This document shows, one piece after another, positions 1 to 64,000 of a stretch of DNA of 64,000 nt. The stretch's first letter is position 1; every line of letters begins with the position of its first letter. Source of the DNA: Thermoplasmatales archaeon (GTDB taxonomy: Archaea; Thermoplasmatota; Thermoplasmata; Thermoplasmatales; Thermoplasmataceae). The notes beneath the pieces were generated by a model. That model was not told where the DNA came from. It saw only the letters and a program-made list of their open reading frames with translations, and did not search any database. The position numbers and the translations under genes were made by a program. The DNA is taken from assembly GCA_026127925.1 (NCBI GenBank), contig JAJSLM010000001.1, positions 124,001 to 188,000 on the forward strand, in the 5' to 3' direction.

Positions 1-2
1 TT

Positions 3-149
3 CCCGGAAACATAGTCTTGTTAATTCTATTTATTACACTTATTTCTTTATTTGCAATATTCGCAGCTGCACACGGCCATTACGCGTTTGAAGTACTTCC
101 TGATAACTACAAAAAACCGAGACATTTAAAAAAACGAAATTTTTATTGA
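3..149 (+). CDS. C-terminal end of a membrane protein (partial)
   Basis: An open frame enters from the left edge and stops with TGA at 147-149. The visible 48 residues are one hydrophobic helix of about 22 residues (rich in I, L, F and A), then a short loop with HGHYAFEV and a basic tail (KKPRHLKKRNFY) that would lie in the cytoplasm by the positive-inside rule. This looks like the last membrane segment of a polytopic protein such as a transporter. No family can be named from this fragment. It ends 5 bases before the tRNA-Leu gene on the other strand. Confidence 0.6.
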   Translation, partial: PGNIVLLILFITLISLFAIFAAAHGHYAFEVLPDNYKKPRHLKKRNFY

Positions 150-153
150 AAAA

Positions 154-238
154 TGCGAGGGATGGGATTTGAACCCACGAACCCCTACGGGACAGAATCT
201 TAAGTCCTGCACAGTTGGCCAGGCTTTGTTACCCTCGC
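154..238 (-). tRNA. tRNA-Leu (anticodon UAA)
   Basis: Read on the minus strand, an 85-nt cloverleaf starts GCGAGGG and ends CCCTCGC plus discriminator A, giving a 7-bp acceptor stem. The anticodon stem-loop is CAGGA-CTTAAGA-TTCTG with anticodon TAA. A long variable arm, typical of class II tRNAs, follows, and then a T arm with GGTTCAAATCC. CCA is not encoded and no intron is visible in the anticodon loop. Confidence 0.95.
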
Positions 239-262
239 AGTGTATCGGTTGATAACTGAGAC

Positions 263-274
263 ATATATTAAAAG
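263..274 (-). promoter_or_regulatory. TATA box of tRNA-Leu
   Basis: The minus-strand sequence CTTTTAATATATGT is centred about 30 nt before the tRNA 5' end, the expected distance for an archaeal TBP site. Confidence 0.6.
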
Positions 275-552
275 TGTGAAAGCTGAAAAGGGAGAGTAAT
301 AACATATAACAGGAGTTTATAGTCTTTATATCCTTCTTAAGGCCACTAAGGTGGTGCTCACAAGTGGAGTAATATTTTCTTTTATTGTCTCTATAGCGTT
401 TCGGTTGCTGTTCGGCTGCTTTTAAAGACATAGAAAAGCTATCTGCAAATCAAATACAATTGGGAATTGTTTTACGACAGAACCAATTTCTTTTTGAGAA
501 ATCTCCACGCGGGTTGGAGTTTAGTTTTATCTGAACGTCAAAACCTTATTAG
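275..552. other. intergenic stretch with one short hairpin
   Basis: No gene is visible here. A 5-bp hairpin, CTCCA (503-507) with TGGAG (515-519) and a 7-nt loop, lies just before the TTTAGTTTTAT box (about 519-529) that probably serves as TATA box for the gene starting at 553. The hairpin could be an operator-like palindrome. The rest shows no coding character on either strand. Confidence 0.35.
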
Positions 553-849
553 GTGAAGAACATTACCATATGTATGATGCCTGGCATGATCCCCCCTGGG
601 GGCGAACTTGTTGAATTCGAGTTAGAAGAGGAACCAAAATGGATAACTGTAAAGCTCAAAGATGGATCTGTTATTCAAATCAAGATGGAGATAGTTGCAA
701 TCCTTAGAAACGGAAACGATCAGAATACCGGATTGCCGTTGTACATGGTTCAGGCTACAAACATAATAAGAATGATGAAAGTACCAAAAGAGCTGATTAA
801 AAAAGGGTCTCCAACAGACGACAGTAAGAGTCAACCTCTCTACCGGTAA
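553..849 (+). CDS. small hypothetical protein, 98 aa
   Basis: This is a small soluble protein that I do not recognise. The N-terminus carries CMMPGMIPPGGE, followed by an acidic stretch and an alternating hydrophobic pattern (WITVKLKDGSVIQIKMEIVAIL) that suggests a small beta barrel. The C-terminal tail is polar and probably disordered. GTG at 553 is the chosen start because an A/T-rich TATA-like box lies about 27 nt upstream, fitting a leaderless mRNA; ATG 574 is a possible alternative. It lies 39 nt upstream of the Lrp-type regulator on the same strand, but that gene appears to have its own promoter. Confidence 0.6.
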   Translation: MKNITICMMPGMIPPGGELVEFELEEEPKWITVKLKDGSVIQIKMEIVAILRNGNDQNTGLPLYMVQATNIIRMMKVPKELIKKGSPTDDSKSQPLYR

Positions 850-888
850 TCACTGGGAATGCTTTTATCTCGGATATAATATCGCTCT

Positions 889-1281
889 GTGGACGAAATA
901 GACTGGTCTATTGTAAATATTCTGAAAGAGAACTCAAGAACAACAAACTCTAACATCGGCAGGAAACTCAATATTTCTGAGGGAACAGTGCGAAAAAGAA
1001 TCAAAAATATGCTTAAGTCAGGCGTTATTAAGAAATTTACAGTTGTCGTTAAAAATAATGGAATTGAGGGTATGGTATTGCTCACCTTAGACTCAAAGAA
1101 AGCTAAACACGTTAATGATATAATTACCAAAAAATTTGATGAAGTTTACGAATTCTCGGGTAAATACGACGTAGCTCTTCAGGTGAACTGCAGTTCTCTG
1201 GTCGAACTTAATAACATAGTAGATGAACTCCGTTCAATCGATGGTGTGAGGGAGACGAACACATTGGTACGGCTTCATTAA
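889..1281 (+). CDS. Lrp/AsnC-family transcriptional regulator
   Basis: At 130 aa this has the layout of a short Lrp-type regulator. Residues 1-50 form the winged helix-turn-helix (DWSIVNILKENSRTTNSNIG, then an ISEGTVRKRIKNM recognition helix). Residues 55-130 form a RAM-like ligand-binding and oligomerisation domain, ending in a typical DGVRETNTLVRL strand. Such proteins bind DNA as octamers or dimers and sense amino acids; archaeal LysM of Sulfolobus has this layout. GTG 889 is taken as start because TTTTAT (863-868) sits about 23 nt upstream, implying a leaderless transcript. Its target is not evident; alba, prenyl synthase and an ALDH7-type (aminoadipate semialdehyde) dehydrogenase lie downstream. 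Confidence 0.88.
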   Translation: MDEIDWSIVNILKENSRTTNSNIGRKLNISEGTVRKRIKNMLKSGVIKKFTVVVKNNGIEGMVLLTLDSKKAKHVNDIITKKFDEVYEFSGKYDVALQVNCSSLVELNNIVDELRSIDGVRETNTLVRLH

Positions 1282-1342
1282 AGCTGTCCCTATACATTTA
1301 GAAAATATATGAATAGAAAGATCAGTAGTCTGTTTCAACGCG

Positions 1343-1392
1343 ATCACGAATAGATATTTCAGATTCCGTTTTAGTTGATAGCTATTCGTGAT
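1343..1392. repeat. 11-bp inverted repeat upstream of alba
   Basis: ATCACGAATAG (1343-1353) recurs as its exact reverse complement CTATTCGTGAT (1382-1392), with a 28-nt spacer. A second, looser pair (TTTCAGAT at about 1357 and ATCTGAAA at about 1430) partly overlaps. The array lies between the end of the lrp-type gene and the alba promoter, so it may be an operator or the end structure of one of the transcripts. Confidence 0.55.
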
Positions 1393-1492
1393 TCATTAGA
1401 CTCAAAGTATTAGCTGTCTATTTATCATGATCTGAAACATTTAACTGAGAAAGGTTAAATATCTTCTGATAATCGCAGAGAGAGGTATTTAC

Positions 1493-1762
1493 ATGGCTGA
1501 CGAAAACATAATCTACGTGGGTAAAAAACCAACAATGAATTACGTGCTTGCCGTTGTGACGCAGTTCAATAACGAAGCGAATAGAATTACAATAAAGGCC
1601 AGAGGAAAAGCGATCAGTAAGGCAGTAGATATAGCGGAAATAACGAAACGAAAATTTTTGCAAACTCTTACTTACGAGAAAATAACCCTAAATACTGAAA
1701 CGCTCGAAGGGGAAAGAGGGACGTCAAACGTTTCTTCAATAGAAATAACATTAGCAAAATAA
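1493..1762 (+). CDS. albA: Alba chromatin protein
   Basis: This 89-aa DNA/RNA-binding protein has the standard Alba length. The N-terminus ENIIYVGKKPTMNYVLAV matches the family: VGKKP contains the conserved lysine pair used for DNA contact and, in Sulfolobus, acetylation. Next come the helix VTQFNNEANRITIKARGKAI and the central AVDIAEITKRK, and the protein ends in a beta hairpin. Alba dimers coat DNA and RNA and help compact the chromosome. ATG 1493 is preceded by GAGGT (about 1482-1486) and by a TATA-like TTAAATAT (about 1456), so this gene probably has a short leader with a ribosome-binding site. The inverted repeat just upstream may control it. Confidence 0.97.
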   Translation: MADENIIYVGKKPTMNYVLAVVTQFNNEANRITIKARGKAISKAVDIAEITKRKFLQTLTYEKITLNTETLEGERGTSNVSSIEITLAK

Positions 1763-1873
1763 AATAGGTAGATAAGCTTCCTCTATAAATCCTACTTCTA
1801 TTTGCGACGATTATTTTGGCACGTCTCATCAGGAATTCATTAATATTAAATCAATCATTGTAATAAGGAGTAT

Positions 1874-2854
1874 ATGACTGACTTTCAGGAATGGCAATCC
1901 GGCTTGCATGGTATTGTATCCGAAATAAACAAGCGGTTGCTTGAGAGTATAGATACTACCCAAAAAGATCTTAGCCGGATGGCGAAGTATACAATTGAAG
2001 CGGGTGGAAAACGCTTTAGGCCACTGCTTACTGTTCTTGCATATGAAATTAGTTGTGATAAGCCTTTTGAGGATATTCTTGATTTGGCGGTCGGCTACGA
2101 GCTCATTCACACAGCAAGCCTTGTTCATGATGACATCATTGATGCTGCGAATTCAAGGCGGGGAAAACCGTCATTGAACGCTATTGACGGTATAAACAAC
2201 GCCATAGTTGTAGGAGATTACTTGTTTGCCAAGGCGTATGAACTGGGTTCCCGGTATGGCCCAGAGGTTTCTAGAATAATGGCCAACGGATCCACTCACC
2301 TGGCGGAAGGGCAGATAACGGAAGCCATGAATCTTGGTAATCTGGAAATAAGTGAAGATACTTATTTTGATATTATTAGCAATAAAACTGCTAGATTCTT
2401 TGAGGCATGTGCTCTAGGTGCCACAACAGCCGCAAACGCATCTGAATCAATAGCTCTTAATCTGAAAGATTTTGCATACAATTTAGGCATGGCTTTTCAG
2501 GTGACCGATGATATACTGGATGTTGTTGGGGATACCAAGAAGATCGGAAAGCCTACGTTCACGGACTTCAGGCATAATGCCATAACTCTACCTCTCATTC
2601 ATGCTATCAGTAAATCTGGTGATGATTTTAAGGAGGAACTCAGGCATGGAGAGCAAACCAACGATTCTGCATCAGAAAATAAGATACGCGAAAAGATAAT
2701 AGAGACAGGATCAATAGATTATTCCTTCTCTGTGGCAAAGAAATTTACTAATAAAGCGTTAAATGCACTCAAGGATACCGGCAAATCTCCGGATCTTGCT
2801 CTACTGGTTGAACTAGGCATGTCTGTTATGGAAAGGATAGACGAGATGCAGTAG
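1874..2854 (+). CDS. idsA: polyprenyl (geranylgeranyl/farnesyl) diphosphate synthase
   Basis: This trans-prenyltransferase condenses isopentenyl diphosphate onto allylic diphosphates, supplying C15-C20 or longer chains for archaeal membrane lipids and quinones. At 326 aa it has family length. Both Asp-rich motifs are present: the first as HDDIIDAANSRRGKPS (about residues 80-95), the second as FQVTDDILDVVGDTKKIGKP (about 208-227). GGKRFRPLL near residue 44 binds diphosphate. The residues just before the first motif (LIHTASLVHDD) lack bulky aromatics, favouring a product of C20 or longer, but chain length cannot be fixed by eye. An AAGGAG ribosome-binding site precedes ATG 1874. Confidence 0.93.
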   Translation: MTDFQEWQSGLHGIVSEINKRLLESIDTTQKDLSRMAKYTIEAGGKRFRPLLTVLAYEISCDKPFEDILDLAVGYELIHTASLVHDDIIDAANSRRGKPSLNAIDGINNAIVVGDYLFAKAYELGSRYGPEVSRIMANGSTHLAEGQITEAMNLGNLEISEDTYFDIISNKTARFFEACALGATTAANASESIALNLKDFAYNLGMAFQVTDDILDVVGDTKKIGKPTFTDFRHNAITLPLIHAISKSGDDFKEELRHGEQTNDSASENKIREKIIETGSIDYSFSVAKKFTNKALNALKDTGKSPDLALLVELGMSVMERIDEMQ

Positions 2855-2915
2855 AAATTATGGAACTGTAATTCCTAGAGTAAAAAATAAATCGATTACA
2901 ACGCTAACGGAATTC

Positions 2916-4478
2916 ATGGTTAGTGAAAATTTTCTTAGGCTAAAAGAAAGCGTTTTTGATGAACTCGGAATAAAAATATCGAATTCTGGAATATTTGTAG
3001 GAAAATGGATCCCATTGGACGGTCACGACACAATAGAATCAAGGAGTCCCATCAATGGCGAACTTCTTTCCAAGGTTTCAGTGGCCAATAGAAAAGATTA
3101 CGATCAGATGATGTCTTTTTCAGAAAAGGTGTTCAAGGAATGGCGTGAAATACCCGCTCCCAAAAGGGGAGAAATTATTATGTCCGTTGGAAAGGCGATC
3201 CAGGATAAAAAGAAAGCACTTGGTGCTATGGTTACTATGGAAGCCGGCAAAATAAAGTCTGAAGGCGAGGGAGAGATCCAGGAGATGATCGACGTGTCTT
3301 ATTTTGCTACAGGAATATCAAGACAGTTATACGGCCTTACCATGGCAAGTGAGCGGCCCGATCATATGCTGTTTGAGCAATGGAATCCACTTGGAATGGT
3401 AGGCGTGATTACCTCGTTCAACTTTCCTGCATCGGTGTGGTCATGGAATGCTTTCATAGCGGCTGTTGCGGGGGATAGCGTTGTTTGGAAACCGTCATCA
3501 AAGGCATGTCTTACTGCTATAGCAGTTTCGCGTGTGGTATCGGAAGCACTTTCAGATGCTGGTTCCCCACCTATATTCTCTTTGCTGGTGAGCAGGGGAT
3601 CAGATGGCGGGGAATGGATATCTAGAGATCCAAGAATTCCATTGGTATCATTTACTGGGTCCACTGATGTTGGGCGGAATCTTTACGGTAAGGTTGCATC
3701 CAGGTTGGGGAGGGTCATTCTTGAACTTGGGGGAAACAATGGTGTAATTGTCTCTGACAAATGTAACCTTGATCTTGCCATCAAAGGAATATCTTTTGGT
3801 TCCTTGGGAACAGCTGGACAGAGATGCACTACCACCAGGAGAGCAATAGTTCATGAAAAAATTTACGATGAGTTTGTATCAAAATTGAAACGCGTTTATT
3901 CGAGCGTAAAGATCGGGGATCCCTCGTCTGATGATGTTATAGTTGGTCCCCTGATCGATAGGACTGCCGAGAAGAACTTTCTCAATGCCGTGGAAAAAGC
4001 TAAATCAGAAGGAGGAAACGTTGTCTATGGCGGAACTAGGGCCGATATTCAAGGTCTGGAAAATGGAAATTATGTTGTTCCGGCAATAATCGAAGCAAAT
4101 GAAAACATGGAAATAGTTAAGAAGGAAACATTTGCTCCAATACTTTATGTAATGAAATACAGAGATTTTGACGAGGCGTTAAGGATACATAACTCGGTAC
4201 CGCAGGGTCTCTCTTCTGCTATATTCACGAACGACATAAATGAAGAGGGACGCTTTCTTTCACCGCGCGGATCTGATTGCGGTCTTATAAACATAAACAC
4301 AAGCACATCTGGAGCCGAAATTGGTGGCGCCTTCGGTGGTGAGAAGGATACCGGTCTCGGTAGAGAGAGTGGAAGCGATTCATGGAAATATTACATGCGG
4401 AGACAAACTGTAACCAGGAACTACGGAAAAACAATACCCCTATCACAGGGCGTAGTTTTCAATGCAGACGAGCGTTAA
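2916..4478 (+). CDS. ALDH7-type aldehyde dehydrogenase
   Basis: This 520-aa NAD(P)-dependent aldehyde dehydrogenase shows the catalytic Cys at about residue 304 (GTAGQRCTTTRR), the general-base Glu at about 270 (ILELGGNN) and the oxyanion Asn at about 169 (ITSFNFP). The GTAGQRCTTTRR form is the hallmark of ALDH7, the alpha-aminoadipic semialdehyde (piperideine-6-carboxylate) dehydrogenases. The substrate in this organism is an inference; other aldehydes such as glyceraldehyde or succinic semialdehyde are possible. AAAAAATAAATC lies about 27 nt before ATG 2916, indicating a leaderless mRNA. Its stop codon overlaps the end of the convergent sedolisin gene by 4 nt. Confidence 0.9.
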   Translation: MVSENFLRLKESVFDELGIKISNSGIFVGKWIPLDGHDTIESRSPINGELLSKVSVANRKDYDQMMSFSEKVFKEWREIPAPKRGEIIMSVGKAIQDKKKALGAMVTMEAGKIKSEGEGEIQEMIDVSYFATGISRQLYGLTMASERPDHMLFEQWNPLGMVGVITSFNFPASVWSWNAFIAAVAGDSVVWKPSSKACLTAIAVSRVVSEALSDAGSPPIFSLLVSRGSDGGEWISRDPRIPLVSFTGSTDVGRNLYGKVASRLGRVILELGGNNGVIVSDKCNLDLAIKGISFGSLGTAGQRCTTTRRAIVHEKIYDEFVSKLKRVYSSVKIGDPSSDDVIVGPLIDRTAEKNFLNAVEKAKSEGGNVVYGGTRADIQGLENGNYVVPAIIEANENMEIVKKETFAPILYVMKYRDFDEALRIHNSVPQGLSSAIFTNDINEEGRFLSPRGSDCGLININTSTSGAEIGGAFGGEKDTGLGRESGSDSWKYYMRRQTVTRNYGKTIPLSQGVVFNADER

Positions 4479-7400
4479 ATTTCTATCTCATCTTTTTTCT
4501 TTTTATGCTTGCCAAATATGTACACTGCAACCCCGATATAACCTATAATTGCTGCATATATTAGTAAAGTGACACCCAGCCAAAGGAAATTAGAATAGTT
4601 CAGTTTTACAATCTGGCTTTCATAAAATACTCCGTTTGCCAACCTAAGAACGACAACAACATAATAGGTATGTCCCGGAAGAATCCCGCTAACATAAGTG
4701 GATCCGGTATTGTTAGATTGGAAGTTGATTATTCTCTCCCCACTTGTAAACGAAGGGTTGTTTGCAATATACAACTGGTAAGCTTCAAAGCCAGAACCTT
4801 TGTATGTAGACCATGATAGGTATGAAAAATAAAACATGAACGGTATGTCCGATAATATCCTAATCTTGAATATGTTGACTAATGATACATTGAGAGGTAT
4901 AAGATCTATGTTAAGTAAGGTATTCGAAACTATTGTCACGTTCTTTTTGAATGGAACATACATCGATTCGTGTGCCGTGACGTTGTATGCTCCGGGCTTG
5001 TAAAAGATTATATAATATCCGGTGGAATTAGAATAGGACATGATGGTATTGTTAAGTGATACGTTCACTCCATTTATCCCAAAATTAAACAAACTATCCG
5101 TTACATTACCGTGCAGTTCCACCCAGCTTGAATTCGTAGGTTCCAGCACAGCGGTTTTTGATATATTTATTCCTGGGTAAAGAGTGGTATTCCAGTAAAA
5201 TTTATGAAAGCCAGGATAACTAGCTGTAATATTGAAGTTCTTGATCGGTTTTACATGCTCATAGTAATAGCCGTCAATACCCTTTATGGTTGTCCCGTTG
5301 AAAGTTATGTTTCCCCCGGAAGGCGAAACGAATAGGGAAACATTTATGTTGTTGGGGGACAATGTAATGTTAATGCTTTTTCCCGTAACGTTTTCCTGAA
5401 AGTTTGCAAAACCAAATGTACTAATGGAAATATTATTCTTGACATTGGATAATGTTGGTATCGATTCTTTGGACAAATATGATACGTGATTAAGATAGTC
5501 TATAACAACTGAAGAGTTGAATTTGTTGTAATAACTCAAACCACTCGAGATGTTTAAGACAGAACTTGTTACGTTTGGGATAAATACGGTTCTGTAAGCG
5601 ATCATTTTGCTGGACAGGCCGCTGGTAATGTTTACTGATATATTGTAATAACCAGAGGCTGAAAAACTTATATTTCCGCTGGATTGTTTGATTCCATCCC
5701 GATACCATACAACACTGTTTGAACTTGGTGGTGACAGGGAAAAGATGCCTGTTACCGGATCTGAGAAATTCAAATAATACTGTATGGACTGTGAGGTCGA
5801 AACCGGTCCTTTTACGCTCTGGTTAACGCCATAAAAGAAATTTACGCCAGAGCTCGAATTACTCCAATTAACGGTGCTGTTATAATCCCTGAGATAGGAA
5901 AAATAAGTATTTTGTTCCACTGCAGAACTAACGGCCGTTCCATTAACAAATTCCGATATATGAGAGAAACTAACCCGGGTTAAGAACGTTAAGTTTGTAC
6001 CGGATCCTTGCTGCCATACTCCAACAGATGGATTCGCATAACCTGAAAAAGAAAGGAATACGGGCAAGGTCGCGGTAAAGCTCTGATTGAGATACTTTGC
6101 TATAATCACGCCTTGTGTATAGTTAACGGAAAGAGTTGCGTATATTGAGGCGCTGTTAACTAATCTATACGTTTTGTAAACGTGACTATACGTAACGTTT
6201 CCATTTCGCAACATTAATTCTAACGATTGAGTATCGTTTGATACTGCCAGTCCAAAAAGAGCATAGTTTGTTGAATTATTGTAAAGTCCGACAAAACCAA
6301 ACGTGGTACCGTTGCCGAGCAGGTAAGATCGGGCTCCGAAATTAATAGTGGCCTCTATTCCAGTGGCATTATAACTTTTTCCAAGGAATCTAACAACGTT
6401 TCCGTAGCCTTCTAAAATTTTCGAAGATATGTTTACCAGGTTCGATACGATCGGAGTACCGAGACCAGTAACCGGATTCCATCCAGGGGTCACGTCGTAA
6501 TATCCATTATTTCCTGGAGGAAGAATCTGTGTGAACGAGTAATTATAATATTTCGTTCGCGCAATCTGATACAGTAAGGGGTTAGCTGAACCAAAATTTA
6601 CACCGCTCTTTTCCTTTATTAGTGCAGTAACTGCTGCCCATATTGGCGTAGCAACGCTTGTTCCACCTATGGCTCTTGGCAATCCCTGAGATATGATATA
6701 CACTGGAGAGTATGTACTCGCAATCATCGATACGTCCGGAACACCGCGGTAGTTTCCGGAAAACCCAGCAGCAACTTCCCATGACTGGTTACTGAAATAC
6801 TGGCTGTAACCACCACCACTTCCAAAAGTATTCGTGCCTCCGTTACTGCCTCCCCAAGCAGTCTGTTTCCAAACACCGTTGCTGTTGTATAAGTAAGTTC
6901 CGCCAACGCCAGTTACGTACGGATCAGATGCAGGGAAATTAACCGTCAGCTGGCTTTGGCCATCGTAGGCCCCGCTATCACCGGACGCCGCCAGTACAGT
7001 CATATTTTCGGCTGCTGCTTGTTGATATATCTTTGAGTAAAGTTGGGTTGTTTGATTACCCAGAAGGCTTTCCGCTATCCCCCAACTCAGGGACAATATA
7101 TTAGCGAGCTTATTATCGACAGCATAACTCACAGCGCCTTGCAGGGCGTCGGAAGTAGCATTTGGTGCTACAACTAAAACTATATTGGCTCCAGGGGCCA
7201 TAGCATGCGCCCACTCTACATCGGTTGCAGTCTCAAGTGCCCAACTTGAATTAGTTACGATGGGAACGTTGTTGTTTGCATAATCTATCGTTAGGTTTAT
7301 CGGCGCAATTTTGTTAACGGAATCAAAGGCGTATACATCGTATCTTATGTTCGGATCTCCATAGGCATCGACAATGCCAATTGTGATTCCTTTTCCTGTA

Positions 7401-7855
7401 ATTCCATGATTGTACAGCCAGTTAAAATCATAGGCGCTAGCTACTGTTCTCGGGCCATATGAAGCAGGAACAAGATTGCCCTGGACATTCTGTGCGGCGC
7501 AAATCATCGGGCTCATCACCTGATTGTTTCCTAAAGACCATGAAAGACCTTGTATATTTGATAGATCGCTCTTGAATGCCGGAACCTTATTTTGGGGAAC
7601 ATTTACGGATAAAAGCGATCCTAACGTACTACTCGTGATGCCGAGGCTATCAAGAATGGATTGTACCTGGTCATTCTGCTGTGAATTCTTTCCAAGATAG
7701 ATTATGAAAACTGTTGAATTTGATGCAACTCCTGAGGCGGACTCCCCAAAATTATGGATAACCTGGCCAGAACTCAGCTCTGGGGCGATGATGACAATGG
7801 ATGAAAATATCATTATCAAGACGACAGATAGGACTGTTATACGACGAATGAACAT
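4475..7855 (-). CDS. secreted, membrane-anchored sedolisin (S53 acid protease)
   Basis: This very large exported serine-carboxyl protease has an uncleaved or weakly cleaved signal helix at residues 5-25, a pro-domain to about 140 and a peptidase S53 core at about 150-475. The catalytic residues are visible: Glu208 and Asp212 in ETATDVEWAHAMAP, oxyanion Asp293 in ASGDSG, and nucleophile Ser400 in GGTSVATP. Some 600 residues of beta-rich, Asn-X-Ser/Thr-rich repeats follow, then a C-terminal membrane helix with a lysine-rich cytoplasmic tail (HKKKKDEIEI). S53 enzymes work at acid pH, as expected on the outer face of a thermoacidophile. TTG 7858 is possible, but ATG 7855 is preferred because a TATA-like box lies 27 nt upstream. 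The many sequons suggest heavy N-glycosylation. Confidence 0.93.
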   Translation of the reverse strand: MFIRRITVLSVVLIMIFSSIVIIAPELSSGQVIHNFGESASGVASNSTVFIIYLGKNSQQNDQVQSILDSLGITSSTLGSLLSVNVPQNKVPAFKSDLSNIQGLSWSLGNNQVMSPMICAAQNVQGNLVPASYGPRTVASAYDFNWLYNHGITGKGITIGIVDAYGDPNIRYDVYAFDSVNKIAPINLTIDYANNNVPIVTNSSWALETATDVEWAHAMAPGANIVLVVAPNATSDALQGAVSYAVDNKLANILSLSWGIAESLLGNQTTQLYSKIYQQAAAENMTVLAASGDSGAYDGQSQLTVNFPASDPYVTGVGGTYLYNSNGVWKQTAWGGSNGGTNTFGSGGGYSQYFSNQSWEVAAGFSGNYRGVPDVSMIASTYSPVYIISQGLPRAIGGTSVATPIWAAVTALIKEKSGVNFGSANPLLYQIARTKYYNYSFTQILPPGNNGYYDVTPGWNPVTGLGTPIVSNLVNISSKILEGYGNVVRFLGKSYNATGIEATINFGARSYLLGNGTTFGFVGLYNNSTNYALFGLAVSNDTQSLELMLRNGNVTYSHVYKTYRLVNSASIYATLSVNYTQGVIIAKYLNQSFTATLPVFLSFSGYANPSVGVWQQGSGTNLTFLTRVSFSHISEFVNGTAVSSAVEQNTYFSYLRDYNSTVNWSNSSSGVNFFYGVNQSVKGPVSTSQSIQYYLNFSDPVTGIFSLSPPSSNSVVWYRDGIKQSSGNISFSASGYYNISVNITSGLSSKMIAYRTVFIPNVTSSVLNISSGLSYYNKFNSSVVIDYLNHVSYLSKESIPTLSNVKNNISISTFGFANFQENVTGKSINITLSPNNINVSLFVSPSGGNITFNGTTIKGIDGYYYEHVKPIKNFNITASYPGFHKFYWNTTLYPGINISKTAVLEPTNSSWVELHGNVTDSLFNFGINGVNVSLNNTIMSYSNSTGYYIIFYKPGAYNVTAHESMYVPFKKNVTIVSNTLLNIDLIPLNVSLVNIFKIRILSDIPFMFYFSYLSWSTYKGSGFEAYQLYIANNPSFTSGERIINFQSNNTGSTYVSGILPGHTYYVVVVLRLANGVFYESQIVKLNYSNFLWLGVTLLIYAAIIGYIGVAVYIFGKHKKKKDEIEI

Positions 7856-7889
7856 CAATTGGGCATTTAAAAAAGGCTATTAATAACTT
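7856..7889. promoter_or_regulatory. compact divergent promoter, sedolisin / priS
   Basis: Only 34 bp separate two divergent start codons. For priS, CATTTAAAAAA (7864-7874) lies about 22 nt before ATG 7890. For the sedolisin, the complement of ATTAATA (7879-7885) lies about 27 nt before ATG 7855. Both mRNAs would be essentially leaderless and the two TATA boxes are only about 14 bp apart. Confidence 0.6.
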
Positions 7890-9065
7890 ATGTCCTACAC
7901 CCATGCATTGTTCGGTAAAAGTGATTCGGATCTAAAGCTTCAAAATTTATTCCAAAAATACTATTCGAACTGGTCTATGCCCGCAGTCGATAAGCTTCAA
8001 TCCAGGGAGATCGGTTTTATTCCATTCTTCGGAACTATGACACGACACAGATCATTCAATGACGTACGAGAGCTCTCTCACTTTGTTTCAAATGTTGTTC
8101 CTAGACACATATACTATTCTTCTGCGTACTATGAATATCCAGAAGAACGTGTTATGAAAGACAAAAAATGGCTTGGGGCGGAGCTTATATTCGATCTTGA
8201 TGCAGATCACATACCTGGTGCTTCCAAGATGACGTATGAAGAAATTTTAAGAGAAGTGAAGAAGCACACTCATAGACTCATTTTTGAATTTCTTCTAGGA
8301 GACATTGGGCTGGAAGAAAAAGACCTGAAGGTATTCTTCTCTGGCGGGAGGGGATACCACGTGCATGTTGTGAGGGACTGGATCTATTCCCTCAGTTCCG
8401 ATGCTAGGCGCGAGATTGCAAACTATGTTAGAGGCGAAGGTTTTTCTCCGATTGACGTAAGGAGAGCCATGCTAGAAATTCCGAGTAAAATGACTGGGTG
8501 GAAAAAAAGAATAGATGACCAGGTTGTAAATTTCTACACAGTTCTGAATAAAAATGATCAATACGCAGAAATTCTCTTGAAGACTTTTGGCGGTGAGAAA
8601 AAAATTTCAAGTTATATGGAAAATTTGAACAAGATCGTAGCAGGAAAGAACGTCAAAAAAATTGAAGTATTCAGAACAGGAGGGGGCGAGAAATACAAGT
8701 ATATGGATAACAACGATCAATTGGTGTTTTCAAAAATAATGGAATCTGTGATCAGTGATCATCAATGTGAGATAGACGAACCTGTAACTACAGACATTCA
8801 CAGGCTCATTCGAATGCCTCAAAGCCTGCATGGAAAGAGTGGATTGATTGTGAAGCCAATTCATCTGGATGAATTTGATAATTTTGATCCCCTAATTGAT
8901 GCTAGAGTACAGGAATTCTCATACCAAGAGCTGACAGTGGACCTTCCAAGGGATTTTAGTATGAGCTTTGGAGGTGTAAAATATAAACTGTCTGCAGGGT
9001 TGAATAAATTGCCTGGAGATTTTTCAGTTTTTCTTGTCGCAACGAAGATAGCTAGTTTTGTATAA
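7890..9065 (+). CDS. priS: DNA primase small (catalytic) subunit PriS
   Basis: This 391-aa catalytic subunit of the archaeal/eukaryotic-type primase makes RNA/DNA primers for replication together with PriL (not in this window). The metal-binding aspartates are seen in FDLDADH (Asp102, 104, 106), and the nucleotide-binding motif SGGRGYHVHV follows at about residues 151-160. The region around residue 300 (DIHRLIRMPQSLHGKSGL) is also typical: the arginines and His in RMPxSLHxKSGL contact the incoming nucleotide. No fusion to PriL is present. It reads from the compact divergent promoter shared with the protease. Confidence 0.96.
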   Translation: MSYTHALFGKSDSDLKLQNLFQKYYSNWSMPAVDKLQSREIGFIPFFGTMTRHRSFNDVRELSHFVSNVVPRHIYYSSAYYEYPEERVMKDKKWLGAELIFDLDADHIPGASKMTYEEILREVKKHTHRLIFEFLLGDIGLEEKDLKVFFSGGRGYHVHVVRDWIYSLSSDARREIANYVRGEGFSPIDVRRAMLEIPSKMTGWKKRIDDQVVNFYTVLNKNDQYAEILLKTFGGEKKISSYMENLNKIVAGKNVKKIEVFRTGGGEKYKYMDNNDQLVFSKIMESVISDHQCEIDEPVTTDIHRLIRMPQSLHGKSGLIVKPIHLDEFDNFDPLIDARVQEFSYQELTVDLPRDFSMSFGGVKYKLSAGLNKLPGDFSVFLVATKIASFV

Positions 9066-9132
9066 TTATTAATTAAGAATGACTATCATAAGCTTATTAT
9101 AAGTTGAGGTAATGACATATTGGTGTTATAAA

Positions 9133-9552
9133 ATGGAACTGAAAAATAGCAAAACACTGGAGAATTTGAAAGCGGGTTTCGCTGGCGAATCACAGGCAAA
9201 CAGGAGATACATGTATTTTGCGCAGAAGGCCGATGAGGAAGGTTACCAGGAAATAGCCGCAACGTTCAGGACAACTGCAGATGGAGAGACTGCTCATGCG
9301 TTTGGTCACATGAAATACCTTGCCAAGGTAGGAGATCCAGTTACAGGGGAGCCCATAGGAACAACAGAGGAAAATCTCAAGTCTGCGATTGCAGGGGAAA
9401 CTTACGAATATAGCCAGATGTACCCCGGTTTTGCAAAGGTCGCCAGAGAAGAGGGATTTGAGGATATAGCCCACTGGTTTGAAGTTCTTACAAAAGCGGA
9501 GAAGTCCCACGCGAAGAAGTATCAGGAAACTCTTGAAGCAATGTCAAAGTGA
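9133..9552 (+). CDS. rubrerythrin (rubredoxin-less, sulerythrin-like)
   Basis: This ferritin-like diiron protein reduces hydrogen peroxide. Two helix pairs carry Glu ligands (GFAGESQANRRYMYFA, ADGETAHAFGH, AGETYEYSQMYPGFA, KAEKSHAKKY), matching the family. The protein is 139 aa and ends after the four-helix bundle, so the C-terminal rubredoxin domain of classical rubrerythrin is absent, as in sulerythrin of Sulfolobus. An upstream in-frame ATG (9112) exists, but the TATA-like CTTATTATAAG (9092-9102) would place the transcript start near ATG 9133. The next gene overlaps its stop codon, so the two are translated from one message. Confidence 0.93.
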   Translation: MELKNSKTLENLKAGFAGESQANRRYMYFAQKADEEGYQEIAATFRTTADGETAHAFGHMKYLAKVGDPVTGEPIGTTEENLKSAIAGETYEYSQMYPGFAKVAREEGFEDIAHWFEVLTKAEKSHAKKYQETLEAMSK

Positions 9553-10133
9553 GTTTCATGACAACAAATGAGATCTATCGTTCCGAGATAGCTCTCCCAA
9601 TCGACTACGAAAGAGTACGTGAGGAAGAGAATCGCAAAGCGATCAGCATAGAGAAACGGAGACGAGTTTCCACAAGAACATTCAGTTTTCTCTTCGAGTC
9701 AAGAGACCTTGTAAAGAACCAGATTCAGGAAATGGTCTACCTGGAGAATATGAGGACAAATGAAGGGATAAGCGATCTCATAGAAACATATGCCGATCTT
9801 CTTCCAACAGAAAGGACCCTCAGTGTCTCGATGTTCATTGAATTCGAGTCAGAATTACAGATGATGCGCCTCATGAAGGAACTCACAGGCGTGGAGGATC
9901 AGGTTTACCTTGTTTTTGACGGAACCGAAGTTAAGGCTACGCCAGAACTCGGTCGTTCCACGGATACATTGGAAGCCACGTTGCAGTACTTGAAGTTTCA
10001 TTTCGATAACGATGCCTTGGAAAAGTTCAAGAGCTGCAATAGGTGTACAATAGAAGTTAGAAGAAAGAACTATGAAGAAATAGGAAAGTTGCCAGACAAT
10101 CTATTTGCTCAACTCAAAAGTGAGTTAAGGTAA
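9549..10133 (+). CDS. DUF3501 family protein
   Basis: The 194-aa soluble protein matches the DUF3501 pattern: N-terminal YxxxRxxxRKxxxxxKRxRR region, then a YLENMRTNEGISDLIETYADLLPxERxLS core and a C-terminal strand rich in charged residues. Its biochemical function is unknown. In bacteria and archaea DUF3501 genes are commonly beside rubrerythrin and a CCG-domain Fe-S oxidoreductase, and here too it directly follows rubrerythrin, overlapping it by GTGA (start GTG 9549; ATG 9558 is an alternative). A role in peroxide defence or electron transfer to rubrerythrin is inferred from context only. No CCG-domain gene is present in this window. Confidence 0.8.
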   Translation: MSFMTTNEIYRSEIALPIDYERVREEENRKAISIEKRRRVSTRTFSFLFESRDLVKNQIQEMVYLENMRTNEGISDLIETYADLLPTERTLSVSMFIEFESELQMMRLMKELTGVEDQVYLVFDGTEVKATPELGRSTDTLEATLQYLKFHFDNDALEKFKSCNRCTIEVRRKNYEEIGKLPDNLFAQLKSELR

Positions 10134-10204
10134 TTTAATCATATCCAAAATTTTTTTGAAATACAATAGGACAAAATTATCTAATAGGTTTCGCATTACA
10201 TTTT

Positions 10205-11344
10205 ATGATTGAAGCTTCGTTGACAGATGATGAAAAAGATGTTTTGGAATATGTTAAAGAATTTGCGCAAAAGGAAGTCAAGCCACTGGCAAGGGATATA
10301 GACAGAAACAAAGAAGTTCCAAGGAAGATTATAGATAGAATGGCAGAGTTAGGGCTGTTTTCAAGCACTATACCCAAGAAATATGGTGGTTCCGGACTCA
10401 GTTTTAGCTTTTTTGTAAGAGTCATGGAGGAGCTTTCCAAGGCGTGTGCAAGCACAGCACTGGTCCTTGACGGTGCAATTACACTATTTGCGGATCCAGT
10501 TAATCGTTTTGGCAGTGAGACCCTCAAACAGAAGTATCTTACGCGTGTAGCAAGGGGGGAAATAGGGGGTTTGGCTATAACCGAACCAGGTGCAGGCAGC
10601 GATGCAGCATCGATAAGAACAACGGCCAGGAAAGAAGGGAGCAATTATATTATTAATGGAGATAAAATTTTCATTTCCAATGGAAGGCTTGCCAGATTCT
10701 TTGTTGTTGATGCCGTAACCGCGCCTGGGAAAGGGCACAGAGGAATATCGACATTTGTTGTCGATGCAGGCACACCAGGTTTTCTCATAAGCAGGGACAT
10801 AGAAAAACTTGGTATCAGAGGAAGCAGCACAGTGGAGCTGGAGTTTCATGACGTATCGATACCTGAAGAGAATCTGCTCGGGAAGGAAAATGAGGGTTTT
10901 CATGTTATAATGGAAACTCTGGATACGGGTAGGATAGGAATAGCAGCGCAGGCACTGGGAATAGCAGAAGTGGCTTTTGATGAAGCGGCGGATTACATAA
11001 AACAGAGAAAGCAATTCGGCACGGAGATATCCAACTTTGAAGGTATTCAGTTTATGATTGCGGATATGGTTACAAAGATAGATTCGGCAAAACTTCTTAC
11101 ATATAAAGCTGCAGAGATGTTCGATCGTGGGGAGAATGCTGTGAAAATCTCCTCTGAGGCAAAATTGTATGCATCGGACATGGCAATGAAGATCACCACC
11201 GATTGTCTTCAGCTTTTTGGCGGTTACGGTTATACCACGGACATGGATGCAGAACGGCACATGAGGGATGCTAAGATAACTCAAATTTATGAAGGGACGA
11301 ACCAGATCCAGAGAGTTATCATTGCTAGGGAGGCATTAAAATAA
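10205..11344 (+). CDS. acyl-CoA dehydrogenase
   Basis: This 379-aa FAD enzyme oxidises acyl-CoA to enoyl-CoA. It has the N-terminal helical domain, the central beta domain with GGLAITEPGAGSDAAS (about residues 119-134) and the C-terminal domain with QRKQFGTEISNFEGIQFMIADM, and it ends in GGYGYTTDMDAERHMRDAKITQIYEGTNQIQR, the standard signature. The catalytic base is probably the Glu of IYEGTN near residue 364, as in short- and medium-chain members. Chain length cannot be told. TTATCTAA lies about 25 nt before ATG 10205, implying a leaderless mRNA. Its TAA overlaps the ATG of the DUF72 gene by one base. No electron-transfer flavoprotein genes are in the window. Confidence 0.95.
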   Translation: MIEASLTDDEKDVLEYVKEFAQKEVKPLARDIDRNKEVPRKIIDRMAELGLFSSTIPKKYGGSGLSFSFFVRVMEELSKACASTALVLDGAITLFADPVNRFGSETLKQKYLTRVARGEIGGLAITEPGAGSDAASIRTTARKEGSNYIINGDKIFISNGRLARFFVVDAVTAPGKGHRGISTFVVDAGTPGFLISRDIEKLGIRGSSTVELEFHDVSIPEENLLGKENEGFHVIMETLDTGRIGIAAQALGIAEVAFDEAADYIKQRKQFGTEISNFEGIQFMIADMVTKIDSAKLLTYKAAEMFDRGENAVKISSEAKLYASDMAMKITTDCLQLFGGYGYTTDMDAERHMRDAKITQIYEGTNQIQRVIIAREALK

Positions 11345-12165
11345 TGATTTATCTGGGCTGTTCAGGGTGGAACTATGAGGACTGGAGAGGAAGTTTTTAT
11401 CCACGAGGCACTGTAGACCAGCTAAAATACTATTCAAAGGTCTTCGACACCGTTGAGGTTAACTCTACATTCTACAGGGACTTTAAACCCGAAACTCTCA
11501 AGTCATGGATCTCCCGCGTAAGGGAGAATCCGAGATTCAAGTTTACGCTGAAATTGCCGCAGAAAATATCACACGAGGACATCTTCAACTCTACTCAGGC
11601 AGCCATATCTGACCTCTCCGACTTTCTAGAGTCCGAGGTTTCAATCTTTCAGGAAATGAACGCTATGGGTGTGGTTCTTTTTCAGATTCCACCGCATTTT
11701 ACTAAAGGTCTTGAATCCATTCTGATCGATATCCTTTCTCATGTTGATACTTATAAGACAAAATTCTTCGTTGAATTCAGAAATAAAGCCCTGTACAACG
11801 ACATGCAGGTCAGAAATAAGTTGAATCAAATTAATGTAGGTGTTGTGCGTATTGATAGTCCCGATATATTGGTCAACGATTTTCGCGAAGATAATTTTGG
11901 AGACGTATATTTTCGTTTTCATGGACGAAACAAGGCTGATTGGTTTTCTCCCGTTCAGTTGGGCCAGGGAAAATACAATTATCGTTACACTAAGGAAGAA
12001 CTTTCTGACCTGTCATTGACGGTTAAGGAAAGCATAGGGTTTAAAGATGAAATATTCATATATTTTAACAACCACCCAAATGGAAGTGCACCTGTTAACG
12101 CATTGGAGATGTCGGAAATGCTTAATCTAAGTACTGGCATTACTGGGAGGCGCCTGGAAGTGTAG
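11344..12165 (+). CDS. DUF72 (YecE-like) protein
   Basis: This 273-aa protein has the TIM-barrel-like DUF72 fold. The N-terminus YLGCSGWNYEDWRGSFYP and the following FDTVEVNSTFYR are the family signature, and YFRFHGRN and YIYFNNHPNGSAP near the C-terminus complete it. The biochemical role of the family is unknown. It is translated with the acyl-CoA dehydrogenase (TAATG overlap), which may be no more than operon packing. Confidence 0.9.
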   Translation: MIYLGCSGWNYEDWRGSFYPRGTVDQLKYYSKVFDTVEVNSTFYRDFKPETLKSWISRVRENPRFKFTLKLPQKISHEDIFNSTQAAISDLSDFLESEVSIFQEMNAMGVVLFQIPPHFTKGLESILIDILSHVDTYKTKFFVEFRNKALYNDMQVRNKLNQINVGVVRIDSPDILVNDFREDNFGDVYFRFHGRNKADWFSPVQLGQGKYNYRYTKEELSDLSLTVKESIGFKDEIFIYFNNHPNGSAPVNALEMSEMLNLSTGITGRRLEV

Positions 12166-12188
12166 TTATTCTCTTGAATGGTGAACCT

Positions 12189-13439
12189 ATGGTAAAAAAC
12201 AAACATAATTCTGTAATTCGATTGAGATTTACGTATAAAGGCTCCGAATTCGAAGGTGTTCTCATATCGGAAGACCAAGAAACTTATCTTGTAAAGCTAA
12301 GCAACGGGTATAACTTAACAATACCCAGGGATTCGGTCAACATTCTGGAGAGGCGCGAGCTAAACGGGCCCGAAGAAATCGGATCCGGAAAGATCCTCTC
12401 TGGGAAAGGTAAGAAAGTAACTCTCATAGGCAGCGGGGGAACAATTGCGAGCCGTGTGGACTACTCTACAGGGGCTGTTAAGCCTGTTTATGGCACGGAA
12501 TTCCTTCATGGAAACATCTCGAATTTTGAGCATTTTGAGTTGGAGTTAAAGGTGCTTCCTCCGGTATTCAGCGAAGATATGACACCTGTTAACTGGCAAA
12601 ACATAGCTCGTTCTGTATATGACGGCCTCAAGAATAGTGATGGGGTCGTCGTCATGCACGGAACAGACACCATGGCTTACACAGCAAGTGCGCTCGCATT
12701 CATGTTCGAAAAACAGTCCGGCCCGATAATATTCACAGGATCGCAGAGAAGTTCTGACAGACCAAGCAGCGACGCGTTCCTTAACATAGAGGGCTCACTG
12801 GAGTTCGCGTCAACGGATCTGGGCGAAGTTTGTATAGCTATGCATGAAGGGCTTTCTGACACGACAATTAACCTGCTTAGGGGCGTTAGGACAAGAAAGA
12901 TGCATTCTTCGAGAAGGGATGCATTCAAATCTATTGGCTACCCCGAATTGGCAGAATATTCAAATGGAAAAATAAAATTTAAAGATGCATATAGGAAAAC
13001 GGATGACAAGAACGAGCTTAAGGACAAGCTTGAATCCAGAGTCTCGTTAATTTATTTTAACCCTATTCTTACCAATGAAGACTTTGAAACGCTTGCCATG
13101 AATAAACGTGCAGTTGTGCTGGCAGGTACCGGTCTTGGGCATGTTTCAAACAGATTTGTCCCTATCATACGTCAACTTTCCAAAAGTGGTATAAAATTCT
13201 ACATGACCACACAGTGCATATACGGCAGCGTGAACATGAACGTGTACTCAACGGGTAGAGAACTTAGGTCGGCAGGTGTGATTCCGTTAGGAAATATGCT
13301 TTCTGAAGTGGCTCTTGTAAAGAGCATGTTTGTTTTTGCAAATTATGATTCCGAAGAAGTAGACAGGAAGATGAAAGAAAACCTTAGAGGCGAGATCATG
13401 GATCGTGAAGTTCCTTTCGGTAGTGGTGAGGCGGCTTGA
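12189..13439 (+). CDS. gatD: glutamyl-tRNA(Gln) amidotransferase subunit D
   Basis: GatD is the asparaginase-like subunit of the archaeal amidotransferase that converts Glu-tRNA(Gln) to Gln-tRNA(Gln); it releases ammonia from glutamine or asparagine for GatE. An N-terminal SH3-like domain (about residues 1-75) precedes the asparaginase domain. The threonine motifs are visible: IGSGGTIASRVD and VVMHGTDTMAYTA, with the AGTGLGH region near residue 317. ATG 12189 is chosen because GGTGA lies a few bases upstream; ATG 12174 would have no visible ribosome-binding site. It overlaps gatE by 4 nt. Confidence 0.95.
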   Translation: MVKNKHNSVIRLRFTYKGSEFEGVLISEDQETYLVKLSNGYNLTIPRDSVNILERRELNGPEEIGSGKILSGKGKKVTLIGSGGTIASRVDYSTGAVKPVYGTEFLHGNISNFEHFELELKVLPPVFSEDMTPVNWQNIARSVYDGLKNSDGVVVMHGTDTMAYTASALAFMFEKQSGPIIFTGSQRSSDRPSSDAFLNIEGSLEFASTDLGEVCIAMHEGLSDTTINLLRGVRTRKMHSSRRDAFKSIGYPELAEYSNGKIKFKDAYRKTDDKNELKDKLESRVSLIYFNPILTNEDFETLAMNKRAVVLAGTGLGHVSNRFVPIIRQLSKSGIKFYMTTQCIYGSVNMNVYSTGRELRSAGVIPLGNMLSEVALVKSMFVFANYDSEEVDRKMKENLRGEIMDREVPFGSGEAA

Positions 13440-15250
13440 GCAATGAAGTGAAGCAAAAAATCGGCCTTGAGGTTCACATACAGCTTCAGGGTAAAAAATT
13501 GTTCTGCACCTGTGCCACCGAATCCTCTTATGAGCTGGAAAAGGTTGTTGAAAGGAACCTAAGACTATCCTCTGGTGAGACGGGTAAATTTGACCAGGCC
13601 GCAATGTACGAGACCCAGCGCTCGCGCGGTTTTATTTACCACCTTCATGGAAACAACTGCCTCGTTGACGTAGACGAGGAACCTCCGCATAATGTAAACA
13701 GCAACGCATTAAAACGCTCAATAGCCCTCTCTATGTCTCTTAACTGTTCGATTGTAGACTATGCGACATTCATGAGGAAGATCGTAATAGACGGATCAAA
13801 CACAACTGGATTTCAAAGAACTGCAATCATAGGATTTGGTGGTTCCGTCGAAACGTCTAGAGGCAAGGTACGGATCTCCACGGTTTGCCTCGAGGAGGAT
13901 GCTGCTCGTAAACTGAGCGATAACGTTGGAGCGGCCACTTATTCGCTCGAGCGTCTAGGTGTACCCCTGGTTGAAATATCAACTGAGCCGGATATAGTCA
14001 ATGCTGCTCATGCTATTGAGACAGCCGAAAAAATAGGAAAGCTTGCGTTATTGTCTGGATGGGCCAGAAAAGGTGCAGAAGCGATTAGGCAGGATGTAAA
14101 TTTCTCATCAGGGTTCGGGAGAGTTGAGATTAAAGGGGTTCAGAAGATTTCACTTATTGAATCCTGCCTGAACTATGAAAGTCGTAGACATTCAACACTG
14201 GCAGAAATCTCGCCAAAAATAAAATCAGGTTTTAATCCCGAAAGGATACAGTTCATAGACGTTACTGAAATATTCAAAGATACAAAATCGAAAGTTATCC
14301 TCTCAGGATTGCATTCCGGAAGCAAGGTGTATGCAACAGTTCTCACGGCAATGAAAGGATATCTGAAGAATGGTAATTATAGACTTGGTGCTGAAATAGC
14401 CGATGTAACTCGTTTGTATGGTGCAGGAGGGATAATGCACTCCGATGAACTCCCCGGTTACGGTGTGGAAAAAGAGATAGCACCAATTATCTCAATCTTG
14501 AAGCCGAACAAAGACGATGCGTTTGCTATCCTAGTTTGCGGAGAAGAAAAAATACAGGTTATCACCAAAGAAATACGGAGCAGAATCTCCAGGATTCTTA
14601 ATCTTGACCTTTCCGAGACCAGATTCGTGGACGATAACGGAAGCACGCACTATCTCAGGCCTCTTCCAGGGCGCGAAAGGATGTACCCAGAAACGGATGT
14701 TGCAGTCGTGCCGATCGGCAATGACATACTTGAACAGTGTAAGAAAATTATTCCGAAAGACGAGGAGGAGATGGTTGCAAGTCTCACGGAAGCTTACGCA
14801 ATTTCAAGGCAGGATGCCGCTTCCATCATAAACAAGGGCTTGACCGGTTCTTTTGAAAAACTTGCAGAACTTACGGGGGATGCACGGTTGTCATCTCGAA
14901 TTCTCAACCAACTTTTCCATGAGATACTTAAGAAGACCTCATCACGCGTTTTGCCTGATGTTCTTGTTGACGCTGCAGAAACGTGTCTCTCAGTTGGAAT
15001 TGTTCCATCTGGACTTGAAAAGGCACTCTTAAGGCATTTTGTTGATGGGGTAAGTTTCATAAATCTTTCACTTATGCCGGATCTCCAGACATTGAGTCAT
15101 GATGAGCTGGAGAAGATCATAAAAGATCTAATCCGCGATGAAAATAGCGTAACAATGGCGAATCTTATCCCAAGAATAAAAGCAAGAGAAAACCGCATAT
15201 TCGATCCTAAAGATGCTATCAATATCTTCAAGGAACTATCTCAGAAATAG
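13436..15250 (+). CDS. gatE: glutamyl-tRNA(Gln) amidotransferase subunit E
   Basis: GatE is the kinase/transamidase and tRNA-binding subunit paired with GatD, restricted to archaea. The 604-aa protein begins with the conserved KIGLEVHIQLQGKKLFC and continues with EEPPHN, VDYATFMRKIVIDGSNTTGFQRT and RLGVPLVEISTEPD, typical of the GatB/GatE cradle. An AspRS-like insertion (about residues 270-420, with GLHSGSKVYATVLTA and RFVDDNGSTHYLRPLPGRERMYPETD) marks it as GatE rather than GatB. A YqeY-like tail ends the protein. TTG 13436 is the start: GGTGAGG lies just upstream and the codon overlaps the gatD stop as TTGA. Confidence 0.95.
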   Translation: MSNEVKQKIGLEVHIQLQGKKLFCTCATESSYELEKVVERNLRLSSGETGKFDQAAMYETQRSRGFIYHLHGNNCLVDVDEEPPHNVNSNALKRSIALSMSLNCSIVDYATFMRKIVIDGSNTTGFQRTAIIGFGGSVETSRGKVRISTVCLEEDAARKLSDNVGAATYSLERLGVPLVEISTEPDIVNAAHAIETAEKIGKLALLSGWARKGAEAIRQDVNFSSGFGRVEIKGVQKISLIESCLNYESRRHSTLAEISPKIKSGFNPERIQFIDVTEIFKDTKSKVILSGLHSGSKVYATVLTAMKGYLKNGNYRLGAEIADVTRLYGAGGIMHSDELPGYGVEKEIAPIISILKPNKDDAFAILVCGEEKIQVITKEIRSRISRILNLDLSETRFVDDNGSTHYLRPLPGRERMYPETDVAVVPIGNDILEQCKKIIPKDEEEMVASLTEAYAISRQDAASIINKGLTGSFEKLAELTGDARLSSRILNQLFHEILKKTSSRVLPDVLVDAAETCLSVGIVPSGLEKALLRHFVDGVSFINLSLMPDLQTLSHDELEKIIKDLIRDENSVTMANLIPRIKARENRIFDPKDAINIFKELSQK

Positions 15251-15346
15251 TTCCGTCAGGCATGATATTATGGGTGGTTAGGTCAAGCATTGATCATACC
15301 CAAAGAGTAAGATTCGAAAGCAATTTAGAACTTTGCAAAAGGAAGA

Positions 15347-15475
15347 ATGACGAATTCCAAAAAAACGGGCTTTGTCGTTGGAATGACTGTGAATGTTGGA
15401 AGGTTTTCGGAATTGAGAAAAAAATATCTGATGTTCGAATTGGCATGCGTGGAGCCATTAGGAACACGCGTCTAA
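15347..15475 (+). CDS. possible small protein, 42 aa
   Basis: Between gatE and nuoA a short frame reads ATG (15347) to TAA (15475). Its product contains GFVVGMTVNVGRFSELRKKY and ends FELACVEPLGTRV, an ordinary composition with a plausible strand-loop-helix pattern. AAAAGGAAGA precedes the ATG. A longer frame in the same region (15262-15489) is rich in Cys and Trp and looks spurious. No family is recognised, and the frame could also be a gene remnant. Confidence 0.3.
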   Translation: MTNSKKTGFVVGMTVNVGRFSELRKKYLMFELACVEPLGTRV

Positions 15476-15486
15476 TTGATAATAAA

Positions 15487-15500
15487 TAATACTTAAATAG
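15487..15500 (+). promoter_or_regulatory. TATA box of the nuo operon
   Basis: AATACTTAAATAG is centred about 27 nt before ATG 15521, so the operon mRNA is probably leaderless at nuoA. Confidence 0.6.
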
Positions 15501-15520
15501 ATTCCAACTATACTGAAAAG

Positions 15521-15958
15521 ATGTTGGACGGCTACATCCCTTTACTCATCGTCCTTGTGCTTTTGATTGCAGGGATGATTGGTCTCTTTAGTGTTCTACC
15601 GTCTCTTAGCGAAGGACGGTATAAGAGGTCCAAAGGTGTTTCGTTAAAAATTGATGACATAGTTTCTTCTATGGTGAAGGAAAAAGGTCCAGATGTCAAG
15701 GACGGGGCGTATCTGGAGACTTATGAATCCGGTGAGGTGGCACGCGGTGATATTGGGAAGTTTGTCACCGTACAATATTTCGTAATAATACTCCTGTTTG
15801 TTGTTTTTGATATCGACATTGTACTGCTTTTTCCGTGGGCAATGGATTTCAAAGCCCTAGGGATTTTGCCGTTTATTGAAACGCTGGTTTTCCTTGCTAT
15901 GCCATTATTCGTCGTTCTATACGCATTCAAAGAAGGTTATATGAGGTGGATGAAATGA
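15521..15958 (+). CDS. nuoA: complex I-type subunit A
   Basis: This 145-aa membrane subunit has three helices (about residues 6-29, 86-106 and 112-135). The conserved [27 protein letters not shown] segment holds the acidic pair of NuoA/ND3, and the loop with YESGE is the matrix-side loop next to the quinone site. The extra 40 residues in that loop (about 35-75) are longer than in bacteria. It opens a twelve-cistron nuo/fpo operon and overlaps nuoB. Confidence 0.92.
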
Positions 15959-16419
15959 AGACGGGAGAAACAGGAATCCTCACGACCACTCTAGAAAAGG
16001 CGCTTGAGTGGGGGCGAAGCAATTCGCTCTGGCCACTTACCTTCGGATTGGCTTGTTGTGCAATAGAAATGATGGCTATTCAAGCTTCTGACCTGGATAT
16101 CTCTCGATTTGGCAGTGAAATATTCAGGAATTCGCCAAGACAGTCCGACCTTATGATTGTATCCGGAACCGTAACAAAAAAGATGGCTCCGCGAGTTAGG
16201 AGGCTATATGACGAAATGCCTTATCCTAAGTATGTTATCGCTCAGGGGGTTTGTGTAATACAGGGTGGACCATATAATCAGGGGTACTCTGTTGTTCTTG
16301 GTGTTGACAAGGTAATACCTGTGGATGTTTATGTTCCTGGATGCCCTCCGACTCCGGAAGCGCTCACCCATGGCCTTATACTGCTGCAGAAGAAGATCAG
16401 GCACGAGACGGACAGGTGA
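15955..16419 (+). CDS. nuoB: complex I-type subunit B (Fe-S cluster N2)
   Basis: This is the 154-aa peripheral subunit that holds the terminal N2 [4Fe-4S] cluster next to the quinone pocket. The four ligands are visible: the adjacent Cys34-Cys35 in [11 protein letters not shown], Cys100 in GVCVIQGGP and Cys130 in [14 protein letters not shown] 15955 is taken as start because GAGGTGGA lies just upstream and the codon overlaps the nuoA stop (ATGA); a GTG at 15946 is possible. Confidence 0.95.
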
Positions 16420-16423
16420 TTTC

Positions 16424-16882
16424 ATGGTGGAAGTAATTGAAGAATCAATTGGTAAGGATGGGCGAAAAGTAATCAAAGTTGCAAAAGAGAATTTAATAGC
16501 CCTTATGAAAGATTTGAAATCACAGGGATATGACCATCTTTCTTTGATTACAGGAATTGATCGTAAGGACAAACTGGAAGTTGTATATCATTTACATAAC
16601 ATGAAGGAAGACAAATATCTCGTGATAAAAACTGAGACGTTGGACGAGCGAGTGCCAAGTCTTACTTCCTTGTACAGCAGTGCTGACTGGGACGAGCGCG
16701 AACAGTATGACCTCATGGGTATCGTCTTTGAGGGCCACCCTAACCTCAAGAGGCTGTTTCTGCCAGAGTCGTGGGTCGGGCATCCACTAAGAAAGAATTA
16801 CGATCTCTCAAAAGTTCAGTATATCAACATGGACGAGAATGGCGACGATTATGCAACTTTTGATCCAGGGGATGGCTGGTAA
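16424..16882 (+). CDS. nuoC: complex I-type subunit C
   Basis: The 152-aa product is the peripheral-arm subunit C (30-kDa type). The hallmark is ADWDEREQYDLMGIVFEGHPNLKRLFLPE (about residues 88-116), followed by WVGHPLRKNYDL. It is separate from nuoD, not fused. ATG 16424 lies 4 nt after the nuoB stop and has GGTGAT upstream; a much longer in-frame extension upstream overlaps nuoB and is rejected. Confidence 0.95.
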   Translation: MVEVIEESIGKDGRKVIKVAKENLIALMKDLKSQGYDHLSLITGIDRKDKLEVVYHLHNMKEDKYLVIKTETLDERVPSLTSLYSSADWDEREQYDLMGIVFEGHPNLKRLFLPESWVGHPLRKNYDLSKVQYINMDENGDDYATFDPGDGW

Positions 16883-18015
16883 TGCTTAAAGAGGATAACG
16901 AATCTGCCAACGGAAACAAGTGGGTTGAACTCAACATGGGCCCACAGCACCCATCCATGCATGGCGTCCTAAGGCTTAGGGTGAAACTTGATGGAGAAAT
17001 AGTGAAGGAATGTGAACCGATCATTGGCTACCTTCACAGAAACGCCGAAAAGTTGTGTGAACTAGATTATTACTGTGATGCCACTGTTTATTTTGATCGA
17101 ATGGACTATGTTGGGGCAATGAACATGGAGGTCGGATATCTTGAAGCCGCTGAGAAATTGCTGGATATACCACCTCCTGAAAGGGCACAGTGGATCCGCC
17201 TGATAATGGCCGAACTTAACAGGATTGCTGCTCATCTTGTCTGGACAGGTGCATTTGGCTTGGATCTTGGCATGTTAACTCCTTTCTTCTATTGCTTTGC
17301 TGAGAGGGAAAAAATACAGCGTATATTTGTTGATATAAGCGGATCAAGGCAACAGCTCAATTACATGAGCATAGGTGGCGTGTACCAGGATATAAATGAA
17401 AAGATTATCTATGATATTGAACAATTCATAGATCAATTTCCAAAGAAACTGGAGGACATAAACAAGACCTACATCAAAAACGACATCTTTCTCTCAAGGA
17501 ACAAAGGATTGGGGATACTAGAACCTGAGGTAGCCCTCGATTATGGTGTCACTGGCCCAATACTGAGAGCATCCGGGATTGACTACGATATAAGGAAGAA
17601 AGAACCATATCTTATGTACGATAAGGTAAACTTCGACGTCCCAGTATCATATAAGAAGGATAACCTTGCAAGATATCTTGTAAGAATAGAGGAGATGAGG
17701 CAATCAATAAAGATACTGAAGCAGGCAATAAAGAAAATCCCTGACGGTCCTTACTTTAATCCGAAAGCCAAGAAACCCTTGATGATAAGACTCAGAGGAG
17801 ATGGTGACGTGTATGCAAGGACTGAATCTTCAAAAGGAGAATTTGGTGTATATCTGGTTGGCGACGGCGGAGTGAAGCCTTACCGTGTGCGTGTAAGGAG
17901 TCCAACTTTTAAGAATCTTAGTGTTGCACCTGTACTGGTGAAAGATCAAATGATTGCCGATCTGATAGCTATTCTGGGAACCTTTGATCTTGTTTTCGGA
18001 GAGATTGACAGATGA
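16882..18015 (+). CDS. nuoD: complex I-type subunit D (49-kDa)
   Basis: This 377-aa subunit, with NuoB, forms the quinone-reduction site and derives from the large subunit of NiFe-hydrogenase. The N-terminal NMGPQHPSMHGVLRLRVKLDGE is characteristic, with the quinone-site His in QHPSMHG. GYLHRNAEKLCE, MDYVGAMNMEVGYL and the C-terminal LGTFDLVFGEIDR are also family signatures. The hydrogenase-type CxxC nickel ligands are absent, as expected for a Nuo/Fpo protein. Start ATG overlaps the nuoC stop (TAATG). Confidence 0.96.
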   Translation: MLKEDNESANGNKWVELNMGPQHPSMHGVLRLRVKLDGEIVKECEPIIGYLHRNAEKLCELDYYCDATVYFDRMDYVGAMNMEVGYLEAAEKLLDIPPPERAQWIRLIMAELNRIAAHLVWTGAFGLDLGMLTPFFYCFAEREKIQRIFVDISGSRQQLNYMSIGGVYQDINEKIIYDIEQFIDQFPKKLEDINKTYIKNDIFLSRNKGLGILEPEVALDYGVTGPILRASGIDYDIRKKEPYLMYDKVNFDVPVSYKKDNLARYLVRIEEMRQSIKILKQAIKKIPDGPYFNPKAKKPLMIRLRGDGDVYARTESSKGEFGVYLVGDGGVKPYRVRVRSPTFKNLSVAPVLVKDQMIADLIAILGTFDLVFGEIDR

Positions 18016-19052
18016 ACATACTATTGAGACTGGCACTCTTTTTTGCAGGTGCAGGTCATTACGGATCTTACTTCTTGGCCTACATATTTGAGACAATATT
18101 TTTCATGATATTTGTTGCTGTTGTCCTGATATTCACTATCTACTTGTTCAGAAAGTACATGGCGCGCCTGCAACTTAGGTATGGTCCAAACAGGGTCGGC
18201 AAATTCGGATCCCTGCAGCTTATTGCTGATGCCCTTAAACTGATGGGGAAGGAAAGCATTTTGCCAAGTGGGCGGGATGACTTTGCATTCCGGGTAGCTC
18301 CCCTTGTAGTATTCATAGGGTTATTTGTCGGTTTCGCCATCATTCCTTATGGCAGCATTTACTGGATAGGCTCTCTTACAATAACGCATTCCAATGTCAG
18401 CTTACTCTTAATCTTCGGAGCGTTGGCTATTATGCCTATCGGAGAGATAGTTGCGGGTGCGAGTTCAAAGAATAAGTATGCTGTTCTTGGCGCTCTCAGA
18501 GGCGTCGCAAAGGATATTTCTTTCGAGATTCCAATGATGCTTTCCGTCATTGCGCTCGTTATGATGGCATCCGACAGAACTGCTAACGGCCTGAATTTAG
18601 AGGATTTAACTACCGTGCAGTTTATACCATACGGAATCCCTGAAGTCATTGGATTATTTGTTTTCTTCATTGCGATGATCGCCAGAGCAGCCTATTCTCC
18701 ATTTGATCTCGGCGAGAGTGATAGTGAGCTTGTTTCCGGATACAGTACAGAATACAGCGGCATGAGATTTGGTATGTTTTATATGGGGCTATTTGGCAGC
18801 ATATTCCTCGGATCAATGCTTGTATCAGTATTATACCTGGGCGGTTACAACGGGCCTTTTTCAAGTTATGCAGGTTTCATTTACTTGTTAATAAAAACTT
18901 TTATTCTGGTGCTTGTAGCATTTCTTGTCTGGCTTTCAATTCCAAGGATCAGGATCGATAAATTCGTCAACATGGGTTGGAAGTACCTCTTGCCCATTGC
19001 TGTAATAAATCTAATCATAAGCGGTGTGCTAACACTGGGGTTGGGAATATGA
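18012..19052 (+). CDS. nuoH: complex I-type subunit H
   Basis: The 346-aa membrane subunit connects the peripheral arm to the pumping arm. About eight helices are visible. Family motifs are RYGPNRVGKFGSLQLIADALKL in the first loop, EIVAGASSKNKYAVLGALRG, and ARAAYSPFDLGESDSELVSGYSTEYSG, the acidic loop that lines the quinone channel. It overlaps nuoD (ATGA) and nuoI by 4 nt each. Confidence 0.96.
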   Translation: MNILLRLALFFAGAGHYGSYFLAYIFETIFFMIFVAVVLIFTIYLFRKYMARLQLRYGPNRVGKFGSLQLIADALKLMGKESILPSGRDDFAFRVAPLVVFIGLFVGFAIIPYGSIYWIGSLTITHSNVSLLLIFGALAIMPIGEIVAGASSKNKYAVLGALRGVAKDISFEIPMMLSVIALVMMASDRTANGLNLEDLTTVQFIPYGIPEVIGLFVFFIAMIARAAYSPFDLGESDSELVSGYSTEYSGMRFGMFYMGLFGSIFLGSMLVSVLYLGGYNGPFSSYAGFIYLLIKTFILVLVAFLVWLSIPRIRIDKFVNMGWKYLLPIAVINLIISGVLTLGLGI

Positions 19053-19483
19053 TAGAAGTTAAGGAACCTAAGAAAGAGATCCCTGTCATAGGGACATTAA
19101 AAGCTATGTTTATCGTTTTCAAACATCTTTTTCAGAAACCAATAACAACTCAGTATCCTGAGCAGAAAAGGATAATAGAAGATCGATTCAAATTCAGAAT
19201 TTTTCTTTCGCTCGATGACTGTGTAGGTTGCACTCTCTGTGAGCAGGTGTGCCCAAACAAAAGTATTGCTATGACAAGCCTGAACAGGGCAAATCCCAGA
19301 AATAAAAGGAAGATATACCCTGACGTGAATTTTGGAACATGCACAATTTGCAGGAACTGCGAGGAGATCTGCCCGACGGATGCGATTTATCTAACCCATG
19401 TATTTGAAACGTCGCGCACCAGGAACAGTTTCACTTACACCCCAGAAGAACTTTCACTTCCAGAAGATGAGGTAATTAAATGA
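19049..19483 (+). CDS. nuoI: complex I-type subunit I (2x[4Fe-4S])
   Basis: This 144-aa ferredoxin-like subunit carries both clusters that feed N2. Ligands are Cys58, 61, 64 and 68 (DDCVGCTLCEQVCP) and Cys98, 101, 104 and 108 (GTCTICRNCEEICP). ATG 19049 overlaps the nuoH stop; the longer upstream extension lies in nuoH sequence and is not used. With no NuoEFG here, this subunit is the likely entry point for electrons, for example from ferredoxin or another donor. Confidence 0.95.
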   Translation: MIEVKEPKKEIPVIGTLKAMFIVFKHLFQKPITTQYPEQKRIIEDRFKFRIFLSLDDCVGCTLCEQVCPNKSIAMTSLNRANPRNKRKIYPDVNFGTCTICRNCEEICPTDAIYLTHVFETSRTRNSFTYTPEELSLPEDEVIK

Positions 19484-19728
19484 TCTATACGATAATATAC
19501 GTCCTTTTTGCGATCATATTGATTCCATTGGCTTTAAAATCCGTTTCAGAAAAGAACCTGCTCCATTCAGTAATATATCTATTCGTTTTCCTCGTCGTTC
19601 TTTCAGGACTTTTTATATTTCTAGGCGCGTCAATTGTCGGAGCGGTTGAGGTTCTGGTATTTGTGGGTGCAGTAACCGCACTGACCGTGTTTACGCTGAT
19701 GCTGACAGGAGGAAAGGAATATGAATAA
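19480..19728 (+). CDS. nuoJ1: complex I-type subunit J, N-terminal half
   Basis: The 82-aa product has three helices and ends in GAVEVLVFVGAVTALTVFTLML, the conserved third-helix region of NuoJ/ND6 that contains the pi-bulge implicated in coupling. The fourth and fifth helices are encoded by the next gene, so NuoJ is split in two, as in the fpo operon of Methanosarcina. It overlaps nuoI (ATGA) and the second half by 8 nt, which argues for a real split rather than a sequencing error. Confidence 0.88.
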   Translation: MIYTIIYVLFAIILIPLALKSVSEKNLLHSVIYLFVFLVVLSGLFIFLGASIVGAVEVLVFVGAVTALTVFTLMLTGGKEYE

Positions 19729-19939
19729 GCGAATTGCAGCACTCGCCTCGATAATATTCCTTCTGGTATTCGGTTTCGAGGTCGTCAGCATAAAAGGCTC
19801 GTTCATACCGTCATCACAGGATCTTAATGCGGTTGGTAAGCTTCTTTTTAAAGAGTATGTGGTGCCATTCGAGTTACTATCCCTTATTATGGTGGCAGGT
19901 GTAATCGGAATGTTTTACATTGCAGGGAGGGAAGATTAA
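19721..19939 (+). CDS. nuoJ2: complex I-type subunit J, C-terminal half
   Basis: The 72-aa product has two helices separated by a loop ending in DLNAVGKLLFKEYVVPFELLSLIMVAGVIGMFYIAGRED. The part GKLLFKEYVVPFELLSLIML-like is the conserved end of NuoJ (in bacteria, GxLLFxxYLLPFExASxLLL). It has its own start codon inside the end of the first half and a TAATG overlap with nuoK. Confidence 0.9.
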   Translation: MNKRIAALASIIFLLVFGFEVVSIKGSFIPSSQDLNAVGKLLFKEYVVPFELLSLIMVAGVIGMFYIAGRED

Positions 19940-20238
19940 TGTATATACTGGTTGCCAGTATGCTTTCCCTGATACTTTTCATCGTCGGGCTCTACGGAGT
20001 TATGACTTCAAATATAGGTATAAAGATGTTGATCTCCATAGAAGTACTGATAAACGCTGCGATACTGAATCTGGTTATTATCGCGATTTATTATGCCTCT
20101 GTGCAGCCAATTGTGATGGCTCTTATGGGCATTGGTATAGGTGCAGTTGAATCTGTAATCGGATTAAGCTTGCTCTCTGCTACTTTCAGGCGCTTCGGGA
20201 AGATCGCCATCTCTCTTCTCAAGGAGATAAGGTGGTAA
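19939..20238 (+). CDS. nuoK: complex I-type subunit K
   Basis: This 99-aa, three-helix subunit is a homologue of ND4L and MrpC. The two membrane glutamates of the family are seen, one in LISIEVLINAAILNLV and one in GVGAVESVIGLSLL (here GIGAVESVIGLSLL). These residues sit on the proton path between the quinone channel and the antiporter-like subunits. Confidence 0.95.
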   Translation: MYILVASMLSLILFIVGLYGVMTSNIGIKMLISIEVLINAAILNLVIIAIYYASVQPIVMALMGIGIGAVESVIGLSLLSATFRRFGKIAISLLKEIRW

Positions 20239-20242
20239 AGCG

Positions 20243-22156
20243 ATGTCTGCGACGATATACTGGTATGGCTGGTTAATAGTCATCTCTCCTCTTGTCGGTT
20301 TCCTTGCAAGTTACATCGCTGGACGCAAGTATAGGATAACCGCAGGAATCATTGCGTCTACGGCCATAGGCCTCTCTCTTGTGTTCTCGATCCTTACGCT
20401 CTTAAAGATAAATTCCTCAGGACAACCTATATACAATCATTTCAAATGGTTTTTTAATATAGACGCAGGAATATATATTGATCATTTAGCAATAATAATG
20501 GCTTTGATGGTGTCGTTTGTATCCCTGATGATACATCTTTTTGCCATATATTACATGAAAGACGATCCGAACAAGCATACATATTTTGCCGAAACCTCGC
20601 TGTTTACTGCTGGAATGCTTGGACTTATCGTAGCATCCAACCTGGTTTTATTCTTCTTATTCTGGGAGCTTGTCGGTCTTTGTTCTTATCTCCTCATAGG
20701 TTTCTGGTTCTTTAAACCAAATGCTACTGCTGCGGCAAAAAAAGCCTTTATTGTTACACGTGTCGGCGATCTTCTCTTCCTGGTCGGAATGGCCATTCTC
20801 TACGCATCACTATCAGCACACATATCTGTCCTTGGAGCAAACAGCCCCCTGAGCATACCGTATCTGATCACAAACGCGAAAGCGATCGCAACGGCGATCG
20901 GTCCTACAACGCTGGGCATAGTTTCAGTGCTATTCCTTGCTGGTGCGGCTGGTAAATCTGCTCAGTTCCCGTTGCATGTGTGGATTCCAGATGCAATGGA
21001 AGGACCTACTACCGTGTCCGCGCTGATACATGCTGCAACAATGGTCACTGCCGGTGTGTATCTCGTAGCAAGGGTATTTCCAATATTTTATGCATCATCT
21101 TCTTTTGCTCTTTATTCAGTCGCAATTCTCGGTTCTTTCACTGCTATATACGCAGGAATCCTAGGGCTCGTTATGAACGATATAAAGAGGGTCCTCGCCT
21201 ACTCAACGATAAGTCAGATAGGATACATGATGGCGGCTATAGGATTAGCAGGAATCATAGGCTATTCTGGAGTCGCCTACGGTATATTCCAGCTGGTAAC
21301 TCATGCATTCTTCAAAGCCTTGTTATTCGTTTCCACTGGAGCAATACTCATTGCTTTGCTCGAATTGAGGGATATAAAAAAGATGGGAGGGCTGTGGAAA
21401 AGGATGCCAATGACTGTAACTTTACTTTTAATTGGTGCAGCGGCTCTTATAGCTTTTCCTGGCACATCCGGATATTTCTCGAAGGATACGATAATATCTG
21501 CTTCATATGTTTACTACCTTCATGGCGGAAACATTGCTTCTATGCTTCCATGGCTGTTTCTTCTTTTAGGCTCACTTCTTACAACTCTTTACACATTCCG
21601 TATGTTCTTTCTCGTTGCAATGGGTAAACCAAGGTCGGATCTCGCAGAGCATGCCAAGGATCCAAAGCTTCTTCCTTTAATCCCATTGTTTTTCCTGGCA
21701 GCAGGAGCTCTCTTCTTAGGAATAGTCCAGCCGCAGTTTTATGGGTTTCTATATCCAAGCTATATAATGCCGTCCCTGCCATACTACATACAATATCTCC
21801 CTGAAGTGCTTATGGTCATAGGCCTTGTCGTTACATATTTCCTCTACGGCACTGATAGGTGGAAGAAGCTTCACTTCGACAACAGTCCCTGGTACAAGGT
21901 TGTCAGAAATAAATTCTATCTCGATACTCTCTTCACGAATATAATCGCTGAGAGAGTCATAGCCCCAGTATCTGCCGGGTTTGGTGCGTTTGAGAGCGCT
22001 TACAATAAAGCCATTGATTCCATCGGAACCGGAACTATCGGGCTAGGAAGCCGCATGAGGAAGTTGCAAAACGGCATTGTGGAGAATTATTTTGTAATCA
22101 TATTGATTGGCATGTCGATCATACTGCTTATAATGATACTTGAAGGGGTGCTTTAA
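20243..22156 (+). CDS. nuoL: complex I-type antiporter-like subunit L
   Basis: The 637-aa subunit is the distal proton-pumping subunit. Antiporter-fold motifs are present: FFLFWELVGLCSYLLIGFWF with the key Glu, GKSAQFPLHVWIPDAMEGPTTVSALIHAATMVTAGVYLVAR, and LAYSTISQIGYM with AVTHAFFKALLF-like (LVTHAFFKALLF) segments. The long C-terminal part after residue 480 should be the lateral helix. A GGAGATAAGGTGG ribosome-binding region precedes ATG 20243. Confidence 0.95.
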   Translation: MSATIYWYGWLIVISPLVGFLASYIAGRKYRITAGIIASTAIGLSLVFSILTLLKINSSGQPIYNHFKWFFNIDAGIYIDHLAIIMALMVSFVSLMIHLFAIYYMKDDPNKHTYFAETSLFTAGMLGLIVASNLVLFFLFWELVGLCSYLLIGFWFFKPNATAAAKKAFIVTRVGDLLFLVGMAILYASLSAHISVLGANSPLSIPYLITNAKAIATAIGPTTLGIVSVLFLAGAAGKSAQFPLHVWIPDAMEGPTTVSALIHAATMVTAGVYLVARVFPIFYASSSFALYSVAILGSFTAIYAGILGLVMNDIKRVLAYSTISQIGYMMAAIGLAGIIGYSGVAYGIFQLVTHAFFKALLFVSTGAILIALLELRDIKKMGGLWKRMPMTVTLLLIGAAALIAFPGTSGYFSKDTIISASYVYYLHGGNIASMLPWLFLLLGSLLTTLYTFRMFFLVAMGKPRSDLAEHAKDPKLLPLIPLFFLAAGALFLGIVQPQFYGFLYPSYIMPSLPYYIQYLPEVLMVIGLVVTYFLYGTDRWKKLHFDNSPWYKVVRNKFYLDTLFTNIIAERVIAPVSAGFGAFESAYNKAIDSIGTGTIGLGSRMRKLQNGIVENYFVIILIGMSIILLIMILEGVL

Positions 22157-22157
22157 G

Positions 22158-23633
22158 GTGATTATACTCTTATTATTTTTGTTGATGGTAATCGCAGCAA
22201 TTGCATCTTTCTTCTTCAAGAAGCACACCTTTGAGTATGCTCTTGGCGTTTCAGCTGCAGTGCTTGTAGTAATAGTTTTTTATAGCGTGCTCCGGTTTCA
22301 TTCTGGATACACTGGAGGATACATCTCGGTTTTCACTTACGCTCTCGCGGGCAAGATTGGTATCTTCTTCTCAATAGGTGTAAGCAGCTTCAGTGATGCA
22401 CTTCTCCTGCTTTCAGCAATAGTTATATTAGTAGCAGTTGCAATAACCAGAAGAAAGGATTATGCAGCGTCTATCTACAGCTTTATGATCCTCATTGAGA
22501 TAGGTCTTTTTGGTATTCTCATTTCAAGAAACTTTCTTTTCTTCTACATTTTTTGGGAAGTAGTTCTGATACCTGCGTATTTCATTGTTGCAGAGTTCGG
22601 TGGTAAAAACAAGGATCACGTTTCTCTCAAGTTCTTCGTTTATACCCATATCGGGTCGGTCTTTCTCCTGCTTGCGATTTTCACTGTTTATTCCTTTTAT
22701 TACATCCATACGGGAATTTTTACCTTCCAGATATCCAGCCTGATGTCGGTGAAGTACTTTGCTATGATACCTACAACACTCAAGTATTTTGCAATATTTG
22801 GTTTCCTATTCTCATTTCTTGTAAAACTTCCGTCGTTTCCAGTTCACTCCTGGCTCCCTGACACTTATGAAACTGCCCCGTATCCTGGTACAGTTATCCT
22901 AGCTGGTGGTTTATCTATAATGGGTGGCTACGGTCTATTCGGAATACTTCTCCCGGTGGGTTCACTCCTTGGAAGCACGGTATTGTATATTCTAATTGGA
23001 CTTGGCATAATAAGCCTAATTTATTTTGCACTTTCAGCTATGATGCAGTATAATCTGAAGAGAATGATGGCATTTGCAAGTGCAGCCGCCATGGGGTTCG
23101 TAACTTTATCCTTTGGTGCAGGAATTCTTGAAACAGGAATAGAGCAACCACTTGAACTTGCTGGAGGGATGTATCAGATACTTGCTCACGGGCTCATCAT
23201 GACACTGATATTTGCTGCATTATATTTCATTAATCAGAAAGCTGGGAGTGACAACATATATTCACTGGGTGGTGTATTCCGGGAGATGCCAGTTCTTAGT
23301 TCAAGCCTCCTTGTGGGACTACTTGCGTCCCTTGGTCTACCCGGTTTTGCGGGCTTTATAGGTGAGTTCTCTGTACTCGTGGGTTCGTTCCAGGCCATTG
23401 GATGGATCATAATCCTTGTCATTTTTGCTATGATAATAACAGCGTCATATCATATTTGGGCCGCGCAGCGCTCGCTTTACGGACCATACAATGAGCATCT
23501 TGGTAAGATAAGGGATGTTTCTGCTGCTCAGTTCTCAATACTTCTGTTTATGATGATTGCAATATTCATCTTCGGAATTGTTCCTAATTTATACTACGGT
23601 TCTTTTCTCGCTTATCTGGGGGCTTTGATATGA
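22158..23633 (+). CDS. nuoM: complex I-type antiporter-like subunit M
   Basis: The 491-aa polytopic protein has the antiporter fold: FFYIFWEVVLIPAYFIV with the pump Glu, VKLPSFPVHSWLPDTYETAPYPGTVILAG, LKRMMAFASAAAMGFV and LAHGLIMTLIFAALY. GTG 22158 is preferred: AAGGGGTG lies about 8 nt upstream and the codon follows the nuoL stop by one base. An in-frame TTG at 22140 overlapping nuoL is less likely. Confidence 0.94.
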   Translation: MIILLLFLLMVIAAIASFFFKKHTFEYALGVSAAVLVVIVFYSVLRFHSGYTGGYISVFTYALAGKIGIFFSIGVSSFSDALLLLSAIVILVAVAITRRKDYAASIYSFMILIEIGLFGILISRNFLFFYIFWEVVLIPAYFIVAEFGGKNKDHVSLKFFVYTHIGSVFLLLAIFTVYSFYYIHTGIFTFQISSLMSVKYFAMIPTTLKYFAIFGFLFSFLVKLPSFPVHSWLPDTYETAPYPGTVILAGGLSIMGGYGLFGILLPVGSLLGSTVLYILIGLGIISLIYFALSAMMQYNLKRMMAFASAAAMGFVTLSFGAGILETGIEQPLELAGGMYQILAHGLIMTLIFAALYFINQKAGSDNIYSLGGVFREMPVLSSSLLVGLLASLGLPGFAGFIGEFSVLVGSFQAIGWIIILVIFAMIITASYHIWAAQRSLYGPYNEHLGKIRDVSAAQFSILLFMMIAIFIFGIVPNLYYGSFLAYLGALI

Positions 23634-25078
23634 TCGATCAGTTCTTCTCTGCTTTGGGTTCAAACATATTCCATGCATTTATTCCCGTTATATTCCTTGG
23701 AATATTCGGGTTCGTAGTTCTATCGCTTGGGTTCGTGAATGCACCAAAAAAGATTGTTGCATGGCTAACATTTGCAGTTCTTGCTGTCACTGCCATTCTC
23801 ATCTATTTTATGGAACCAACTCACTCAACTTTCTATTATGGGACATTTGTGTTTAACAAATTTGGCATATATTTCGCGATAATAATGCTCATTTCCGGAA
23901 TGCTTGTAACAATACCCGCACTGCTCGGAATCCACCAAAAGAGCGAGATATTCTACTCCACACTGATATTTGTTTCAGTAGGAATGGTAATTGCTGCATT
24001 CAGTCTTAACCTGATTACAATATTTATCGCATTCGAATCAGTAAGTATAGGAACCTACGTCCTCTCAAGCTTTGGAAAGAGCAAGAGAAATCTTGAAGGT
24101 TCCATCAAGTATTTCTTCACTGGGACAATAGCAACAGCATTTATCCTGTTCGGGACATCATTCTTCTTCTTGGGCACTGGGTCATTCAATCTCTCTGTTC
24201 TCAGTGCGGTTAAACCAGCTCCAGAAATTACACTTGCTCTGATATTCCTGATCATCGGCTTTGGTTTCAAAATGGCCATATTCCCCATGCACCAGTGGGC
24301 GATTGATACATACGATGGAACGGAGAACTCCGTTTCAGCTTTTCTTGCTGCTGGAAGCAAGATCTTGGCTTATCTTATCATCCTAAGGGTGTTTATTGTT
24401 GGTTTCTCATCCGACGGGGTTGATGTATATTACCTGTTTGTGATACTCTCCATTCTCACAATGACGTATGGCAACATAGTTGCCCTTTCTGAGACAAATT
24501 TAAAGAGAATGCTAGCATATTCAAGTGTTGCCCAGGCAGGTTACTTGATACTTATACCCGCACTGATAGGTGCTGTCGGGATCTCTGATACCAGCGTTTT
24601 CAACCTTGCTATCGCGTCTGCAGTATACTATTCGCTTGTGTACATATTCATGAAAGGTGGGGCATTCCTGATGATGAATACGCTAAAGAACGAGAACGCA
24701 CAGATATCTGATCTCTCAGGACTTAGCAAAAAAGCCCCTGGTACAGCGGTTAGTTTTGCAATTCTCCTTCTTGCGCTCGGAGGAATACCGATAACCGGTG
24801 GTTTCTTCGCCAAATATTTCGTGTTTTTGTCGTTGGTTGCTGGCGGTCTCTGGTGGCTTGCAATAATAGCAATAATAAACAGCGCAATTTCGGTCTTTTA
24901 TTATTTTCGGGTAATACTTTACATGTTTGGCAAGCCAGTGGAAAAGAGTGATAATATGATCTTAAATGCATCCACAAAGGTCCCGGTTATTGTTTCGGCT
25001 TTCATAACCGTTGGCCTCTCGATCCTTGTAATATACTTGCCAGTCCTGGAAACTGCAGCAAAGGGGCTATTTTCATGA
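23630..25078 (+). CDS. nuoN: complex I-type antiporter-like subunit N
   Basis: The 482-aa protein has about 14 helices. Motifs are FIAFESVSIGTYVLSSFGKS with the conserved Glu, FGFKMAIFPMHQWAIDTYDGTENSVSAFLAAGSK, LKRMLAYSSVAQAGYL, and GGIPITGGFFAKYFVF. It completes the nuoABCDHIJKLMN set and overlaps nuoM (ATGA). Two small genes follow after a 9-nt gap. Confidence 0.95.
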   Translation: MIDQFFSALGSNIFHAFIPVIFLGIFGFVVLSLGFVNAPKKIVAWLTFAVLAVTAILIYFMEPTHSTFYYGTFVFNKFGIYFAIIMLISGMLVTIPALLGIHQKSEIFYSTLIFVSVGMVIAAFSLNLITIFIAFESVSIGTYVLSSFGKSKRNLEGSIKYFFTGTIATAFILFGTSFFFLGTGSFNLSVLSAVKPAPEITLALIFLIIGFGFKMAIFPMHQWAIDTYDGTENSVSAFLAAGSKILAYLIILRVFIVGFSSDGVDVYYLFVILSILTMTYGNIVALSETNLKRMLAYSSVAQAGYLILIPALIGAVGISDTSVFNLAIASAVYYSLVYIFMKGGAFLMMNTLKNENAQISDLSGLSKKAPGTAVSFAILLLALGGIPITGGFFAKYFVFLSLVAGGLWWLAIIAIINSAISVFYYFRVILYMFGKPVEKSDNMILNASTKVPVIVSAFITVGLSILVIYLPVLETAAKGLFS

Positions 25079-25087
25079 GGTGTCAAA

Positions 25088-25453
25088 ATGCAATTCACAT
25101 CTGATATTGAAATAATCAAAAGTGCAATTCTGTATGGAGATATTGGAGACGCGATGTCATTGATCGATCACAGACTCGATGCACTTAGAAGATATGAATC
25201 CGACCGAAAGAATGACAAGAAACAGAAATATGCTAAGTTCCTCAAGTATCTGAGAGACGTGTTTTCTGGAAATATTTCCGTTGACCAGTTCAGAGAAATC
25301 GTTGAATCTAATGCATATGATACCTGGTTCTCACAGGACAGTTCAGTTGTGAAACAATTTCTCGATTCCTTCTGCTATTTTCTTAGAATATCAATGGACA
25401 GATACGACGTTAAATACCCTGTGTACGACGAAAAGAGGTGCAATGACGCATGA
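25088..25453 (+). CDS. hypothetical protein at the end of the nuo operon, 121 aa
   Basis: This soluble, charged protein of mostly helical pattern has no signal or membrane helix (starts MQFTSDIEIIKSAILYGDIGDA). I do not recognise a domain. It starts 9 nt after nuoN with GAGGTG in front of ATG 25088, so it should be translated from the nuo message, and it overlaps the next gene by ATGA. Position suggests an assembly factor, an accessory subunit or a docking protein for the unknown electron donor; the sequence itself does not prove any of these. Confidence 0.75.
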   Translation: MQFTSDIEIIKSAILYGDIGDAMSLIDHRLDALRRYESDRKNDKKQKYAKFLKYLRDVFSGNISVDQFREIVESNAYDTWFSQDSSVVKQFLDSFCYFLRISMDRYDVKYPVYDEKRCNDA

Positions 25454-25701
25454 ACTCTTTTGAGCGATGTTTTGATCATATAGAAGAGGATGCATTATCA
25501 GCCGCAGAATGCATTCATTGCCTTAAGAAGAATGGCGAGGCTGTTTTTTTCGACGAAAAACTTGGCAGGCTTGCTCTTGGTAGAGAGTTGTACGATGATC
25601 GGTTTGTTGATAAGATGAAGAGGCTTTCGGATTTACTTGGAATAAAGACCCTGGAAGACTATCAGAAAGCGGATAGAACGTATAATCTGACCATGTATTG
25701 A
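25450..25701 (+). CDS. hypothetical protein at the end of the nuo operon, 83 aa
   Basis: A small acidic soluble protein with three cysteines near the N-terminus (C7, C22 and C25 in AAECIHCLKKN) that could hold a metal or disulfide. It overlaps the preceding 121-aa gene by 4 nt, so the two are probably made in equal amounts. No known family was recognised. There is no promoter between it and nuoN. The B12-radical SAM gene downstream starts its own transcript. Confidence 0.7.
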   Translation: MNSFERCFDHIEEDALSAAECIHCLKKNGEAVFFDEKLGRLALGRELYDDRFVDKMKRLSDLLGIKTLEDYQKADRTYNLTMY

Positions 25702-25775
25702 TGGAATGATTCTGGAAATTCTAATTGTAGCTAAAAAGTGTTTTTATATGATTCCGCACTAGGGACGATAGATTT

Positions 25776-27626
25776 ATGAATTATGATCTCGTTCTTCTGC
25801 ATCCTCCAAGCGTCTATGATTTCCGTGACAAGATACAGTTCATGGGTCCAGTAAGCGACGTCGTGCCTTCAACATCTGTATTCGAGATGTATCCGGTCGG
25901 ATTCACAAGTATAGGTGGTTATCTAGAGCGTTTTGGCTATAAGGTTAAGATAATTAATATAGCTAACAGGATGCTTTTGAATCCAAATTTCAATGTTGAA
26001 AAGAAGATAAAGGCCACAAAGAGCAGGGTTTATGGAATCGGACTTCATTGGCTCCCTCATGCTCAGGGAAGTTTGGAATTGGCAAAGATTGTTAGGAAAT
26101 ATCACCCTGAGGCAAAGATTATTTTTGGCGGCCTTTCTTCTACATATTTTCACATGGATCTCATCAAACGTGACTACATCGATTGCGTATTTCGTGGTGA
26201 TTCTACGGAGAAACCCATTGCATTATTCATGCGCCTGATGGAACTGGGAAAGGATGATTTCTCCCCTGTCCCTAACCTTACATGGAAGGACAGGAATGGA
26301 AAGGTTGTCGTAAATCCTCTGACATTCATTCCGGATGACTTGGACTACGTCAATGTCCCGGATTACAGGTATGCAATTCGATCTGTATTTAAATATTGGA
26401 ATTTTACTGATCCTTTGCCTTATAGCGAATGGTTAAACTACCCGAATACCGCTCTTCTAACTGTTCGTGGTTGTACTCAGGGGTGCATAATTTGCGGCGG
26501 ATCCCGTACCGGTTATGCAATGAACTGTGAAAGAAATCATGTATCGCCAAGATCACCAGAAAAGCTTGTAGAGGACATCAAATTCGTCCAGAGGTTCAGC
26601 CGTGCCCCAATATTCGTGATTGGTGATATCAGGCAGACCGGGAAGAGATACTCGGACCGGCTTCTTGAATCTCTCTCCACTATACAAGTGAAAAACGAAC
26701 TTGTTTTTGAGCTGTTCCAGTACGCGGATGAGGAATTTTTTGAAAAAATAGAGCGTTCGGTTCCGCGTTATAGTATAGAGATCACGCTCGAGACATATGA
26801 TGAAGAATTGAGAAAAAAGAACGGAAAATTCGTGAGTTCAAATGACAAATTAATAGATACATTGAATTTTGCACTAAAGCACGGATGCCTGAAGATCGAC
26901 CTATTTTTTATGGTAGGACTCCCGCATCAATCATATGAAAGTGCCATGAAAAACGTGAATTTCTGTAGGGAGATATTCGACCGATGTGGAAGGAATAGAA
27001 AAGTTTCATTTTTCATAGCACCCTTGGCTCCATTTCTAGATCCTGCGAGTAAGGGCTATGAGAATCCTGAATTTTTTGGCTATAAAAAGTTTGCAAAAAC
27101 CATAGATGATCATGTGAATCTATTGCTTGAACCCTCATGGGAATACACTCTGAGCTATGAAACAGATTTGATGACGCGTGCGGAAATTGTTAGAGCTACT
27201 TATCAGAGCTCCAAAGAACTTAATGAATTTAAGTTCCAGAATGGATTGATTGACAAGAGTACCTATCTTGATATAAAATACAAGATAGATCGATCTATGG
27301 AATTTATAGAGAAAATAGAAAATATAAAATCCAAACCAGATGGTGAACAGCAGGTGTTGCTTCGCGCATTGAAAGATGAGCTGACGAGCATAAAATCACA
27401 CGAAATATGTGGGGATCATGAACTGAAGTGGGAAGTAAAGAAGAATTATGCAAATTTACTCAGTCTTTTGATAGTAGGGATGGGTCTTCTTTTTGATGAA
27501 TGGAAAACTGAACTCAGAACGCACTGGGGACATGATAAGGCTGATTATCCGGAAGTTCGTGAGCTACTTGCAGAGACGCTTTTGAATGAACACCCATCAA
27601 ACCCCGAAACAGCATTACTTCGTTAA
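25776..27626 (+). CDS. B12-binding radical SAM protein, Ta0216 type
   Basis: The 616-aa protein has an N-terminal cobalamin-binding-like domain (about residues 1-175) followed by a radical SAM core. The cluster motif is Cys233-x3-Cys237-x2-Cys240 in TVRGCTQGCIICGG. It belongs with archaeal proteins like Thermoplasma Ta0216 (recognised from PSTSVFEMYPVGFTSIGGYL and DYRYAIRSV); their reaction is unknown. The usual DxHxxG cobalamin ligand is not clear, as the best match reads GLHWLPHAQG. A paralogue of 588 aa lies at 40108-41874. TTTTTATATGA (about 25741-25751) sits about 28 nt before ATG 25776, so the mRNA is likely leaderless and separate from nuo. Confidence 0.9.
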   Translation: MNYDLVLLHPPSVYDFRDKIQFMGPVSDVVPSTSVFEMYPVGFTSIGGYLERFGYKVKIINIANRMLLNPNFNVEKKIKATKSRVYGIGLHWLPHAQGSLELAKIVRKYHPEAKIIFGGLSSTYFHMDLIKRDYIDCVFRGDSTEKPIALFMRLMELGKDDFSPVPNLTWKDRNGKVVVNPLTFIPDDLDYVNVPDYRYAIRSVFKYWNFTDPLPYSEWLNYPNTALLTVRGCTQGCIICGGSRTGYAMNCERNHVSPRSPEKLVEDIKFVQRFSRAPIFVIGDIRQTGKRYSDRLLESLSTIQVKNELVFELFQYADEEFFEKIERSVPRYSIEITLETYDEELRKKNGKFVSSNDKLIDTLNFALKHGCLKIDLFFMVGLPHQSYESAMKNVNFCREIFDRCGRNRKVSFFIAPLAPFLDPASKGYENPEFFGYKKFAKTIDDHVNLLLEPSWEYTLSYETDLMTRAEIVRATYQSSKELNEFKFQNGLIDKSTYLDIKYKIDRSMEFIEKIENIKSKPDGEQQVLLRALKDELTSIKSHEICGDHELKWEVKKNYANLLSLLIVGMGLLFDEWKTELRTHWGHDKADYPEVRELLAETLLNEHPSNPETALLR

Positions 27627-28022
27627 ATTCAGGATGCTAGGGTATGGCTTCTGTTAACTGTGATGGGGCTGTCTTTTGGAGTTACCATCTCACTGATCCA
27701 CAAATTTCGTGAGTATAGCCTTATACCCTTAATCCTATTTATTTACTGTTTAGATATCGTCCTTTTTTGTTTCTTTACTTAGGATCTGAAGCCTTGCAGT
27801 TGCTTTCTAGTCGATTTCAGTTTTTTACAGCATTTTAAGTGAATGGCTAAGTCGTTCATGACCTGTCTTTCTCCTCTTTCCGCTGGACTCACTAGTTACA
27901 GAGAAAAAGCCAAGATCTATAGCGATCCATAATGTTAAAACGATCTTGACAGTTCGTTTAGACATCGGAGCTTTTTCAGTTTATTATCTTGCTCATTGCA
28001 TGTTTATAGGTTTATTACTATT
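27627..28022. other. gene-poor stretch, possible mobile-element remnant
   Basis: No intact gene is seen in these 396 bases. On the minus strand a 46-codon frame runs from ATG 27965 to TAA 27825; its product reads KIVLTLWIAIDLG and then VTSESSGKRRKTGHERL, a weak echo of DDE-type transposase fragments. No terminal inverted repeats were found. The last part (about 27979-27990, TTTATTATCTT) is the likely TATA box of the arsB-like gene. Confidence 0.3.
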
Positions 28023-29348
28023 ATGAACTATATATCCAACGTTGTTATTTCAGCCTGTTGGTCAAGGGTGGACCCTTTAAGGTTTTTAGAGTCGCTGATT
28101 ATATTTTCGGCCACTATGTTTCTGGTAATCAAGAAACCTTTTGGTATAGGTATAGGGTACTCCTCTCTTATTGGGGCAGCCTTAACTCTTATCCTCGGTC
28201 TTACGACATTCAATCAGGTCATAACTGTATGGGATATTGTATGGAACGCTACATTCACTTTTGTAGCCATAATAGTTCTATCAATGATATACGACGAGAT
28301 CGGTTTTTTTGATCAGATAGCCAAAAAGATCACAGAACATTCCAATGGATCAATAAGACTATTGTTTGTGATGATGATCCTTCTTGGTTCGGTTGTCTCA
28401 GCACTTTTTGCCAACGATGGCGCGGTGCTTGTGCTGACTCCTATCGTGCTCTCCCTTGTAAGGAACCTCGGATTAGACAAAAAGGCACAGATAGCATTCG
28501 TAATTTCCATAGGTTTCATTTCTGACACCGCAAGCGTACCGCTGACAATAAGCAACCTTGTGAACATAATAACGGCTGGATATTTCAAAATTAATTTTAT
28601 ACAATACTTTAGTGTTATGTATTTGCCTTATATCGTTTCTGTTCTTGCGTCACTTGGGGTTCTTTGGTTATTTTTTCATTCCTCGCTTCCGAGAGCAGTA
28701 ACTCCGAAAGTGCCTCCTGCAAGTGGACTCCCTGTCCGTGATCCAGCCATGATCAAAGCGGGCATACCAGTTCTGGTTGCGCTCATCGCTCTATATGCGA
28801 TTACAGGAGTCTATGGAATCCCGATATCATTTATCGCGGTACCTGTTGTCGGAATTCTTCTTGCTATCGTTTCGCTGAGGAAATCGGTAAGCGCGCGGAG
28901 AGTGCTGAAAGAGGCCCCATGGCAAATTGTTCTTTTCTCGATTGGAATGTACATCATAGTTTTCGGCCTGGGTTACAATGGTTTTATCGATATACTTTCT
29001 GGCCTCATACTGCGCATCTCCTCTTTTCCTGGCCCATTGCCCCTTCTACTTTCAGGTTATCTTTTTTCTGGAATGGCATCAGTGATGAATAACCTGCCCT
29101 CTGTTATGCTGGGCAACCTCGCGATCCCTTTGTCTCTCTCAAATACTCATCTCGCCTATGCAAACATCATAGGAAATGACATTGGAACAAAATTCACTCC
29201 TATAGGTTCTCTGGCGACGCTCCTGTGGTTAAATTCTCTCGATAAAAATAGTGGGATAAAGATCTCGTATGGATATTACATGAAAGTCGGTTTAATCCTA
29301 TGTATTCCGGTGCTTACTGTAACTTTGATATCACTTTATTTTGTTTAG
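28023..29348 (+). CDS. arsB: ArsB-type arsenite/antimonite efflux permease
   Basis: The 441-aa ion-transporter-superfamily protein has about eleven helices. It follows bacterial ArsB closely: ALFANDGAVLVLTPIV, GFISDTASVPLTISNLVNI, APWQIVLFSIGMYIIVFGLG, SGMASVMNNLPSVMLGNL and NDIGTKFTPIGSLATLLWL. ArsB moves As(III)/Sb(III) out of the cell using the proton gradient, alone or with the ArsA ATPase. Neither arsA nor arsR is nearby. TTG 27996 is an in-frame upstream alternative, but ATG 28023 fits the promoter and family length better. Confidence 0.9.
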   Translation: MNYISNVVISACWSRVDPLRFLESLIIFSATMFLVIKKPFGIGIGYSSLIGAALTLILGLTTFNQVITVWDIVWNATFTFVAIIVLSMIYDEIGFFDQIAKKITEHSNGSIRLLFVMMILLGSVVSALFANDGAVLVLTPIVLSLVRNLGLDKKAQIAFVISIGFISDTASVPLTISNLVNIITAGYFKINFIQYFSVMYLPYIVSVLASLGVLWLFFHSSLPRAVTPKVPPASGLPVRDPAMIKAGIPVLVALIALYAITGVYGIPISFIAVPVVGILLAIVSLRKSVSARRVLKEAPWQIVLFSIGMYIIVFGLGYNGFIDILSGLILRISSFPGPLPLLLSGYLFSGMASVMNNLPSVMLGNLAIPLSLSNTHLAYANIIGNDIGTKFTPIGSLATLLWLNSLDKNSGIKISYGYYMKVGLILCIPVLTVTLISLYFV

Positions 29349-29369
29349 CTGTAGCTGTTGCAAAGGTGT

Positions 29370-30191
29370 TTAGGATTCAGAGGTAAAACTTGTATTCTGC
29401 GCCGCCACCTTTCTCTCGTACCTTCTTGAGAAATACGCTCCAAGAAAATAGAGGGAGATGATTGGTATGGACATAATAATCATGGTGAATCCTAGAACGC
29501 CAGGTGAAAAAATCCATCCAAAAACGAGTGCCCCGATAACAGCATATCTCCAGTGACTAATCCAGAACCCGGACGTAACCATTCCTGCTCGGGTCAATCC
29601 GTACATTATAACCGGGGTCTCGAACGCCAATCCAAAAGAAAGCATGTATAGCAGGAGAAAGGACGTGAAATTTGAAATTCCCATTGTCGGGGTAGAGTTA
29701 ACTCCAATGTCAAATTCCTTAAAAATTATAAACAACGCAGGTGCAATCAGCCAGAGGCCAATAAATGCTCCAGTTGCGAATAATATAGTTGCAGGCACCG
29801 TAATCGTCTTAATCAGAGCTTTTTCACTCTTCTTCAAAGCTGGACCAATAAATTTAGCCAGCTCAATGACAATTACTGGCATGCTGACAACGAGACTTAT
29901 GAAAAGTGCAATGTAAACATTCGCTACAACGCCATTGGTTGGACTTACTATAATGAGTTTAGTCCCAGCGGGAAGCACATGATCCTCAAGTATGACGAGG
30001 AGTTGCGAGGGCATATTCCTATAAACATTCGGATAAAGAAAAAGGAACGAATGGCCAAAGATGGTAACCTTGTGAATTCCGAAAAGGAGGAAAAATGCAA
30101 ATACTCCCAAAAAGAAATAAACAATGTGGATAACCGATTTCCTCAGATCAGCAATGTGCCGGGAAATGACGGTAAAGAAATTATCATCCAT
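29370..30191 (-). CDS. tatC: Sec-independent protein translocase TatC
   Basis: The 273-aa protein has six membrane helices and is the receptor for twin-arginine signal peptides. The family's N-terminal HIADLRKSV (usual HLxELRxR), the conserved Glu/Pro region MPVIVIELAKFIGPAL, and FGLAFETPVIMYGLTRAG are visible. It exports folded cofactor-containing proteins. It lies 2 nt after tatA in the same operon. Confidence 0.95.
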   Translation of the reverse strand: MDDNFFTVISRHIADLRKSVIHIVYFFLGVFAFFLLFGIHKVTIFGHSFLFLYPNVYRNMPSQLLVILEDHVLPAGTKLIIVSPTNGVVANVYIALFISLVVSMPVIVIELAKFIGPALKKSEKALIKTITVPATILFATGAFIGLWLIAPALFIIFKEFDIGVNSTPTMGISNFTSFLLLYMLSFGLAFETPVIMYGLTRAGMVTSGFWISHWRYAVIGALVFGWIFSPGVLGFTMIIMSIPIISLYFLGAYFSRRYERKVAAQNTSFTSES

Positions 30192-30193
30192 AA

Positions 30194-30487
30194 TCAGTTA
30201 ATCTTTGTCTTTTCGTTTATCTCTTTTATCAACTGATCATCAGATTTGTTACTGGGATCTATGCCAAGTGCTTTCGCTGCCTCAGAGTAATTCATCTTTT
30301 GAGCAGGAGGTTCTGGAGTATCATACGCGGCTTTCTTCATCTCATTTTGTAACTCCATCTGTCCTCTCTTGAATTCCCCGGTAGCCCTACCAAGAGATCG
30401 CGCAAATTCAGGTATCTTTTTCGCACTACCAAACAATATCAATATCGCAACTATTATTATTAAAATCTCAATGCCAGAATCAAACAT
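30194..30487 (-). CDS. tatA: TatA-type translocase pore protein
   Basis: The 97-aa protein has a short N-terminal membrane helix (residues 5-21), the FGSAKKIPEFARSLGRATGEFKRG hinge and amphipathic helix, and a charged cytoplasmic tail. The usual FG(P/A)xKLP motif reads FGSAKKIP. GTTAAATATC on the minus strand lies about 26 nt before ATG 30487, so tatAC probably has a leaderless message. Confidence 0.92.
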   Translation of the reverse strand: MFDSGIEILIIIVAILILFGSAKKIPEFARSLGRATGEFKRGQMELQNEMKKAAYDTPEPPAQKMNYSEAAKALGIDPSNKSDDQLIKEINEKTKIN

Positions 30488-30660
30488 AAAGTTATAATTA
30501 AAACTCGATATTTAACTCTTTGCTGTTACTATTTTTTTGAGTCTACTTCTTGAATAATTTTCAAAGGTGAAAGATTGGGTGCGAAAGAATCGGGTTTGGT
30601 TCCTAATGGTTCAGGAACAATTAGTTTATTAATAAAGCATTGATATCGGTCTTTGGGATT

Positions 30661-32442
30661 ATGGTTAGATACAAATGGATCGCACTTTCTAATACTACTA
30701 TCGGCGTTCTAATGGCATCAATCAACGGAACAATCACTCTAATTGCTTTACCTGCAATTTTCAGGGGAATAGACTTAAGTCCCACAGCTCCTGGATCATT
30801 TGTTTATCTTCTTTGGATACTGATGGGATTTAACATTGTTACCGCTACCTTGCTGGTTACTTTCGGAAGATTATCGGATATGTTCGGCAGAGTGCGACTG
30901 TTCAATATAGGTTTCATAATTTTCACTGTCGGCTCTGTCCTCTTATTCATAACACCCGGAAAGGGTGATGTTGGTGGAATGGAATTAATAGGCTTTAGGA
31001 TTATTCAGGCTCTCGGGGCCGCATTCCTTTTTTCCAATAGCACTGCGATCCTCACAGACGCATTTCCGGTCGCTGAGCGCGGGAAAGCAATGGGAATAAA
31101 TCAGGTGGCGGCTCTTTCCGGCTCCTTCATAGGCCTCATTCTGGGCGGAGTTCTTGCAATTTTCAATTGGCGCTATGTATTCCTCGTTAGCGTTCCAGTG
31201 GGGATTCTTGGTGCGGTTTGGAGCAACCTGAAGCTACGTGAAACGTCCCTAAGACAACCTGGTCAAAGAATAGATTATCTCGGCAATACCAGTCTTGCGG
31301 TTGGATTGACTGTGCTCTTGATAGGCATAACCTACGGCCTTCTTCCTTATGGGACCAGCACTATGGGTTGGGGCAACCCGTTAGTCGTAGCATCTATTGT
31401 TGTCGGTATCGCGTTAATAGTCGCATTTCCATTTATTGAAATGAAAGTTAAGCATCCTATGTTCAGGATGGAGCTCTTCAAAAACAGGGCGTTTTCCATG
31501 GGTAATCTTGCTGCACTCACATCCTCCCTTGCTCGCGGCGGTGTGATGATAATACTTATAATCCTTTTGCAGGGAATCTGGCTCCCACTTCATGGATATT
31601 CTTATGCTGTAACCCCTTTTTGGGCCGGCATATACATGGTTCCAATGACTGCAGGATTTATAGTCATGGGGCCATTGGCAGGTGCACTTTCGGACAAGCA
31701 CGGAGCAAGAGTACTTTCCACTCTTGGAATGGTCGTAGTTGCTATCGCTTTCCTTGCACTTACATTTCTCGGCTATGATTTCAACTATATACCATTTGCT
31801 ATCGCATTGTTCGTAATGGGTATAGGAAACGGACTTTTTGCTGCCCCAAATACCGCTTCTATTATGAATTCAGTTCCCGCGCATCTCAGGGGAGTTGCAT
31901 CTGGCATGAGATCGACAATGCAAAATGCCGGTATGACCGCAAGCATGGGGATATTTTTCACCATTGTTCTTTTCGGTCTTTCTAAAGGACTCCCAACAAC
32001 ATTGTATCCTAGGTTGATCTCTGCGGGCATAGCAAATTCCATAGCCTTGGCTCTGTCCGTACACTTCCCGCCAACAGTAGCACTCTTTTCAGCATTCCTG
32101 GGTGTCGATCCTATACGTTCAGTTCTTCAGACTCTGGGCATTTCAATTTCTTCTCTGGGTCCCGGTTTTGCCATAATAGACAAGCCAGTATGGTTTGCAA
32201 CCTCTATCGCATCCTCGTTTATGTCGTCTCTCAGGACGGCTTTTTACATAGGCTTAGCTCTCTCACTATCCGCCGCCATACTGTCTGTCTTTAGAGGGAA
32301 AAAATATGTCTCAGATGAGGCTTTATACAGTTCAGACGAAAATGAAATAAGCAATATAGACTTAAAGAGCACGGTTAAAGGAAACAGTGGATCAATCGGT
32401 GGTTACAAACCGCCATCGGGAAACAATGGAGGGAGAAAATGA
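30661..32442 (+). CDS. MFS drug-efflux transporter, DHA2 (EmrB/QacA) type
   Basis: The 593-aa protein has about 14 helices, as in drug:H+ antiporter family 2. Signatures are [18 protein letters not shown] (loop 2-3), [26 protein letters not shown] (motif C region) and LALSVHFPP near the end. The C-terminal tail is polar with Gly, Ser and Asn. TTTATTAATA (30625-30634) lies about 30 nt before ATG 30661, so the TTG at 30640 is not used. The MarR gene overlaps its stop, giving a transporter-regulator pair that probably answers to a toxic compound. Confidence 0.92.
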
Positions 32443-32894
32443 AACGTGGAATAGAAATATGGCGAGAGATATCGACAATCAGTTCGAGACTTCTTCGTGA
32501 ATCGGAAAAACAGCTTGACGACAAGGGCATTTCCATAATAGAATTTCGTATCTTGCGCGACCTTAACGAACGAGGAGATATGCCGATGGTGAAACTTGCT
32601 AAACTAAATTTTATCACACAAGGATGGACAACAAGCTTGATTGACAGACTCGAGCAAAAAGGATACGTACAGCGCACAAGAAGCAGTCTGGATAGGCGCG
32701 TAATCAATATTAGCTCCACTGAAAAAGGCTCTGAATTTTATTCTACAATAAAATGTATACATGAAGCTTTTGTTAATGAATCACTAAAGTTTCTCAGCGA
32801 CAAAGAAGAAGATGTGCTTATGTTGTTGCTGAAAAAAATTGACTCAAACCTGGAAAAAAGTTTTGATCTTATATCGGAAGTAAATAATCACTGA
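32439..32894 (+). CDS. MarR-family transcriptional regulator
   Basis: The 151-aa protein has a winged helix-turn-helix at about residues 30-100 ([18 protein letters not shown], then [29 protein letters not shown]). The DRR in the wing is the family's DNA-backbone contact. Translation is coupled to the MFS gene (ATGA). MarR proteins usually repress the efflux operon they sit in and release DNA on binding a ligand; autoregulation here is inferred from that pattern. Confidence 0.92.
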
Positions 32895-33226
32895 GTGTCA
32901 ATCTCCACAGAATATCCGATCTTCTCAAAGGATTGTGAAGAGGCATCCAGTTCTTTTTTCAAGTCTTCTGATAACTTACTGAAAGAAAAAGACACTATCT
33001 TTTTTGTGCTGCTTGCTATAACGAAACCTACTGTCTTGTCACTTGGGAGTATTTCATCAGTCCTGGCATAAGTTTCTATAAACTCAGTCAGTTCTTCTTC
33101 AGGATATGGACTTCCGAGAACTTCCTTCAAAGAGTTCAAAGAATCAGTAAATTTAGACAATTCAACACAGATGACCGAAGGGTGCATGGACCCTATGGCC
33201 AGGTTGAACATTACGCATTCTGTCAA
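32888..33226 (-). CDS. hypothetical protein downstream of peroxiredoxin, 112 aa
   Basis: A small acidic protein with an alternating strand pattern at the start (VMFNLAIGSMHPSVICVELSKF) and a helix-rich centre (EEELTEFIETYARTDEILPSDK). It begins 6 nt after the peroxiredoxin gene on the same strand, so it is probably co-transcribed. The frame starts at TTG 33226; ATG 33211 is possible. I recognise no family. Its end overlaps the convergent marR gene by 7 nt. Confidence 0.6.
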   Translation of the reverse strand: MTECVMFNLAIGSMHPSVICVELSKFTDSLNSLKEVLGSPYPEEELTEFIETYARTDEILPSDKTVGFVIASSTKKIVSFSFSKLSEDLKKELDASSQSFEKIGYSVEIDTQ

Positions 33227-33232
33227 GTAGCA

Positions 33233-33847
33233 TCATGCTTTTACTTTTGTAAGATACCATCTTTCCGCGCCCGGCTCTTTTAGTCTTTCCTCAGCATCTT
33301 TCATTGTCCCAGGAGCACTCTTAACTCCTGCATCCCCAGGCTCCCAATCTACCGGAGTAGCAAGCTTCTTGTCCCAGTTAAATTGAAGCGCTTTGATTAC
33401 CCTGATAATTTCTTTTATGTTTCTTCCAGTCTCTGCCGGATAATATATCATCCATCTTACGACCTGATTTGGATCTATGATGAAAACACCTCTTACCGTA
33501 GCTCCAACTTTTTCATCCATAAGGTTGAATTCTTTGGCAACTTCTTTGTTCGGATCGGCAATAACAGGAAACGGTATAGTGATCCCGAATTTCTCCTTTA
33601 TATCTCTAAGCCACGCAATATGACTGAAAAGGCTGTCAACGCTTAATCCAAGCAATTCGACACCAAGTTTCTTGAACTCATCATAATGTTCTGCGAATGC
33701 CATAAATTCTGTAGTGCACACGGGAGTGAAATCCCCCGGATGAGAAAACAGCAAGACCCACTTCCCTTTGAACTGGGAAAATGAAATTGGTCCCTGTGTC
33801 GTATTAACTGTCATATCTGGAATCTTTTGACCTAAATAAACTGCCAT
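33233..33847 (-). CDS. 1-Cys peroxiredoxin (Prx6 type)
   Basis: The 204-aa protein reduces peroxides. The peroxidatic cysteine is Cys44 in HPGDFTPVCTTEF, and the Prx6-type C-terminal part (VDWEPGD, and ERWYLTKVKA) is present. No other cysteine exists in the protein, so it should work by a 1-Cys mechanism, unlike Aeropyrum Prx with its extra C-terminal cysteines; the resolving thiol must come from a partner. GGTGA lies upstream of ATG 33847. Together with rubrerythrin (9.1 kb) it points to peroxide defence. Confidence 0.94.
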   Translation of the reverse strand: MAVYLGQKIPDMTVNTTQGPISFSQFKGKWVLLFSHPGDFTPVCTTEFMAFAEHYDEFKKLGVELLGLSVDSLFSHIAWLRDIKEKFGITIPFPVIADPNKEVAKEFNLMDEKVGATVRGVFIIDPNQVVRWMIYYPAETGRNIKEIIRVIKALQFNWDKKLATPVDWEPGDAGVKSAPGTMKDAEERLKEPGAERWYLTKVKA

Positions 33848-33928
33848 TTTTAATTCACCAATTACTAATTATAACTTGAGTAATAAGTTTTTAGATCGGT
33901 GCAACAGGGATATGTATAAAGGCACGTA

Positions 33929-34840
33929 TTACTTTTTGAGAGGCTCAACTACGTCCATTATACCTTCAAGAAGTTTACCTTTGGCGTTAAGAAGTTCACG
34001 GCTACTTGTAAGGACCCTGATTATGATTATATATGAAGTCATCGTTGTTTCGTCCACTGCAAGCTTTGATTCTCCAGCATATCCATCAACTTTCTCTATA
34101 ACTGAGATCAGTTTTCCTCTAAGGTCATCGAATCTGATAGTCTTTGGAACCTCGAACCTTGCCTGAATCCATTGACTTCCCTTTATTACCGTGAAGGAGG
34201 CTTGCATCAGGACTCCGTTTGGTATTGTTACTGTATTTTCTCCCTCCAGGTGTATTTTCGTGTAGTTAAGAGTTATATTTTCTATCACTCCGCTGTATCC
34301 TGCAGCTTCAAATCTATCAACAGAAAAATATTTTGGAGCTATAGTTGGATACGCCTTTCCGAACTGCCAGGCATTTATAGTAACATAATCACCAACTTTG
34401 AAAGGCTTTGTAAAAACCAGAATTAATCCTGCAAAGATGTTGGAGAGTATTGTTTGTGTTGCCAATCCTATAACGGCACCGAATAATGCAGCACTCAGAA
34501 TTACCGAGGACACGTTTATTCCTAAAGCTGCAAGAACGGCGAGAAGAACAATGAAATAGCCAATGATCATTATAATCATGGTTATGGGTTTTGCCTCCGC
34601 TTTTCCTATCCGTTTGTCTAGGAATGTTTCAATTACTTTTGAAATCGTCTTTACAATAATGTATACGACCAGACCAATAACAACTGCATAAATGTATTTT
34701 GAATAACTCGGAGGAAAATGTAAGAATCTTTCAAGTAATATCACAGCAGCAAAGATAATTATAACAATTACGATAAGAGTTGCAAATAGCTTAACTAATC
34801 GTTTTATCTCAGCTTGATTCTCGTCATCTTTGTCTGGCAT
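33929..34840 (-). CDS. MscS-like mechanosensitive channel, copy 1
   Basis: The 303-aa protein has three N-terminal membrane helices, a Gly/Ala-rich pore helix (ILSAALFGAVIGLATQTILSNIFAGLIL) and a soluble beta domain starting KPFKVGDYV. Between VGDYV and the usual G-x-V-x-x-I strand lies an insertion of about 27 residues with WQFGKAYPTIAPKYFS. The product releases solutes when membrane tension rises. ATG 34840 is preferred to TTG 34843; a TATTTAAAAATA box (about 34862-34873) precedes it. Two further copies follow downstream in the opposite orientation. Confidence 0.9.
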   Translation of the reverse strand: MPDKDDENQAEIKRLVKLFATLIVIVIIIFAAVILLERFLHFPPSYSKYIYAVVIGLVVYIIVKTISKVIETFLDKRIGKAEAKPITMIIMIIGYFIVLLAVLAALGINVSSVILSAALFGAVIGLATQTILSNIFAGLILVFTKPFKVGDYVTINAWQFGKAYPTIAPKYFSVDRFEAAGYSGVIENITLNYTKIHLEGENTVTIPNGVLMQASFTVIKGSQWIQARFEVPKTIRFDDLRGKLISVIEKVDGYAGESKLAVDETTMTSYIIIIRVLTSSRELLNAKGKLLEGIMDVVEPLKK

Positions 34841-34980
34841 CAATCATATGATAGCGAGTTTTATTTTTAAATATTTCGTCATTAGGCTCGAAATGAATAG
34901 AAGAATGTTTCACAGAATCGTTTCCCGAGATTATTGATTTGAAATGATAAGGTTATTCTATTATTTCTAAATGTAAGGTT

Positions 34981-35184
34981 ATGAATTTGAACGATCTGAT
35001 AGGCCATGAGGTAAATGCAATAATTCTAGGCCAGTATCAGGAGAGTTTGACTCCGGAGTTGTACATTAACGGTATCCTTGTGGGCATTGAACAGGGAGTA
35101 TATATCGTAAAATCTAAGGACAGCACACAAGAAAAATATACGCTCATCCCTATGGGACAGTGCCTTATAACGTTATCAAAGTGA
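34981..35184 (+). CDS. hypothetical protein, 67 aa
   Basis: A small protein with a beta-barrel-like alternation (VNAIILGQYQESLTPELYI, GILVGIEQGVYIVKSK, KYTLIPMGQCLITL), perhaps Sm- or OB-like in shape, but no family is recognised. GGTTATTCTATTAT (about 34950-34963) lies some 24 nt before ATG 34981, suggesting a leaderless transcript that continues into the second MscS gene 25 nt later. Confidence 0.55.
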   Translation: MNLNDLIGHEVNAIILGQYQESLTPELYINGILVGIEQGVYIVKSKDSTQEKYTLIPMGQCLITLSK

Positions 35185-35209
35185 CTGTTCTGTGTGGAAA
35201 TAAATTATT

Positions 35210-36139
35210 ATGGTTAATGGAAAAAAAGTCTTTTATTATATCTTTTCATTGTTTATAATAGCTGGTGTCGCGATACTAATCATTTATTTTTTCGCTTTCC
35301 TCCTTAAATTAATTCCGACACAATACGTCAAATTTGTTTATGCGGCCATAATAGCCACTACGGGCTTTATTGTTATATTTTTTGTCAACAATTTAATCAG
35401 GCATAAATTATCTGCTAACAAGTCAATGCGTAAAGGAAGGACGTATATACTCTTTCTGATAAATATCCTTGCATACTTTGTGCTCTCTGTAGCGATACTT
35501 GCTTCACTAGGAGTTAATGTTTATTCGGTAATTGTTGGTGGTGCTTTTCTCTCAGTTATTCTGGGGCTGGCGGTTCAGGGTGTCCTTGGAAATATTGCTT
35601 CAGGGTTGCTGATAACTATCACAAAACCCTTTAAACTTGGCGATAAAGTTTGGGTTCTTTCTTGGAATTCCTCGTCCGCATTGATTACACTGCAATTTTC
35701 CATATTTTTACCTAAGTATTTCTCTGCCGATGCTCTGTTCTCACAGGGTATTAGCGGTCAAGTCCAGGATATATCTCTTAATTATACTAAATTAAAGGAA
35801 GCTGACGGAAATGTAGTGGTGCTTCCTAACAGTATTGTTTCTACTGGCGCATTTGTTTTTCTTGGTGATCTCAAAAGTATAAGAATCCGGTACGAAGTAC
35901 CGAAATCCTTGAGTCCAGATTTTGTATACGCAAAGACCGAGGAATGCTTATCGAACTTCCTTTCGAAAATAAACTCCAAGAGCATGTTTATGGATGAAAC
36001 CACACTTAACACTTACGTCATGATCGTTTCCTTGCATCTTTCCTCACACGAGCTAATAACAACGAGAAGTGATATAATAAACGAGATCAAAGTAAATCTT
36101 GAGAAGTTCAGAATAAAAGTATCACCCATTCAGGATTGA
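35210..36139 (+). CDS. MscS-like mechanosensitive channel, copy 2
   Basis: The 309-aa channel has the same layout as copy 1: three membrane helices, pore helix VIVGGAFLSVILGLAVQGVLGNIASGLL, KPFKLGDKV, and the inserted segment with FLPKYFSADALFSQ before GQVQDISLNYTKL. It is probably co-transcribed with the 67-aa gene. It is less similar to copies 1 and 3 in the N-terminal helices than in the pore and beta domain. Confidence 0.9.
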   Translation: MVNGKKVFYYIFSLFIIAGVAILIIYFFAFLLKLIPTQYVKFVYAAIIATTGFIVIFFVNNLIRHKLSANKSMRKGRTYILFLINILAYFVLSVAILASLGVNVYSVIVGGAFLSVILGLAVQGVLGNIASGLLITITKPFKLGDKVWVLSWNSSSALITLQFSIFLPKYFSADALFSQGISGQVQDISLNYTKLKEADGNVVVLPNSIVSTGAFVFLGDLKSIRIRYEVPKSLSPDFVYAKTEECLSNFLSKINSKSMFMDETTLNTYVMIVSLHLSSHELITTRSDIINEIKVNLEKFRIKVSPIQD

Positions 36140-36534
36140 ATCTAGAGTATGTCATTTCCCATGTCAAATTTTGAAATTCCAAGTCAATTCGGTAGATTTT
36201 CTCTCAGCGGATTAGATTAAAAAATATTCGTTTAGTAGAATCATTGCCGTTAGAAATTGCGTAGGTAATCGATGTTACTATTGTAGTTCTCCTTGGGAGT
36301 TATAAACGGAAAACTGCAACCGGTGGTTTCACGGTGCTAAACCAGCCATCAATTTTGTGTCCGTATTTTGTGTAGGTGTCAGAATACCTATTTTAGGTAG
36401 GTGGCTTAGGCTAAAGTAATTAAAAAAAGTCCGTTCTTTCACTCTGAAGTGTTCTTAGAGATTTTAATTAAAACGATTCTTACTCTTTTAGTTCACTTAG
36501 ACAAAAGTTAAATTGAAGAAAGCATAAGCAAATT
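36140..36534 (+). other. intergenic stretch with two short hairpins
   Basis: No gene is visible. Two hairpins can be drawn: TGGTTT (36324-36329) with AAACCA (36339-36344) around a 9-nt loop, and ACCTA (36386-36390) with TAGGT (36394-36398) around TTT. They are followed by TTAATTAAAAAAAG, which could be the terminator for copy 2 or the end of a small RNA. AAAAGTTAAATTG (about 36502-36514) is the likely promoter of the third MscS gene. Confidence 0.35.
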
Positions 36535-37455
36535 GTGTCTACCAATCGGATTAATCATTTTAAAATTCTTGCTTCGTTAGTATTCTTATTAATAGGTATT
36601 CTCATAGTTATCTACGTAACAGTATTTTTTCTGCACCAAATACCAGTTAAATATGCAAGGTTCGTAGATGCAGGTGTTATAGCACTTGTTTCATATCTGA
36701 TCTTGAAAATTATAACTCTTTATGTGAACGATGTGCTTTTGAAATATTTAGACCGTGCAAAGGTGCACCCATTTGTCTTTATGATAAATATGGTCGGATA
36801 CTTTGTCATTGCACTCGCGGTAGTTGCTTCGCTGGGCATAGATGTTTCCTCCTTGATCCTTGGCAGTACTTTCCTGGCAGCGGTTCTTGGACTCGCTGCA
36901 CAGAGTGTTCTTTCAAACCAATTTTCAGGTCTCTTAATTATAATAACCAAGCCTTTTAAGATAGGTGATAGAGTTTGGATTCACGTCTGGCAATTCAGTA
37001 TTGCTTATGGTGTAATAGTGCCCAAATACTTCTCTAGTGACTTTCTTTACAATAACGGTTTCCTTGGCGTAATAGAGGATATATCAATCAACTTCACTAC
37101 CTTGAGAACTGATGGCGGTGAAATTGTAAAAATTGCCAATAATGTTCTTACCCAGGGGGCATTCAGGCTGATAACAGATACACCAATCGTTCAGGTACGA
37201 TACGAGATTCCAAAATACCTTGATATTTCTCAGTTCCGTGATGAGATAACTCAGAAAGTTTCCACAATATCCGGAATAGATGGTGATCCTATCTTAAATA
37301 TAGACGAAACAACGCTGAATACTTACGTTATAATGGTCAAGGCAAAATTCCGCGGAACTACACCTGAAGCTGCCAGAAGCAAAATTATTGAAAATATTAT
37401 CCGGATAGTGGAACCAAAAAGATTTTCATCAGCTTCATTAAGTAATTTCAAGTAA
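36535..37455 (+). CDS. MscS-like mechanosensitive channel, copy 3
   Basis: The 306-aa channel shows pore helix LILGSTFLAAVLGLAAQSVLSNQFSGLL, KPFKIGDRVW and the same insertion (WQFSIAYGVIVPKYFSSD) before GVIEDISINFTTL. The closest match within the window is copy 1 in this insertion. GTG 36535 is the start, with an A/T-rich box about 25 nt upstream. Three channels within 3.6 kb suggest strong demand for osmotic or tension release, or different gating thresholds. Confidence 0.9.
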   Translation: MSTNRINHFKILASLVFLLIGILIVIYVTVFFLHQIPVKYARFVDAGVIALVSYLILKIITLYVNDVLLKYLDRAKVHPFVFMINMVGYFVIALAVVASLGIDVSSLILGSTFLAAVLGLAAQSVLSNQFSGLLIIITKPFKIGDRVWIHVWQFSIAYGVIVPKYFSSDFLYNNGFLGVIEDISINFTTLRTDGGEIVKIANNVLTQGAFRLITDTPIVQVRYEIPKYLDISQFRDEITQKVSTISGIDGDPILNIDETTLNTYVIMVKAKFRGTTPEAARSKIIENIIRIVEPKRFSSASLSNFK

Positions 37456-37644
37456 CTTATGATTTTCCGTTTCTTGAACAATTTTCTTGACAGCCGGCAA
37501 ATGGTCTTCACAGTTCCACGTTAAAAATGGAGCATAGTTACCATAATCTGAGCTGGCATTTCAGATATTTATGATCGTTGAACATAGCGCCCAATAAATA
37601 TTGTAATACGCTAAATATTTAACAATTCGAGTGATACCTATATT

Positions 37645-38622
37645 ATGACAAGACAAAAAATTTCAGTAATCGGTGCAGGAAATGTAGGAGCAACCGTAGC
37701 ACAGTTTCTGGCTTTCAGGGATTTGGGTGACATTTACCTTTTTGATGTCATACCCGGGATACCGGAAGGAAAGGCTCTTGATATTCAGGAGGGTCTACCA
37801 CATTTTGGTGTTGACGCGAAGGTTAAAGGTTTTACAACGACAAGTGGAGATGCATATTCCAACCTTAAGGGATCGGATGTAATAGTCATAACCGCCGGCT
37901 TGGCTCGCAAACCTGGCATGAGCAGAGATGATCTGCTTTTCAAAAATCTCGAAATAATGAAGGATGTCGCAAACAATGTAAAAAAATACGCATCAGACGC
38001 CATGGTTGTCATAGTGTCAAATCCGGCAGACACCATGGCATACGCTTTCCAGAAAGTATCTGGAATGCCACCAAACCACATTATCGGACTCGGCGGAAGT
38101 CTTGACAGTTCAAGGTTCAGGACATTTATAGCAGATGCGCTGAATGTATCCGTGAAAGATGTAAACGCATTTGTGATCGGAGGGCATGGAGACGATATGG
38201 TTCCATTCATAAGGTATTCCAGCGTGAGCGGAATACCGATAGAGAAGCTGCTATCAAAGGAAAAGATCGATGAGATAGTCCACAGAACAAGATTTGGCGG
38301 CGGTGAGATCGTGGATCTTCTTAAATCAGGCAGTGCCTATTATGCCCCAGGCATATCTATTACCGCAATGGTTGAATCCATAGTTCGTGACAAAAATAGG
38401 GTTATTCCCTGCGCAGCGTATATTTCAGGAGAACATGCAAAACACTACAACGTCGAAAATGTATTTATCGGCGTACCAGTCCGCATAGGCTCAAACTGCG
38501 TAGAGGAGATCTACGATATAGATTTCAATGCTGACGAAAAGGCACTTTGGGAAAAGACAGTTATTTCTGTGAAATCTAACTGCAAGAAGGTCGACGATTT
38601 CTTCAAATCTGGTGCAAACTGA
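37645..38622 (+). CDS. mdh: malate dehydrogenase (LDH-like)
   Basis: The 325-aa enzyme interconverts malate and oxaloacetate in the citric acid cycle. It has the NAD-binding GAGNVGATVAQF at residues 9-20 with an Asp at the end of the second strand (LFDVIPG, favouring NAD), the substrate loop RKPGMSRDDLL with the arginine typical of malate rather than lactate specificity, and the catalytic His in VIGGHGDDMVP. CTAAATATTTAAC (37611-37623) lies about 27 nt before ATG 37645, so the mRNA is probably leaderless. It converges on queC with a 13-nt gap. Confidence 0.95.
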   Translation: MTRQKISVIGAGNVGATVAQFLAFRDLGDIYLFDVIPGIPEGKALDIQEGLPHFGVDAKVKGFTTTSGDAYSNLKGSDVIVITAGLARKPGMSRDDLLFKNLEIMKDVANNVKKYASDAMVVIVSNPADTMAYAFQKVSGMPPNHIIGLGGSLDSSRFRTFIADALNVSVKDVNAFVIGGHGDDMVPFIRYSSVSGIPIEKLLSKEKIDEIVHRTRFGGGEIVDLLKSGSAYYAPGISITAMVESIVRDKNRVIPCAAYISGEHAKHYNVENVFIGVPVRIGSNCVEEIYDIDFNADEKALWEKTVISVKSNCKKVDDFFKSGAN

Positions 38623-38635
38623 TCAAAGCATTTTA

Positions 38636-39334
38636 TCAAATATTTTCTATCCATTTTTTGTAGAAATCGGGATACGAGTTATATTTGATTGGATCCTTAA
38701 TACCAGCTTCCATAAAACCACGTAATCGCAATTGGCAAGAATCGCAATGACCACAGGCAAGATCGTCACCTTCGTAACATGACGTAGTGATTTCCAAAGG
38801 TGCTCCGATTTTTGTTGCGAGCTTGACAATATCGCTTTTGGAGAGATACTGTAGTGGAACCCTAATTCTAAAATTCCCTGCCTTTGTTCCAGTGTTGAGG
38901 GCCATTTCAAATGCATTATAGAACTCCGGTCTGCAGTCAGGGTAACCGGAGTAATCTATGGCGTTCGCGCCGATGAATATTTCTCTTGCACCTATGCTTT
39001 CTGCATACGAAGCGGCTATCGACAGGAACACTATGTTTCTCGACGGAACGTATGTGTTCGGTATTCCAGAACTGATGTTGTTTATATCTCTTCTGTCCAC
39101 TTTTCCGTATCCAGTAAGTGCACTATATGCGATGTCTTCCAGGTTTATCGTAACAATTTTATGTTTTATGTTTAGTCTTCGAGCTATTTCCAGGGCAGAT
39201 TTTAGTTCTTTCCTATGGCGCTGGCCATAATCAAACGATAACGCATAGCATTCATAACCTTTCTTGGAGGCAAGTGTCGCAACTGTTGCTGAGTCCATTC
39301 CTCCAGAAAGAAGACAAACACACTTATCTGTCAT
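38636..39334 (-). CDS. queC: 7-cyano-7-deazaguanine (preQ0) synthase
   Basis: The 232-aa enzyme makes preQ0 from 7-carboxy-7-deazaguanine using ATP and ammonia; archaea use preQ0 for archaeosine in tRNA. The PP-loop SGGMDSATVATLA is near the N-terminus (residues 9-21), and the zinc-binding cysteines are at the C-terminus (SCYEGDDLACGHCDSCQLR). It overlaps queD by 11 nt, so both are made from one message. Confidence 0.95.
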   Translation of the reverse strand: MTDKCVCLLSGGMDSATVATLASKKGYECYALSFDYGQRHRKELKSALEIARRLNIKHKIVTINLEDIAYSALTGYGKVDRRDINNISSGIPNTYVPSRNIVFLSIAASYAESIGAREIFIGANAIDYSGYPDCRPEFYNAFEMALNTGTKAGNFRIRVPLQYLSKSDIVKLATKIGAPLEITTSCYEGDDLACGHCDSCQLRLRGFMEAGIKDPIKYNSYPDFYKKWIENI

Positions 39335-39803
39335 TTAAATTCAACTCAATGCATGCGGATTGACCCGGACCTTCGTACAAACAAACGGAGAGTTTTTGCA
39401 AATTACTATAAGATTTCAATCTTTCTCCGATCCTATTGCACATTATACGGCACATAGATTCGCTCGAAGAAAAGTCTGCATCCAGCTCAAACACATCTAC
39501 TGCTGGAAAAACATAAGATTTTCCACCATATTCGACCTCATAAGATTCTGAAGTCTTTTTTACGTTCGAAAATTTTGAACTTTTTGGAACTATAACCTTA
39601 TGATCAATTTCCTCTATTAACTTCCTCAGAACTTGCTTAACAATGCCGTAATCTATAAGTATACCATCAACAGGATCCCCGGTTACTTTGAGACTCACGG
39701 AATAATCGTGACCATGCAATCGTGAACATTTCTCAATTGTCGGGATAAAGTGTGCAGCTGAAAAGCGCAGGTTGTTTTGCTTACCATCAATTTTTATATA
39801 CAT
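39324..39803 (-). CDS. queD: 6-carboxytetrahydropterin synthase / PTPS family
   Basis: The 159-aa protein belongs to the 6-pyruvoyl-tetrahydropterin synthase family and supplies the pterin precursor for preQ0. Zinc ligands are His18 (AAHFI), His30 and His32 (RLHGHDYS), and the catalytic Cys is Cys26 in EKCSRLHGH. Pairing with queC supports the deazaguanine pathway rather than biopterin synthesis. GTTAAAAAACG lies about 26 nt before the start. queE, the middle enzyme, is not in this window. Confidence 0.93.
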   Translation of the reverse strand: MYIKIDGKQNNLRFSAAHFIPTIEKCSRLHGHDYSVSLKVTGDPVDGILIDYGIVKQVLRKLIEEIDHKVIVPKSSKFSNVKKTSESYEVEYGGKSYVFPAVDVFELDADFSSSESMCRIMCNRIGERLKSYSNLQKLSVCLYEGPGQSACIELNLNDR

Positions 39804-39955
39804 AATTATGGTGGTATATCGTTTTTTAACTTTAATTCTTCCTAATGATACTTAATTAACTCTGAGTCTAGCTTAATCATCCATCCCCCTGTATACATTA
39901 TAAAAAAATCTAAAATAACTTATACCGAGTACACATTTCTCTCAACCGAGTTTAC

Positions 39956-40030
39956 GGGCGCGTGGCCTAGTCTGGATAGGGCAGCAGCCTCCTAAGTTGC
40001 AGATCAGGGGTCCAAATCCCCTCGCGCCCG
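39956..40030 (+). tRNA. tRNA-Arg (anticodon CCU)
   Basis: A 75-nt cloverleaf starts GGGCGCG and ends CGCGCCC plus discriminator G. The anticodon stem-loop is GCAGC-CTCCTAA-GTTGC with anticodon CCT, and the T arm contains GGGTCCAAATCCC. No intron is seen and CCA is not encoded. A TATA-like ATAACTTATACC (39915-39926) lies about 35 nt upstream. Confidence 0.95.
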
Positions 40031-40107
40031 CTCTCAAATCTCGCAACAACAAAGTAATGAGGAAATAGTAATTTGTAAATTCTTAGACATGAAAAAAAAT
40101 GGTTGTT

Positions 40108-41874
40108 TTAGAATTTTTGTTTTGAACTCTGCTTCAGAATTTTTGCGAAAAAATCCCTTATATTGAAGCCGAGACCGAGAGCAAGGAGGGGAACGAACTT
40201 AAGGTAATTCTTTGAGCTTTCCCATGTTGATTCATTTTCACCATAAAGTGTGTACTTTCCATCATAAATTAACTTGGATCTAAGTTCAGTGATCATATCT
40301 TCCCTGTCATTTGTGCTAGCATTTTTCAAACGCTCGAGAGCATCCATAAAATCCAATGAATCCTTGATCTGCTGTGTCACTTGGGAATAAACATTCTCTG
40401 TAACGATCCCGCACCTATATTTAAAATTGTACAGTTTCAACGCCGAGTCATACGTTGCTTTGGCAATGGTATCCCTATCCATATATTCCGTTTCAAAGCT
40501 AAGATTATCCTTCCATGATGGCTCGGCCGATATCTTTAAGTGATCATCTATGGTCCTGCATAAACTTTTATAACCATATATTTCTGGATGTTCGAACGCA
40601 GCCGATGCCGGATCAAGAAAGGGCCCAAGTGGTGATATGATAAAGTTTAGTCTTTTATCCCTGCCACACTCGTTGAATATCTCCTCACAAAAATCAACAT
40701 TTTTTAGTGCATTTTCATAGGTCTGTCCTGGGAGGCCTATCATGAAAAATATTTCAATTCTACTGACATTATGTTTCAGTGCAGCCTTAAAAGTGTTGAT
40801 GAGTCTATCATTGGGGAAAGGAAGTTTTCCTTCCTTTCTTCGTATATTCTCGTCCCAGCTTTCCACTGTTATTTCAAGGGAATATTTTGGTAAACTTTTC
40901 TCAATTTGTGAAAAAAATTCATCACCTCCCTGATCAAAAAGTTCGAATATCATTTCGTTTTTTACTTTGAGATCATGCAGGCCTTCCAGCAATTTGGAGA
41001 CATAGTCTGGTCCTCCTTGTCTTATGTCCCCAACGACGTAAATTGGTGACTTTGTGAATTTCTGAACCAGTTTTATGCCTTTGCAAATTTTTTCGGGTGG
41101 GTACATTACAAGTTTTTTTCTGAGACAGTTTATCTCAAAGGCACTTTCGGATCCGCCACAAATTGCACAGTTGTAAGTGCATCCTTTTGTTGTAAGAAAG
41201 GCAGCATTTGGAAACTTCATCCAGTTCTTGTATGGTATTCCGTCAAGGTAGTCTAAGTGTCTAACTGCGGATTTTATCACAAATCTATAATCGGGAATAT
41301 CTGTATAACTCAGATCTGATGGAATAAACGTCAACGCATTAACGATGACTTTCGATCCTTTCTTCCAGCAAAGGTTTGGTATTTCACTGAAATCGGTCTT
41401 TTCCGATTTCTTTGCCTGCATAAACTTCAGCAGTGGAATCTCTGTCGAGTCTCCACGCATTACGTAGTCCACAAAGTCATATTTCATTAATTCTGAATGG
41501 AAGTACGTGGCCGATAAACCGCCGAGGATTACGGAACTTTCCGGATGTATTTTTTTAACCAGTTCTGCAATTTTTAGGCAACCTTGAACATGAGGAAGCC
41601 AATGCAGGTCAATTCCAAAAACCAATGAATCAAGGGATCTTATTTTCTTTTCTACGTCAAATTTTTCACTGAGGAGCATCCTGTTTGCAAGGTTTACGAT
41701 CCTTACTCGGATTCCATGCTTGTCCAGGTATCCCCCTATACTTGTGAATCCGATCGGATACATTTCAAATACAGAAGTTGATGGAACAGCGTCGCTTATT
41801 GGTCCACGAAATTGCAGTTCCTTACGAAAATCATATAAAGCCGGAGGATGTAGAAGAACAAGGTCGGATCTCAT
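40108..41874 (-). CDS. B12-binding radical SAM protein, Ta0216 type (second copy)
   Basis: The 588-aa paralogue of the protein at 25776-27626 has the same order: cobalamin-binding-like N-terminal domain, then the radical SAM core with Cys232-x3-Cys236-x2-Cys239 (TTKGCTYNCAICGG). Here the possible lower-ligand segment reads GIDLHWLPHVQG, with an Asp two residues before His. The two proteins match along their full length, including FLDPAS and the C-terminal helical domain. Such enzymes often methylate unactivated carbons, but no substrate can be named. TTATATACC (minus strand, about 41898-41906) lies 28 nt before ATG 41874. Confidence 0.9.
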   Translation of the reverse strand: MRSDLVLLHPPALYDFRKELQFRGPISDAVPSTSVFEMYPIGFTSIGGYLDKHGIRVRIVNLANRMLLSEKFDVEKKIRSLDSLVFGIDLHWLPHVQGCLKIAELVKKIHPESSVILGGLSATYFHSELMKYDFVDYVMRGDSTEIPLLKFMQAKKSEKTDFSEIPNLCWKKGSKVIVNALTFIPSDLSYTDIPDYRFVIKSAVRHLDYLDGIPYKNWMKFPNAAFLTTKGCTYNCAICGGSESAFEINCLRKKLVMYPPEKICKGIKLVQKFTKSPIYVVGDIRQGGPDYVSKLLEGLHDLKVKNEMIFELFDQGGDEFFSQIEKSLPKYSLEITVESWDENIRRKEGKLPFPNDRLINTFKAALKHNVSRIEIFFMIGLPGQTYENALKNVDFCEEIFNECGRDKRLNFIISPLGPFLDPASAAFEHPEIYGYKSLCRTIDDHLKISAEPSWKDNLSFETEYMDRDTIAKATYDSALKLYNFKYRCGIVTENVYSQVTQQIKDSLDFMDALERLKNASTNDREDMITELRSKLIYDGKYTLYGENESTWESSKNYLKFVPLLALGLGFNIRDFFAKILKQSSKQKF

Positions 41875-42007
41875 CTAAAACAATTTCGAATTGATTGAAG
41901 GTATATAACATTGCCAGAAAGTCACCTAATGAACTATTTATGTTTTGTTTGCCTTATTTTTGATATTTTTACAGATTAATTTATTTATTCATTAGGCATA
42001 ACACATT

Positions 42008-42934
42008 ATGTTCATAAAAGACATCGATACCCTTCTGGATAGGCAGTGCATCATTTCTTTTGAAAGCGACAGTGAGATATCCAAGATTCTTTCCGCGCAT
42101 CAGGTTGTCTCGATTGTCAGGGTAAGATTATCGAAAACAGGTGGTTTTGCACTTTACAATTTTGAAAATCTTGATGATTTTAGCAAGGAGGAGCAGAAAG
42201 CCTTGACAAAATACAAAATAAAAACAACAAGTGATTCTGTTATGCTGTATTCCGACCTAACCGGTCGCAAATTCATTGGCGCATTCAAGCAGCTTAACGG
42301 TGTATCATCTGTCGTAATAGATGCAGTATTTTTTATGGGTTCCTCGTACTTTTTGTATTTTAGATATCATCATAATGACGAAGCCAATGTTACTTCAGCC
42401 ATTAGGGAGGCATTCAAAGATTTCAAGAGATTTGCGGTTAGGTACATAGGTCCAAGCCCAGGAATAGTCGCAACGTTCTCCGAGATTTCTCAGTACATTC
42501 CATTAAAGTATGTTGAGATAAGTAGTTCAGTACCTCCGTCATCCATAGACATAAACTCAGATCCAGTAATCGTGAACCTTGGCGTGAGCTGGTACAGAGA
42601 ATTAAAATTTTTGATAGAAGAAGAGACCCGTGGAGTATTTTACGACAACAGTTCACTTTTAAAAGGAGAAAAGGAATGGATTCATGCCATATCTCCTTCC
42701 CAGAGAATCTATGAGACCTCGTTCATGAATCCCGTCGTGAAATTCCTTATTAATGAAAATTCGAAAGAACAGGTTGTGAGCCTCGGCATGCCACAAAAAT
42801 TAAGCGGTAAGGATTTTTACATATCGACATTTGTTCCTGACATCACACTCCCGGAGTTCTTCACTGTGTTCTATCGGGCAGTTGAAAAGTTCCAGGACTG
42901 GAAACTTGACGTTAACCTAGTTGATACAATATAA
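42008..42934 (+). CDS. hypothetical protein next to the VWA-PP2C-kinase genes, 308 aa
   Basis: This soluble protein is not recognised. The first 90 residues (ending LYSDLTGRKFIGAF) and a central part with SSYFLYFRYHHND and VRYIGPSPGIVATFSEISQYIP suggest two alpha/beta domains. The C-terminal part, KDFYISTFVPDITLPEFFTVFYRAV, is also mixed alpha/beta. There is no membrane helix or DNA-binding motif that I can identify. TTTATTTATTCAT (41980-41992) precedes ATG 42008 by about 24 nt, so it has its own leaderless promoter. It stands 311 nt before the VWA gene; a functional link is only positional. Confidence 0.75.
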   Translation: MFIKDIDTLLDRQCIISFESDSEISKILSAHQVVSIVRVRLSKTGGFALYNFENLDDFSKEEQKALTKYKIKTTSDSVMLYSDLTGRKFIGAFKQLNGVSSVVIDAVFFMGSSYFLYFRYHHNDEANVTSAIREAFKDFKRFAVRYIGPSPGIVATFSEISQYIPLKYVEISSSVPPSSIDINSDPVIVNLGVSWYRELKFLIEEETRGVFYDNSSLLKGEKEWIHAISPSQRIYETSFMNPVVKFLINENSKEQVVSLGMPQKLSGKDFYISTFVPDITLPEFFTVFYRAVEKFQDWKLDVNLVDTI

Positions 42935-42940
42935 GTCAGG

Positions 42941-43033
42941 TCATGGATTTACCATTATTTCTCTCATGAGGCGCTTGAAATCTCCCAGCTTATCCTTAGT
43001 CGTGCCATATCCCTGACATGAAGAACGGCGCAT
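42941..43033 (-). CDS. possible 30-aa small protein
   Basis: In the gap before the VWA gene a short minus-strand frame runs from ATG 43033 to TGA 42941. The product begins MRRSSCQGYGTTKDK and ends MREIMVNP. A TCTTAAACC box lies about 22 nt upstream of the ATG on the minus strand. The frame may be chance. Confidence 0.25.
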   Translation of the reverse strand: MRRSSCQGYGTTKDKLGDFKRLMREIMVNP

Positions 43034-43245
43034 CCAAAGGTGTGTAAAGGTTTAAGAATAAGAGGATTCTGGACGCAATCCATTAAATCATTAAAGTCGA
43101 ATCGAAAAATAGTATCAGTGTAGCAAGGATTTCCTGTATCATTTAAATCTCTGCCTCCCTTATTGTCAGCGAACAGCAGGGGCTTCCCGAACTGGTTTCA
43201 CTTAATGCAAAAGAATTTATTACCTTATTTGCATAACTTATTACC

Positions 43246-44088
43246 ATGTATGAATCAGAAATAAGTAGACGAAACCCTGGGCTGTTCATCTTCCTTATTG
43301 ACCAGTCCCGATCGATGAGCCATAAACTTAGTGGTACAATGAGATCCAAAGCGCAGGAAGCCGCAGATGCGGTTAACAGGCAAATTTACGAGCTTATATA
43401 TAGATGCACAAAAACGGACGGTGTACGCGATTATTTTCATATAGGGATAGTTGGATACGGATCATCTTCAGATCTGGCTGATTCGTTGATAGCAGATGAA
43501 ACGATCGTGCCAATTTCTAGATTGGCACAGAATCCATTGAGAACCGAAAGAAGAAAGGAACGGGCAGACGGATCTCAAGGAGTAGAAGAAGGAGACGAGT
43601 TCGAGTTTCCGATATGGTTTGATCCTGTAGCCCGCTCAAATACTCCAATGGTGAAAGCACTTAACCTCGTAAAGGAATGGGTGGATGACTGGGTTGCTGA
43701 ACATAAAGATTCGTATCCTCCGGTCGTTATACATATTACCGATGGTTCTGCGACCGATGGCGACCCTGTTCCAGTGGCGAATTCTATCATGGATATATCT
43801 ACAGCGGACGGGAATGTGCTCATGTGGAACTGCCATTTGTCTGAATCTCGCGGTGTGACACCTCTTGAATTCCCATCATCTGAAGGCGTTCTCCCGCCTC
43901 AGGACAAATTTGCAAAGGAGCTTTTTACAATGTCCAGTACTTTGCCGAAAAGTTTTGTGGATGTGGCCGCAGAGCGTTCTTTGACTGTAACTCAAAATTC
44001 AAGAGCCTACGTATTCAACGCCGGTCTGGACGAGTTGATAGAACTTTTGGACATTGGAACAAGAGCTCCAACAGACAATATGCAGTGA
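43246..44088 (+). CDS. von Willebrand factor A (TerY-like) domain protein
   Basis: The 280-aa cytoplasmic protein is a stand-alone VWA domain. The MIDAS metal site is seen as Asp19-x-Ser21-x-Ser23 in LIDQSRSM, with a Thr in ARSNTPM and Asp in HITDGSATDG completing it. It probably binds a protein partner through the metal ion. The next gene is a PP2C phosphatase and a protein kinase faces them; that combination is known as the TerY-P triad in bacteria. ATG 43246 follows a TATTTGCATAAC box (43226-43237). Confidence 0.9.
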   Translation: MYESEISRRNPGLFIFLIDQSRSMSHKLSGTMRSKAQEAADAVNRQIYELIYRCTKTDGVRDYFHIGIVGYGSSSDLADSLIADETIVPISRLAQNPLRTERRKERADGSQGVEEGDEFEFPIWFDPVARSNTPMVKALNLVKEWVDDWVAEHKDSYPPVVIHITDGSATDGDPVPVANSIMDISTADGNVLMWNCHLSESRGVTPLEFPSSEGVLPPQDKFAKELFTMSSTLPKSFVDVAAERSLTVTQNSRAYVFNAGLDELIELLDIGTRAPTDNMQ

Positions 44089-44095
44089 TCTTCAT

Positions 44096-44827
44096 TTGAA
44101 AGCATTCACTTTCCAGATGAGCAAGCTGGGTAACGAGGAGAGTGAATGTGAGGATTCAATTTCTTTTAACCTTAAAAAAAAGAGGTTTGCAATTGCAGAC
44201 GGTGCAAGTTCCTCCATGTTCTCAGATGTCTGGGCTACCTGTCTTACGTCAAATGTTATAGATCTCGAAACGGATCTTTTCAAAAACGCTTCAGATCTAT
44301 TCCACATACTTCTTCCAACAGCACGGGAGGAATGGTATTCTAGAATAGAATGGCGCAACCTTAAATGGTTTCAGACCAACAAATCTTTTCAAGGATCTTA
44401 TTCCACTCTATTATACCTTGAAATAAAAAGATGGGAAGAGCGGTATCTATATCGAACGTTATGCGTTGGAGATTCATGCATGTTTGTTCTTGGTCCTGGA
44501 GATGCGTTTTATTCGTTCCCTTACAAAAAAGCGTCACAATTTAATAATACACCTAAACTAATATGGACAGGTAGAAAGACACAGACAAACAATTTGGATG
44601 CACTCATTCCGGATTTTGTCACTGCCAGCGGTTATATTACGGGGAAAAATGAAATAATTCTTGCAACAGATGCCTTATCGAAATGGCTTATAGAAACTCG
44701 TAATTTCCCAATCTTGAAGGATCTTGTTGTCAGTGATTCGGAGATGAGGGAATATTTCTCGAACGAAATTGATGCCAAGAGGATGAGAAACGATGATATC
44801 AGCCTTGTTTATCTTAGTCTTACATAG
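44096..44827 (+). CDS. PP2C-type protein phosphatase
   Basis: The 243-aa metal-dependent Ser/Thr phosphatase has the PP2C metal sites: Asp20 in CEDSISF, Asp35-Gly36 in AIADGAS, Asp in CVGDSCMFV, Asp in LATDALS, and the C-terminal NDDISLVYLSL. It should act on the product of the kinase encoded opposite. Start TTG 44096 is preferred: GTGAT lies 5 nt upstream and the codon follows the VWA stop by 7 nt; TTG 44054 (overlapping the VWA gene) and ATG 44117 are alternatives. Its end overlaps the kinase gene by 8 nt on the other strand. Confidence 0.88.
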   Translation: MKAFTFQMSKLGNEESECEDSISFNLKKKRFAIADGASSSMFSDVWATCLTSNVIDLETDLFKNASDLFHILLPTAREEWYSRIEWRNLKWFQTNKSFQGSYSTLLYLEIKRWEERYLYRTLCVGDSCMFVLGPGDAFYSFPYKKASQFNNTPKLIWTGRKTQTNNLDALIPDFVTASGYITGKNEIILATDALSKWLIETRNFPILKDLVVSDSEMREYFSNEIDAKRMRNDDISLVYLSLT

Positions 44828-46634
44828 AAAGAAGAGTATTCGGGTTATCTCCATCCCACAGGACTGGTTTGCTCAAAGCTTCCTTCATAAGATTCAATAA
44901 TTTCTTGGTCTTTTGGTCCTTTATTTTCATAATCTCTGCATATACCTTTGAGTTTTCTAGAGATTTGAAATCGTTCTTCCCAAAGATCAATCGGTCAGGA
45001 TTATCATCATTAAAGTCGGACCATAGCGACGGTTTCTCGGAAACTGCAAGAAGAGAAGTGTAGATTATAAGTGTTGAAAAATTGTCAAGTTTTTCTGAGT
45101 AGTCTTCTCTAGTCCTATTGGGGTGCTGGAAGTCTCCGTGACCTATTTCCACGGACTTTGTTCCCTTGAATCCCGGGATGAACATCCCATCATAATCCAC
45201 GAAAAAAATTTCGTTCTTATCATTGATTATTATGTTGTCTCCCGACAGATCGCCATGAGATATGCCGATATCCTGAAGAGAAGCAATGTCTTTGACGAGT
45301 GTTTCCGCTACCAATTTTATCTTTTTCGGACGGTTAAGATTCGATTCTACGAAGTTATTCAAGCTCTGGCCTTCGCACCATTCCATTTTGAGGATGGGAA
45401 AATAAAACGTATCGGATTTCTTAGTTTTTATGCCATCCTTAAAGTACTTGAAATGTACCAGGAATTCGCGATTCCCAGAATTGGTTTCAAGATAATTGCT
45501 TATCTTTTCGTACCTCATGTTTATTTCCGTAGATTTTTTAGTAAAGCACTTTAAGGCGTAGATCTTGCCGTCATCAAACTTGACTTTATAGACCGAGCCA
45601 AAATTTCCAGCCGCATAAACGAGCATACTTTGGTTCCTTGGATTCCTGATTACATTCCAAGCAGACGAATTTCCAAGGGTGGGATTTATGCTTTTAGCAA
45701 CGTTTTGAAAGGCCTGATCATAATCCTGTCCCATTGGCCATGAACCGCGGTACTGGCCAGCTGAAATCGTTTTGTTTGATCTCGGTGTCGCTGCTGGAGC
45801 TCCTGTTTTTGTAATGCCATGGGCGATCGGTTGTCTCGTGCTAGCTGTTGACTGTACGTGAGAAGTTACCGGTTTCATCCTCGAACCGGTGGTGGATATC
45901 GTTCCGGATCGTGTTCCTAGATTCAGTTTCCGGTGGGTGGCAGGAGAAGGCTGATTGAAATTCGATTTCTGTTGGCCAGGATTGATGGTACTTGTTATCG
46001 GATTGGTTGTCTTCGTTTGAGTATTTTGGGAAACCTGTGGAGTAACCTGAGCCTTACGACTAGTTGGGTGTTTCATCTGAATCGCAAAGGAAAGAATCTC
46101 CGCCCATTGGTCTGCTTTTGAAACCTTGAAAGCGTATTCAACATTGCCCGATCTAACGGTAAGTGTGCTTTTCAGAATGCCTTTGGGACGAACTGAATCT
46201 ATGCTGTCGATTCTAATAACCTTCTTTTCTTTCCCTTCGATCTTTTGAAAAACTAATGAATTGTCAACAATCGAAAGGATTCCGGCCTCACCATTTAATT
46301 TTGATTTTTCCTTGATATATTCTGGCCGTGGATTTATTAGTGCAAGATTCTTTTTCCAAATAGCAGTTTCTGGAACAGTAAACACAATCTTTTGCTCGAC
46401 TCCTTTAACTACGACAGTCAACCTCCTTCTCAATATTCCTCCAGCATGGGTATTCAAGATCGATGAAAATGGTATGACTTTCCTTGGAACATGTTCATTC
46501 GATTCAAAAACGAGAGAATCCGAAGTAAGCCTGAGAAATCCAAACTCATGGTCACAAACGGCAGATGACCAAAGGAGGCTATTTTTTTTAAGCAAAACAT
46601 TCATCCTAGATACAGCATATAGTTTACTCTTCAT
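44820..46634 (-). CDS. protein kinase with two N-terminal PH/GRAM-like repeats
   Basis: The 604-aa protein has two related beta-rich units (about residues 12-98 and 115-187: strand pattern with DSLVFES...KVIPFSSI and NSLVFQK...KVIRIDSI), a polar Ser/Thr/Gln/Pro-rich linker (188-325) and a C-terminal kinase domain. Kinase residues are the Gly-rich AAGNFGSVYKV, Lys362 (YALKCF), HGDLSGDN with Asp462 and Asn467, and Asp480 in VDYDG. The VDYDGMF and GHGDFQHPNR segments resemble COG4248-type kinases of TerY-P loci. It is encoded against the VWA-PP2C pair. ATG 46634 is chosen; the 33-residue upstream extension (to 46733) overlaps the divergent gene. Confidence 0.88.
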   Translation of the reverse strand: MKSKLYAVSRMNVLLKKNSLLWSSAVCDHEFGFLRLTSDSLVFESNEHVPRKVIPFSSILNTHAGGILRRRLTVVVKGVEQKIVFTVPETAIWKKNLALINPRPEYIKEKSKLNGEAGILSIVDNSLVFQKIEGKEKKVIRIDSIDSVRPKGILKSTLTVRSGNVEYAFKVSKADQWAEILSFAIQMKHPTSRKAQVTPQVSQNTQTKTTNPITSTINPGQQKSNFNQPSPATHRKLNLGTRSGTISTTGSRMKPVTSHVQSTASTRQPIAHGITKTGAPAATPRSNKTISAGQYRGSWPMGQDYDQAFQNVAKSINPTLGNSSAWNVIRNPRNQSMLVYAAGNFGSVYKVKFDDGKIYALKCFTKKSTEINMRYEKISNYLETNSGNREFLVHFKYFKDGIKTKKSDTFYFPILKMEWCEGQSLNNFVESNLNRPKKIKLVAETLVKDIASLQDIGISHGDLSGDNIIINDKNEIFFVDYDGMFIPGFKGTKSVEIGHGDFQHPNRTREDYSEKLDNFSTLIIYTSLLAVSEKPSLWSDFNDDNPDRLIFGKNDFKSLENSKVYAEIMKIKDQKTKKLLNLMKEALSKPVLWDGDNPNTLLSM

Positions 46635-46698
46635 AAACCTACTTTTTTTAAAAAACGCTAAGGCACAGTGATTAAATATCAAATTGAGATTACACGAT

Positions 46699-47394
46699 AT
46701 GAGAATTCTAATATATTCTGATGCACATTCCAATTTTCAGGCTGTTAAGTCTCTATTTGATGCCGAAAAATTTGACAAGGCATTGTTCCTAGGCGATATA
46801 GTAGATTACGGACCTGAGCCGGCAGAAACGCTAGATGCTGTTCTTGGCCAATCCGATTTCATTGTGCGAGGAAATCATGACGAGGCAGTCGCAAAAAATA
46901 CCGATTGTGGGTGTGCTCCAGAAATGCATGATCTAAGTGTATTTACTCGCGACAATATTTCTTTAAAATTTCTGTCTAAAGAAGACATTGCCAGGCTCGA
47001 TTCCCTGAAAGACATGCTTGAGTTCTCACTTGATGGAAAGAATTTTCTTATGGTACACGCCTCCCCGAACAACATCCTTAACGGCTACATGTATGGATCT
47101 GAAGCCGAGATGGTATGGAAATCAGCAAAATTCAAGAAATTTGACTACATCTTGGTTGGGCACACACATTTTCAGATGTTCTATCGTGGAAGAATCATAA
47201 ATCCTGGTAGTTCTGGGCAACCACGAGACGGAAACTGGATGCCAATGTATACAATTCTCGACACAGATCAGAACCAGGTTATTTTTAAACGTTTCACTTA
47301 CGACAGAGAAAAGACCATCGGGAAATTAAAGGAACTGATAGGTCAGAACCCGGAATACTTTGTGAGGCTCGTGAAATTTTATAACGGATTCTAA
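46699..47394 (+). CDS. calcineurin-like metallophosphoesterase
   Basis: The 231-aa enzyme has the dimetal motifs in order: Asp8 and His10 (YSDAHSN), Asp33 (LGDIVDYG), Asn59-His60 (RGNHDE), a His in MVHASPNN and two in VGHTHFQMF. It resembles YfcE/MJ0936-like phosphodiesterases, but the substrate is unknown. It is divergent from the kinase gene and shares a 64-bp promoter region with it; ATTAAATATC (46673-46682) lies about 23 nt before ATG 46699. Confidence 0.92.
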   Translation: MRILIYSDAHSNFQAVKSLFDAEKFDKALFLGDIVDYGPEPAETLDAVLGQSDFIVRGNHDEAVAKNTDCGCAPEMHDLSVFTRDNISLKFLSKEDIARLDSLKDMLEFSLDGKNFLMVHASPNNILNGYMYGSEAEMVWKSAKFKKFDYILVGHTHFQMFYRGRIINPGSSGQPRDGNWMPMYTILDTDQNQVIFKRFTYDREKTIGKLKELIGQNPEYFVRLVKFYNGF

Positions 47395-47633
47395 GTTTTA
47401 TGTGCTCAAATACCCTTTAGGTATATTTTACATATTGCGATTATCATAAAAGATCTGAGGATTTTATTGATTAATTAAGGAAGGTATTTGAAGATCAAAT
47501 GACATTTTTAGTTTCGCACAGTTTTCACATCTGGTTTCATGGGTCTGCCTGTTCTACTCAAAAGAAATTGCGAGGCAATTAACCTTATTTGAAATCTAGT
47601 GAAGCTTATTATAAAAAAGGTTTTGACTTTGAG

Positions 47634-48473
47634 TCAGAGGAGTTCGCCAAAGTTATAGCCCCTCTCAACCAACCACTCATCTTTCTGGCTGTTGCATTCC
47701 ACATTATACTTTTCTGCGAGCTTTGCTATTCGTCCCACAACCTCCCTCTTCCAGACATTTGATTCATTGAATTCTTTTCTGCCATCATGCCTAGGAAGAT
47801 ATCGCTCCATCATGGAATTTGCCCCTTTGTATGAAGAATAAAAGTCATAGATTACTCTAGAACCCGTTGATACAGCTGCTTCAAAGATAGCTCTTAAATT
47901 CTCATCATCGTCGTTGAAATTACGTATAATCGGTCCCAAAAATATCCAAGTCTTGATACCTTCATTATTGAGTTTTCCTAAAGCCGTTATCCTTGCAGAG
48001 GGTGAAGGCGTTTTCGTTTCTATCATAAGAGACTTTGCTCGATTGATTGTAGTGATCGTAATCCCGACATCGGCTGTGCTTCTGTGCAGTGATAGGACAT
48101 CAACATCTCTCGTAACAAGTGGAGATTTTGTCTGTACCGTTACTCTAAAACCATTTCTAAGCAGGATCTCAAGTATCTTTCTGGATAATCTGTATGTTGC
48201 CTCTACGGGTTGATATGGATCTGTTATTGTACCCAGCCCAACAATGCCTCTTGGAAGCCCAATAATATCTCTCTTTAGAATAAGGTCTATGTTCTTCTTG
48301 ACGTAAACTATCTCGCCCCAGTTCGAAGCGGCGTCCTTGTGGTGTGTATAATCTATTGCATAACAGTAGAGGCATCTGTGAAAACATCCTGAATAAGGGT
48401 TTATAGCATAGTCTAGTTCCATCATTCCGCTTTTAGAGATCGCCTTTGAAACCGAGTACTCAATGATCTTCAT
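47634..48473 (-). CDS. SPL-like radical SAM protein
   Basis: The 279-aa enzyme has the radical SAM cluster motif Cys30-x3-Cys34-x2-Cys37 in NPYSGCFHRCLYCYA. The motif NPYxGCxHxCxYCYA and the downstream TDPYQPVEATYRLSRKIL and TVQTKSP match the spore-photoproduct-lyase-like group (COG1533), in which many members are of unknown function. It starts one base after NreA, so both are translated from one message; a DNA-repair or nucleotide-modification role is inferred only from this link. Confidence 0.9.
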   Translation of the reverse strand: MKIIEYSVSKAISKSGMMELDYAINPYSGCFHRCLYCYAIDYTHHKDAASNWGEIVYVKKNIDLILKRDIIGLPRGIVGLGTITDPYQPVEATYRLSRKILEILLRNGFRVTVQTKSPLVTRDVDVLSLHRSTADVGITITTINRAKSLMIETKTPSPSARITALGKLNNEGIKTWIFLGPIIRNFNDDDENLRAIFEAAVSTGSRVIYDFYSSYKGANSMMERYLPRHDGRKEFNESNVWKREVVGRIAKLAEKYNVECNSQKDEWLVERGYNFGELL

Positions 48474-48474
48474 T

Positions 48475-49725
48475 TCAAATCGAAAAAAATCTTTCCAGAT
48501 TGTTGTACTTTAACGTCTTTACCACAGCGGATTTCTGTAACCAGATCTCCAGAGGAACCTTAAGGAATTTGGATATGAATCTCAGGGCATCATCAAGTGT
48601 GTCAAACTCTGCGGGCTTCATTTTAAAGAGTTCCCTCATATTTTCTCTGACATACCATACCCCGACAGGAAGGCTGAAGCCAGGATATATCTCTCTCCAA
48701 GTAATTGCACCTCCACTTCTCCTCATCTCATTCAACTTCTCTCCAATGGCAAGTCTTGTCGAGTAGTAGCATCCGCCAATTCCTGGGTAGTCTTTCCTTC
48801 CAAAGTACCCCTCGTTGTCTATTTCTGTGTAAGTCTCTTCCCCCCACTGATTCCATGTTGTTCCTCTTCCCCAAGCTTCACCCCACTCGTATATCCAGTT
48901 AGAAGGGGTAAGAATTGCTATGAAGAGGTTGCCGTTGGTTCTTCTCACATACGTCAGGAATTTGTCTATCTGTGGATAGTCCTTGCTTTTCTCTATAAGA
49001 TCATCGGAAAGGTTCTTGTCAACTGCAGTTATTGACCATCTTGTTGGAACAACCTTTCTCATTTTCTTTGTTCCTATAGCTCCAACGCTGAGGATTTTTG
49101 ATATCTTTGAAACATCTTCATTTCTTGAATACAGGAACTTCATTGCATCCATAGCTTTTAAATCAGTGTCTCCATAAACTTTCTCGACACTCAAGCTGGG
49201 AGAGGAATAATCGGATTGGAACTTCAAAAGCGGAGCGGATGGGCCCATGGGTGGCGTGTTTTCGTCAAGAATGACAGACATATCAGAAAGATTCTTTTCC
49301 AGGGTCATGTCGACTTCAACATATTTTTCAGAGAGAGCCATGAGTTGTAGCTCCCGGAACAACTTATCAGGATCTGCTGCGTTCTGAACATAAACGTCTG
49401 TTCCGCCCCTAATCATTGATAAGCGCATGCTCAGAAAATCTTCCAGTTGAAGATTCATCCATTCCTTTGGGTTCTCGTAGGAAGATGTATCTCCATGAAC
49501 CTGCGGAACAGAGGGGTACACCTTTACCTTGGGATATCCGTATCGTCCAACAAATACGCTGGGAGGCGAAGATCCGCTGATCCTGTTTCCCTGAGCAATG
49601 TTCACTCTCGGTTTAACGATAGACTTTACAGTAATAGGACAAAATGAAAGTCCGCAAAGAAGTTTAGCACCCCTGCATTTTGTACAGAGTGAGGCAGGAA
49701 TCTTAAATTTTGCTTTGAATTCCAT
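48475..49725 (-). CDS. nreA: NreA-type DNA-repair protein
   Basis: The 416-aa protein belongs to the archaeal Nre family, which in Haloferax acts with PCNA in repair of alkylation/mitomycin damage. The N-terminal zinc site is Cys14, 17, 24 and 29 (SLCTKCRGAKLLCGLSFCP), followed by GSSPPSVFVGRYGYPKV, the family signature. The C-terminus ends in NNLERFFSI, a degenerate PCNA-interacting (Q-x-x-L-x-x-F-F) motif with Asn in the Gln position. A TATA-like box lies about 30 nt before ATG 49725. It heads a two-gene operon with the radical SAM gene. Confidence 0.93.
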   Translation of the reverse strand: MEFKAKFKIPASLCTKCRGAKLLCGLSFCPITVKSIVKPRVNIAQGNRISGSSPPSVFVGRYGYPKVKVYPSVPQVHGDTSSYENPKEWMNLQLEDFLSMRLSMIRGGTDVYVQNAADPDKLFRELQLMALSEKYVEVDMTLEKNLSDMSVILDENTPPMGPSAPLLKFQSDYSSPSLSVEKVYGDTDLKAMDAMKFLYSRNEDVSKISKILSVGAIGTKKMRKVVPTRWSITAVDKNLSDDLIEKSKDYPQIDKFLTYVRRTNGNLFIAILTPSNWIYEWGEAWGRGTTWNQWGEETYTEIDNEGYFGRKDYPGIGGCYYSTRLAIGEKLNEMRRSGGAITWREIYPGFSLPVGVWYVRENMRELFKMKPAEFDTLDDALRFISKFLKVPLEIWLQKSAVVKTLKYNNLERFFSI

Positions 49726-49772
49726 GTTCTAATAGTAGATAGTAATGTCCTGATAATAAGATTTATCGGTCG

Positions 49773-50675
49773 TTAAGCAACAAGATATCCCAAAATTATA
49801 CCGATCGCCGGAGAAACCACCCACATGGCAACTGTGAAAAGGTAGGGCAAAGCATCCATTGCCTTCGTCCTGTACGAAAGACCCGAACCGAACACGCTCG
49901 ATGTAAGTGTCTGTGTATTGCTGAGCGGGAATCCGAAAATTGTAGCAACTTCAACCAAAACGGAAGAGACTACAAGAGATATGAATGCGCTTGTATATCT
50001 CATTGAATACATCTCCTGGCCAACTCTCTTGGAGACTCCCTTGCTTAAGAAAAATGACCCTACGATTATTCCGATTACTGGAAATATAACTTCGTATCCG
50101 GTCACTCTTGCTATTTCATCTATGAAGCCAAGTGTATTCGCTCCGAGCGTAAATGAAGTGAAGAATGAAACAGCAATGAGCATTAGTTTTATAAAAACAG
50201 CGTAGTTCCACACATCTTTTGGCTGTAATTTATTGAACCTTCTATTAAGATAAAAGGCTACAAAAACCGAACCAATTGGCGCTATTATCCACGTTATTAC
50301 AATATCCCTTATGATTGGCCAGTTGCTTGCAATACCGAATTTTAATGTTATCCCTATTGAGACTCCGACTAGGGCCATTACAAGGGAAAGCGGTACTCGC
50401 ACTATCGCAGCAATCACGAAAATTCCAAGTGCAATTGCCAGCGAGATAGCAATGATAAAGTGGTTGTCAGGTATTAGCAGAACTGCAGTGGAATGAAGGC
50501 TCCCCCCTTGTATAAGAAGACCTGCAACAAAACCTGCAATCGCGATCAAAATTGAGCCGTAGAGACTAAGTATCCTTGACCCAATGAGTGTTCCCACAGC
50601 TGCTGAAAGATTGTTACCTGACACGAAGGCAACGAGTAACGTGACAAGGGCAAGTATAAGGTATGTGTAAAACAT
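49773..50675 (-). CDS. pit: Pit-type inorganic phosphate transporter
   Basis: The 300-aa protein has about nine helices. The paired PiT signatures are visible at the two ends: GNNLSAAVGTLIGSR near residue 20, and FPLSNTQTLTSSVFGSGL near residue 252. It imports phosphate with protons. It begins directly after the DUF47 gene stop with no gap. Confidence 0.93.
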   Translation of the reverse strand: MFYTYLILALVTLLVAFVSGNNLSAAVGTLIGSRILSLYGSILIAIAGFVAGLLIQGGSLHSTAVLLIPDNHFIIAISLAIALGIFVIAAIVRVPLSLVMALVGVSIGITLKFGIASNWPIIRDIVITWIIAPIGSVFVAFYLNRRFNKLQPKDVWNYAVFIKLMLIAVSFFTSFTLGANTLGFIDEIARVTGYEVIFPVIGIIVGSFFLSKGVSKRVGQEMYSMRYTSAFISLVVSSVLVEVATIFGFPLSNTQTLTSSVFGSGLSYRTKAMDALPYLFTVAMWVVSPAIGIILGYLVA

Positions 50676-51359
50676 TCATTTGGTAATCGCAACATTTATA
50701 GTAAACAGTAGGTCAGCTATATCCTCGCAGTTGTCAAGAAGATCATCAAGCTTGTGCGCGAGTTCCGTTATATGGATAAATGCTACATAAGGTATCCTAT
50801 CAGCGTTGTTGTAAGCCGCATCTATCATATTGTCCTTCAGATCGTCTACCTGTTCCTCGAGGGATTCTATTTCTATTCTTGCATCTTCCATATCTTTCCT
50901 GCTCTTTGTTTCAAGCATGACCTGGACATGATCTAGGGCTGTTTTAGCCAGAAGCAGTATATTCCTGCCAGTATTATATGTAACATTCAGGATGTTAAGC
51001 GTATTTTCATCGAACTTATGCGAATTCTCATGTATCCTTCTTAACTCTCTGCTTATGAAATAGGATGTATCCAGAAGGTCATCGCAGGTCTCAACCAGCA
51101 TGATGAGGTTATCCATGAGGCTTGAGCTTATTGCCCCACCTGTTATCTCCTCCTTAACAGTAACTGAGAGATCGTCCCCTCTCTTCTCTATATTTCTTAT
51201 TCTCGCATTGAACTCTATCCTTTTTAAGTCCTCTGCGAAAAGCATATCACTTAAGGTTTGCACAGATTCCTTGGCCATGTCAACAAATCCGAGAAGCCGC
51301 TGGAAAATATTTCTTTCCCCTACAGAGCTGATCCTTCTCAGAATGCTGTTCCCTACCAT
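50676..51359 (-). CDS. DUF47 / PhoU-like Pit accessory protein
   Basis: The 227-aa helical protein has the PhoU-like DUF47 layout with acidic metal-binding stretches (EKRGDDLS, VETCDDLLDTSYFI, LAHKLDDLLDNCEDIADLL). Members of the family regulate or gate the adjacent Pit transporter. ATAAATAAGAG (minus strand, centred about 51385) lies 26 nt before ATG 51359, so it heads the operon with pit. Confidence 0.92.
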   Translation of the reverse strand: MVGNSILRRISSVGERNIFQRLLGFVDMAKESVQTLSDMLFAEDLKRIEFNARIRNIEKRGDDLSVTVKEEITGGAISSSLMDNLIMLVETCDDLLDTSYFISRELRRIHENSHKFDENTLNILNVTYNTGRNILLLAKTALDHVQVMLETKSRKDMEDARIEIESLEEQVDDLKDNMIDAAYNNADRIPYVAFIHITELAHKLDDLLDNCEDIADLLFTINVAITK

Positions 51360-51556
51360 TAATCACGGTAATATTGAACTCTTATTTATATTCTGGTAAC
51401 TAGTTAGCTTTATGAATCTCATGCTCTTGCCAATATCACATTATACCGGAAAGAACACTTATATCGTTTTTTAATTATATTTATGAAGATTATTACATCA
51501 TTTGTGGGAATATGAAAAAGTTTGGAAAAAACACATCTTATGAATAACGAGACATC

Positions 51557-52006
51557 TTAGTGAGTCAATCTATTTTCTAGACACTGTACGCTTTTGTCTA
51601 TATTTTCTAAGGTCGCGGTTTGAAGTTTTTCTTTTCCAATGAGCTTGGACATTATACCATAATCTACGGAAACGGACCATTTAACTAATGTACCTTGGGC
51701 ATCATCATTGATGTCTACATGTAACGCAATTTTGATTGACGATCCTGCTACTCTACCCTTCCCGTTTATGTCTAGGCTATTTCCATTGATGCCAGCATAG
51801 TTAACCGACATTTTTCCCGATATCGTGTTCAGATACGAGGTTTTCATAGAAGAAGCATCCAGTTTCAGTCTGCAAACGTACTCATCTCCCTCCTTTTCAT
51901 AGCTTTCTATACCAGGCAGGCATCCCACCACTCTTTCAAAATCAGCTAACCGCTCAAGGGTCTCGCTCTTAGTACTATTAAGTTTGAATTCACCGCTAAA
52001 TTCCAA
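51557..52006 (-). CDS. CoxG-like (SRPBCC) protein
   Basis: The 149-aa protein has the pattern of CO-dehydrogenase subunit G-like proteins: MEFSGEFKL at the start, FERVVGCLPGIESYEKEGDEYVCRLKL, and a long C-terminal helix. In carboxydotrophs CoxG helps anchor the dehydrogenase to the membrane; elsewhere the role is unknown. TTG 52006 is preferred, with GGTGAT 5 nt upstream, so its start overlaps the end of the glycerol-3-phosphate dehydrogenase by 11 nt. No CO dehydrogenase genes are present. A GTG at 52015 is possible. Confidence 0.78.
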   Translation of the reverse strand: MEFSGEFKLNSTKSETLERLADFERVVGCLPGIESYEKEGDEYVCRLKLDASSMKTSYLNTISGKMSVNYAGINGNSLDINGKGRVAGSSIKIALHVDINDDAQGTLVKWSVSVDYGIMSKLIGKEKLQTATLENIDKSVQCLENRLTH

Positions 52007-53273
52007 CTTTATCACCCATAGAGATTGAATGTGAAATGAGAAATGAAGCTGCGCGTTGCGCAAATTCCTCGTCAACCGTACCATTTCTCTCATTAATTTT
52101 GTTAATAGCTGGGATATCACTCTTAACTCTAGACAGATAGTCCGAATAAGCGTAGTTAAAATTGTAATCTGATAGATCCACTTTCTCGCCAGTCTCAGAT
52201 GATATCATTCTTGCAACGCTTTCTCCTATTAACCTCCCGGTAGTAAATTTCCCCCCCTTAACGGTTAGTACATTACCTGCCTTTGAATTTTTAGCAATTT
52301 TAAAACTTCTGCTCACTTTCCGTGAATCTGTCTCGATATCCTCGTCTTCAGACAGCGGCCTTATGGAGTAATATATTCTCTTATATTTATGATTCTTAAT
52401 ATATGGAATAACCACTGCTGCGTCATCTGTCATCATTTTTATGTCCTCCTCCTCAACTGAGAAATTATTAGGATCGTCGACCATGACGGCTGTTGTTCCC
52501 ACTATAGAAACTGAGCCGTAGGGGAGAATTATATCGCCATCCGAAGGTTCCCTCATCCTGTTTATTACAGAGTTTACTAACCTTCCTTCATAAACCACCA
52601 TTGCCCCCGCAGACGCCACAATCTCCTCGCGTTCCAGTCCAGAGGACTCAAGGATTTCATTAGAAAATGGACCCGTGGCGTTTATGATATAATCGAATTT
52701 ATCTTCGTAAATTTTTCCGGATCTTTCATATTCAAGTGAATTTGCCTCTCCATCATTCACATTTATCCTTTTAACGTTGGAGTACGTTTTCACATTAAGC
52801 CCGTTAAGTACTGACTTTGCCGCAATAGCCACGGAGAGTTCATACGATCTCACTATTTTGTCTGGTACAGATATTGCTCTTTTAATATCTTTGATATTTT
52901 TCTCCTTGGCCATCACGACTTCGGGATCTACCTCTCTAGTTTCTATACCGGCATCCGTACATCCCTTCATTAATCGGTCTCCAAACTCGGCTTCCTTTTC
53001 ATTTGCAGCCACGAAGAAACCACCAGTGTCGTCTATAAAATTTTCTGCGATGTTGCTAAGCCTTTTGTTTTCAGAAATACACTCAATGGCTGATATTTTA
53101 TCATTCACCGCATATCTTGCTCCGCTGTGGAGCATACCATGAAATCTACCTGAAGTACCCGATGACAGGTCACCTTTTTCAAATAGCGTTACATCCATTC
53201 CACTTTGAGAAAGATAAAAAGCCGAGAAGAGGCCAGATATACCGCCACCAATTATTGCGAGTTTCAGCAGCAT
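51996..53273 (-). CDS. glpA: FAD-dependent glycerol-3-phosphate dehydrogenase
   Basis: The 425-aa flavoprotein oxidises sn-glycerol-3-phosphate to dihydroxyacetone phosphate and passes electrons to the respiratory chain. FAD-binding GGGISGLFSAFYLSQSG at the N-terminus, the GlpA-like SGTSGRFHGMLHSGARYAV, INATGPFSNEI and GGKFTTGRLIGE near the end are seen. The bfd-like [2Fe-2S] C-terminal domain of bacterial GlpA is absent. A TTTAAAATATTG box lies about 25 nt before ATG 53273. It overlaps the CoxG-like gene; glycerol kinase is 4.2 kb away on the other strand. Confidence 0.93.
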   Translation of the reverse strand: MLLKLAIIGGGISGLFSAFYLSQSGMDVTLFEKGDLSSGTSGRFHGMLHSGARYAVNDKISAIECISENKRLSNIAENFIDDTGGFFVAANEKEAEFGDRLMKGCTDAGIETREVDPEVVMAKEKNIKDIKRAISVPDKIVRSYELSVAIAAKSVLNGLNVKTYSNVKRINVNDGEANSLEYERSGKIYEDKFDYIINATGPFSNEILESSGLEREEIVASAGAMVVYEGRLVNSVINRMREPSDGDIILPYGSVSIVGTTAVMVDDPNNFSVEEEDIKMMTDDAAVVIPYIKNHKYKRIYYSIRPLSEDEDIETDSRKVSRSFKIAKNSKAGNVLTVKGGKFTTGRLIGESVARMISSETGEKVDLSDYNFNYAYSDYLSRVKSDIPAINKINERNGTVDEEFAQRAASFLISHSISMGDKVGI

Positions 53274-53532
53274 ATTAAACTTTATTCTTGATCAATATTT
53301 TAAACCTTCCAAGAAAAATCCCATTTGCAGACTACCATCCTATTTTTCCAAGGTATTTTGTAACTTCTACCAGTTCTAACAGAATCTATTAGCCCATACT
53401 CATACTTTCAAATAGACAACCTAGACAAGCCCAAAAAATCTGATGGTCTTCTAAATGTACAGATCAGAAAGAACAGAAACAGCACTTTCTACCTTTCCCT
53501 ATTAAAATCATTTATTCGGAAAATAACAGGCT

Positions 53533-54030
53533 GTGAGTGTATTAGACCCATTGTACCACGCAGAAGATGGAGCAAAGCTAAAAATTTATTGGAAACGACG
53601 ATACGTAGGGAACATACCTATGGGCAGTGGGGAATTTAAGCCTGATAAGCCCGATAAAAAGGGTGTGAGATAGAATAGGACCTTTGGACGTCATGATAAA
53701 GGCACCATCGATGAAGCAGGAACCTCCGATGCTTTAGCATGTAGAATATATCAGAGGCTTGTTCATTCTCAGCTGAAAAAGACCTGCATTAGATTCAATG
53801 CCAGCTAACTCAAAATGAACAAACCATTATTCAAGTAAAGAGATACGGTAACAGAGCTATTGGAATGATGTCAGGCTGTAGACATTTAAGTGACAAAGAT
53901 TCGAACAGGCGGAAAAAAAACATTGAATGTCGTGCAATCCCGTGTTTTCATTTGGGCTTTTGCTAAATTTCTTATGCGCCCAGTCCGCAATGCGCTAACA
54001 GTCAATACAGGCGAAAAAAGATTCAATTAG
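53533..54030 (+). pseudogene. decayed reading frame of unknown origin
   Basis: One plus-strand frame is interrupted by in-frame stops at 53671 and at several later codons, but between them it reads like protein (for example LDPLYHAEDGAKLKIYW, then RTFGRHDKGTIDEAGTSDAL and RVFIWAFAKFLMRPV). The frame stays in phase until TAG 54028. No family could be named; a mobile-element gene is possible. Its last 8 bases overlap the small membrane gene on the other strand. The adjacent 53274-53532 holds the glpA promoter and otherwise nothing recognisable. Confidence 0.45.
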
Positions 54031-54214
54031 TGCTTTTCCATCTTACAATTTTGTAGGCAGGGCCTATTACCATTCCCACACTACCTATGATAAATAATAC
54101 GATCCCAGTAGAGAATGATCCGAGAAAGAAAAGAATACTTCCTACGAGAAACATTATCCCTGAGATCAGGTCGTTATATAATATCGCTCTTTGAGATTTT
54201 CCACTTTTAGACAA
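54023..54214 (-). CDS. small membrane protein, 63 aa
   Basis: The protein has two close membrane helices (GIMFLVGSILFFLGS and GIVLFIIGSVGMVIG) and a short basic tail. No family is recognised. TTG 54214 is preferred to upstream starts because ATACATATATCG on the minus strand is centred about 26 nt ahead; this box covers the start codon of the divergent gene at 54239. Longer in-frame extensions would run across that gene. Confidence 0.55.
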   Translation of the reverse strand: MSKSGKSQRAILYNDLISGIMFLVGSILFFLGSFSTGIVLFIIGSVGMVIGPAYKIVRWKSTN

Positions 54215-54246
54215 ATATATACACCACAGAAACGATATATGTATAA
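54212..54246. promoter_or_regulatory. overlapping divergent promoters
   Basis: Only 24 bp separate two divergent start codons (TTG 54214 on minus, ATG 54239 on plus). The plus-strand TATA candidate ACAAATATATACA (54211-54223) covers the minus gene's start codon, and the minus-strand candidate ATACATATATCG (54235-54246) covers the plus gene's ATG. Confidence 0.5.
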
Positions 54247-54877
54247 GATATATAATCAAGAGATGCAGCTCAGAAAAACTATAAGTAAATTTGATCAAGA
54301 CAAGGACGTATTATTGAGGAGTTACATCGCCCAGGGAATAAAGTTGCTTTATATGGACAGAAAACATTTTTTTTCCGAGAGGAGCAGAGATTACGTGAAG
54401 ATAAAGGAAATTCTCGAACACATAACAAATGAGGTAAGGATTATGGTAGAATGGCACCCGAGAATGCTTGTTCCGTCCGATGAAGGCTTTCGTTACGAAA
54501 GGCTAGATCAGAGAATGGCAGATAAAATTATCAATTTCCTTAATTTTATTGTAGAATTGCCACCCCCTTCATATAAGATCATTTCCAAGTGGCGTAAGAC
54601 CACTGACATAGGTATGATGCGCATTCCAACTCTCACTTTCATTCTGTATTCGACCCTTGAATTCAAGATTCCTAGATACTACTCAGGTAAGATCGACGAT
54701 TATGCATGCATATCTGCTGCAATAATAGACATCCTCCGGGAATCTTCAGGCAGTGCTAAAGTCCTGGAAATCAGTGAAAATATAAGTAAAAATTTCAGTG
54801 GAAAGATAAACGAAGAATCGAAAAATGAATACAAGAAAAATATAATTGAGTGGAAAAGATTAGGACTACTTATATAG
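54239..54877 (+). CDS. hypothetical protein, 212 aa
   Basis: A mostly helical, basic soluble protein with no membrane segment. VEWHPRMLVPSDEGFRYERLDQRMADKIINFL in the middle and the C-terminal SENISKNFSGKINEESKNEYKKNII helix are the clearest features. No domain is recognised. ATG 54239 is chosen on the basis of the TATA-like box about 22 nt upstream; the frame is open further upstream. It converges on the MFS gene with a 9-nt gap. Confidence 0.65.
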   Translation: MYKIYNQEMQLRKTISKFDQDKDVLLRSYIAQGIKLLYMDRKHFFSERSRDYVKIKEILEHITNEVRIMVEWHPRMLVPSDEGFRYERLDQRMADKIINFLNFIVELPPPSYKIISKWRKTTDIGMMRIPTLTFILYSTLEFKIPRYYSGKIDDYACISAAIIDILRESSGSAKVLEISENISKNFSGKINEESKNEYKKNIIEWKRLGLLI

Positions 54878-54886
54878 CCCATTTTT

Positions 54887-56311
54887 TTATTTCTTTGCTG
54901 ATGGTAGCACCAGTTTTGGAAATCCATGTTCATGTTTATATGATGCCAAGGCAATTTCCTCTAGCGTAAGCCCCTTCGTCTCAGGTGTATAGAATATTGT
55001 AAAGAGGAAAGCACCCACCATAATGATCAGCAGTATCGTAAAGAATCCCGCGTGCCCAAGAACCGTTGGTTTTGAAAGGAATGGGAACAGAAATGCAGAG
55101 AGAAACGACACAATTCTGGTTATTCCTGTGGCGCTACCCATAGAGGATGAACGAAGTTTTGTGGGCAAGAGTTCTATTGCGTATAAGCCCATCGTGTTAC
55201 CCGGGCCCAAGTTTCCAATTCCGTAATCAATGATAAAGGCCAGTATTCCTATTGAGAGGAACAATACACCGGTACCACTAGAAGCAAAGAAGAACATAAG
55301 CATCGCTACGGCCATGCCGCCGAACCCAATGATCTGCAACGGTCTCCTGCCTACCCTATCATTGAGCATAACCGCCCCAAATGCACCTAGGAATCCAATA
55401 GGCATGTAAAATATGAACGAAAAAAGCAGTGATGTTGATCCAGAAACTCCGAGGCCCTTTAGAATAAGGGGCGAATAGAGTCCAATCCCATAGCCTGCAA
55501 TGTCATACATTATCCACTGAATCCATACTATTGCAGTACGCTTTCCGTATTCTCCTTTGAAAAGTGAAGCCAACGACCCAGAGGCTATGTTAACTTCCCT
55601 CTGTCTTTCATCAAGAAGCGCCTTCAGATCGGTTGGTGTAATGCCTATCTTCTCTGCAACCTTGTTTACGCTTGATCCAGGGATCAAACCCTCTTCAACA
55701 ACCTTCCATCTGGTTGATTCGGGCATTCTTGTCCTCAAGATGACAACTATTACCGCGGGAATGGCTCCAAGTCCAAGAGTGTATCTCCAACCGGTCAAAG
55801 GATCATGAAGGTAGAGTATCCATCCTATCAGAAATGCCGCCGCCGCTCCTATGCTCCAGAACGTCCATACCCAACCGTATCCCGCCCCTCTCTTCTTGTT
55901 AGGATACATTTCTGTCGAATATACTGGGCTGAGAGCATAATCTGCACCGACCCCCCATCCGACAAAGAACCTGAAGATTATCATCTCGTATATGTTCGTC
56001 GAAAATGCAGTCAGTAAGGCAAATACGGCAAAGAATACCAGATCGAAAATATACAGATATCTTCGTCCTATCCTATCTGCATAATGCCCAAAGAGTACCG
56101 CACCCACAAAAGCCCCGAGAAGAGCGGATCCAGTTACAAAAGACTCAGTTAAAGAGTCATACGGAAATATTTTATAAGTAACTAAGACCAACGTAAATAC
56201 CGAAATAACGCTCAAATCATATCCATCTAAAAAATAACCCATGGCAGAAAGCGTTGTAATTACAGAACGTCTCGGAACATGTACATCACCAGTGCCTCGT
56301 ACATTCTCCAT
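54887..56311 (-). CDS. MFS transporter, sugar-porter-like
   Basis: The 474-aa protein has 12 helices in two halves. Typical signatures are GHYADRIGRRYLYIFDL and LNDRVGRRPLQIIGF (loops 2-3 and 8-9), PESTRWKVVEEG after helix 6, and PETKGLTLEEI at the end. A sugar, polyol or organic acid is the probable substrate; glycerol kinase close by on the other side of the IS makes a carbon source plausible. The IS element now ends 5 bases before its ATG, so its original promoter is displaced by about 0.9 kb (see the TATA box at 57245). Confidence 0.92.
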   Translation of the reverse strand: MENVRGTGDVHVPRRSVITTLSAMGYFLDGYDLSVISVFTLVLVTYKIFPYDSLTESFVTGSALLGAFVGAVLFGHYADRIGRRYLYIFDLVFFAVFALLTAFSTNIYEMIIFRFFVGWGVGADYALSPVYSTEMYPNKKRGAGYGWVWTFWSIGAAAAFLIGWILYLHDPLTGWRYTLGLGAIPAVIVVILRTRMPESTRWKVVEEGLIPGSSVNKVAEKIGITPTDLKALLDERQREVNIASGSLASLFKGEYGKRTAIVWIQWIMYDIAGYGIGLYSPLILKGLGVSGSTSLLFSFIFYMPIGFLGAFGAVMLNDRVGRRPLQIIGFGGMAVAMLMFFFASSGTGVLFLSIGILAFIIDYGIGNLGPGNTMGLYAIELLPTKLRSSSMGSATGITRIVSFLSAFLFPFLSKPTVLGHAGFFTILLIIMVGAFLFTIFYTPETKGLTLEEIALASYKHEHGFPKLVLPSAKK

Positions 56312-56316
56312 TAAAG

Positions 56317-57222
56317 ATTCTAACTCCGTACGATCTTAGGGTATAACTTCAATCCAAATGCATCTGCAATCTTCTGTGATCTATCAGGGATCTCTGCCAC
56401 AGATCTTCTTGCCCCATCCGCTATGACATATATCTTTGAAAGTTCGAACAGTGCATCCTTCACAGATATTTTCTGTGAGAGCTTCTTCTCCTTCAGCGTC
56501 TCAAGGATGCTGAAGTAGATATACAGCGATACGAAAGATATGAAGAAATATCCCCTGATGCCGTCAGTTGTGTGCAGATACGATTTGTCGTTCTCCAGCT
56601 CGTTCTTCATGGAATCGAATGCGACCTCCACCTCTTCCCGTGACTTGTAGAGTTCGTATATCTCTTTCGGGTCTGATCTCAGGTTGCTCAGTATTGCGAA
56701 TTTTCCAAGCTTGTTTCTCTCAATTATAAGATCTTTCTGTTTCATCTCTCCGCTCTCGATCTTTCTTATCATATTGGTCTCCTCCTCTGCCCTGATCATG
56801 GACATGGCCAATATCTCTGACCAGTGATCTGGAAACCTGTGTTTCAGCTCCGGGATCAGATCTGAAGCAGCTGATAGCAGGAGCTCGGAATTCCCGAATT
56901 CGTATATGGTCCTGCGATTGCGCTCGACAAGGCCATACTCAGTGATCCTTCCTATGTATTCCGATACCTTGACCCTCTTCTTTCTCTCCTTATCCCATCT
57001 CGTTGTGTCCCTATAGAGATAATAGGAATTCCCCTTAGGTTTCACCTCCACAGGAATGCCTCTCTCCTCTCCGATCTTCTTTGCAGCTTTGAGTATCTCT
57101 GGATTCATATATACAGTAATAGGGTATACACATTAATAAACTATTCTATCATCAGAACAAGCAAAATACAGCTACCAATGCAACGATGAATCTTATACCC
57201 TAAGAAACTGAGGAGTTAGAAT
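56317..57222. mobile_element. internally deleted IS4-type element with 30-bp terminal repeats
   Basis: The ends are 30-bp inverted repeats (56317-56346 and 57193-57222) that agree at 25 of 30 positions, including ATTCTAACTCC and CTTAGGGTATAA blocks. The same bases flank both ends: ATTAAAG at 56310-56316 and at 57221-57227, of which TAAAG lies fully outside the repeats, so it is a target duplication of 5-7 bp. The 906-bp element carries one transposase-derived frame whose stop lies within the left repeat. It is inserted just before the start codon of the MFS gene. Confidence 0.88.
56320..57108 (-). pseudogene. internally deleted IS4-family transposase
   Basis: The 262-aa frame joins the N-terminal part of a transposase (residues 1 to about 107) to the C-terminal part. 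The IS4-family signature Y-x2-R-x3-E-x6-K is intact (Tyr154, Arg157, Glu161, Lys168, in YELYKSREEVEVAFDSMK), with GKFAILSNL before it. The region that should hold the first two catalytic aspartates is missing between about residues 107 and 115, so relatives would be longer by some hundreds of residues and this copy cannot be active by itself. The deletion is in frame. Confidence 0.82.
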
Positions 57223-57244
57223 TAAAGAATTAAGCATTGGCGTC

Positions 57245-57253
57245 TATTTAAAT
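57245..57253 (-). promoter_or_regulatory. displaced TATA box of the MFS gene
   Basis: ATTTAAATA on the minus strand lies just outside the right end of the IS. If the IS and one target copy are removed, it lands about 27 nt before the MFS start codon, exactly the spacing seen at other leaderless genes in the window. In the present arrangement it is about 0.93 kb away. Confidence 0.6.
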
Positions 57254-57437
57254 TTTTCTGGCGATAAATTTTATTGAATCGATGTACAGTGCAATTTTTA
57301 TGGGAACACGGACTAATTCCTTTGTCAGATCTGATACCCTCTTGAAATATTGGGGCTGGATTCTTATTTTCATCTCTTTATTATACGATATTTTGCAATA
57401 GACAAATGCTTAAGTATTTCAATCATGATTGTTTCTC

Positions 57438-58931
57438 GTGAGAAAAGACAAGTACATTCTATCTCTGGATGAAGGTACAACAAATGCTAGGGCCATAGTT
57501 TGGAACTTTGCCGGTAAACCATGCGGGATAGGTCATGATTCTTTCCCTCAGTATTTTCCGTATCCCGGCTGGGTAGAGCACAATCCTGAGGAGATATGGC
57601 TTGCTCAGAAGAATGCTATGAATGATGCCATCGTTTCTGCAAATATTGACTACGACAGCATAAGTGCCATAGGTATTACAAATCAGAGAGAAACTACTGT
57701 TCTGTGGAATAAAAATACGGGAAAACCGATACATAACGCCATTGTGTGGCAGGATCGCCGAACCTCACCTCTTCTTGATGAATTGAAGGATGACTATAAT
57801 GTAATTAGGGGAAGAACAGGTTTGATACCTGATCCATATTTCAGTGCATTCAAGATAAAGTGGCTCTTAAGTGAGGTCCCAAAAGCAAGTGAACTGGCAA
57901 AAAGGAACGATCTAAATTTTGGAACAATAGATTCCTGGTTGCTCTGGAAACTGTCCGGAGGTAAATTGCATTTGACGGATTATACGAACGCCTCAAGAAC
58001 GATGCTATTCAACATAAATACACTTGAGTGGGACGATGAATTATTAGATATATTCAAAATACCTAAAAACATCCTTCCTGAGGTCATGCCTTCAAGTTTC
58101 ATATACGGGTACAGTGATAAATCAGTAACTAAAGTAGAAATACCGATATCGAGCATGATTGGCGACCAGCAATCCGCGTTGGTTGGTCAACTTGCACTTT
58201 CCCCAGGAGAATCCAAAAACACATATGGAACTGGATCTTTTGTTGTTGTCAATACCGGAGATAAACCCCGAAAGACCAGCAATTTAGTGACCACAATAGC
58301 ATACAGTTTCCAGAGAAATAGGGTATCCTACGCGATTGAAGGGAGCATATTCGTGACTGGTGCTGCTATACAGTGGCTTAAGGACGGGTTGAAATTATTT
58401 GAAAACTCCGACGAAGTGGAATCTATGGCAAAGAGCGTCAATGGGAATAACGGAGTTTATTTTGTTCCCGCGTTAACGGGTCTAGGAGCCCCTTACTGGG
58501 ATCCATATGCACGAGGTCTCATAATAGGTCTTACAAGGGACACAACGCAGGCAGTTCTTGCCAGAAGTGCTCTTGAATCCATAGCTTATCAAACAAACGA
58601 TGTACTTAGAGCAATCAAAGAGGATGTAAATTTGGACCTAAAGGAATTAAACGTTGATGGGAATGCTGCAACAAATGATTTCCTAATGCAGTTTCAAGCA
58701 GATATATCAAACATAAGCGTTAAGCGGCCAAAGATCCTGGAGACAACATCGCGAGGTGCAGGATTTATGGCTGGTATAGCTACGGATTTCTGGAAGATTT
58801 CTGATCTCGCCAGTTTGTGTGTGACCGATAAAGTATTTTACCCGAATATGAACGAGGAATATCGATCAAGATTATACAATAAATGGCGGGAAGCGGTTGA
58901 AAGATCCAGGAACTGGGCGAAGGATCTGTGA
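57438..58931 (+). CDS. glpK: glycerol kinase
   Basis: The 497-aa FGGY kinase phosphorylates glycerol to sn-glycerol-3-phosphate. N-terminal YILSLDEGTTNARAIVWN, GITNQRETTVLWNKNTGKPIHNAIVWQDRR, SMIGDQQSALVGQLAL, NTYGTGSFVVVNTG and the C-terminal ETTSRGAGFMAG region are all typical. GTG 57438 is taken as start, with ATGCTTAAGTATTT centred about 27 nt upstream; TTG 57429 is an in-frame alternative. With GlpA it forms the route from glycerol to dihydroxyacetone phosphate. Confidence 0.95.
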   Translation: MRKDKYILSLDEGTTNARAIVWNFAGKPCGIGHDSFPQYFPYPGWVEHNPEEIWLAQKNAMNDAIVSANIDYDSISAIGITNQRETTVLWNKNTGKPIHNAIVWQDRRTSPLLDELKDDYNVIRGRTGLIPDPYFSAFKIKWLLSEVPKASELAKRNDLNFGTIDSWLLWKLSGGKLHLTDYTNASRTMLFNINTLEWDDELLDIFKIPKNILPEVMPSSFIYGYSDKSVTKVEIPISSMIGDQQSALVGQLALSPGESKNTYGTGSFVVVNTGDKPRKTSNLVTTIAYSFQRNRVSYAIEGSIFVTGAAIQWLKDGLKLFENSDEVESMAKSVNGNNGVYFVPALTGLGAPYWDPYARGLIIGLTRDTTQAVLARSALESIAYQTNDVLRAIKEDVNLDLKELNVDGNAATNDFLMQFQADISNISVKRPKILETTSRGAGFMAGIATDFWKISDLASLCVTDKVFYPNMNEEYRSRLYNKWREAVERSRNWAKDL

Positions 58932-58956
58932 GTTATATCCAGTCATCCGTACTATT

Positions 58957-59172
58957 ATGTTTTCTGACAAAAATTTAGAATCAAAGTTTATCGTTAATAA
59001 GGTCAGATATATACTCAAGAAAATTGCTTCACATCACGTCTTCCGAACTTTATTTAGTCATAACGAATCAATTGATGTGGTTCAGATAGGGTATAATACA
59101 CAGGAAAAAATATTCATAGTGGGCGGGGTTTTTAACATAAATTCTAAAACAAATATCGTTACAAACTCGTGA
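58957..59172 (+). CDS. hypothetical protein, 71 aa
   Basis: A short basic protein follows glpK by 25 nt. The C-terminal half has an alternating hydrophobic pattern (VVQIGYNTQEKIFIVGGVFNI). ATG 58957 is used; an earlier in-frame start would overlap glpK. No family is recognised, and the frame could be fortuitous. Confidence 0.3.
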   Translation: MFSDKNLESKFIVNKVRYILKKIASHHVFRTLFSHNESIDVVQIGYNTQEKIFIVGGVFNINSKTNIVTNS

Positions 59173-59241
59173 AAAGAAATTAAGTACAATTTTGTTGGAA
59201 TTCGCAGGAAAAGATATTAAAAAATATCTTGAAACTTCTAC

Positions 59242-60777
59242 TTACTCAGATAATCTTTTTGATGGACCCATTGGACTTAGATCAAGCTGTATTGTTTTCA
59301 CCTTAGTCATCTCGTCCAAACTATATCCAATACCTTCCCTACCCAAGCCAGAATCCTTGTTTCCACCAAATGGAAAATATCCAGTCCCGTGAGACGGAGA
59401 ATCGTTTATCGTTACTGAGCCGTCTTCTAGTGCTTTAGCCGCGTGCCATGCGGTATATAAGCTATTTGTAAATACGCATGAATCGAGGCCATAACTCGAA
59501 TTGTTTACAATCTCAATGGCGTTATCAATGTTATTGGCATTGATTATCACAACTACAGGGCCAAATGTTTCTTCCCACGCTATTCTAGAATCTAGAGGAA
59601 CATCATCAAGCAAAGTAGGCTCGAAATAGTTTCCTTTGTGTTTACCTCCCTTCAGCAACCTAGCACCATTTCGTACGGCATCATCCACAAGGGCCTGTAC
59701 CTTCTCTGCAGCTCTTATATTTATCAATGGACCAACTTTGATCCCGTCATCAAGTGGACTACCAAGTTTGTAGCTGTCAAATATTTTCAAAATTTCGTCA
59801 AGAAGTTTATCATGAATTTCTTTAACTACAATAACTCTGCTTATCGCATCACACCTCTGGCCTGAGTACCTAAGTGACCCTCCAAGAATCCTTTCCGCTG
59901 CTAGTTTAAGATCAGCATCCTGCGCCACCACGGCAGCTCCTTTTCCTCCCAATTCGAGATGTAACTTTTTCATGCTGGCTAGCTCTGCCACATGCTTGCC
60001 CGTTGCCGTACTTCCAGTCAATGTGATCATCTGTACCTTGCTGTTTTTAGCAATGTAATCACCAATCTCCCCTCCCATCCCGGTTATTATATTCAACGTA
60101 CCCGACGGTACCCCCGCTTCCTGTAAAATTTTAACAAAGAGTAGGGAAACGATTGGATCGTCACTCGCTGGTTTTGCAACAACAGAATTACCAGAAATAA
60201 GAGCCGGGACTATCTTTGAAGCCATAGAAAAGAGAGGATAATTGAAAGAAGAAATACCTGCAATAACACCCAGAGGCTCTCTTATAACAACGGCCACTTT
60301 GTTCACCTTATCCTCTGCCCAGTCACCAGGAATATACTCCCCATACATCTTTCCTGCGTCCTCCATCGTCAATTTTATTCTCAGAAGAGCGGTATTGAAT
60401 TCGCCCTCAGCGAGATCTTTCGTCTTGCCAGATTCAAGGATCATCACATTAACAAAGTCATCTTTATAACTCTCCATTAGGTGCCTTGCCTTATTTAGGA
60501 CTCTAATCCTTTCTATGGCAGCTATTTCCCTGATCTTTTTTCTTGATTCATAAGCTGAATCGATTGCTGTTTCCACATCCTCTCTGGTTGATTTCTGTAC
60601 ACGTGCAATTAAATCACCGTTAATGGGTGAATTAACACTCATGTATTCTCCGGAATTTGACTCCACCCATTTCCCGTTGATAAAATTCTTGAATACTCTT
60701 ATAGGATCCTGTTCTTTATATATATTATTGAATATGTCACTAAGATTTTCGTAATGCTCAAAATAAGCGGTTTTCAT
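59242..60777 (-). CDS. gapN: GAPN-like aldehyde dehydrogenase
   Basis: The 511-aa NAD(P)-dependent aldehyde dehydrogenase has catalytic Cys309 in RYSGQRCDAISRV, general-base Glu275 in LHLELGG and oxyanion Asn179 in ISSFNYP. The RCDA form and overall layout resemble archaeal non-phosphorylating glyceraldehyde-3-phosphate dehydrogenases, which oxidise GAP directly to 3-phosphoglycerate; oxidation of glyceraldehyde in the non-phosphorylating Entner-Doudoroff route is the alternative. Its place next to the glycerol genes agrees with triose use. GTTAAATATGG (minus strand) lies about 32 nt before ATG 60777. Confidence 0.85.
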   Translation of the reverse strand: MKTAYFEHYENLSDIFNNIYKEQDPIRVFKNFINGKWVESNSGEYMSVNSPINGDLIARVQKSTREDVETAIDSAYESRKKIREIAAIERIRVLNKARHLMESYKDDFVNVMILESGKTKDLAEGEFNTALLRIKLTMEDAGKMYGEYIPGDWAEDKVNKVAVVIREPLGVIAGISSFNYPLFSMASKIVPALISGNSVVAKPASDDPIVSLLFVKILQEAGVPSGTLNIITGMGGEIGDYIAKNSKVQMITLTGSTATGKHVAELASMKKLHLELGGKGAAVVAQDADLKLAAERILGGSLRYSGQRCDAISRVIVVKEIHDKLLDEILKIFDSYKLGSPLDDGIKVGPLINIRAAEKVQALVDDAVRNGARLLKGGKHKGNYFEPTLLDDVPLDSRIAWEETFGPVVVIINANNIDNAIEIVNNSSYGLDSCVFTNSLYTAWHAAKALEDGSVTINDSPSHGTGYFPFGGNKDSGLGREGIGYSLDEMTKVKTIQLDLSPMGPSKRLSE

Positions 60778-60935
60778 TTAGATCATCGTATTTGACAATC
60801 TTTATTCCATATTTAACGTTTTGAAGCGACGCCTTTCTGTAGATTTCCGAGCATGCTTGTCTGCAAAAACAACGTTCCTGCGCTAAATCAGTTTCAAATA
60901 GTTCTCAATTAAAGATAAATCCTCGAAACAGACTC

Positions 60936-61715
60936 TTAATCGTCTTTATACATAGTGTCGGTATCCGCACCGCCCTCGAAGAAAAGAGACATTTCTGAAT
61001 ATACCGATTCCATGCCTAGGCCGGTGTGTGATGATACCGGAACGACCTTTGAGATCAATCCAGTCTCCTTAAACGATTTCAATATGGATTGAAAATAATC
61101 CTTCATGCCGGTATCTTTCTCGTTTGTATAGGCGTCATAGAGTTCATCTGGATCGGACTCCCACTTCATAATCTGATCAAGTTGCTCATCGTCTATAAGA
61201 TCTGTTTTGTTGAGAACAAATAGCATAGGTTTGTAAAACCTGGACATAACTGAACCAAAGAGCAATTTCTGTGAAATAAAACCAGAAGGCGATGTTGATA
61301 GGACGGAGTCTGTGATGAACGCTAGCATAGCCTTGCCTCCAGTTAGTTGATCTATAAGAATGGGGCTCGAGGGCCTGAATGCAAAGAGTTCTATTTGTCC
61401 CGGGGTGTCGAAAATGACATAGTAATCTTCAAAAACCGAGAGTTCTTTTATTATTGCATCCGAATTTTCGGTAATAAGATCGGATGCAACTATCTGGGCT
61501 CCATTTGGTCCAAGGTTATACTGTGACATAACATCACTTAAGGAAATAATTTCTCTGATATCATAATCCGCATCATACGGGATGTATTCAGCTCCCGGGT
61601 CCAGGTTGACTAGTGCAACATCGTATCCGCTTTCCACAAACCATTCTTTCAGTGCACCGGAGAAGGAGCTCTTACCAGTTCCTGCAGGTCCTGTGACAAA
61701 TAATGATCCAATCAT
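60936..61715 (-). CDS. GPN-loop GTPase
   Basis: The 259-aa GTPase has the P-loop GPAGTGKSSFSG (residues 9-20), NLDPGAEYIPYDADYDIRE and the Gly-Pro-Asn motif in NLGPNGA that completes the active site of the partner subunit in the dimer. DTPGQIELF and NKTDL are the remaining G motifs. Archaeal homologues (Pyrococcus PAB0955) are dimers; eukaryotic relatives help assemble RNA polymerase. It overlaps DP2 by 4 nt. Confidence 0.94.
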   Translation of the reverse strand: MIGSLFVTGPAGTGKSSFSGALKEWFVESGYDVALVNLDPGAEYIPYDADYDIREIISLSDVMSQYNLGPNGAQIVASDLITENSDAIIKELSVFEDYYVIFDTPGQIELFAFRPSSPILIDQLTGGKAMLAFITDSVLSTSPSGFISQKLLFGSVMSRFYKPMLFVLNKTDLIDDEQLDQIMKWESDPDELYDAYTNEKDTGMKDYFQSILKSFKETGLISKVVPVSSHTGLGMESVYSEMSLFFEGGADTDTMYKDD

Positions 61716-64000
61716 TCCTCATCGCCCTCAAATTCTTCAATTTTCATGGCATGATTTTTGTCCAGCGTGATTTCTGGCTTATCATCATCTGTGAATGTCT
61801 CCTTTATCGTTCTTGATATGTTTTCTACCTGAGCCGTAACATACCAGGGCATTTTATATTCGTGTGCAACTTTTATTGTCTCGTCCAAATACTTCACTAT
61901 GCTACCCTTATGTATTGTAAGGATTATACTTTTGTTGCCACACTTCCTGCACTTTCCAGAAAGCGGGACTCGCCTGTATTTGGTGTTGCACTTGCTGCAT
62001 CTGAATTCCTGCGAGAAAAATTTTCTGAAGTTACCAAATATATCAGGAAGAAAATGCGAGCTCAGAACCCTGACTGCGACATCGTCGGCATCTACTGCCC
62101 TTATAATCTGTGCCAGAGAGAGCTGTCTCTCGATCTTTTCTTCCATTGTTCCTATGGATTTGTAGGAACAAATTTTGACTCCAGAATCTATCTTCTCTGT
62201 ACGAGTTGTAAATCCCATACCCATGGTAACGCCCGTGGTCTGCAATAGTTTCCCTGTTGTAGTCATGAAACTCTCAATCTCTGAGGCCATCTTCCCTTCA
62301 ATTGTGGCTTCATAAAATTGAAGCGGATATGTGTACATCGTATCTACATTCAGGGCCTCCTTGTCTACTTCGTCCGGATTAAGTTTTACTGTCAAGACAA
62401 GGGGGGCATCCATCAGCCCACCAGTCGTAGATGGGAGGAATGATCTAGAAAAGTTCAAGAGTCCATCTAAGAGTAGCATCACACTATCCTCATCGCCATC
62501 GCAGTTCCTCCTCTTGGCAGCATGATACAGCGGATGTGCATAACAGCCACTCACGTCTGCGAACCCGATAATTCTGCCAACGATCCCTCCAGATGTGTGC
62601 GGAGCCAGACCTATGACAAGCTGTCCTATTAGGTCCGATGGCGTTTCGCACATATAATATGGGGCGAGGCCATAATATTTAACCAATAAATCATCAATGT
62701 ACTTTGATACTCTCAACAAATACTCCGCTGACGAGAGAGGCATAATAAGGTCTTGCGGAAAGATTTCAATAAAATCAGAGATTTCATATCCAAGTTCTCT
62801 GGCTCTCTCCTCAGATAGGCCAATCTCGGATAGCCTGAAGTGCGTTATGGGTATATCAGACATATCGTACCTACACGTACCGTCTTTATTTATTGTCACG
62901 TCATGCAGCGCGCGGACAAGTCCCTTTTCTATGGGTTCGCAGGTTTTACTGTTTGAAATCAATCCCTTAACACCTTTTATCTCGAGTTTGTCAGGAATGG
63001 TTACCCCAAGATTTTCTGTTGCTGAGTTAATCATTTCCGAAAGATTGATTTTCACCTTTCTTATTGTGTGGGTATCTTCTGTAAGCGAACCACAGCTAGG
63101 GCATCTGGGCACACATGTCTCAGCTCCACAATTTTTACATCTTCTAAGGTCCACCTCAACTTCATATCCCGAAAGTGTATTCTTCTCCGCATTCTTGAGA
63201 GATCGGCGAGAATCTCCATAATTTTCAACGGGGAATAGAAGATGAACTTTGGGCTTCATTTTCCTGTCGCCAGCTTTTTCAGGCCTTCCTAATCTTGCTC
63301 CTATTCTAGTCGGAGACCTTGGTATTATCCTAATTCCCGAGAGTTTGTTGACCAGCGAAATAGGATCATCTCCATTTGTATCCTGTTCTCTCACAATGAT
63401 TTTATCGTCTTTTAAATCTAGCCCCAGGCAAACGATAAGCGGATAATAGTTTTCTACAGAGATATTAAGGTGCGACCTAAATTCTACTCCAAGTTTAACG
63501 AGAATGTCAAAAACTCTTCTGTCTGTTGGAATCACGAGCATATTTTTGTCTATGGACGATTGCATGACCTTTTCTCTGAGATATAAGACTTCATCAACAG
63601 ACAAATCGTGCCAAAAATAATCATAATCTGGATAAAGCGGTACGCCATTCTCTCTGGAAATTGCAACCGCCTCAAGATGATCAGGTTTATTTTTTGTTTC
63701 AATGGATTTTCCGGAAGATTTGACAATCTCCAACCACCATTCTATGTTGAATGATCCAGGAAGAAGTCTTCTGTTATTTTCTAAAAATTCACCATAAGAT
63801 ATGAGGATTTCCCCAATATCTGTTATCTGTTCCACGTCTTTAGCTATATTCCTGGCGTCTTTCTCATCGTTGACTCTAATGTGTCTCCCGTCATTCAAGA
63901 GCACCATTGGGCCATCGATATTCTCGCATGGTGTTATCGCGGCTGCCTTTCCGGGAAGTTCGGTCTTTATTTGCGATCCTACAGCTATAAAGCCGTCAAG
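61712..64000 (-). CDS. polC: DNA polymerase D large subunit DP2 (5' end outside window)
   Basis: The open frame continues to the right edge without a stop, giving 762 residues of a protein usually about 1,100 aa long. The first visible residues (ELPGKAAAITPC) are typical of the DP2 N-terminal half. Two zinc sites are seen, CKNCGAETCVPRCPSCGS and the C-terminal CSKCNTKYRRVPLSGKCRKCG. The catalytic aspartates are in RRNCDGDEDSVMLLLDG. No intein interrupts that motif, although DP2 genes of some archaea have one. The C-terminus is acidic and shows no obvious PCNA-binding motif. DP1 is not in the window. Confidence 0.95.
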   Translation of the reverse strand, partial: LDGFIAVGSQIKTELPGKAAAITPCENIDGPMVLLNDGRHIRVNDEKDARNIAKDVEQITDIGEILISYGEFLENNRRLLPGSFNIEWWLEIVKSSGKSIETKNKPDHLEAVAISRENGVPLYPDYDYFWHDLSVDEVLYLREKVMQSSIDKNMLVIPTDRRVFDILVKLGVEFRSHLNISVENYYPLIVCLGLDLKDDKIIVREQDTNGDDPISLVNKLSGIRIIPRSPTRIGARLGRPEKAGDRKMKPKVHLLFPVENYGDSRRSLKNAEKNTLSGYEVEVDLRRCKNCGAETCVPRCPSCGSLTEDTHTIRKVKINLSEMINSATENLGVTIPDKLEIKGVKGLISNSKTCEPIEKGLVRALHDVTINKDGTCRYDMSDIPITHFRLSEIGLSEERARELGYEISDFIEIFPQDLIMPLSSAEYLLRVSKYIDDLLVKYYGLAPYYMCETPSDLIGQLVIGLAPHTSGGIVGRIIGFADVSGCYAHPLYHAAKRRNCDGDEDSVMLLLDGLLNFSRSFLPSTTGGLMDAPLVLTVKLNPDEVDKEALNVDTMYTYPLQFYEATIEGKMASEIESFMTTTGKLLQTTGVTMGMGFTTRTEKIDSGVKICSYKSIGTMEEKIERQLSLAQIIRAVDADDVAVRVLSSHFLPDIFGNFRKFFSQEFRCSKCNTKYRRVPLSGKCRKCGNKSIILTIHKGSIVKYLDETIKVAHEYKMPWYVTAQVENISRTIKETFTDDDKPEITLDKNHAMKIEEFEGDEE

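What the first reader, a model, noticed from the sequence alone, without database searches (positions are those of the whole stretch)
43246..46634. Archaeal VWA / PP2C / kinase trio of the TerY-P type
Three signalling genes lie together: a stand-alone VWA protein with a complete MIDAS, a PP2C phosphatase with all metal residues, and a protein kinase with intact catalytic residues. In bacteria this set is called the TerY-P triad and is found in tellurium-resistance and stress or defence neighbourhoods. Here no ter genes are present, the kinase is on the opposite strand with its 3' end overlapping the phosphatase by 8 nt, and neighbours are an unknown 308-aa protein and a metallophosphoesterase. 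A reversible phosphorylation switch read by the VWA protein is inferred.
Basis: partly seen in the sequence, partly recalled or inferred. Interest (0 to 1): 0.8.

Follow-up and report, generated by a model that had tools for sequence, protein, structure and literature searches.

The report
Archaeal TerY-type kinase–phosphatase switch cassette
Three neighbouring genes (a metal-binding VWA adaptor, a phosphatase and a kinase) form one self-contained phosphorylation switch, related to a bacterial anti-phage system; heat- and acid-loving archaea have kept it almost family-wide, flipped its kinase gene and repeatedly changed the kinase's sensing end.

Summary
The trio is real: TerY (43246-44088 +), PP2C (about 44096-44827 +) and kinase (44820-46634 -), with an 8-nt 3' overlap and intact catalytic residues. 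PADLOC's TerY, PP2C and STK_OB models match at E 3e-87, 3e-29 and 2e-57. It is not a chance cluster. All 46 archaeal loci with both partners readable show >TerY >PP2C <kinase, the 3' ends overlapping in 34. Within the host family (Thermoplasma, Cuniculiplasma, Thermogymnomonas and kin) the three genes co-occur or are absent together. No other neighbour is shared, so the 308-aa gene and the phosphoesterase are not parts. In one genus the same three genes alone sit between psmA and SBDS, which are directly adjacent in most relatives where both could be read.

It is a distinct archaeal clade of the TerY-P triad. The kinase is inverted (0 of 29 bacterial loci), lacks the C-terminal OB region of the anti-phage version, and carries N-terminal modules: transmembrane helices, a PH-like fold (doubled here) or an Ig-like sandwich, each confined to one subclade. 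No TerD occurs. Purifying selection shows function. The module moved laterally as a unit.

Best reading: a stand-alone sensor-kinase/phosphatase/VWA switch. Signal, targets and any antiviral role are untested. New variant of a known kind.

The parts
43246..44088 (+). TerY-type stand-alone VWA protein, 280 aa, complete MIDAS (D19xSxS, T133, D166)
   Evidence: PADLOC TerY E 2.8e-87 over residues 2-274; MIDAS residues conserved in 50 archaeal and 32 bacterial TerY; dN/dS 0.021 against the sister species
44096..44827 (+). PP2C phosphatase, 243 aa from TTG 44096 (the longest ORF starts at TTG 44054 and would overlap TerY by 35 nt); all metal residues present
   Evidence: PADLOC PP2C 3.2e-29, Pfam PP2C_2 at the cut-off; start chosen from orthologue lengths; dN/dS 0.088
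44820..46634 (-). Ser/Thr-type protein kinase of the TerY-P kind, 604 aa, convergent with PP2C
   Evidence: Pfam Pkinase 1.1e-12; PADLOC STK_OB 1.6e-57 but only to profile positions 39-281 of 562
44823..45740 (-). kinase catalytic domain at the C-terminus (residues 299-604)
   Evidence: catalytic residues invariant in archaeal orthologues; dN/dS 0.030
45741..46079 (-). Thr/Pro/Gln-rich, probably disordered linker of the kinase (residues 186-298)
   Evidence: 62% identity to the sister species, dN/dS 0.25; no Pfam match
46326..46586 (-). first PH-like domain of the kinase (about residues 17-103)
   Evidence: AlphaFold2: seven strands plus C-terminal helix, pLDDT mostly 80-91; Foldseek top hits are tandem-PH proteins, best E 8.8e-6; aligned with the single copy of relatives
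46080..46319 (-). second PH-like domain of the kinase (about residues 106-185), found only in this genus among the genomes read
   Evidence: second set of strands plus helix in the model; present in G001 (L044) and absent in the other relatives
44820..44827 (.). 8-nt overlap of the PP2C and kinase 3' ends
   Evidence: sequence; 3' overlap in 34 of 46 archaeal loci

Best explanation
A self-contained three-gene phosphorylation switch: an archaeal clade of the TerY-P triad. Shown: the three genes travel, are kept and are absent together; they are under purifying selection; all catalytic and metal residues are intact; and the kinase's N-terminal module differs between subclades (membrane helices, PH-like, Ig-like) while its catalytic domain is conserved. 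Inferred: the N-terminal module positions the kinase at, or lets it sense, a ligand or surface (in this genome through two PH-like domains). The kinase then phosphorylates TerY and/or further targets, PP2C reverses this, and the MIDAS-bearing TerY acts as the phosphorylation-dependent adaptor that passes the state to the rest of the cell. The biological output (antiviral or stress response) is not determined by the sequence.
For: Profile matches to all three TerY-P components. Same order and orientation in 46 of 46 archaeal loci. All-or-none co-occurrence of TerY, PP2C and kinase in 61 genomes: 29, 29 and 28, the missing kinase being a broken reading in a partial MAG. No other family is shared by the neighbourhoods. 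The trio alone sits between psmA and SBDS in genus g15, a pair directly adjacent in 13 relatives and outgroups. dN/dS 0.02-0.09 for the whole genes. Sensor types map onto three clades with the minimum possible 2 changes. PH-like and Ig-like folds predicted; 2 to 6 predicted membrane spans in the third class.
Against: No biochemical, expression or genetic data. No effector gene is attached, so the output is unknown. The kinase and phosphatase could act mainly on proteins encoded elsewhere. Ligand binding by the PH-like domains is not shown; the fold matches are local (TM-scores 0.3-0.4 over the two-domain model, rmsd mostly 12-15 A, probably because domain packing differs).
Confidence: 0.75

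Rival explanations
1. It is an archaeal antiviral defence system that works like the stand-alone bacterial TerY-P system shown to protect against T7-like phages: infection is sensed by the kinase module and the phosphorylation state of TerY triggers a defensive response.
For: Closest bacterial relatives are stand-alone >TerY>PP2C>STK operons of the kind scored by PADLOC; such systems with an OB-fold kinase protect against phages (PMC7699616, PMC11090510). The module moved laterally between archaeal lineages, as defence modules do.
Against: The OB region of the tested anti-phage kinase is absent. Flanking genes differ between genera, and those recognised look like housekeeping genes; the trio is present in nearly all genera of the family, one copy each. 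No virus data.
Confidence: 0.35
2. A general stress or cell-envelope signalling device (acid, membrane or metal stress) rather than defence, analogous to bacterial kinase/PP2C couples, with TerY as the metal-dependent output adaptor.
For: Near-universal in the family except one clade of three genera; kinase N-termini are membrane-spanning or PH-like in two of three classes; flanks look like housekeeping genes; strong purifying selection.
Against: Absence from a whole well-sequenced clade of the same family shows it is not indispensable. The Ig-like class has no evident membrane link. Metal sensing is only a hypothesis from the literature on bacterial triads (PMC11090510).
Confidence: 0.4
3. 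The three genes are functionally unrelated and lie together by accident.
For: The kinase is on the opposite strand, so the three are not one operon.
Against: 46 of 46 loci in the same arrangement with unrelated flanks, all-or-none co-occurrence, joint transfer as a unit, largely congruent gene trees.
Confidence: 0.01

Closest known systems
Stand-alone TerY-P anti-phage system (Gao et al. 2020; PADLOC TerY/PP2C/STK_OB, for example Pantoea, Pseudomonas and Burkholderiales loci L118-L128)
   Same: Homologous TerY (41-49% identity to the window), PP2C and kinase domain; three genes alone; TerY before PP2C
   Different: Bacterial kinase is co-directional and carries a C-terminal OB region, catalytic domain first; archaeal kinase is inverted, catalytic domain last, with other N-terminal modules and no OB region. 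About half of the bacterial kinases (14 of 29) have Arg at the beta-3 Lys position; all 46 archaeal ones have Lys, and a GxxG instead of GxxA loop
TerY-P triads of Ter stress operons and of CoCoNuT (McrBC-type) restriction islands (Anantharaman et al. 2012; PMC11090510)
   Same: VWA + PP2C + STK
   Different: No TerD in any of 28 genomes, no gene family conserved beside the trio; kinase without the described C-terminal zinc ribbon
PPM phosphatase of Thermoplasma volcanium active on phosphotyrosine (Dahche et al. 2009, seen only as a reference)
   Same: Archaeal PP2C-family phosphatase from the same family of organisms
   Different: Probably the second, canonical PP2C of that species (G024 708345-708857), not the triad member at 570521-571201; inferred from remembered gene numbering and position only

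Membership tests
TerY-P triad (general) | TerY-type VWA with complete MIDAS | tested here: met
   PADLOC TerY 2.8e-87; MIDAS residues conserved
TerY-P triad (general) | PP2C phosphatase with metal residues adjacent to TerY | tested here: met
   PADLOC PP2C 3.2e-29; residues conserved
TerY-P triad (general) | Protein kinase of the TerY-P kind in the same cluster | tested here: met
   STK_OB profile 1.6e-57 over the kinase domain; catalytic residues
TerY-P triad (general) | Three genes conserved as a unit | tested here: met
   46 of 46 loci; all-or-none co-occurrence
Stand-alone anti-phage TerY-P (STK-OB) | Kinase fused to a C-terminal OB fold | tested here: not met
   Match stops at profile position 281 of 562 and the protein ends; bacterial controls match 1-554
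Stand-alone anti-phage TerY-P (STK-OB) | Kinase co-directional in one operon (seen in all bacterial relatives read here) | tested here: not met
   Opposite strand in 46 of 46 archaeal loci; same strand in 29 of 29 bacterial loci with a kinase hit
Stand-alone anti-phage TerY-P (STK-OB) | Protects against viruses | not testable with these tools
   Needs deletion or expression and virus challenge
Tellurium-resistance (Ter) system | TerD-family and other ter genes present | tested here: not met
   No TerD in 28 genomes including the window's own; TerC and others not searched
CoCoNuT-associated TerY-P | Kinase with C-terminal zinc ribbon; CnuH/CnuE genes nearby | tested here: not met
   The kinase domain is the C-terminus; no conserved neighbours

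The most novel reading that the evidence does not exclude
The cassette is a general archaeal signalling platform and not chiefly a defence system: a portable kinase/phosphatase/VWA switch whose sensor end has been replaced by unrelated modules (membrane, PH-like, Ig-like). It may be a domesticated descendant of a bacterial anti-phage triad, exchanged between acidophilic archaea as a unit.
Probability: 0.4. Interest if true: 0.7.

Novelty: new variant of a known kind. Interest (0 to 1): 0.56.

Why it matters
Protein-kinase signalling in archaea is poorly understood, and kinases and phosphatases there are rarely seen as a defined pair. Here a kinase, its probable phosphatase and an adaptor are fixed together across most of an archaeal family, with natural sensor swaps that suggest which end receives the signal. 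The same three parts serve anti-phage defence in bacteria, so the archaeal form lets one ask whether a defence switch was turned into an ordinary regulator, or the reverse. Thermoplasma and Cuniculiplasma, culturable genera, carry it, so the question can be tested.

Tried and rejected
The 308-aa Ta1207-family gene and the metallophosphoesterase as parts: rejected, present near the trio only in a few relatives of one subclade. Ter system: rejected for TerD. Identifying this PP2C with the characterised T. volcanium phosphatase: dropped, because that species has a second PP2C whose position fits better. Mobility signs: no convincing terminal repeats around the trio in the window or in L034. Structured RNA: no Rfam match. 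Pfam for the kinase N-termini: nothing above cut-off, hence structure prediction. PDB sequence search: generic kinases only, nothing for TerY. Phages: no TerY relatives. Cas1 as a yardstick of patchiness: present in 15 of the 23 family genomes sampled against 19 of 23 for the trio, not decisive. A long maximum-likelihood run timed out and was replaced by quicker trees.

Full report
WHAT IS THERE. The window carries TerY (43246-44088 +), PP2C (longest ORF 44054-44827 +; probable start TTG 44096) and, convergent to it, a 604-aa protein kinase (46634 down to 44820). The last 8 nt of PP2C and kinase overlap (44820-44827). Pfam sees the kinase (1.1e-12), PP2C_2 (at the cut-off) and weak VWA matches. 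PADLOC's TerY-P models are far stronger: TerY 2.8e-87, PP2C 3.2e-29, STK_OB 1.6e-57. MIDAS, PP2C metal residues and kinase catalytic residues are complete and conserved. Against the sister species, dN/dS is 0.021 (TerY), 0.088 (PP2C) and 0.084 (kinase: 0.030 for the catalytic domain, 0.25 for the linker), so all three are maintained.

WHOSE GENOME. G024 and G013 have the lengths I remember for T. volcanium and Cuniculiplasma divulgatum. The nearest named record is a Thermoplasmata MAG, YS3.bin24 (98% identical TerY).

A CONSERVED UNIT. TerY is present in 29 of 37 genomes of the family and in none of 24 genomes of other families of the order. In 390 genomes spread over the phylum it occurs only in this family, in one genome of another family of the same class (G361, whose TerY is identical to that of a MAG clustering with Candidatus Sysuiplasma), and, as a distant type, in G404. 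Kinase and PP2C orthologues occur in the same genomes and no others: 29 TerY, 29 PP2C, 28 kinases. The exception is a broken reading in the partial MAG G025; G034 shows only a weak, unrelated kinase match, and the G008 kinase carries a stop or frameshift in a draft genome. All 46 archaeal loci with both partners readable have >TerY >PP2C <kinase; 34 have overlapping 3' ends. Among 48 neighbourhoods from three subclades no other gene family recurs in more than a minority. In genus g15 the trio, and nothing else, lies between the proteasome alpha gene psmA and SBDS (gene names from my reading of the sequences). These two genes are directly adjacent (36-119 nt between alignment ends) in 13 of the other genomes, including Thermoplasma and the outgroups; in several others psmA lies farther away or was not in the short locus fetched. 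This natural insertion marks the limits of the unit and excludes the 308-aa protein and the phosphoesterase.

HOW IT DIFFERS FROM BACTERIA. The genome-wide scan found bacterial relatives in Pseudomonadota (Pantoea, Pseudomonas, Burkholderiales, magnetospirilla) and some other phyla; plasmids of Calothrix and Acaryochloris also carry them. Wherever a kinase hit is present the bacterial kinase is co-directional with TerY (29 of 29). The archaeal TerY proteins of the convergent loci form one group (SH-aLRT 99); the G404 protein lies outside it on a very long branch. Bacterial kinases of the stand-alone kind match the STK_OB profile end to end (1-554 of 562), while archaeal ones match only its kinase half, and the protein ends there. 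The archaeal kinase instead carries an N-terminal region of about 100-300 aa of three unrelated kinds: 2 to 6 predicted membrane spans (Thermoplasma, g2, g15, Sysuiplasma), a PH-like domain (the window's clade), or an Ig/fibronectin-like sandwich (Cuniculiplasma, E-plasma and others). AlphaFold2 gives two copies of seven strands plus helix for the window protein (mean pLDDT 78), and Foldseek's best hits are tandem-PH proteins (BBS5, FARP, FACT subunits, Rtt106). The Ig-like class gives a sandwich (mean pLDDT 71; core 87-94) that matches filamin and fibronectin III domains. On the tree of the joined trio the three sensor types are three clean clades (support 99-100; 2 changes, the minimum).

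HISTORY. The three gene trees agree with each other in most well-supported splits. They conflict with RpoB plus EF-2. The trio data reject the grouping of g11 with g15 seen in the marker tree (p-AU 6e-66; support for that grouping in the marker tree only 89), and the markers reject the PH clade (p 7.5e-6, simple model). G361 lies inside the membrane clade of the trio although it is an outgroup by RpoB and EF-2. The cassette has therefore most likely moved between lineages, sensor included. The three genera without it (g10, g18, g19) form one clade (support 100): one loss, or primary absence. The direction of the original transfer between bacteria and archaea was not tested.

HOW IT PROBABLY WORKS. 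Shown: one unit, intact enzymes, selection, changeable N-terminal module. Inferred: that module senses or localises; the kinase phosphorylates TerY and/or other proteins; PP2C resets; TerY is the metal-dependent adaptor. For bacterial triads a metal-sensing phosphorylation switch has been proposed, and the OB-fold version protects against phages (PMC11090510, PMC7699616). Whether the archaeal form serves antiviral defence or stress signalling cannot be decided from sequence. Missing OB region, apparently housekeeping flanks and near-universality within most of the family lean away from a plain copy of the bacterial defence system; lateral transfer as a unit leans towards something of adaptive, perhaps defensive, use.

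LITERATURE. Full-text searches for TerY with archaea, and for archaeal kinases and PP2C with Thermoplasma, found no description of this cassette. The library holds open-licence papers only, and Anantharaman et al. 2012 itself could not be read, so an earlier mention is possible.

VERDICT. Observation confirmed; interpretation partly supported. A new archaeal variant of the known TerY-P kind, with an inverted kinase gene, reversed kinase domain order and exchanged sensor modules.

Noticed in passing
L034 8254-11922 and L041 (genus g15): The trio interrupts the psmA-SBDS pair, which is directly adjacent in most relatives where both genes could be read; a natural insertion that delimits the cassette.
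   Followed up: yes
L066 and L067 (G404, another Thermoplasmatota family): A distant TerY with PP2C and kinase in another arrangement (<PP2C >TerY <kinase) in L066, and a second TerY/PP2C pair in L067; apparently an independent acquisition.
   Followed up: partly
L127 (Chthonomonas MAG) 8001-13353: Three TerY-like ORFs followed by a PP2C and two overlapping kinase ORFs with nearly identical kinase domains; looks like tandem duplication.
   Followed up: no
kinase alignment, window kinase residue 362: About half of the bacterial TerY-P kinases (14 of 29) have Arg in place of the ATP-binding Lys of strand beta 3; all 46 archaeal kinases have Lys.
   Followed up: partly
window 47634-49725 (radical SAM and Nre genes): The radical SAM-Nre pair also lies near the trio in L031, L033, L042 and L045, in inverted orientation in L031 and L033; old synteny or a loose link to DNA repair.
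   Followed up: no
window 42008-42934: Ta1207-family gene (Pfam E 8e-58, no known function); family members also lie near the trio in L040, L045 and L076.
   Followed up: partly
G024 C1:708345-708857 (probably Thermoplasma volcanium): A second, canonical PP2C outside the trio, probably the biochemically characterised phosphatase; Cuniculiplasma-like genomes G013 and G029 have one as well.
   Followed up: partly
L053 (G009) about 8 kb upstream of TerY: A second, more distant trio-type PP2C (23% identity to the window's) near the cassette.
   Followed up: no
window 35210-37455: Two neighbouring genes that look like MscS-type channels, not examined further.
   Followed up: no

Follow-up and report, generated by a model that had tools for sequence, protein, structure and literature searches.

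What becomes of a gene when an insertion sequence (IS) settles between its promoter and its start codon? This question is raised by an MFS transporter gene in the window, the whole 64,000-nucleotide stretch of DNA from an acidophilic Thermoplasmatales archaeon that we have analysed. The host genome (G000) is a 1.73-Mb draft of 17 contigs, and the insert lies inside a 441-kb contig. By sequence, the glucose transporter GlcP (4lds) is both the best phmmer match of the MFS protein and the closest protein of solved structure. The insertion site is composed of the following features:

54887 to 56311, minus strand: MFS transporter gene, sugar porter-like, 474 aa, ATG at 56311 (Pfam Sugar_tr, 3.3e-64)
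56310 to 56316: direct repeat ATTAAAG on the gene side, overlapping the start codon in its first two bases
56317 to 57222, minus strand: IS1634-family element, internally deleted, 906 bp, delimited by its inverted repeats and by comparison with a full-length relative
56317 to 56346: MFS-side terminal inverted repeat, which holds the transposase stop, a GGAG motif and TTATACC
57193 to 57222: promoter-side terminal inverted repeat
57221 to 57227: direct repeat ATTAAAG on the promoter side
57429 to 58931, plus strand: glycerol kinase gene, divergent, on the far side of the intergenic region (context only)

Between 51996 and 60777, the MFS gene is found near the glycerol kinase gene and two ORFs named by reading their translations, one resembling an FAD-dependent glycerol-3-phosphate dehydrogenase and the other an aldehyde dehydrogenase. 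The neighbourhood hints at a locus for glycerol or sugar utilisation. An Rfam search of the window returned two tRNAs only.

The preliminary description of this DNA had reported ATTAAAG on both sides of a 906-bp element with 30-bp inverted repeats, and all of these were found in place. The terminal inverted repeats (30 nt) are 83% complementary, and the limits of the element match those of an independent full-length copy (L103:3279-4790). The promoter-side ATTAAAG copy shares two bases with the end of the element, the net insert being 911 bp. Because of this overlap, 5-6 bp is a more fitting length for the target duplication (CTTTA or TCTTTA, according to how the end is placed). The duplication is AT-rich, as are the 5-6 bp target duplications of the IS1634 family, whose elements measure 1500-2000 bp (PMC2266710). 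On the minus strand, the first junction reads AATTCTTTA followed by ATTCTAACTCC, and the second reads GGAGTTAGAAT followed by CTTTAATGGAG. The insert has the orientation of the MFS gene, with the start codon (56311, minus strand) located 5 nt from the near end of the IS. A separation of about 0.93 kb between promoter box and start codon had also been described, which agrees with the 934 bp that we have measured.

We have looked for an uninterrupted version of the site among 117 genomes of the order. The best MFS ortholog (93% aa identity) is carried by Thermoplasmata archaeon DBS1-1.bin48 (G046, JAJYEP010000002.1), where the MFS gene has another ORF as its upstream neighbour. Its upstream sequence GAAAATTTAAATATAGAAGAGTGTTTAATTCTGCCATGGAAAATGTA could be aligned without gaps to the joined window flanks AAAAATTTAAATAGACGCCAATGCTTAATTCTTTAATGGAGAATGTA, and it contains the identical box AAAATTTAAATA at -34, with the same spacing as in the joined flanks. 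About a dozen further orthologs, including that of Ferroplasma acidarmanus (NC_021592.1), have a TTTAAATA-, TTAATATA- or TTTATATA-like box at -32 to -34, and a few show other upstream layouts. This supported two earlier proposals, namely that a relative lacking the IS should match the rebuilt sequence and that the rebuilt box would lie at the normal leaderless spacing, about 27 nt before the ATG. Since the position of the box is shared by G046 and the dozen orthologs, the MFS gene was very probably leaderless before the insertion. The joined flanks also contain an in-frame ATG 15 nt upstream of the MFS start (GTG in G046), which is too near the box for a usual start. Further MFS orthologs with 76-78% identity (L119, L124-L129 and L140) come from entries whose titles name Parvarchaeota, Nanoarchaeota or Acidifodinimicrobium. 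Most of them share the TTTAAATA box, at -33/-34, and they reflect either gene exchange with Thermoplasmatales or binning error.

The matrix used to score promoters was derived from 162 upstream regions in ten 20-kb stretches of the own genome. It came from a seeded motif search, since the motif returned without a seed was unfocused. The resulting motif was AAAATTTAAATA, with a preferred start at -32 to -35. Two boxes directed towards the MFS gene were predicted:

57245 to 57256, minus strand: original MFS promoter box AAAATTTAAATA, with a predicted transcription start at 57222, the outermost base of the IS
57134 to 57145, minus strand: promoter box of the transposase, AATAGTTTATTA, at -37 relative to its ATG, kept in G033 (another genus of the same family) and G001 (same genus)

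The native TATA/BRE box starts at -34 in the joined flanks, with TTTAAATA centred near -27. It has the consensus sequence at a favoured position and a score of 10.4, which was reached by none of 20,000 random stretches. The window contains about 0.01 boxes of this strength per kb and strand, which, together with the equally spaced empty site of G046, speaks against a chance match. Transcription was predicted to start 34 nt from the start of the box, which gives position 57222. The native promoter survives the insertion, co-directional with the MFS gene and with its predicted start at the IS border, and the insertion has abolished its leaderless spacing. The transposase box scores 7.2, a value reached by 0.8% of random stretches, and the sequence from this box through to the ATG is near-identical in G033 and G001. 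The coding part of the transposase contained no box above 5 facing the MFS gene. A second box-like stretch, AATGCTTAATTC (57227-57238, minus strand, 7.5 bits; AGTGTTTAATTC with 7.0 bits in G046), precedes the MFS start by 16 nt where the site is empty, and here stands directly outside the IS.

The element itself was compared with the full-length copy L103, which belongs to G033, is 1512 bp long and has a single 464-aa frame. Two features of the window copy emerged:

56320 to 57108, minus strand: remnant transposase ORF, 262 aa, without 202 residues that include both catalytic aspartates
56783 to 56790, minus strand: deletion junction with a single GCAGAGGA copy left, two copies being present 606 bp apart in the full-length relative

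The two elements are 92-93% identical on either side of a 606-bp gap, and the 8-bp GCAGAGGA is present at both gap edges in the L103 copy and once in the window IS. This is the signature of a deletion between short direct repeats, by which the window IS has lost 606 bp. The transposase frame survives because 606 is a multiple of three. Regarding the DDE triad, the glutamate region YKSREEVEVAFDSMK was retained, and the 202 deleted residues contain both aspartate regions of the intact relative, whose catalytic aspartates we have presumptively assigned from family knowledge and not by structure. When compared with the NCBIfam IS1634 model (cut-off 100), the intact L103 transposase scored 134.7 bits, whereas the remnant scored 87.7 bits and covered only positions 344-482 of the profile (its last third). 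With its 906 bp, the window IS is outside the size range of the family, its closest intact copy having 1512 bp. These comparisons identify it as a truncated derivative of an IS1634-family member and not as an intact member.

The deletion junction was absent from 388 other genomes of the phylum sample and from the viral contigs scanned, and no further close copy of the IS was found in the own genome. Such a unique junction and the lack of other close copies indicate that the IS very probably can no longer move, except with the help of a related transposase in trans. Apparent partial copies in G001, G015 and G071 were rejected as miniature elements, being mostly contig ends. Of a related transposase, the same genome carries a decayed N-terminal piece with 62% identity and one stop (G000:C3:72574-72903).

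The transposase TAG is followed by AATCTTTA and then by the MFS ATG, the distance from stop to ATG being 8 nt. No T-run was found between the transposase stop and the MFS ATG, nor was there an evident terminator between the promoters and the MFS gene. Transcription from both the native and the transposase promoter would traverse the transposase remnant in the sense direction, into the MFS gene. With two promoters aimed at the gene and no terminator-like stretch, transcription as a second cistron is most likely. The MFS start now has an anti-Shine-Dalgarno (SD) pairing energy of -5.0 kcal/mol, provided by the GGAG in the inverted repeat. The medians in the own genome are -5.3 kcal/mol for close downstream cistrons (n=37), which tend to show SD-like pairing, and -2.4 kcal/mol for isolated genes (n=155), which do not and to which the MFS gene used to belong. 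The GGAG motif is located 12 nt from the ATG, a spacing above the usual one, and about 10-15% of random 22-mers pair equally well. The pairing is now like that of close downstream cistrons, so the mode of expression has likely changed, without the gene being necessarily silenced.

We therefore favour, with reasonable though not high confidence, the following history. An IS1634-family element, oriented like the gene, transposed to where the leaderless MFS gene had its transcription start and start codon. Before or after landing, it lost 606 bp by recombination between the 8-bp GCAGAGGA repeats, leaving a dead, single-copy insert. Both promoters would then transcribe the MFS gene as second cistron of a transposase-remnant/MFS message, and an SD-like or reinitiation route would replace translation of the leaderless mRNA. 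The upstream transposase ORF could hinder this translation. Within this history, the sequences show the insertion, the empty site, the deletion, the conserved promoter box and its lost spacing, and from these we infer co-transcription, the way of translation and the level of expression. Our broader proposal, that the gene has become the second cistron, dependent on SD or reinitiation, in a fixed operon with a dead transposase and thus exemplifies a natural switch between archaeal initiation modes, is more tentative. The IS1634-family assignment with the in-frame 606-bp deletion and loss of the aspartates, the intact native promoter and the transposase stop 8 nt before the MFS ATG are additions to the preliminary description.

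That description had left three fates for the gene, of which read-through is the best supported. Silencing comes next and is possible, if rather unlikely: without leaderless translation, and with poor translation of a message whose start lies 0.9 kb upstream, the gene would be largely silenced. The leaderless layout conserved across orthologs is indeed broken here, and the SD-like motif is weak and at a long spacing. Besides, the same-genus G001 (85% complete) had no MFS match above 37% identity, which suggests that the gene is dispensable. However, the MFS ORF is intact, without stops, and two co-directional promoters lie upstream with no evident terminator. The dN/dS of 0.029 against the G046 ortholog mostly reflects pre-insertion time, since a single genome carries the insert.

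The third fate, a new leaderless promoter supplied by the IS end, seems improbable. The TATA-like heptamer TTATACC does lie at 56346-56340 (minus strand), as had been noted, roughly 30-35 nt before the MFS ATG. Its matrix score at -40 was however only 2.1 bits, which 30% of random 36-nt stretches equal, and we have rejected it as a promoter. Compared with the favoured starts (-32 to -35), it is about 6 nt too far upstream, and it consists of transposase codons that belong to the inverted repeat. A 17-contig draft might suggest that the insert is a chimera of the assembly or a variant carried by a minority of the population, but this is highly improbable given the clean target duplication, the single copy inside a large contig and a deletion junction that sits at microhomology and recurs in no other genome checked.

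As a general phenomenon, the insertion of an IS upstream of a gene is commonplace. This locus amounts to a clean natural experiment, in which the filled and empty sites are both known and have an identical promoter box, so that one can measure what follows when a leaderless promoter is shifted 0.9 kb away from its gene. The element resembles the IS1634 family (formerly in IS4) in the C-terminal third of its transposase, its 5-6 bp AT-rich duplication and its 1512-bp single-ORF relative, but differs in its 906 bp and in the loss of 202 codons with both catalytic aspartates. Like internally deleted non-autonomous derivatives (MITE-like or MIC-like), it has retained both ends and lost its interior at a short direct repeat; unlike them, it is a single copy with no sign of mobilisation, and its 906 bp, above the typical MITE size, contain an in-frame ORF. 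IS1 and IS5 upstream of Escherichia coli bgl change the expression of the neighbouring gene (PMC11043490). In both cases the regulatory region of an uptake gene is altered by an IS located upstream. Unlike those at bgl, the IS studied here lies between a leaderless archaeal promoter and the start codon, where it would change the mode of translation.
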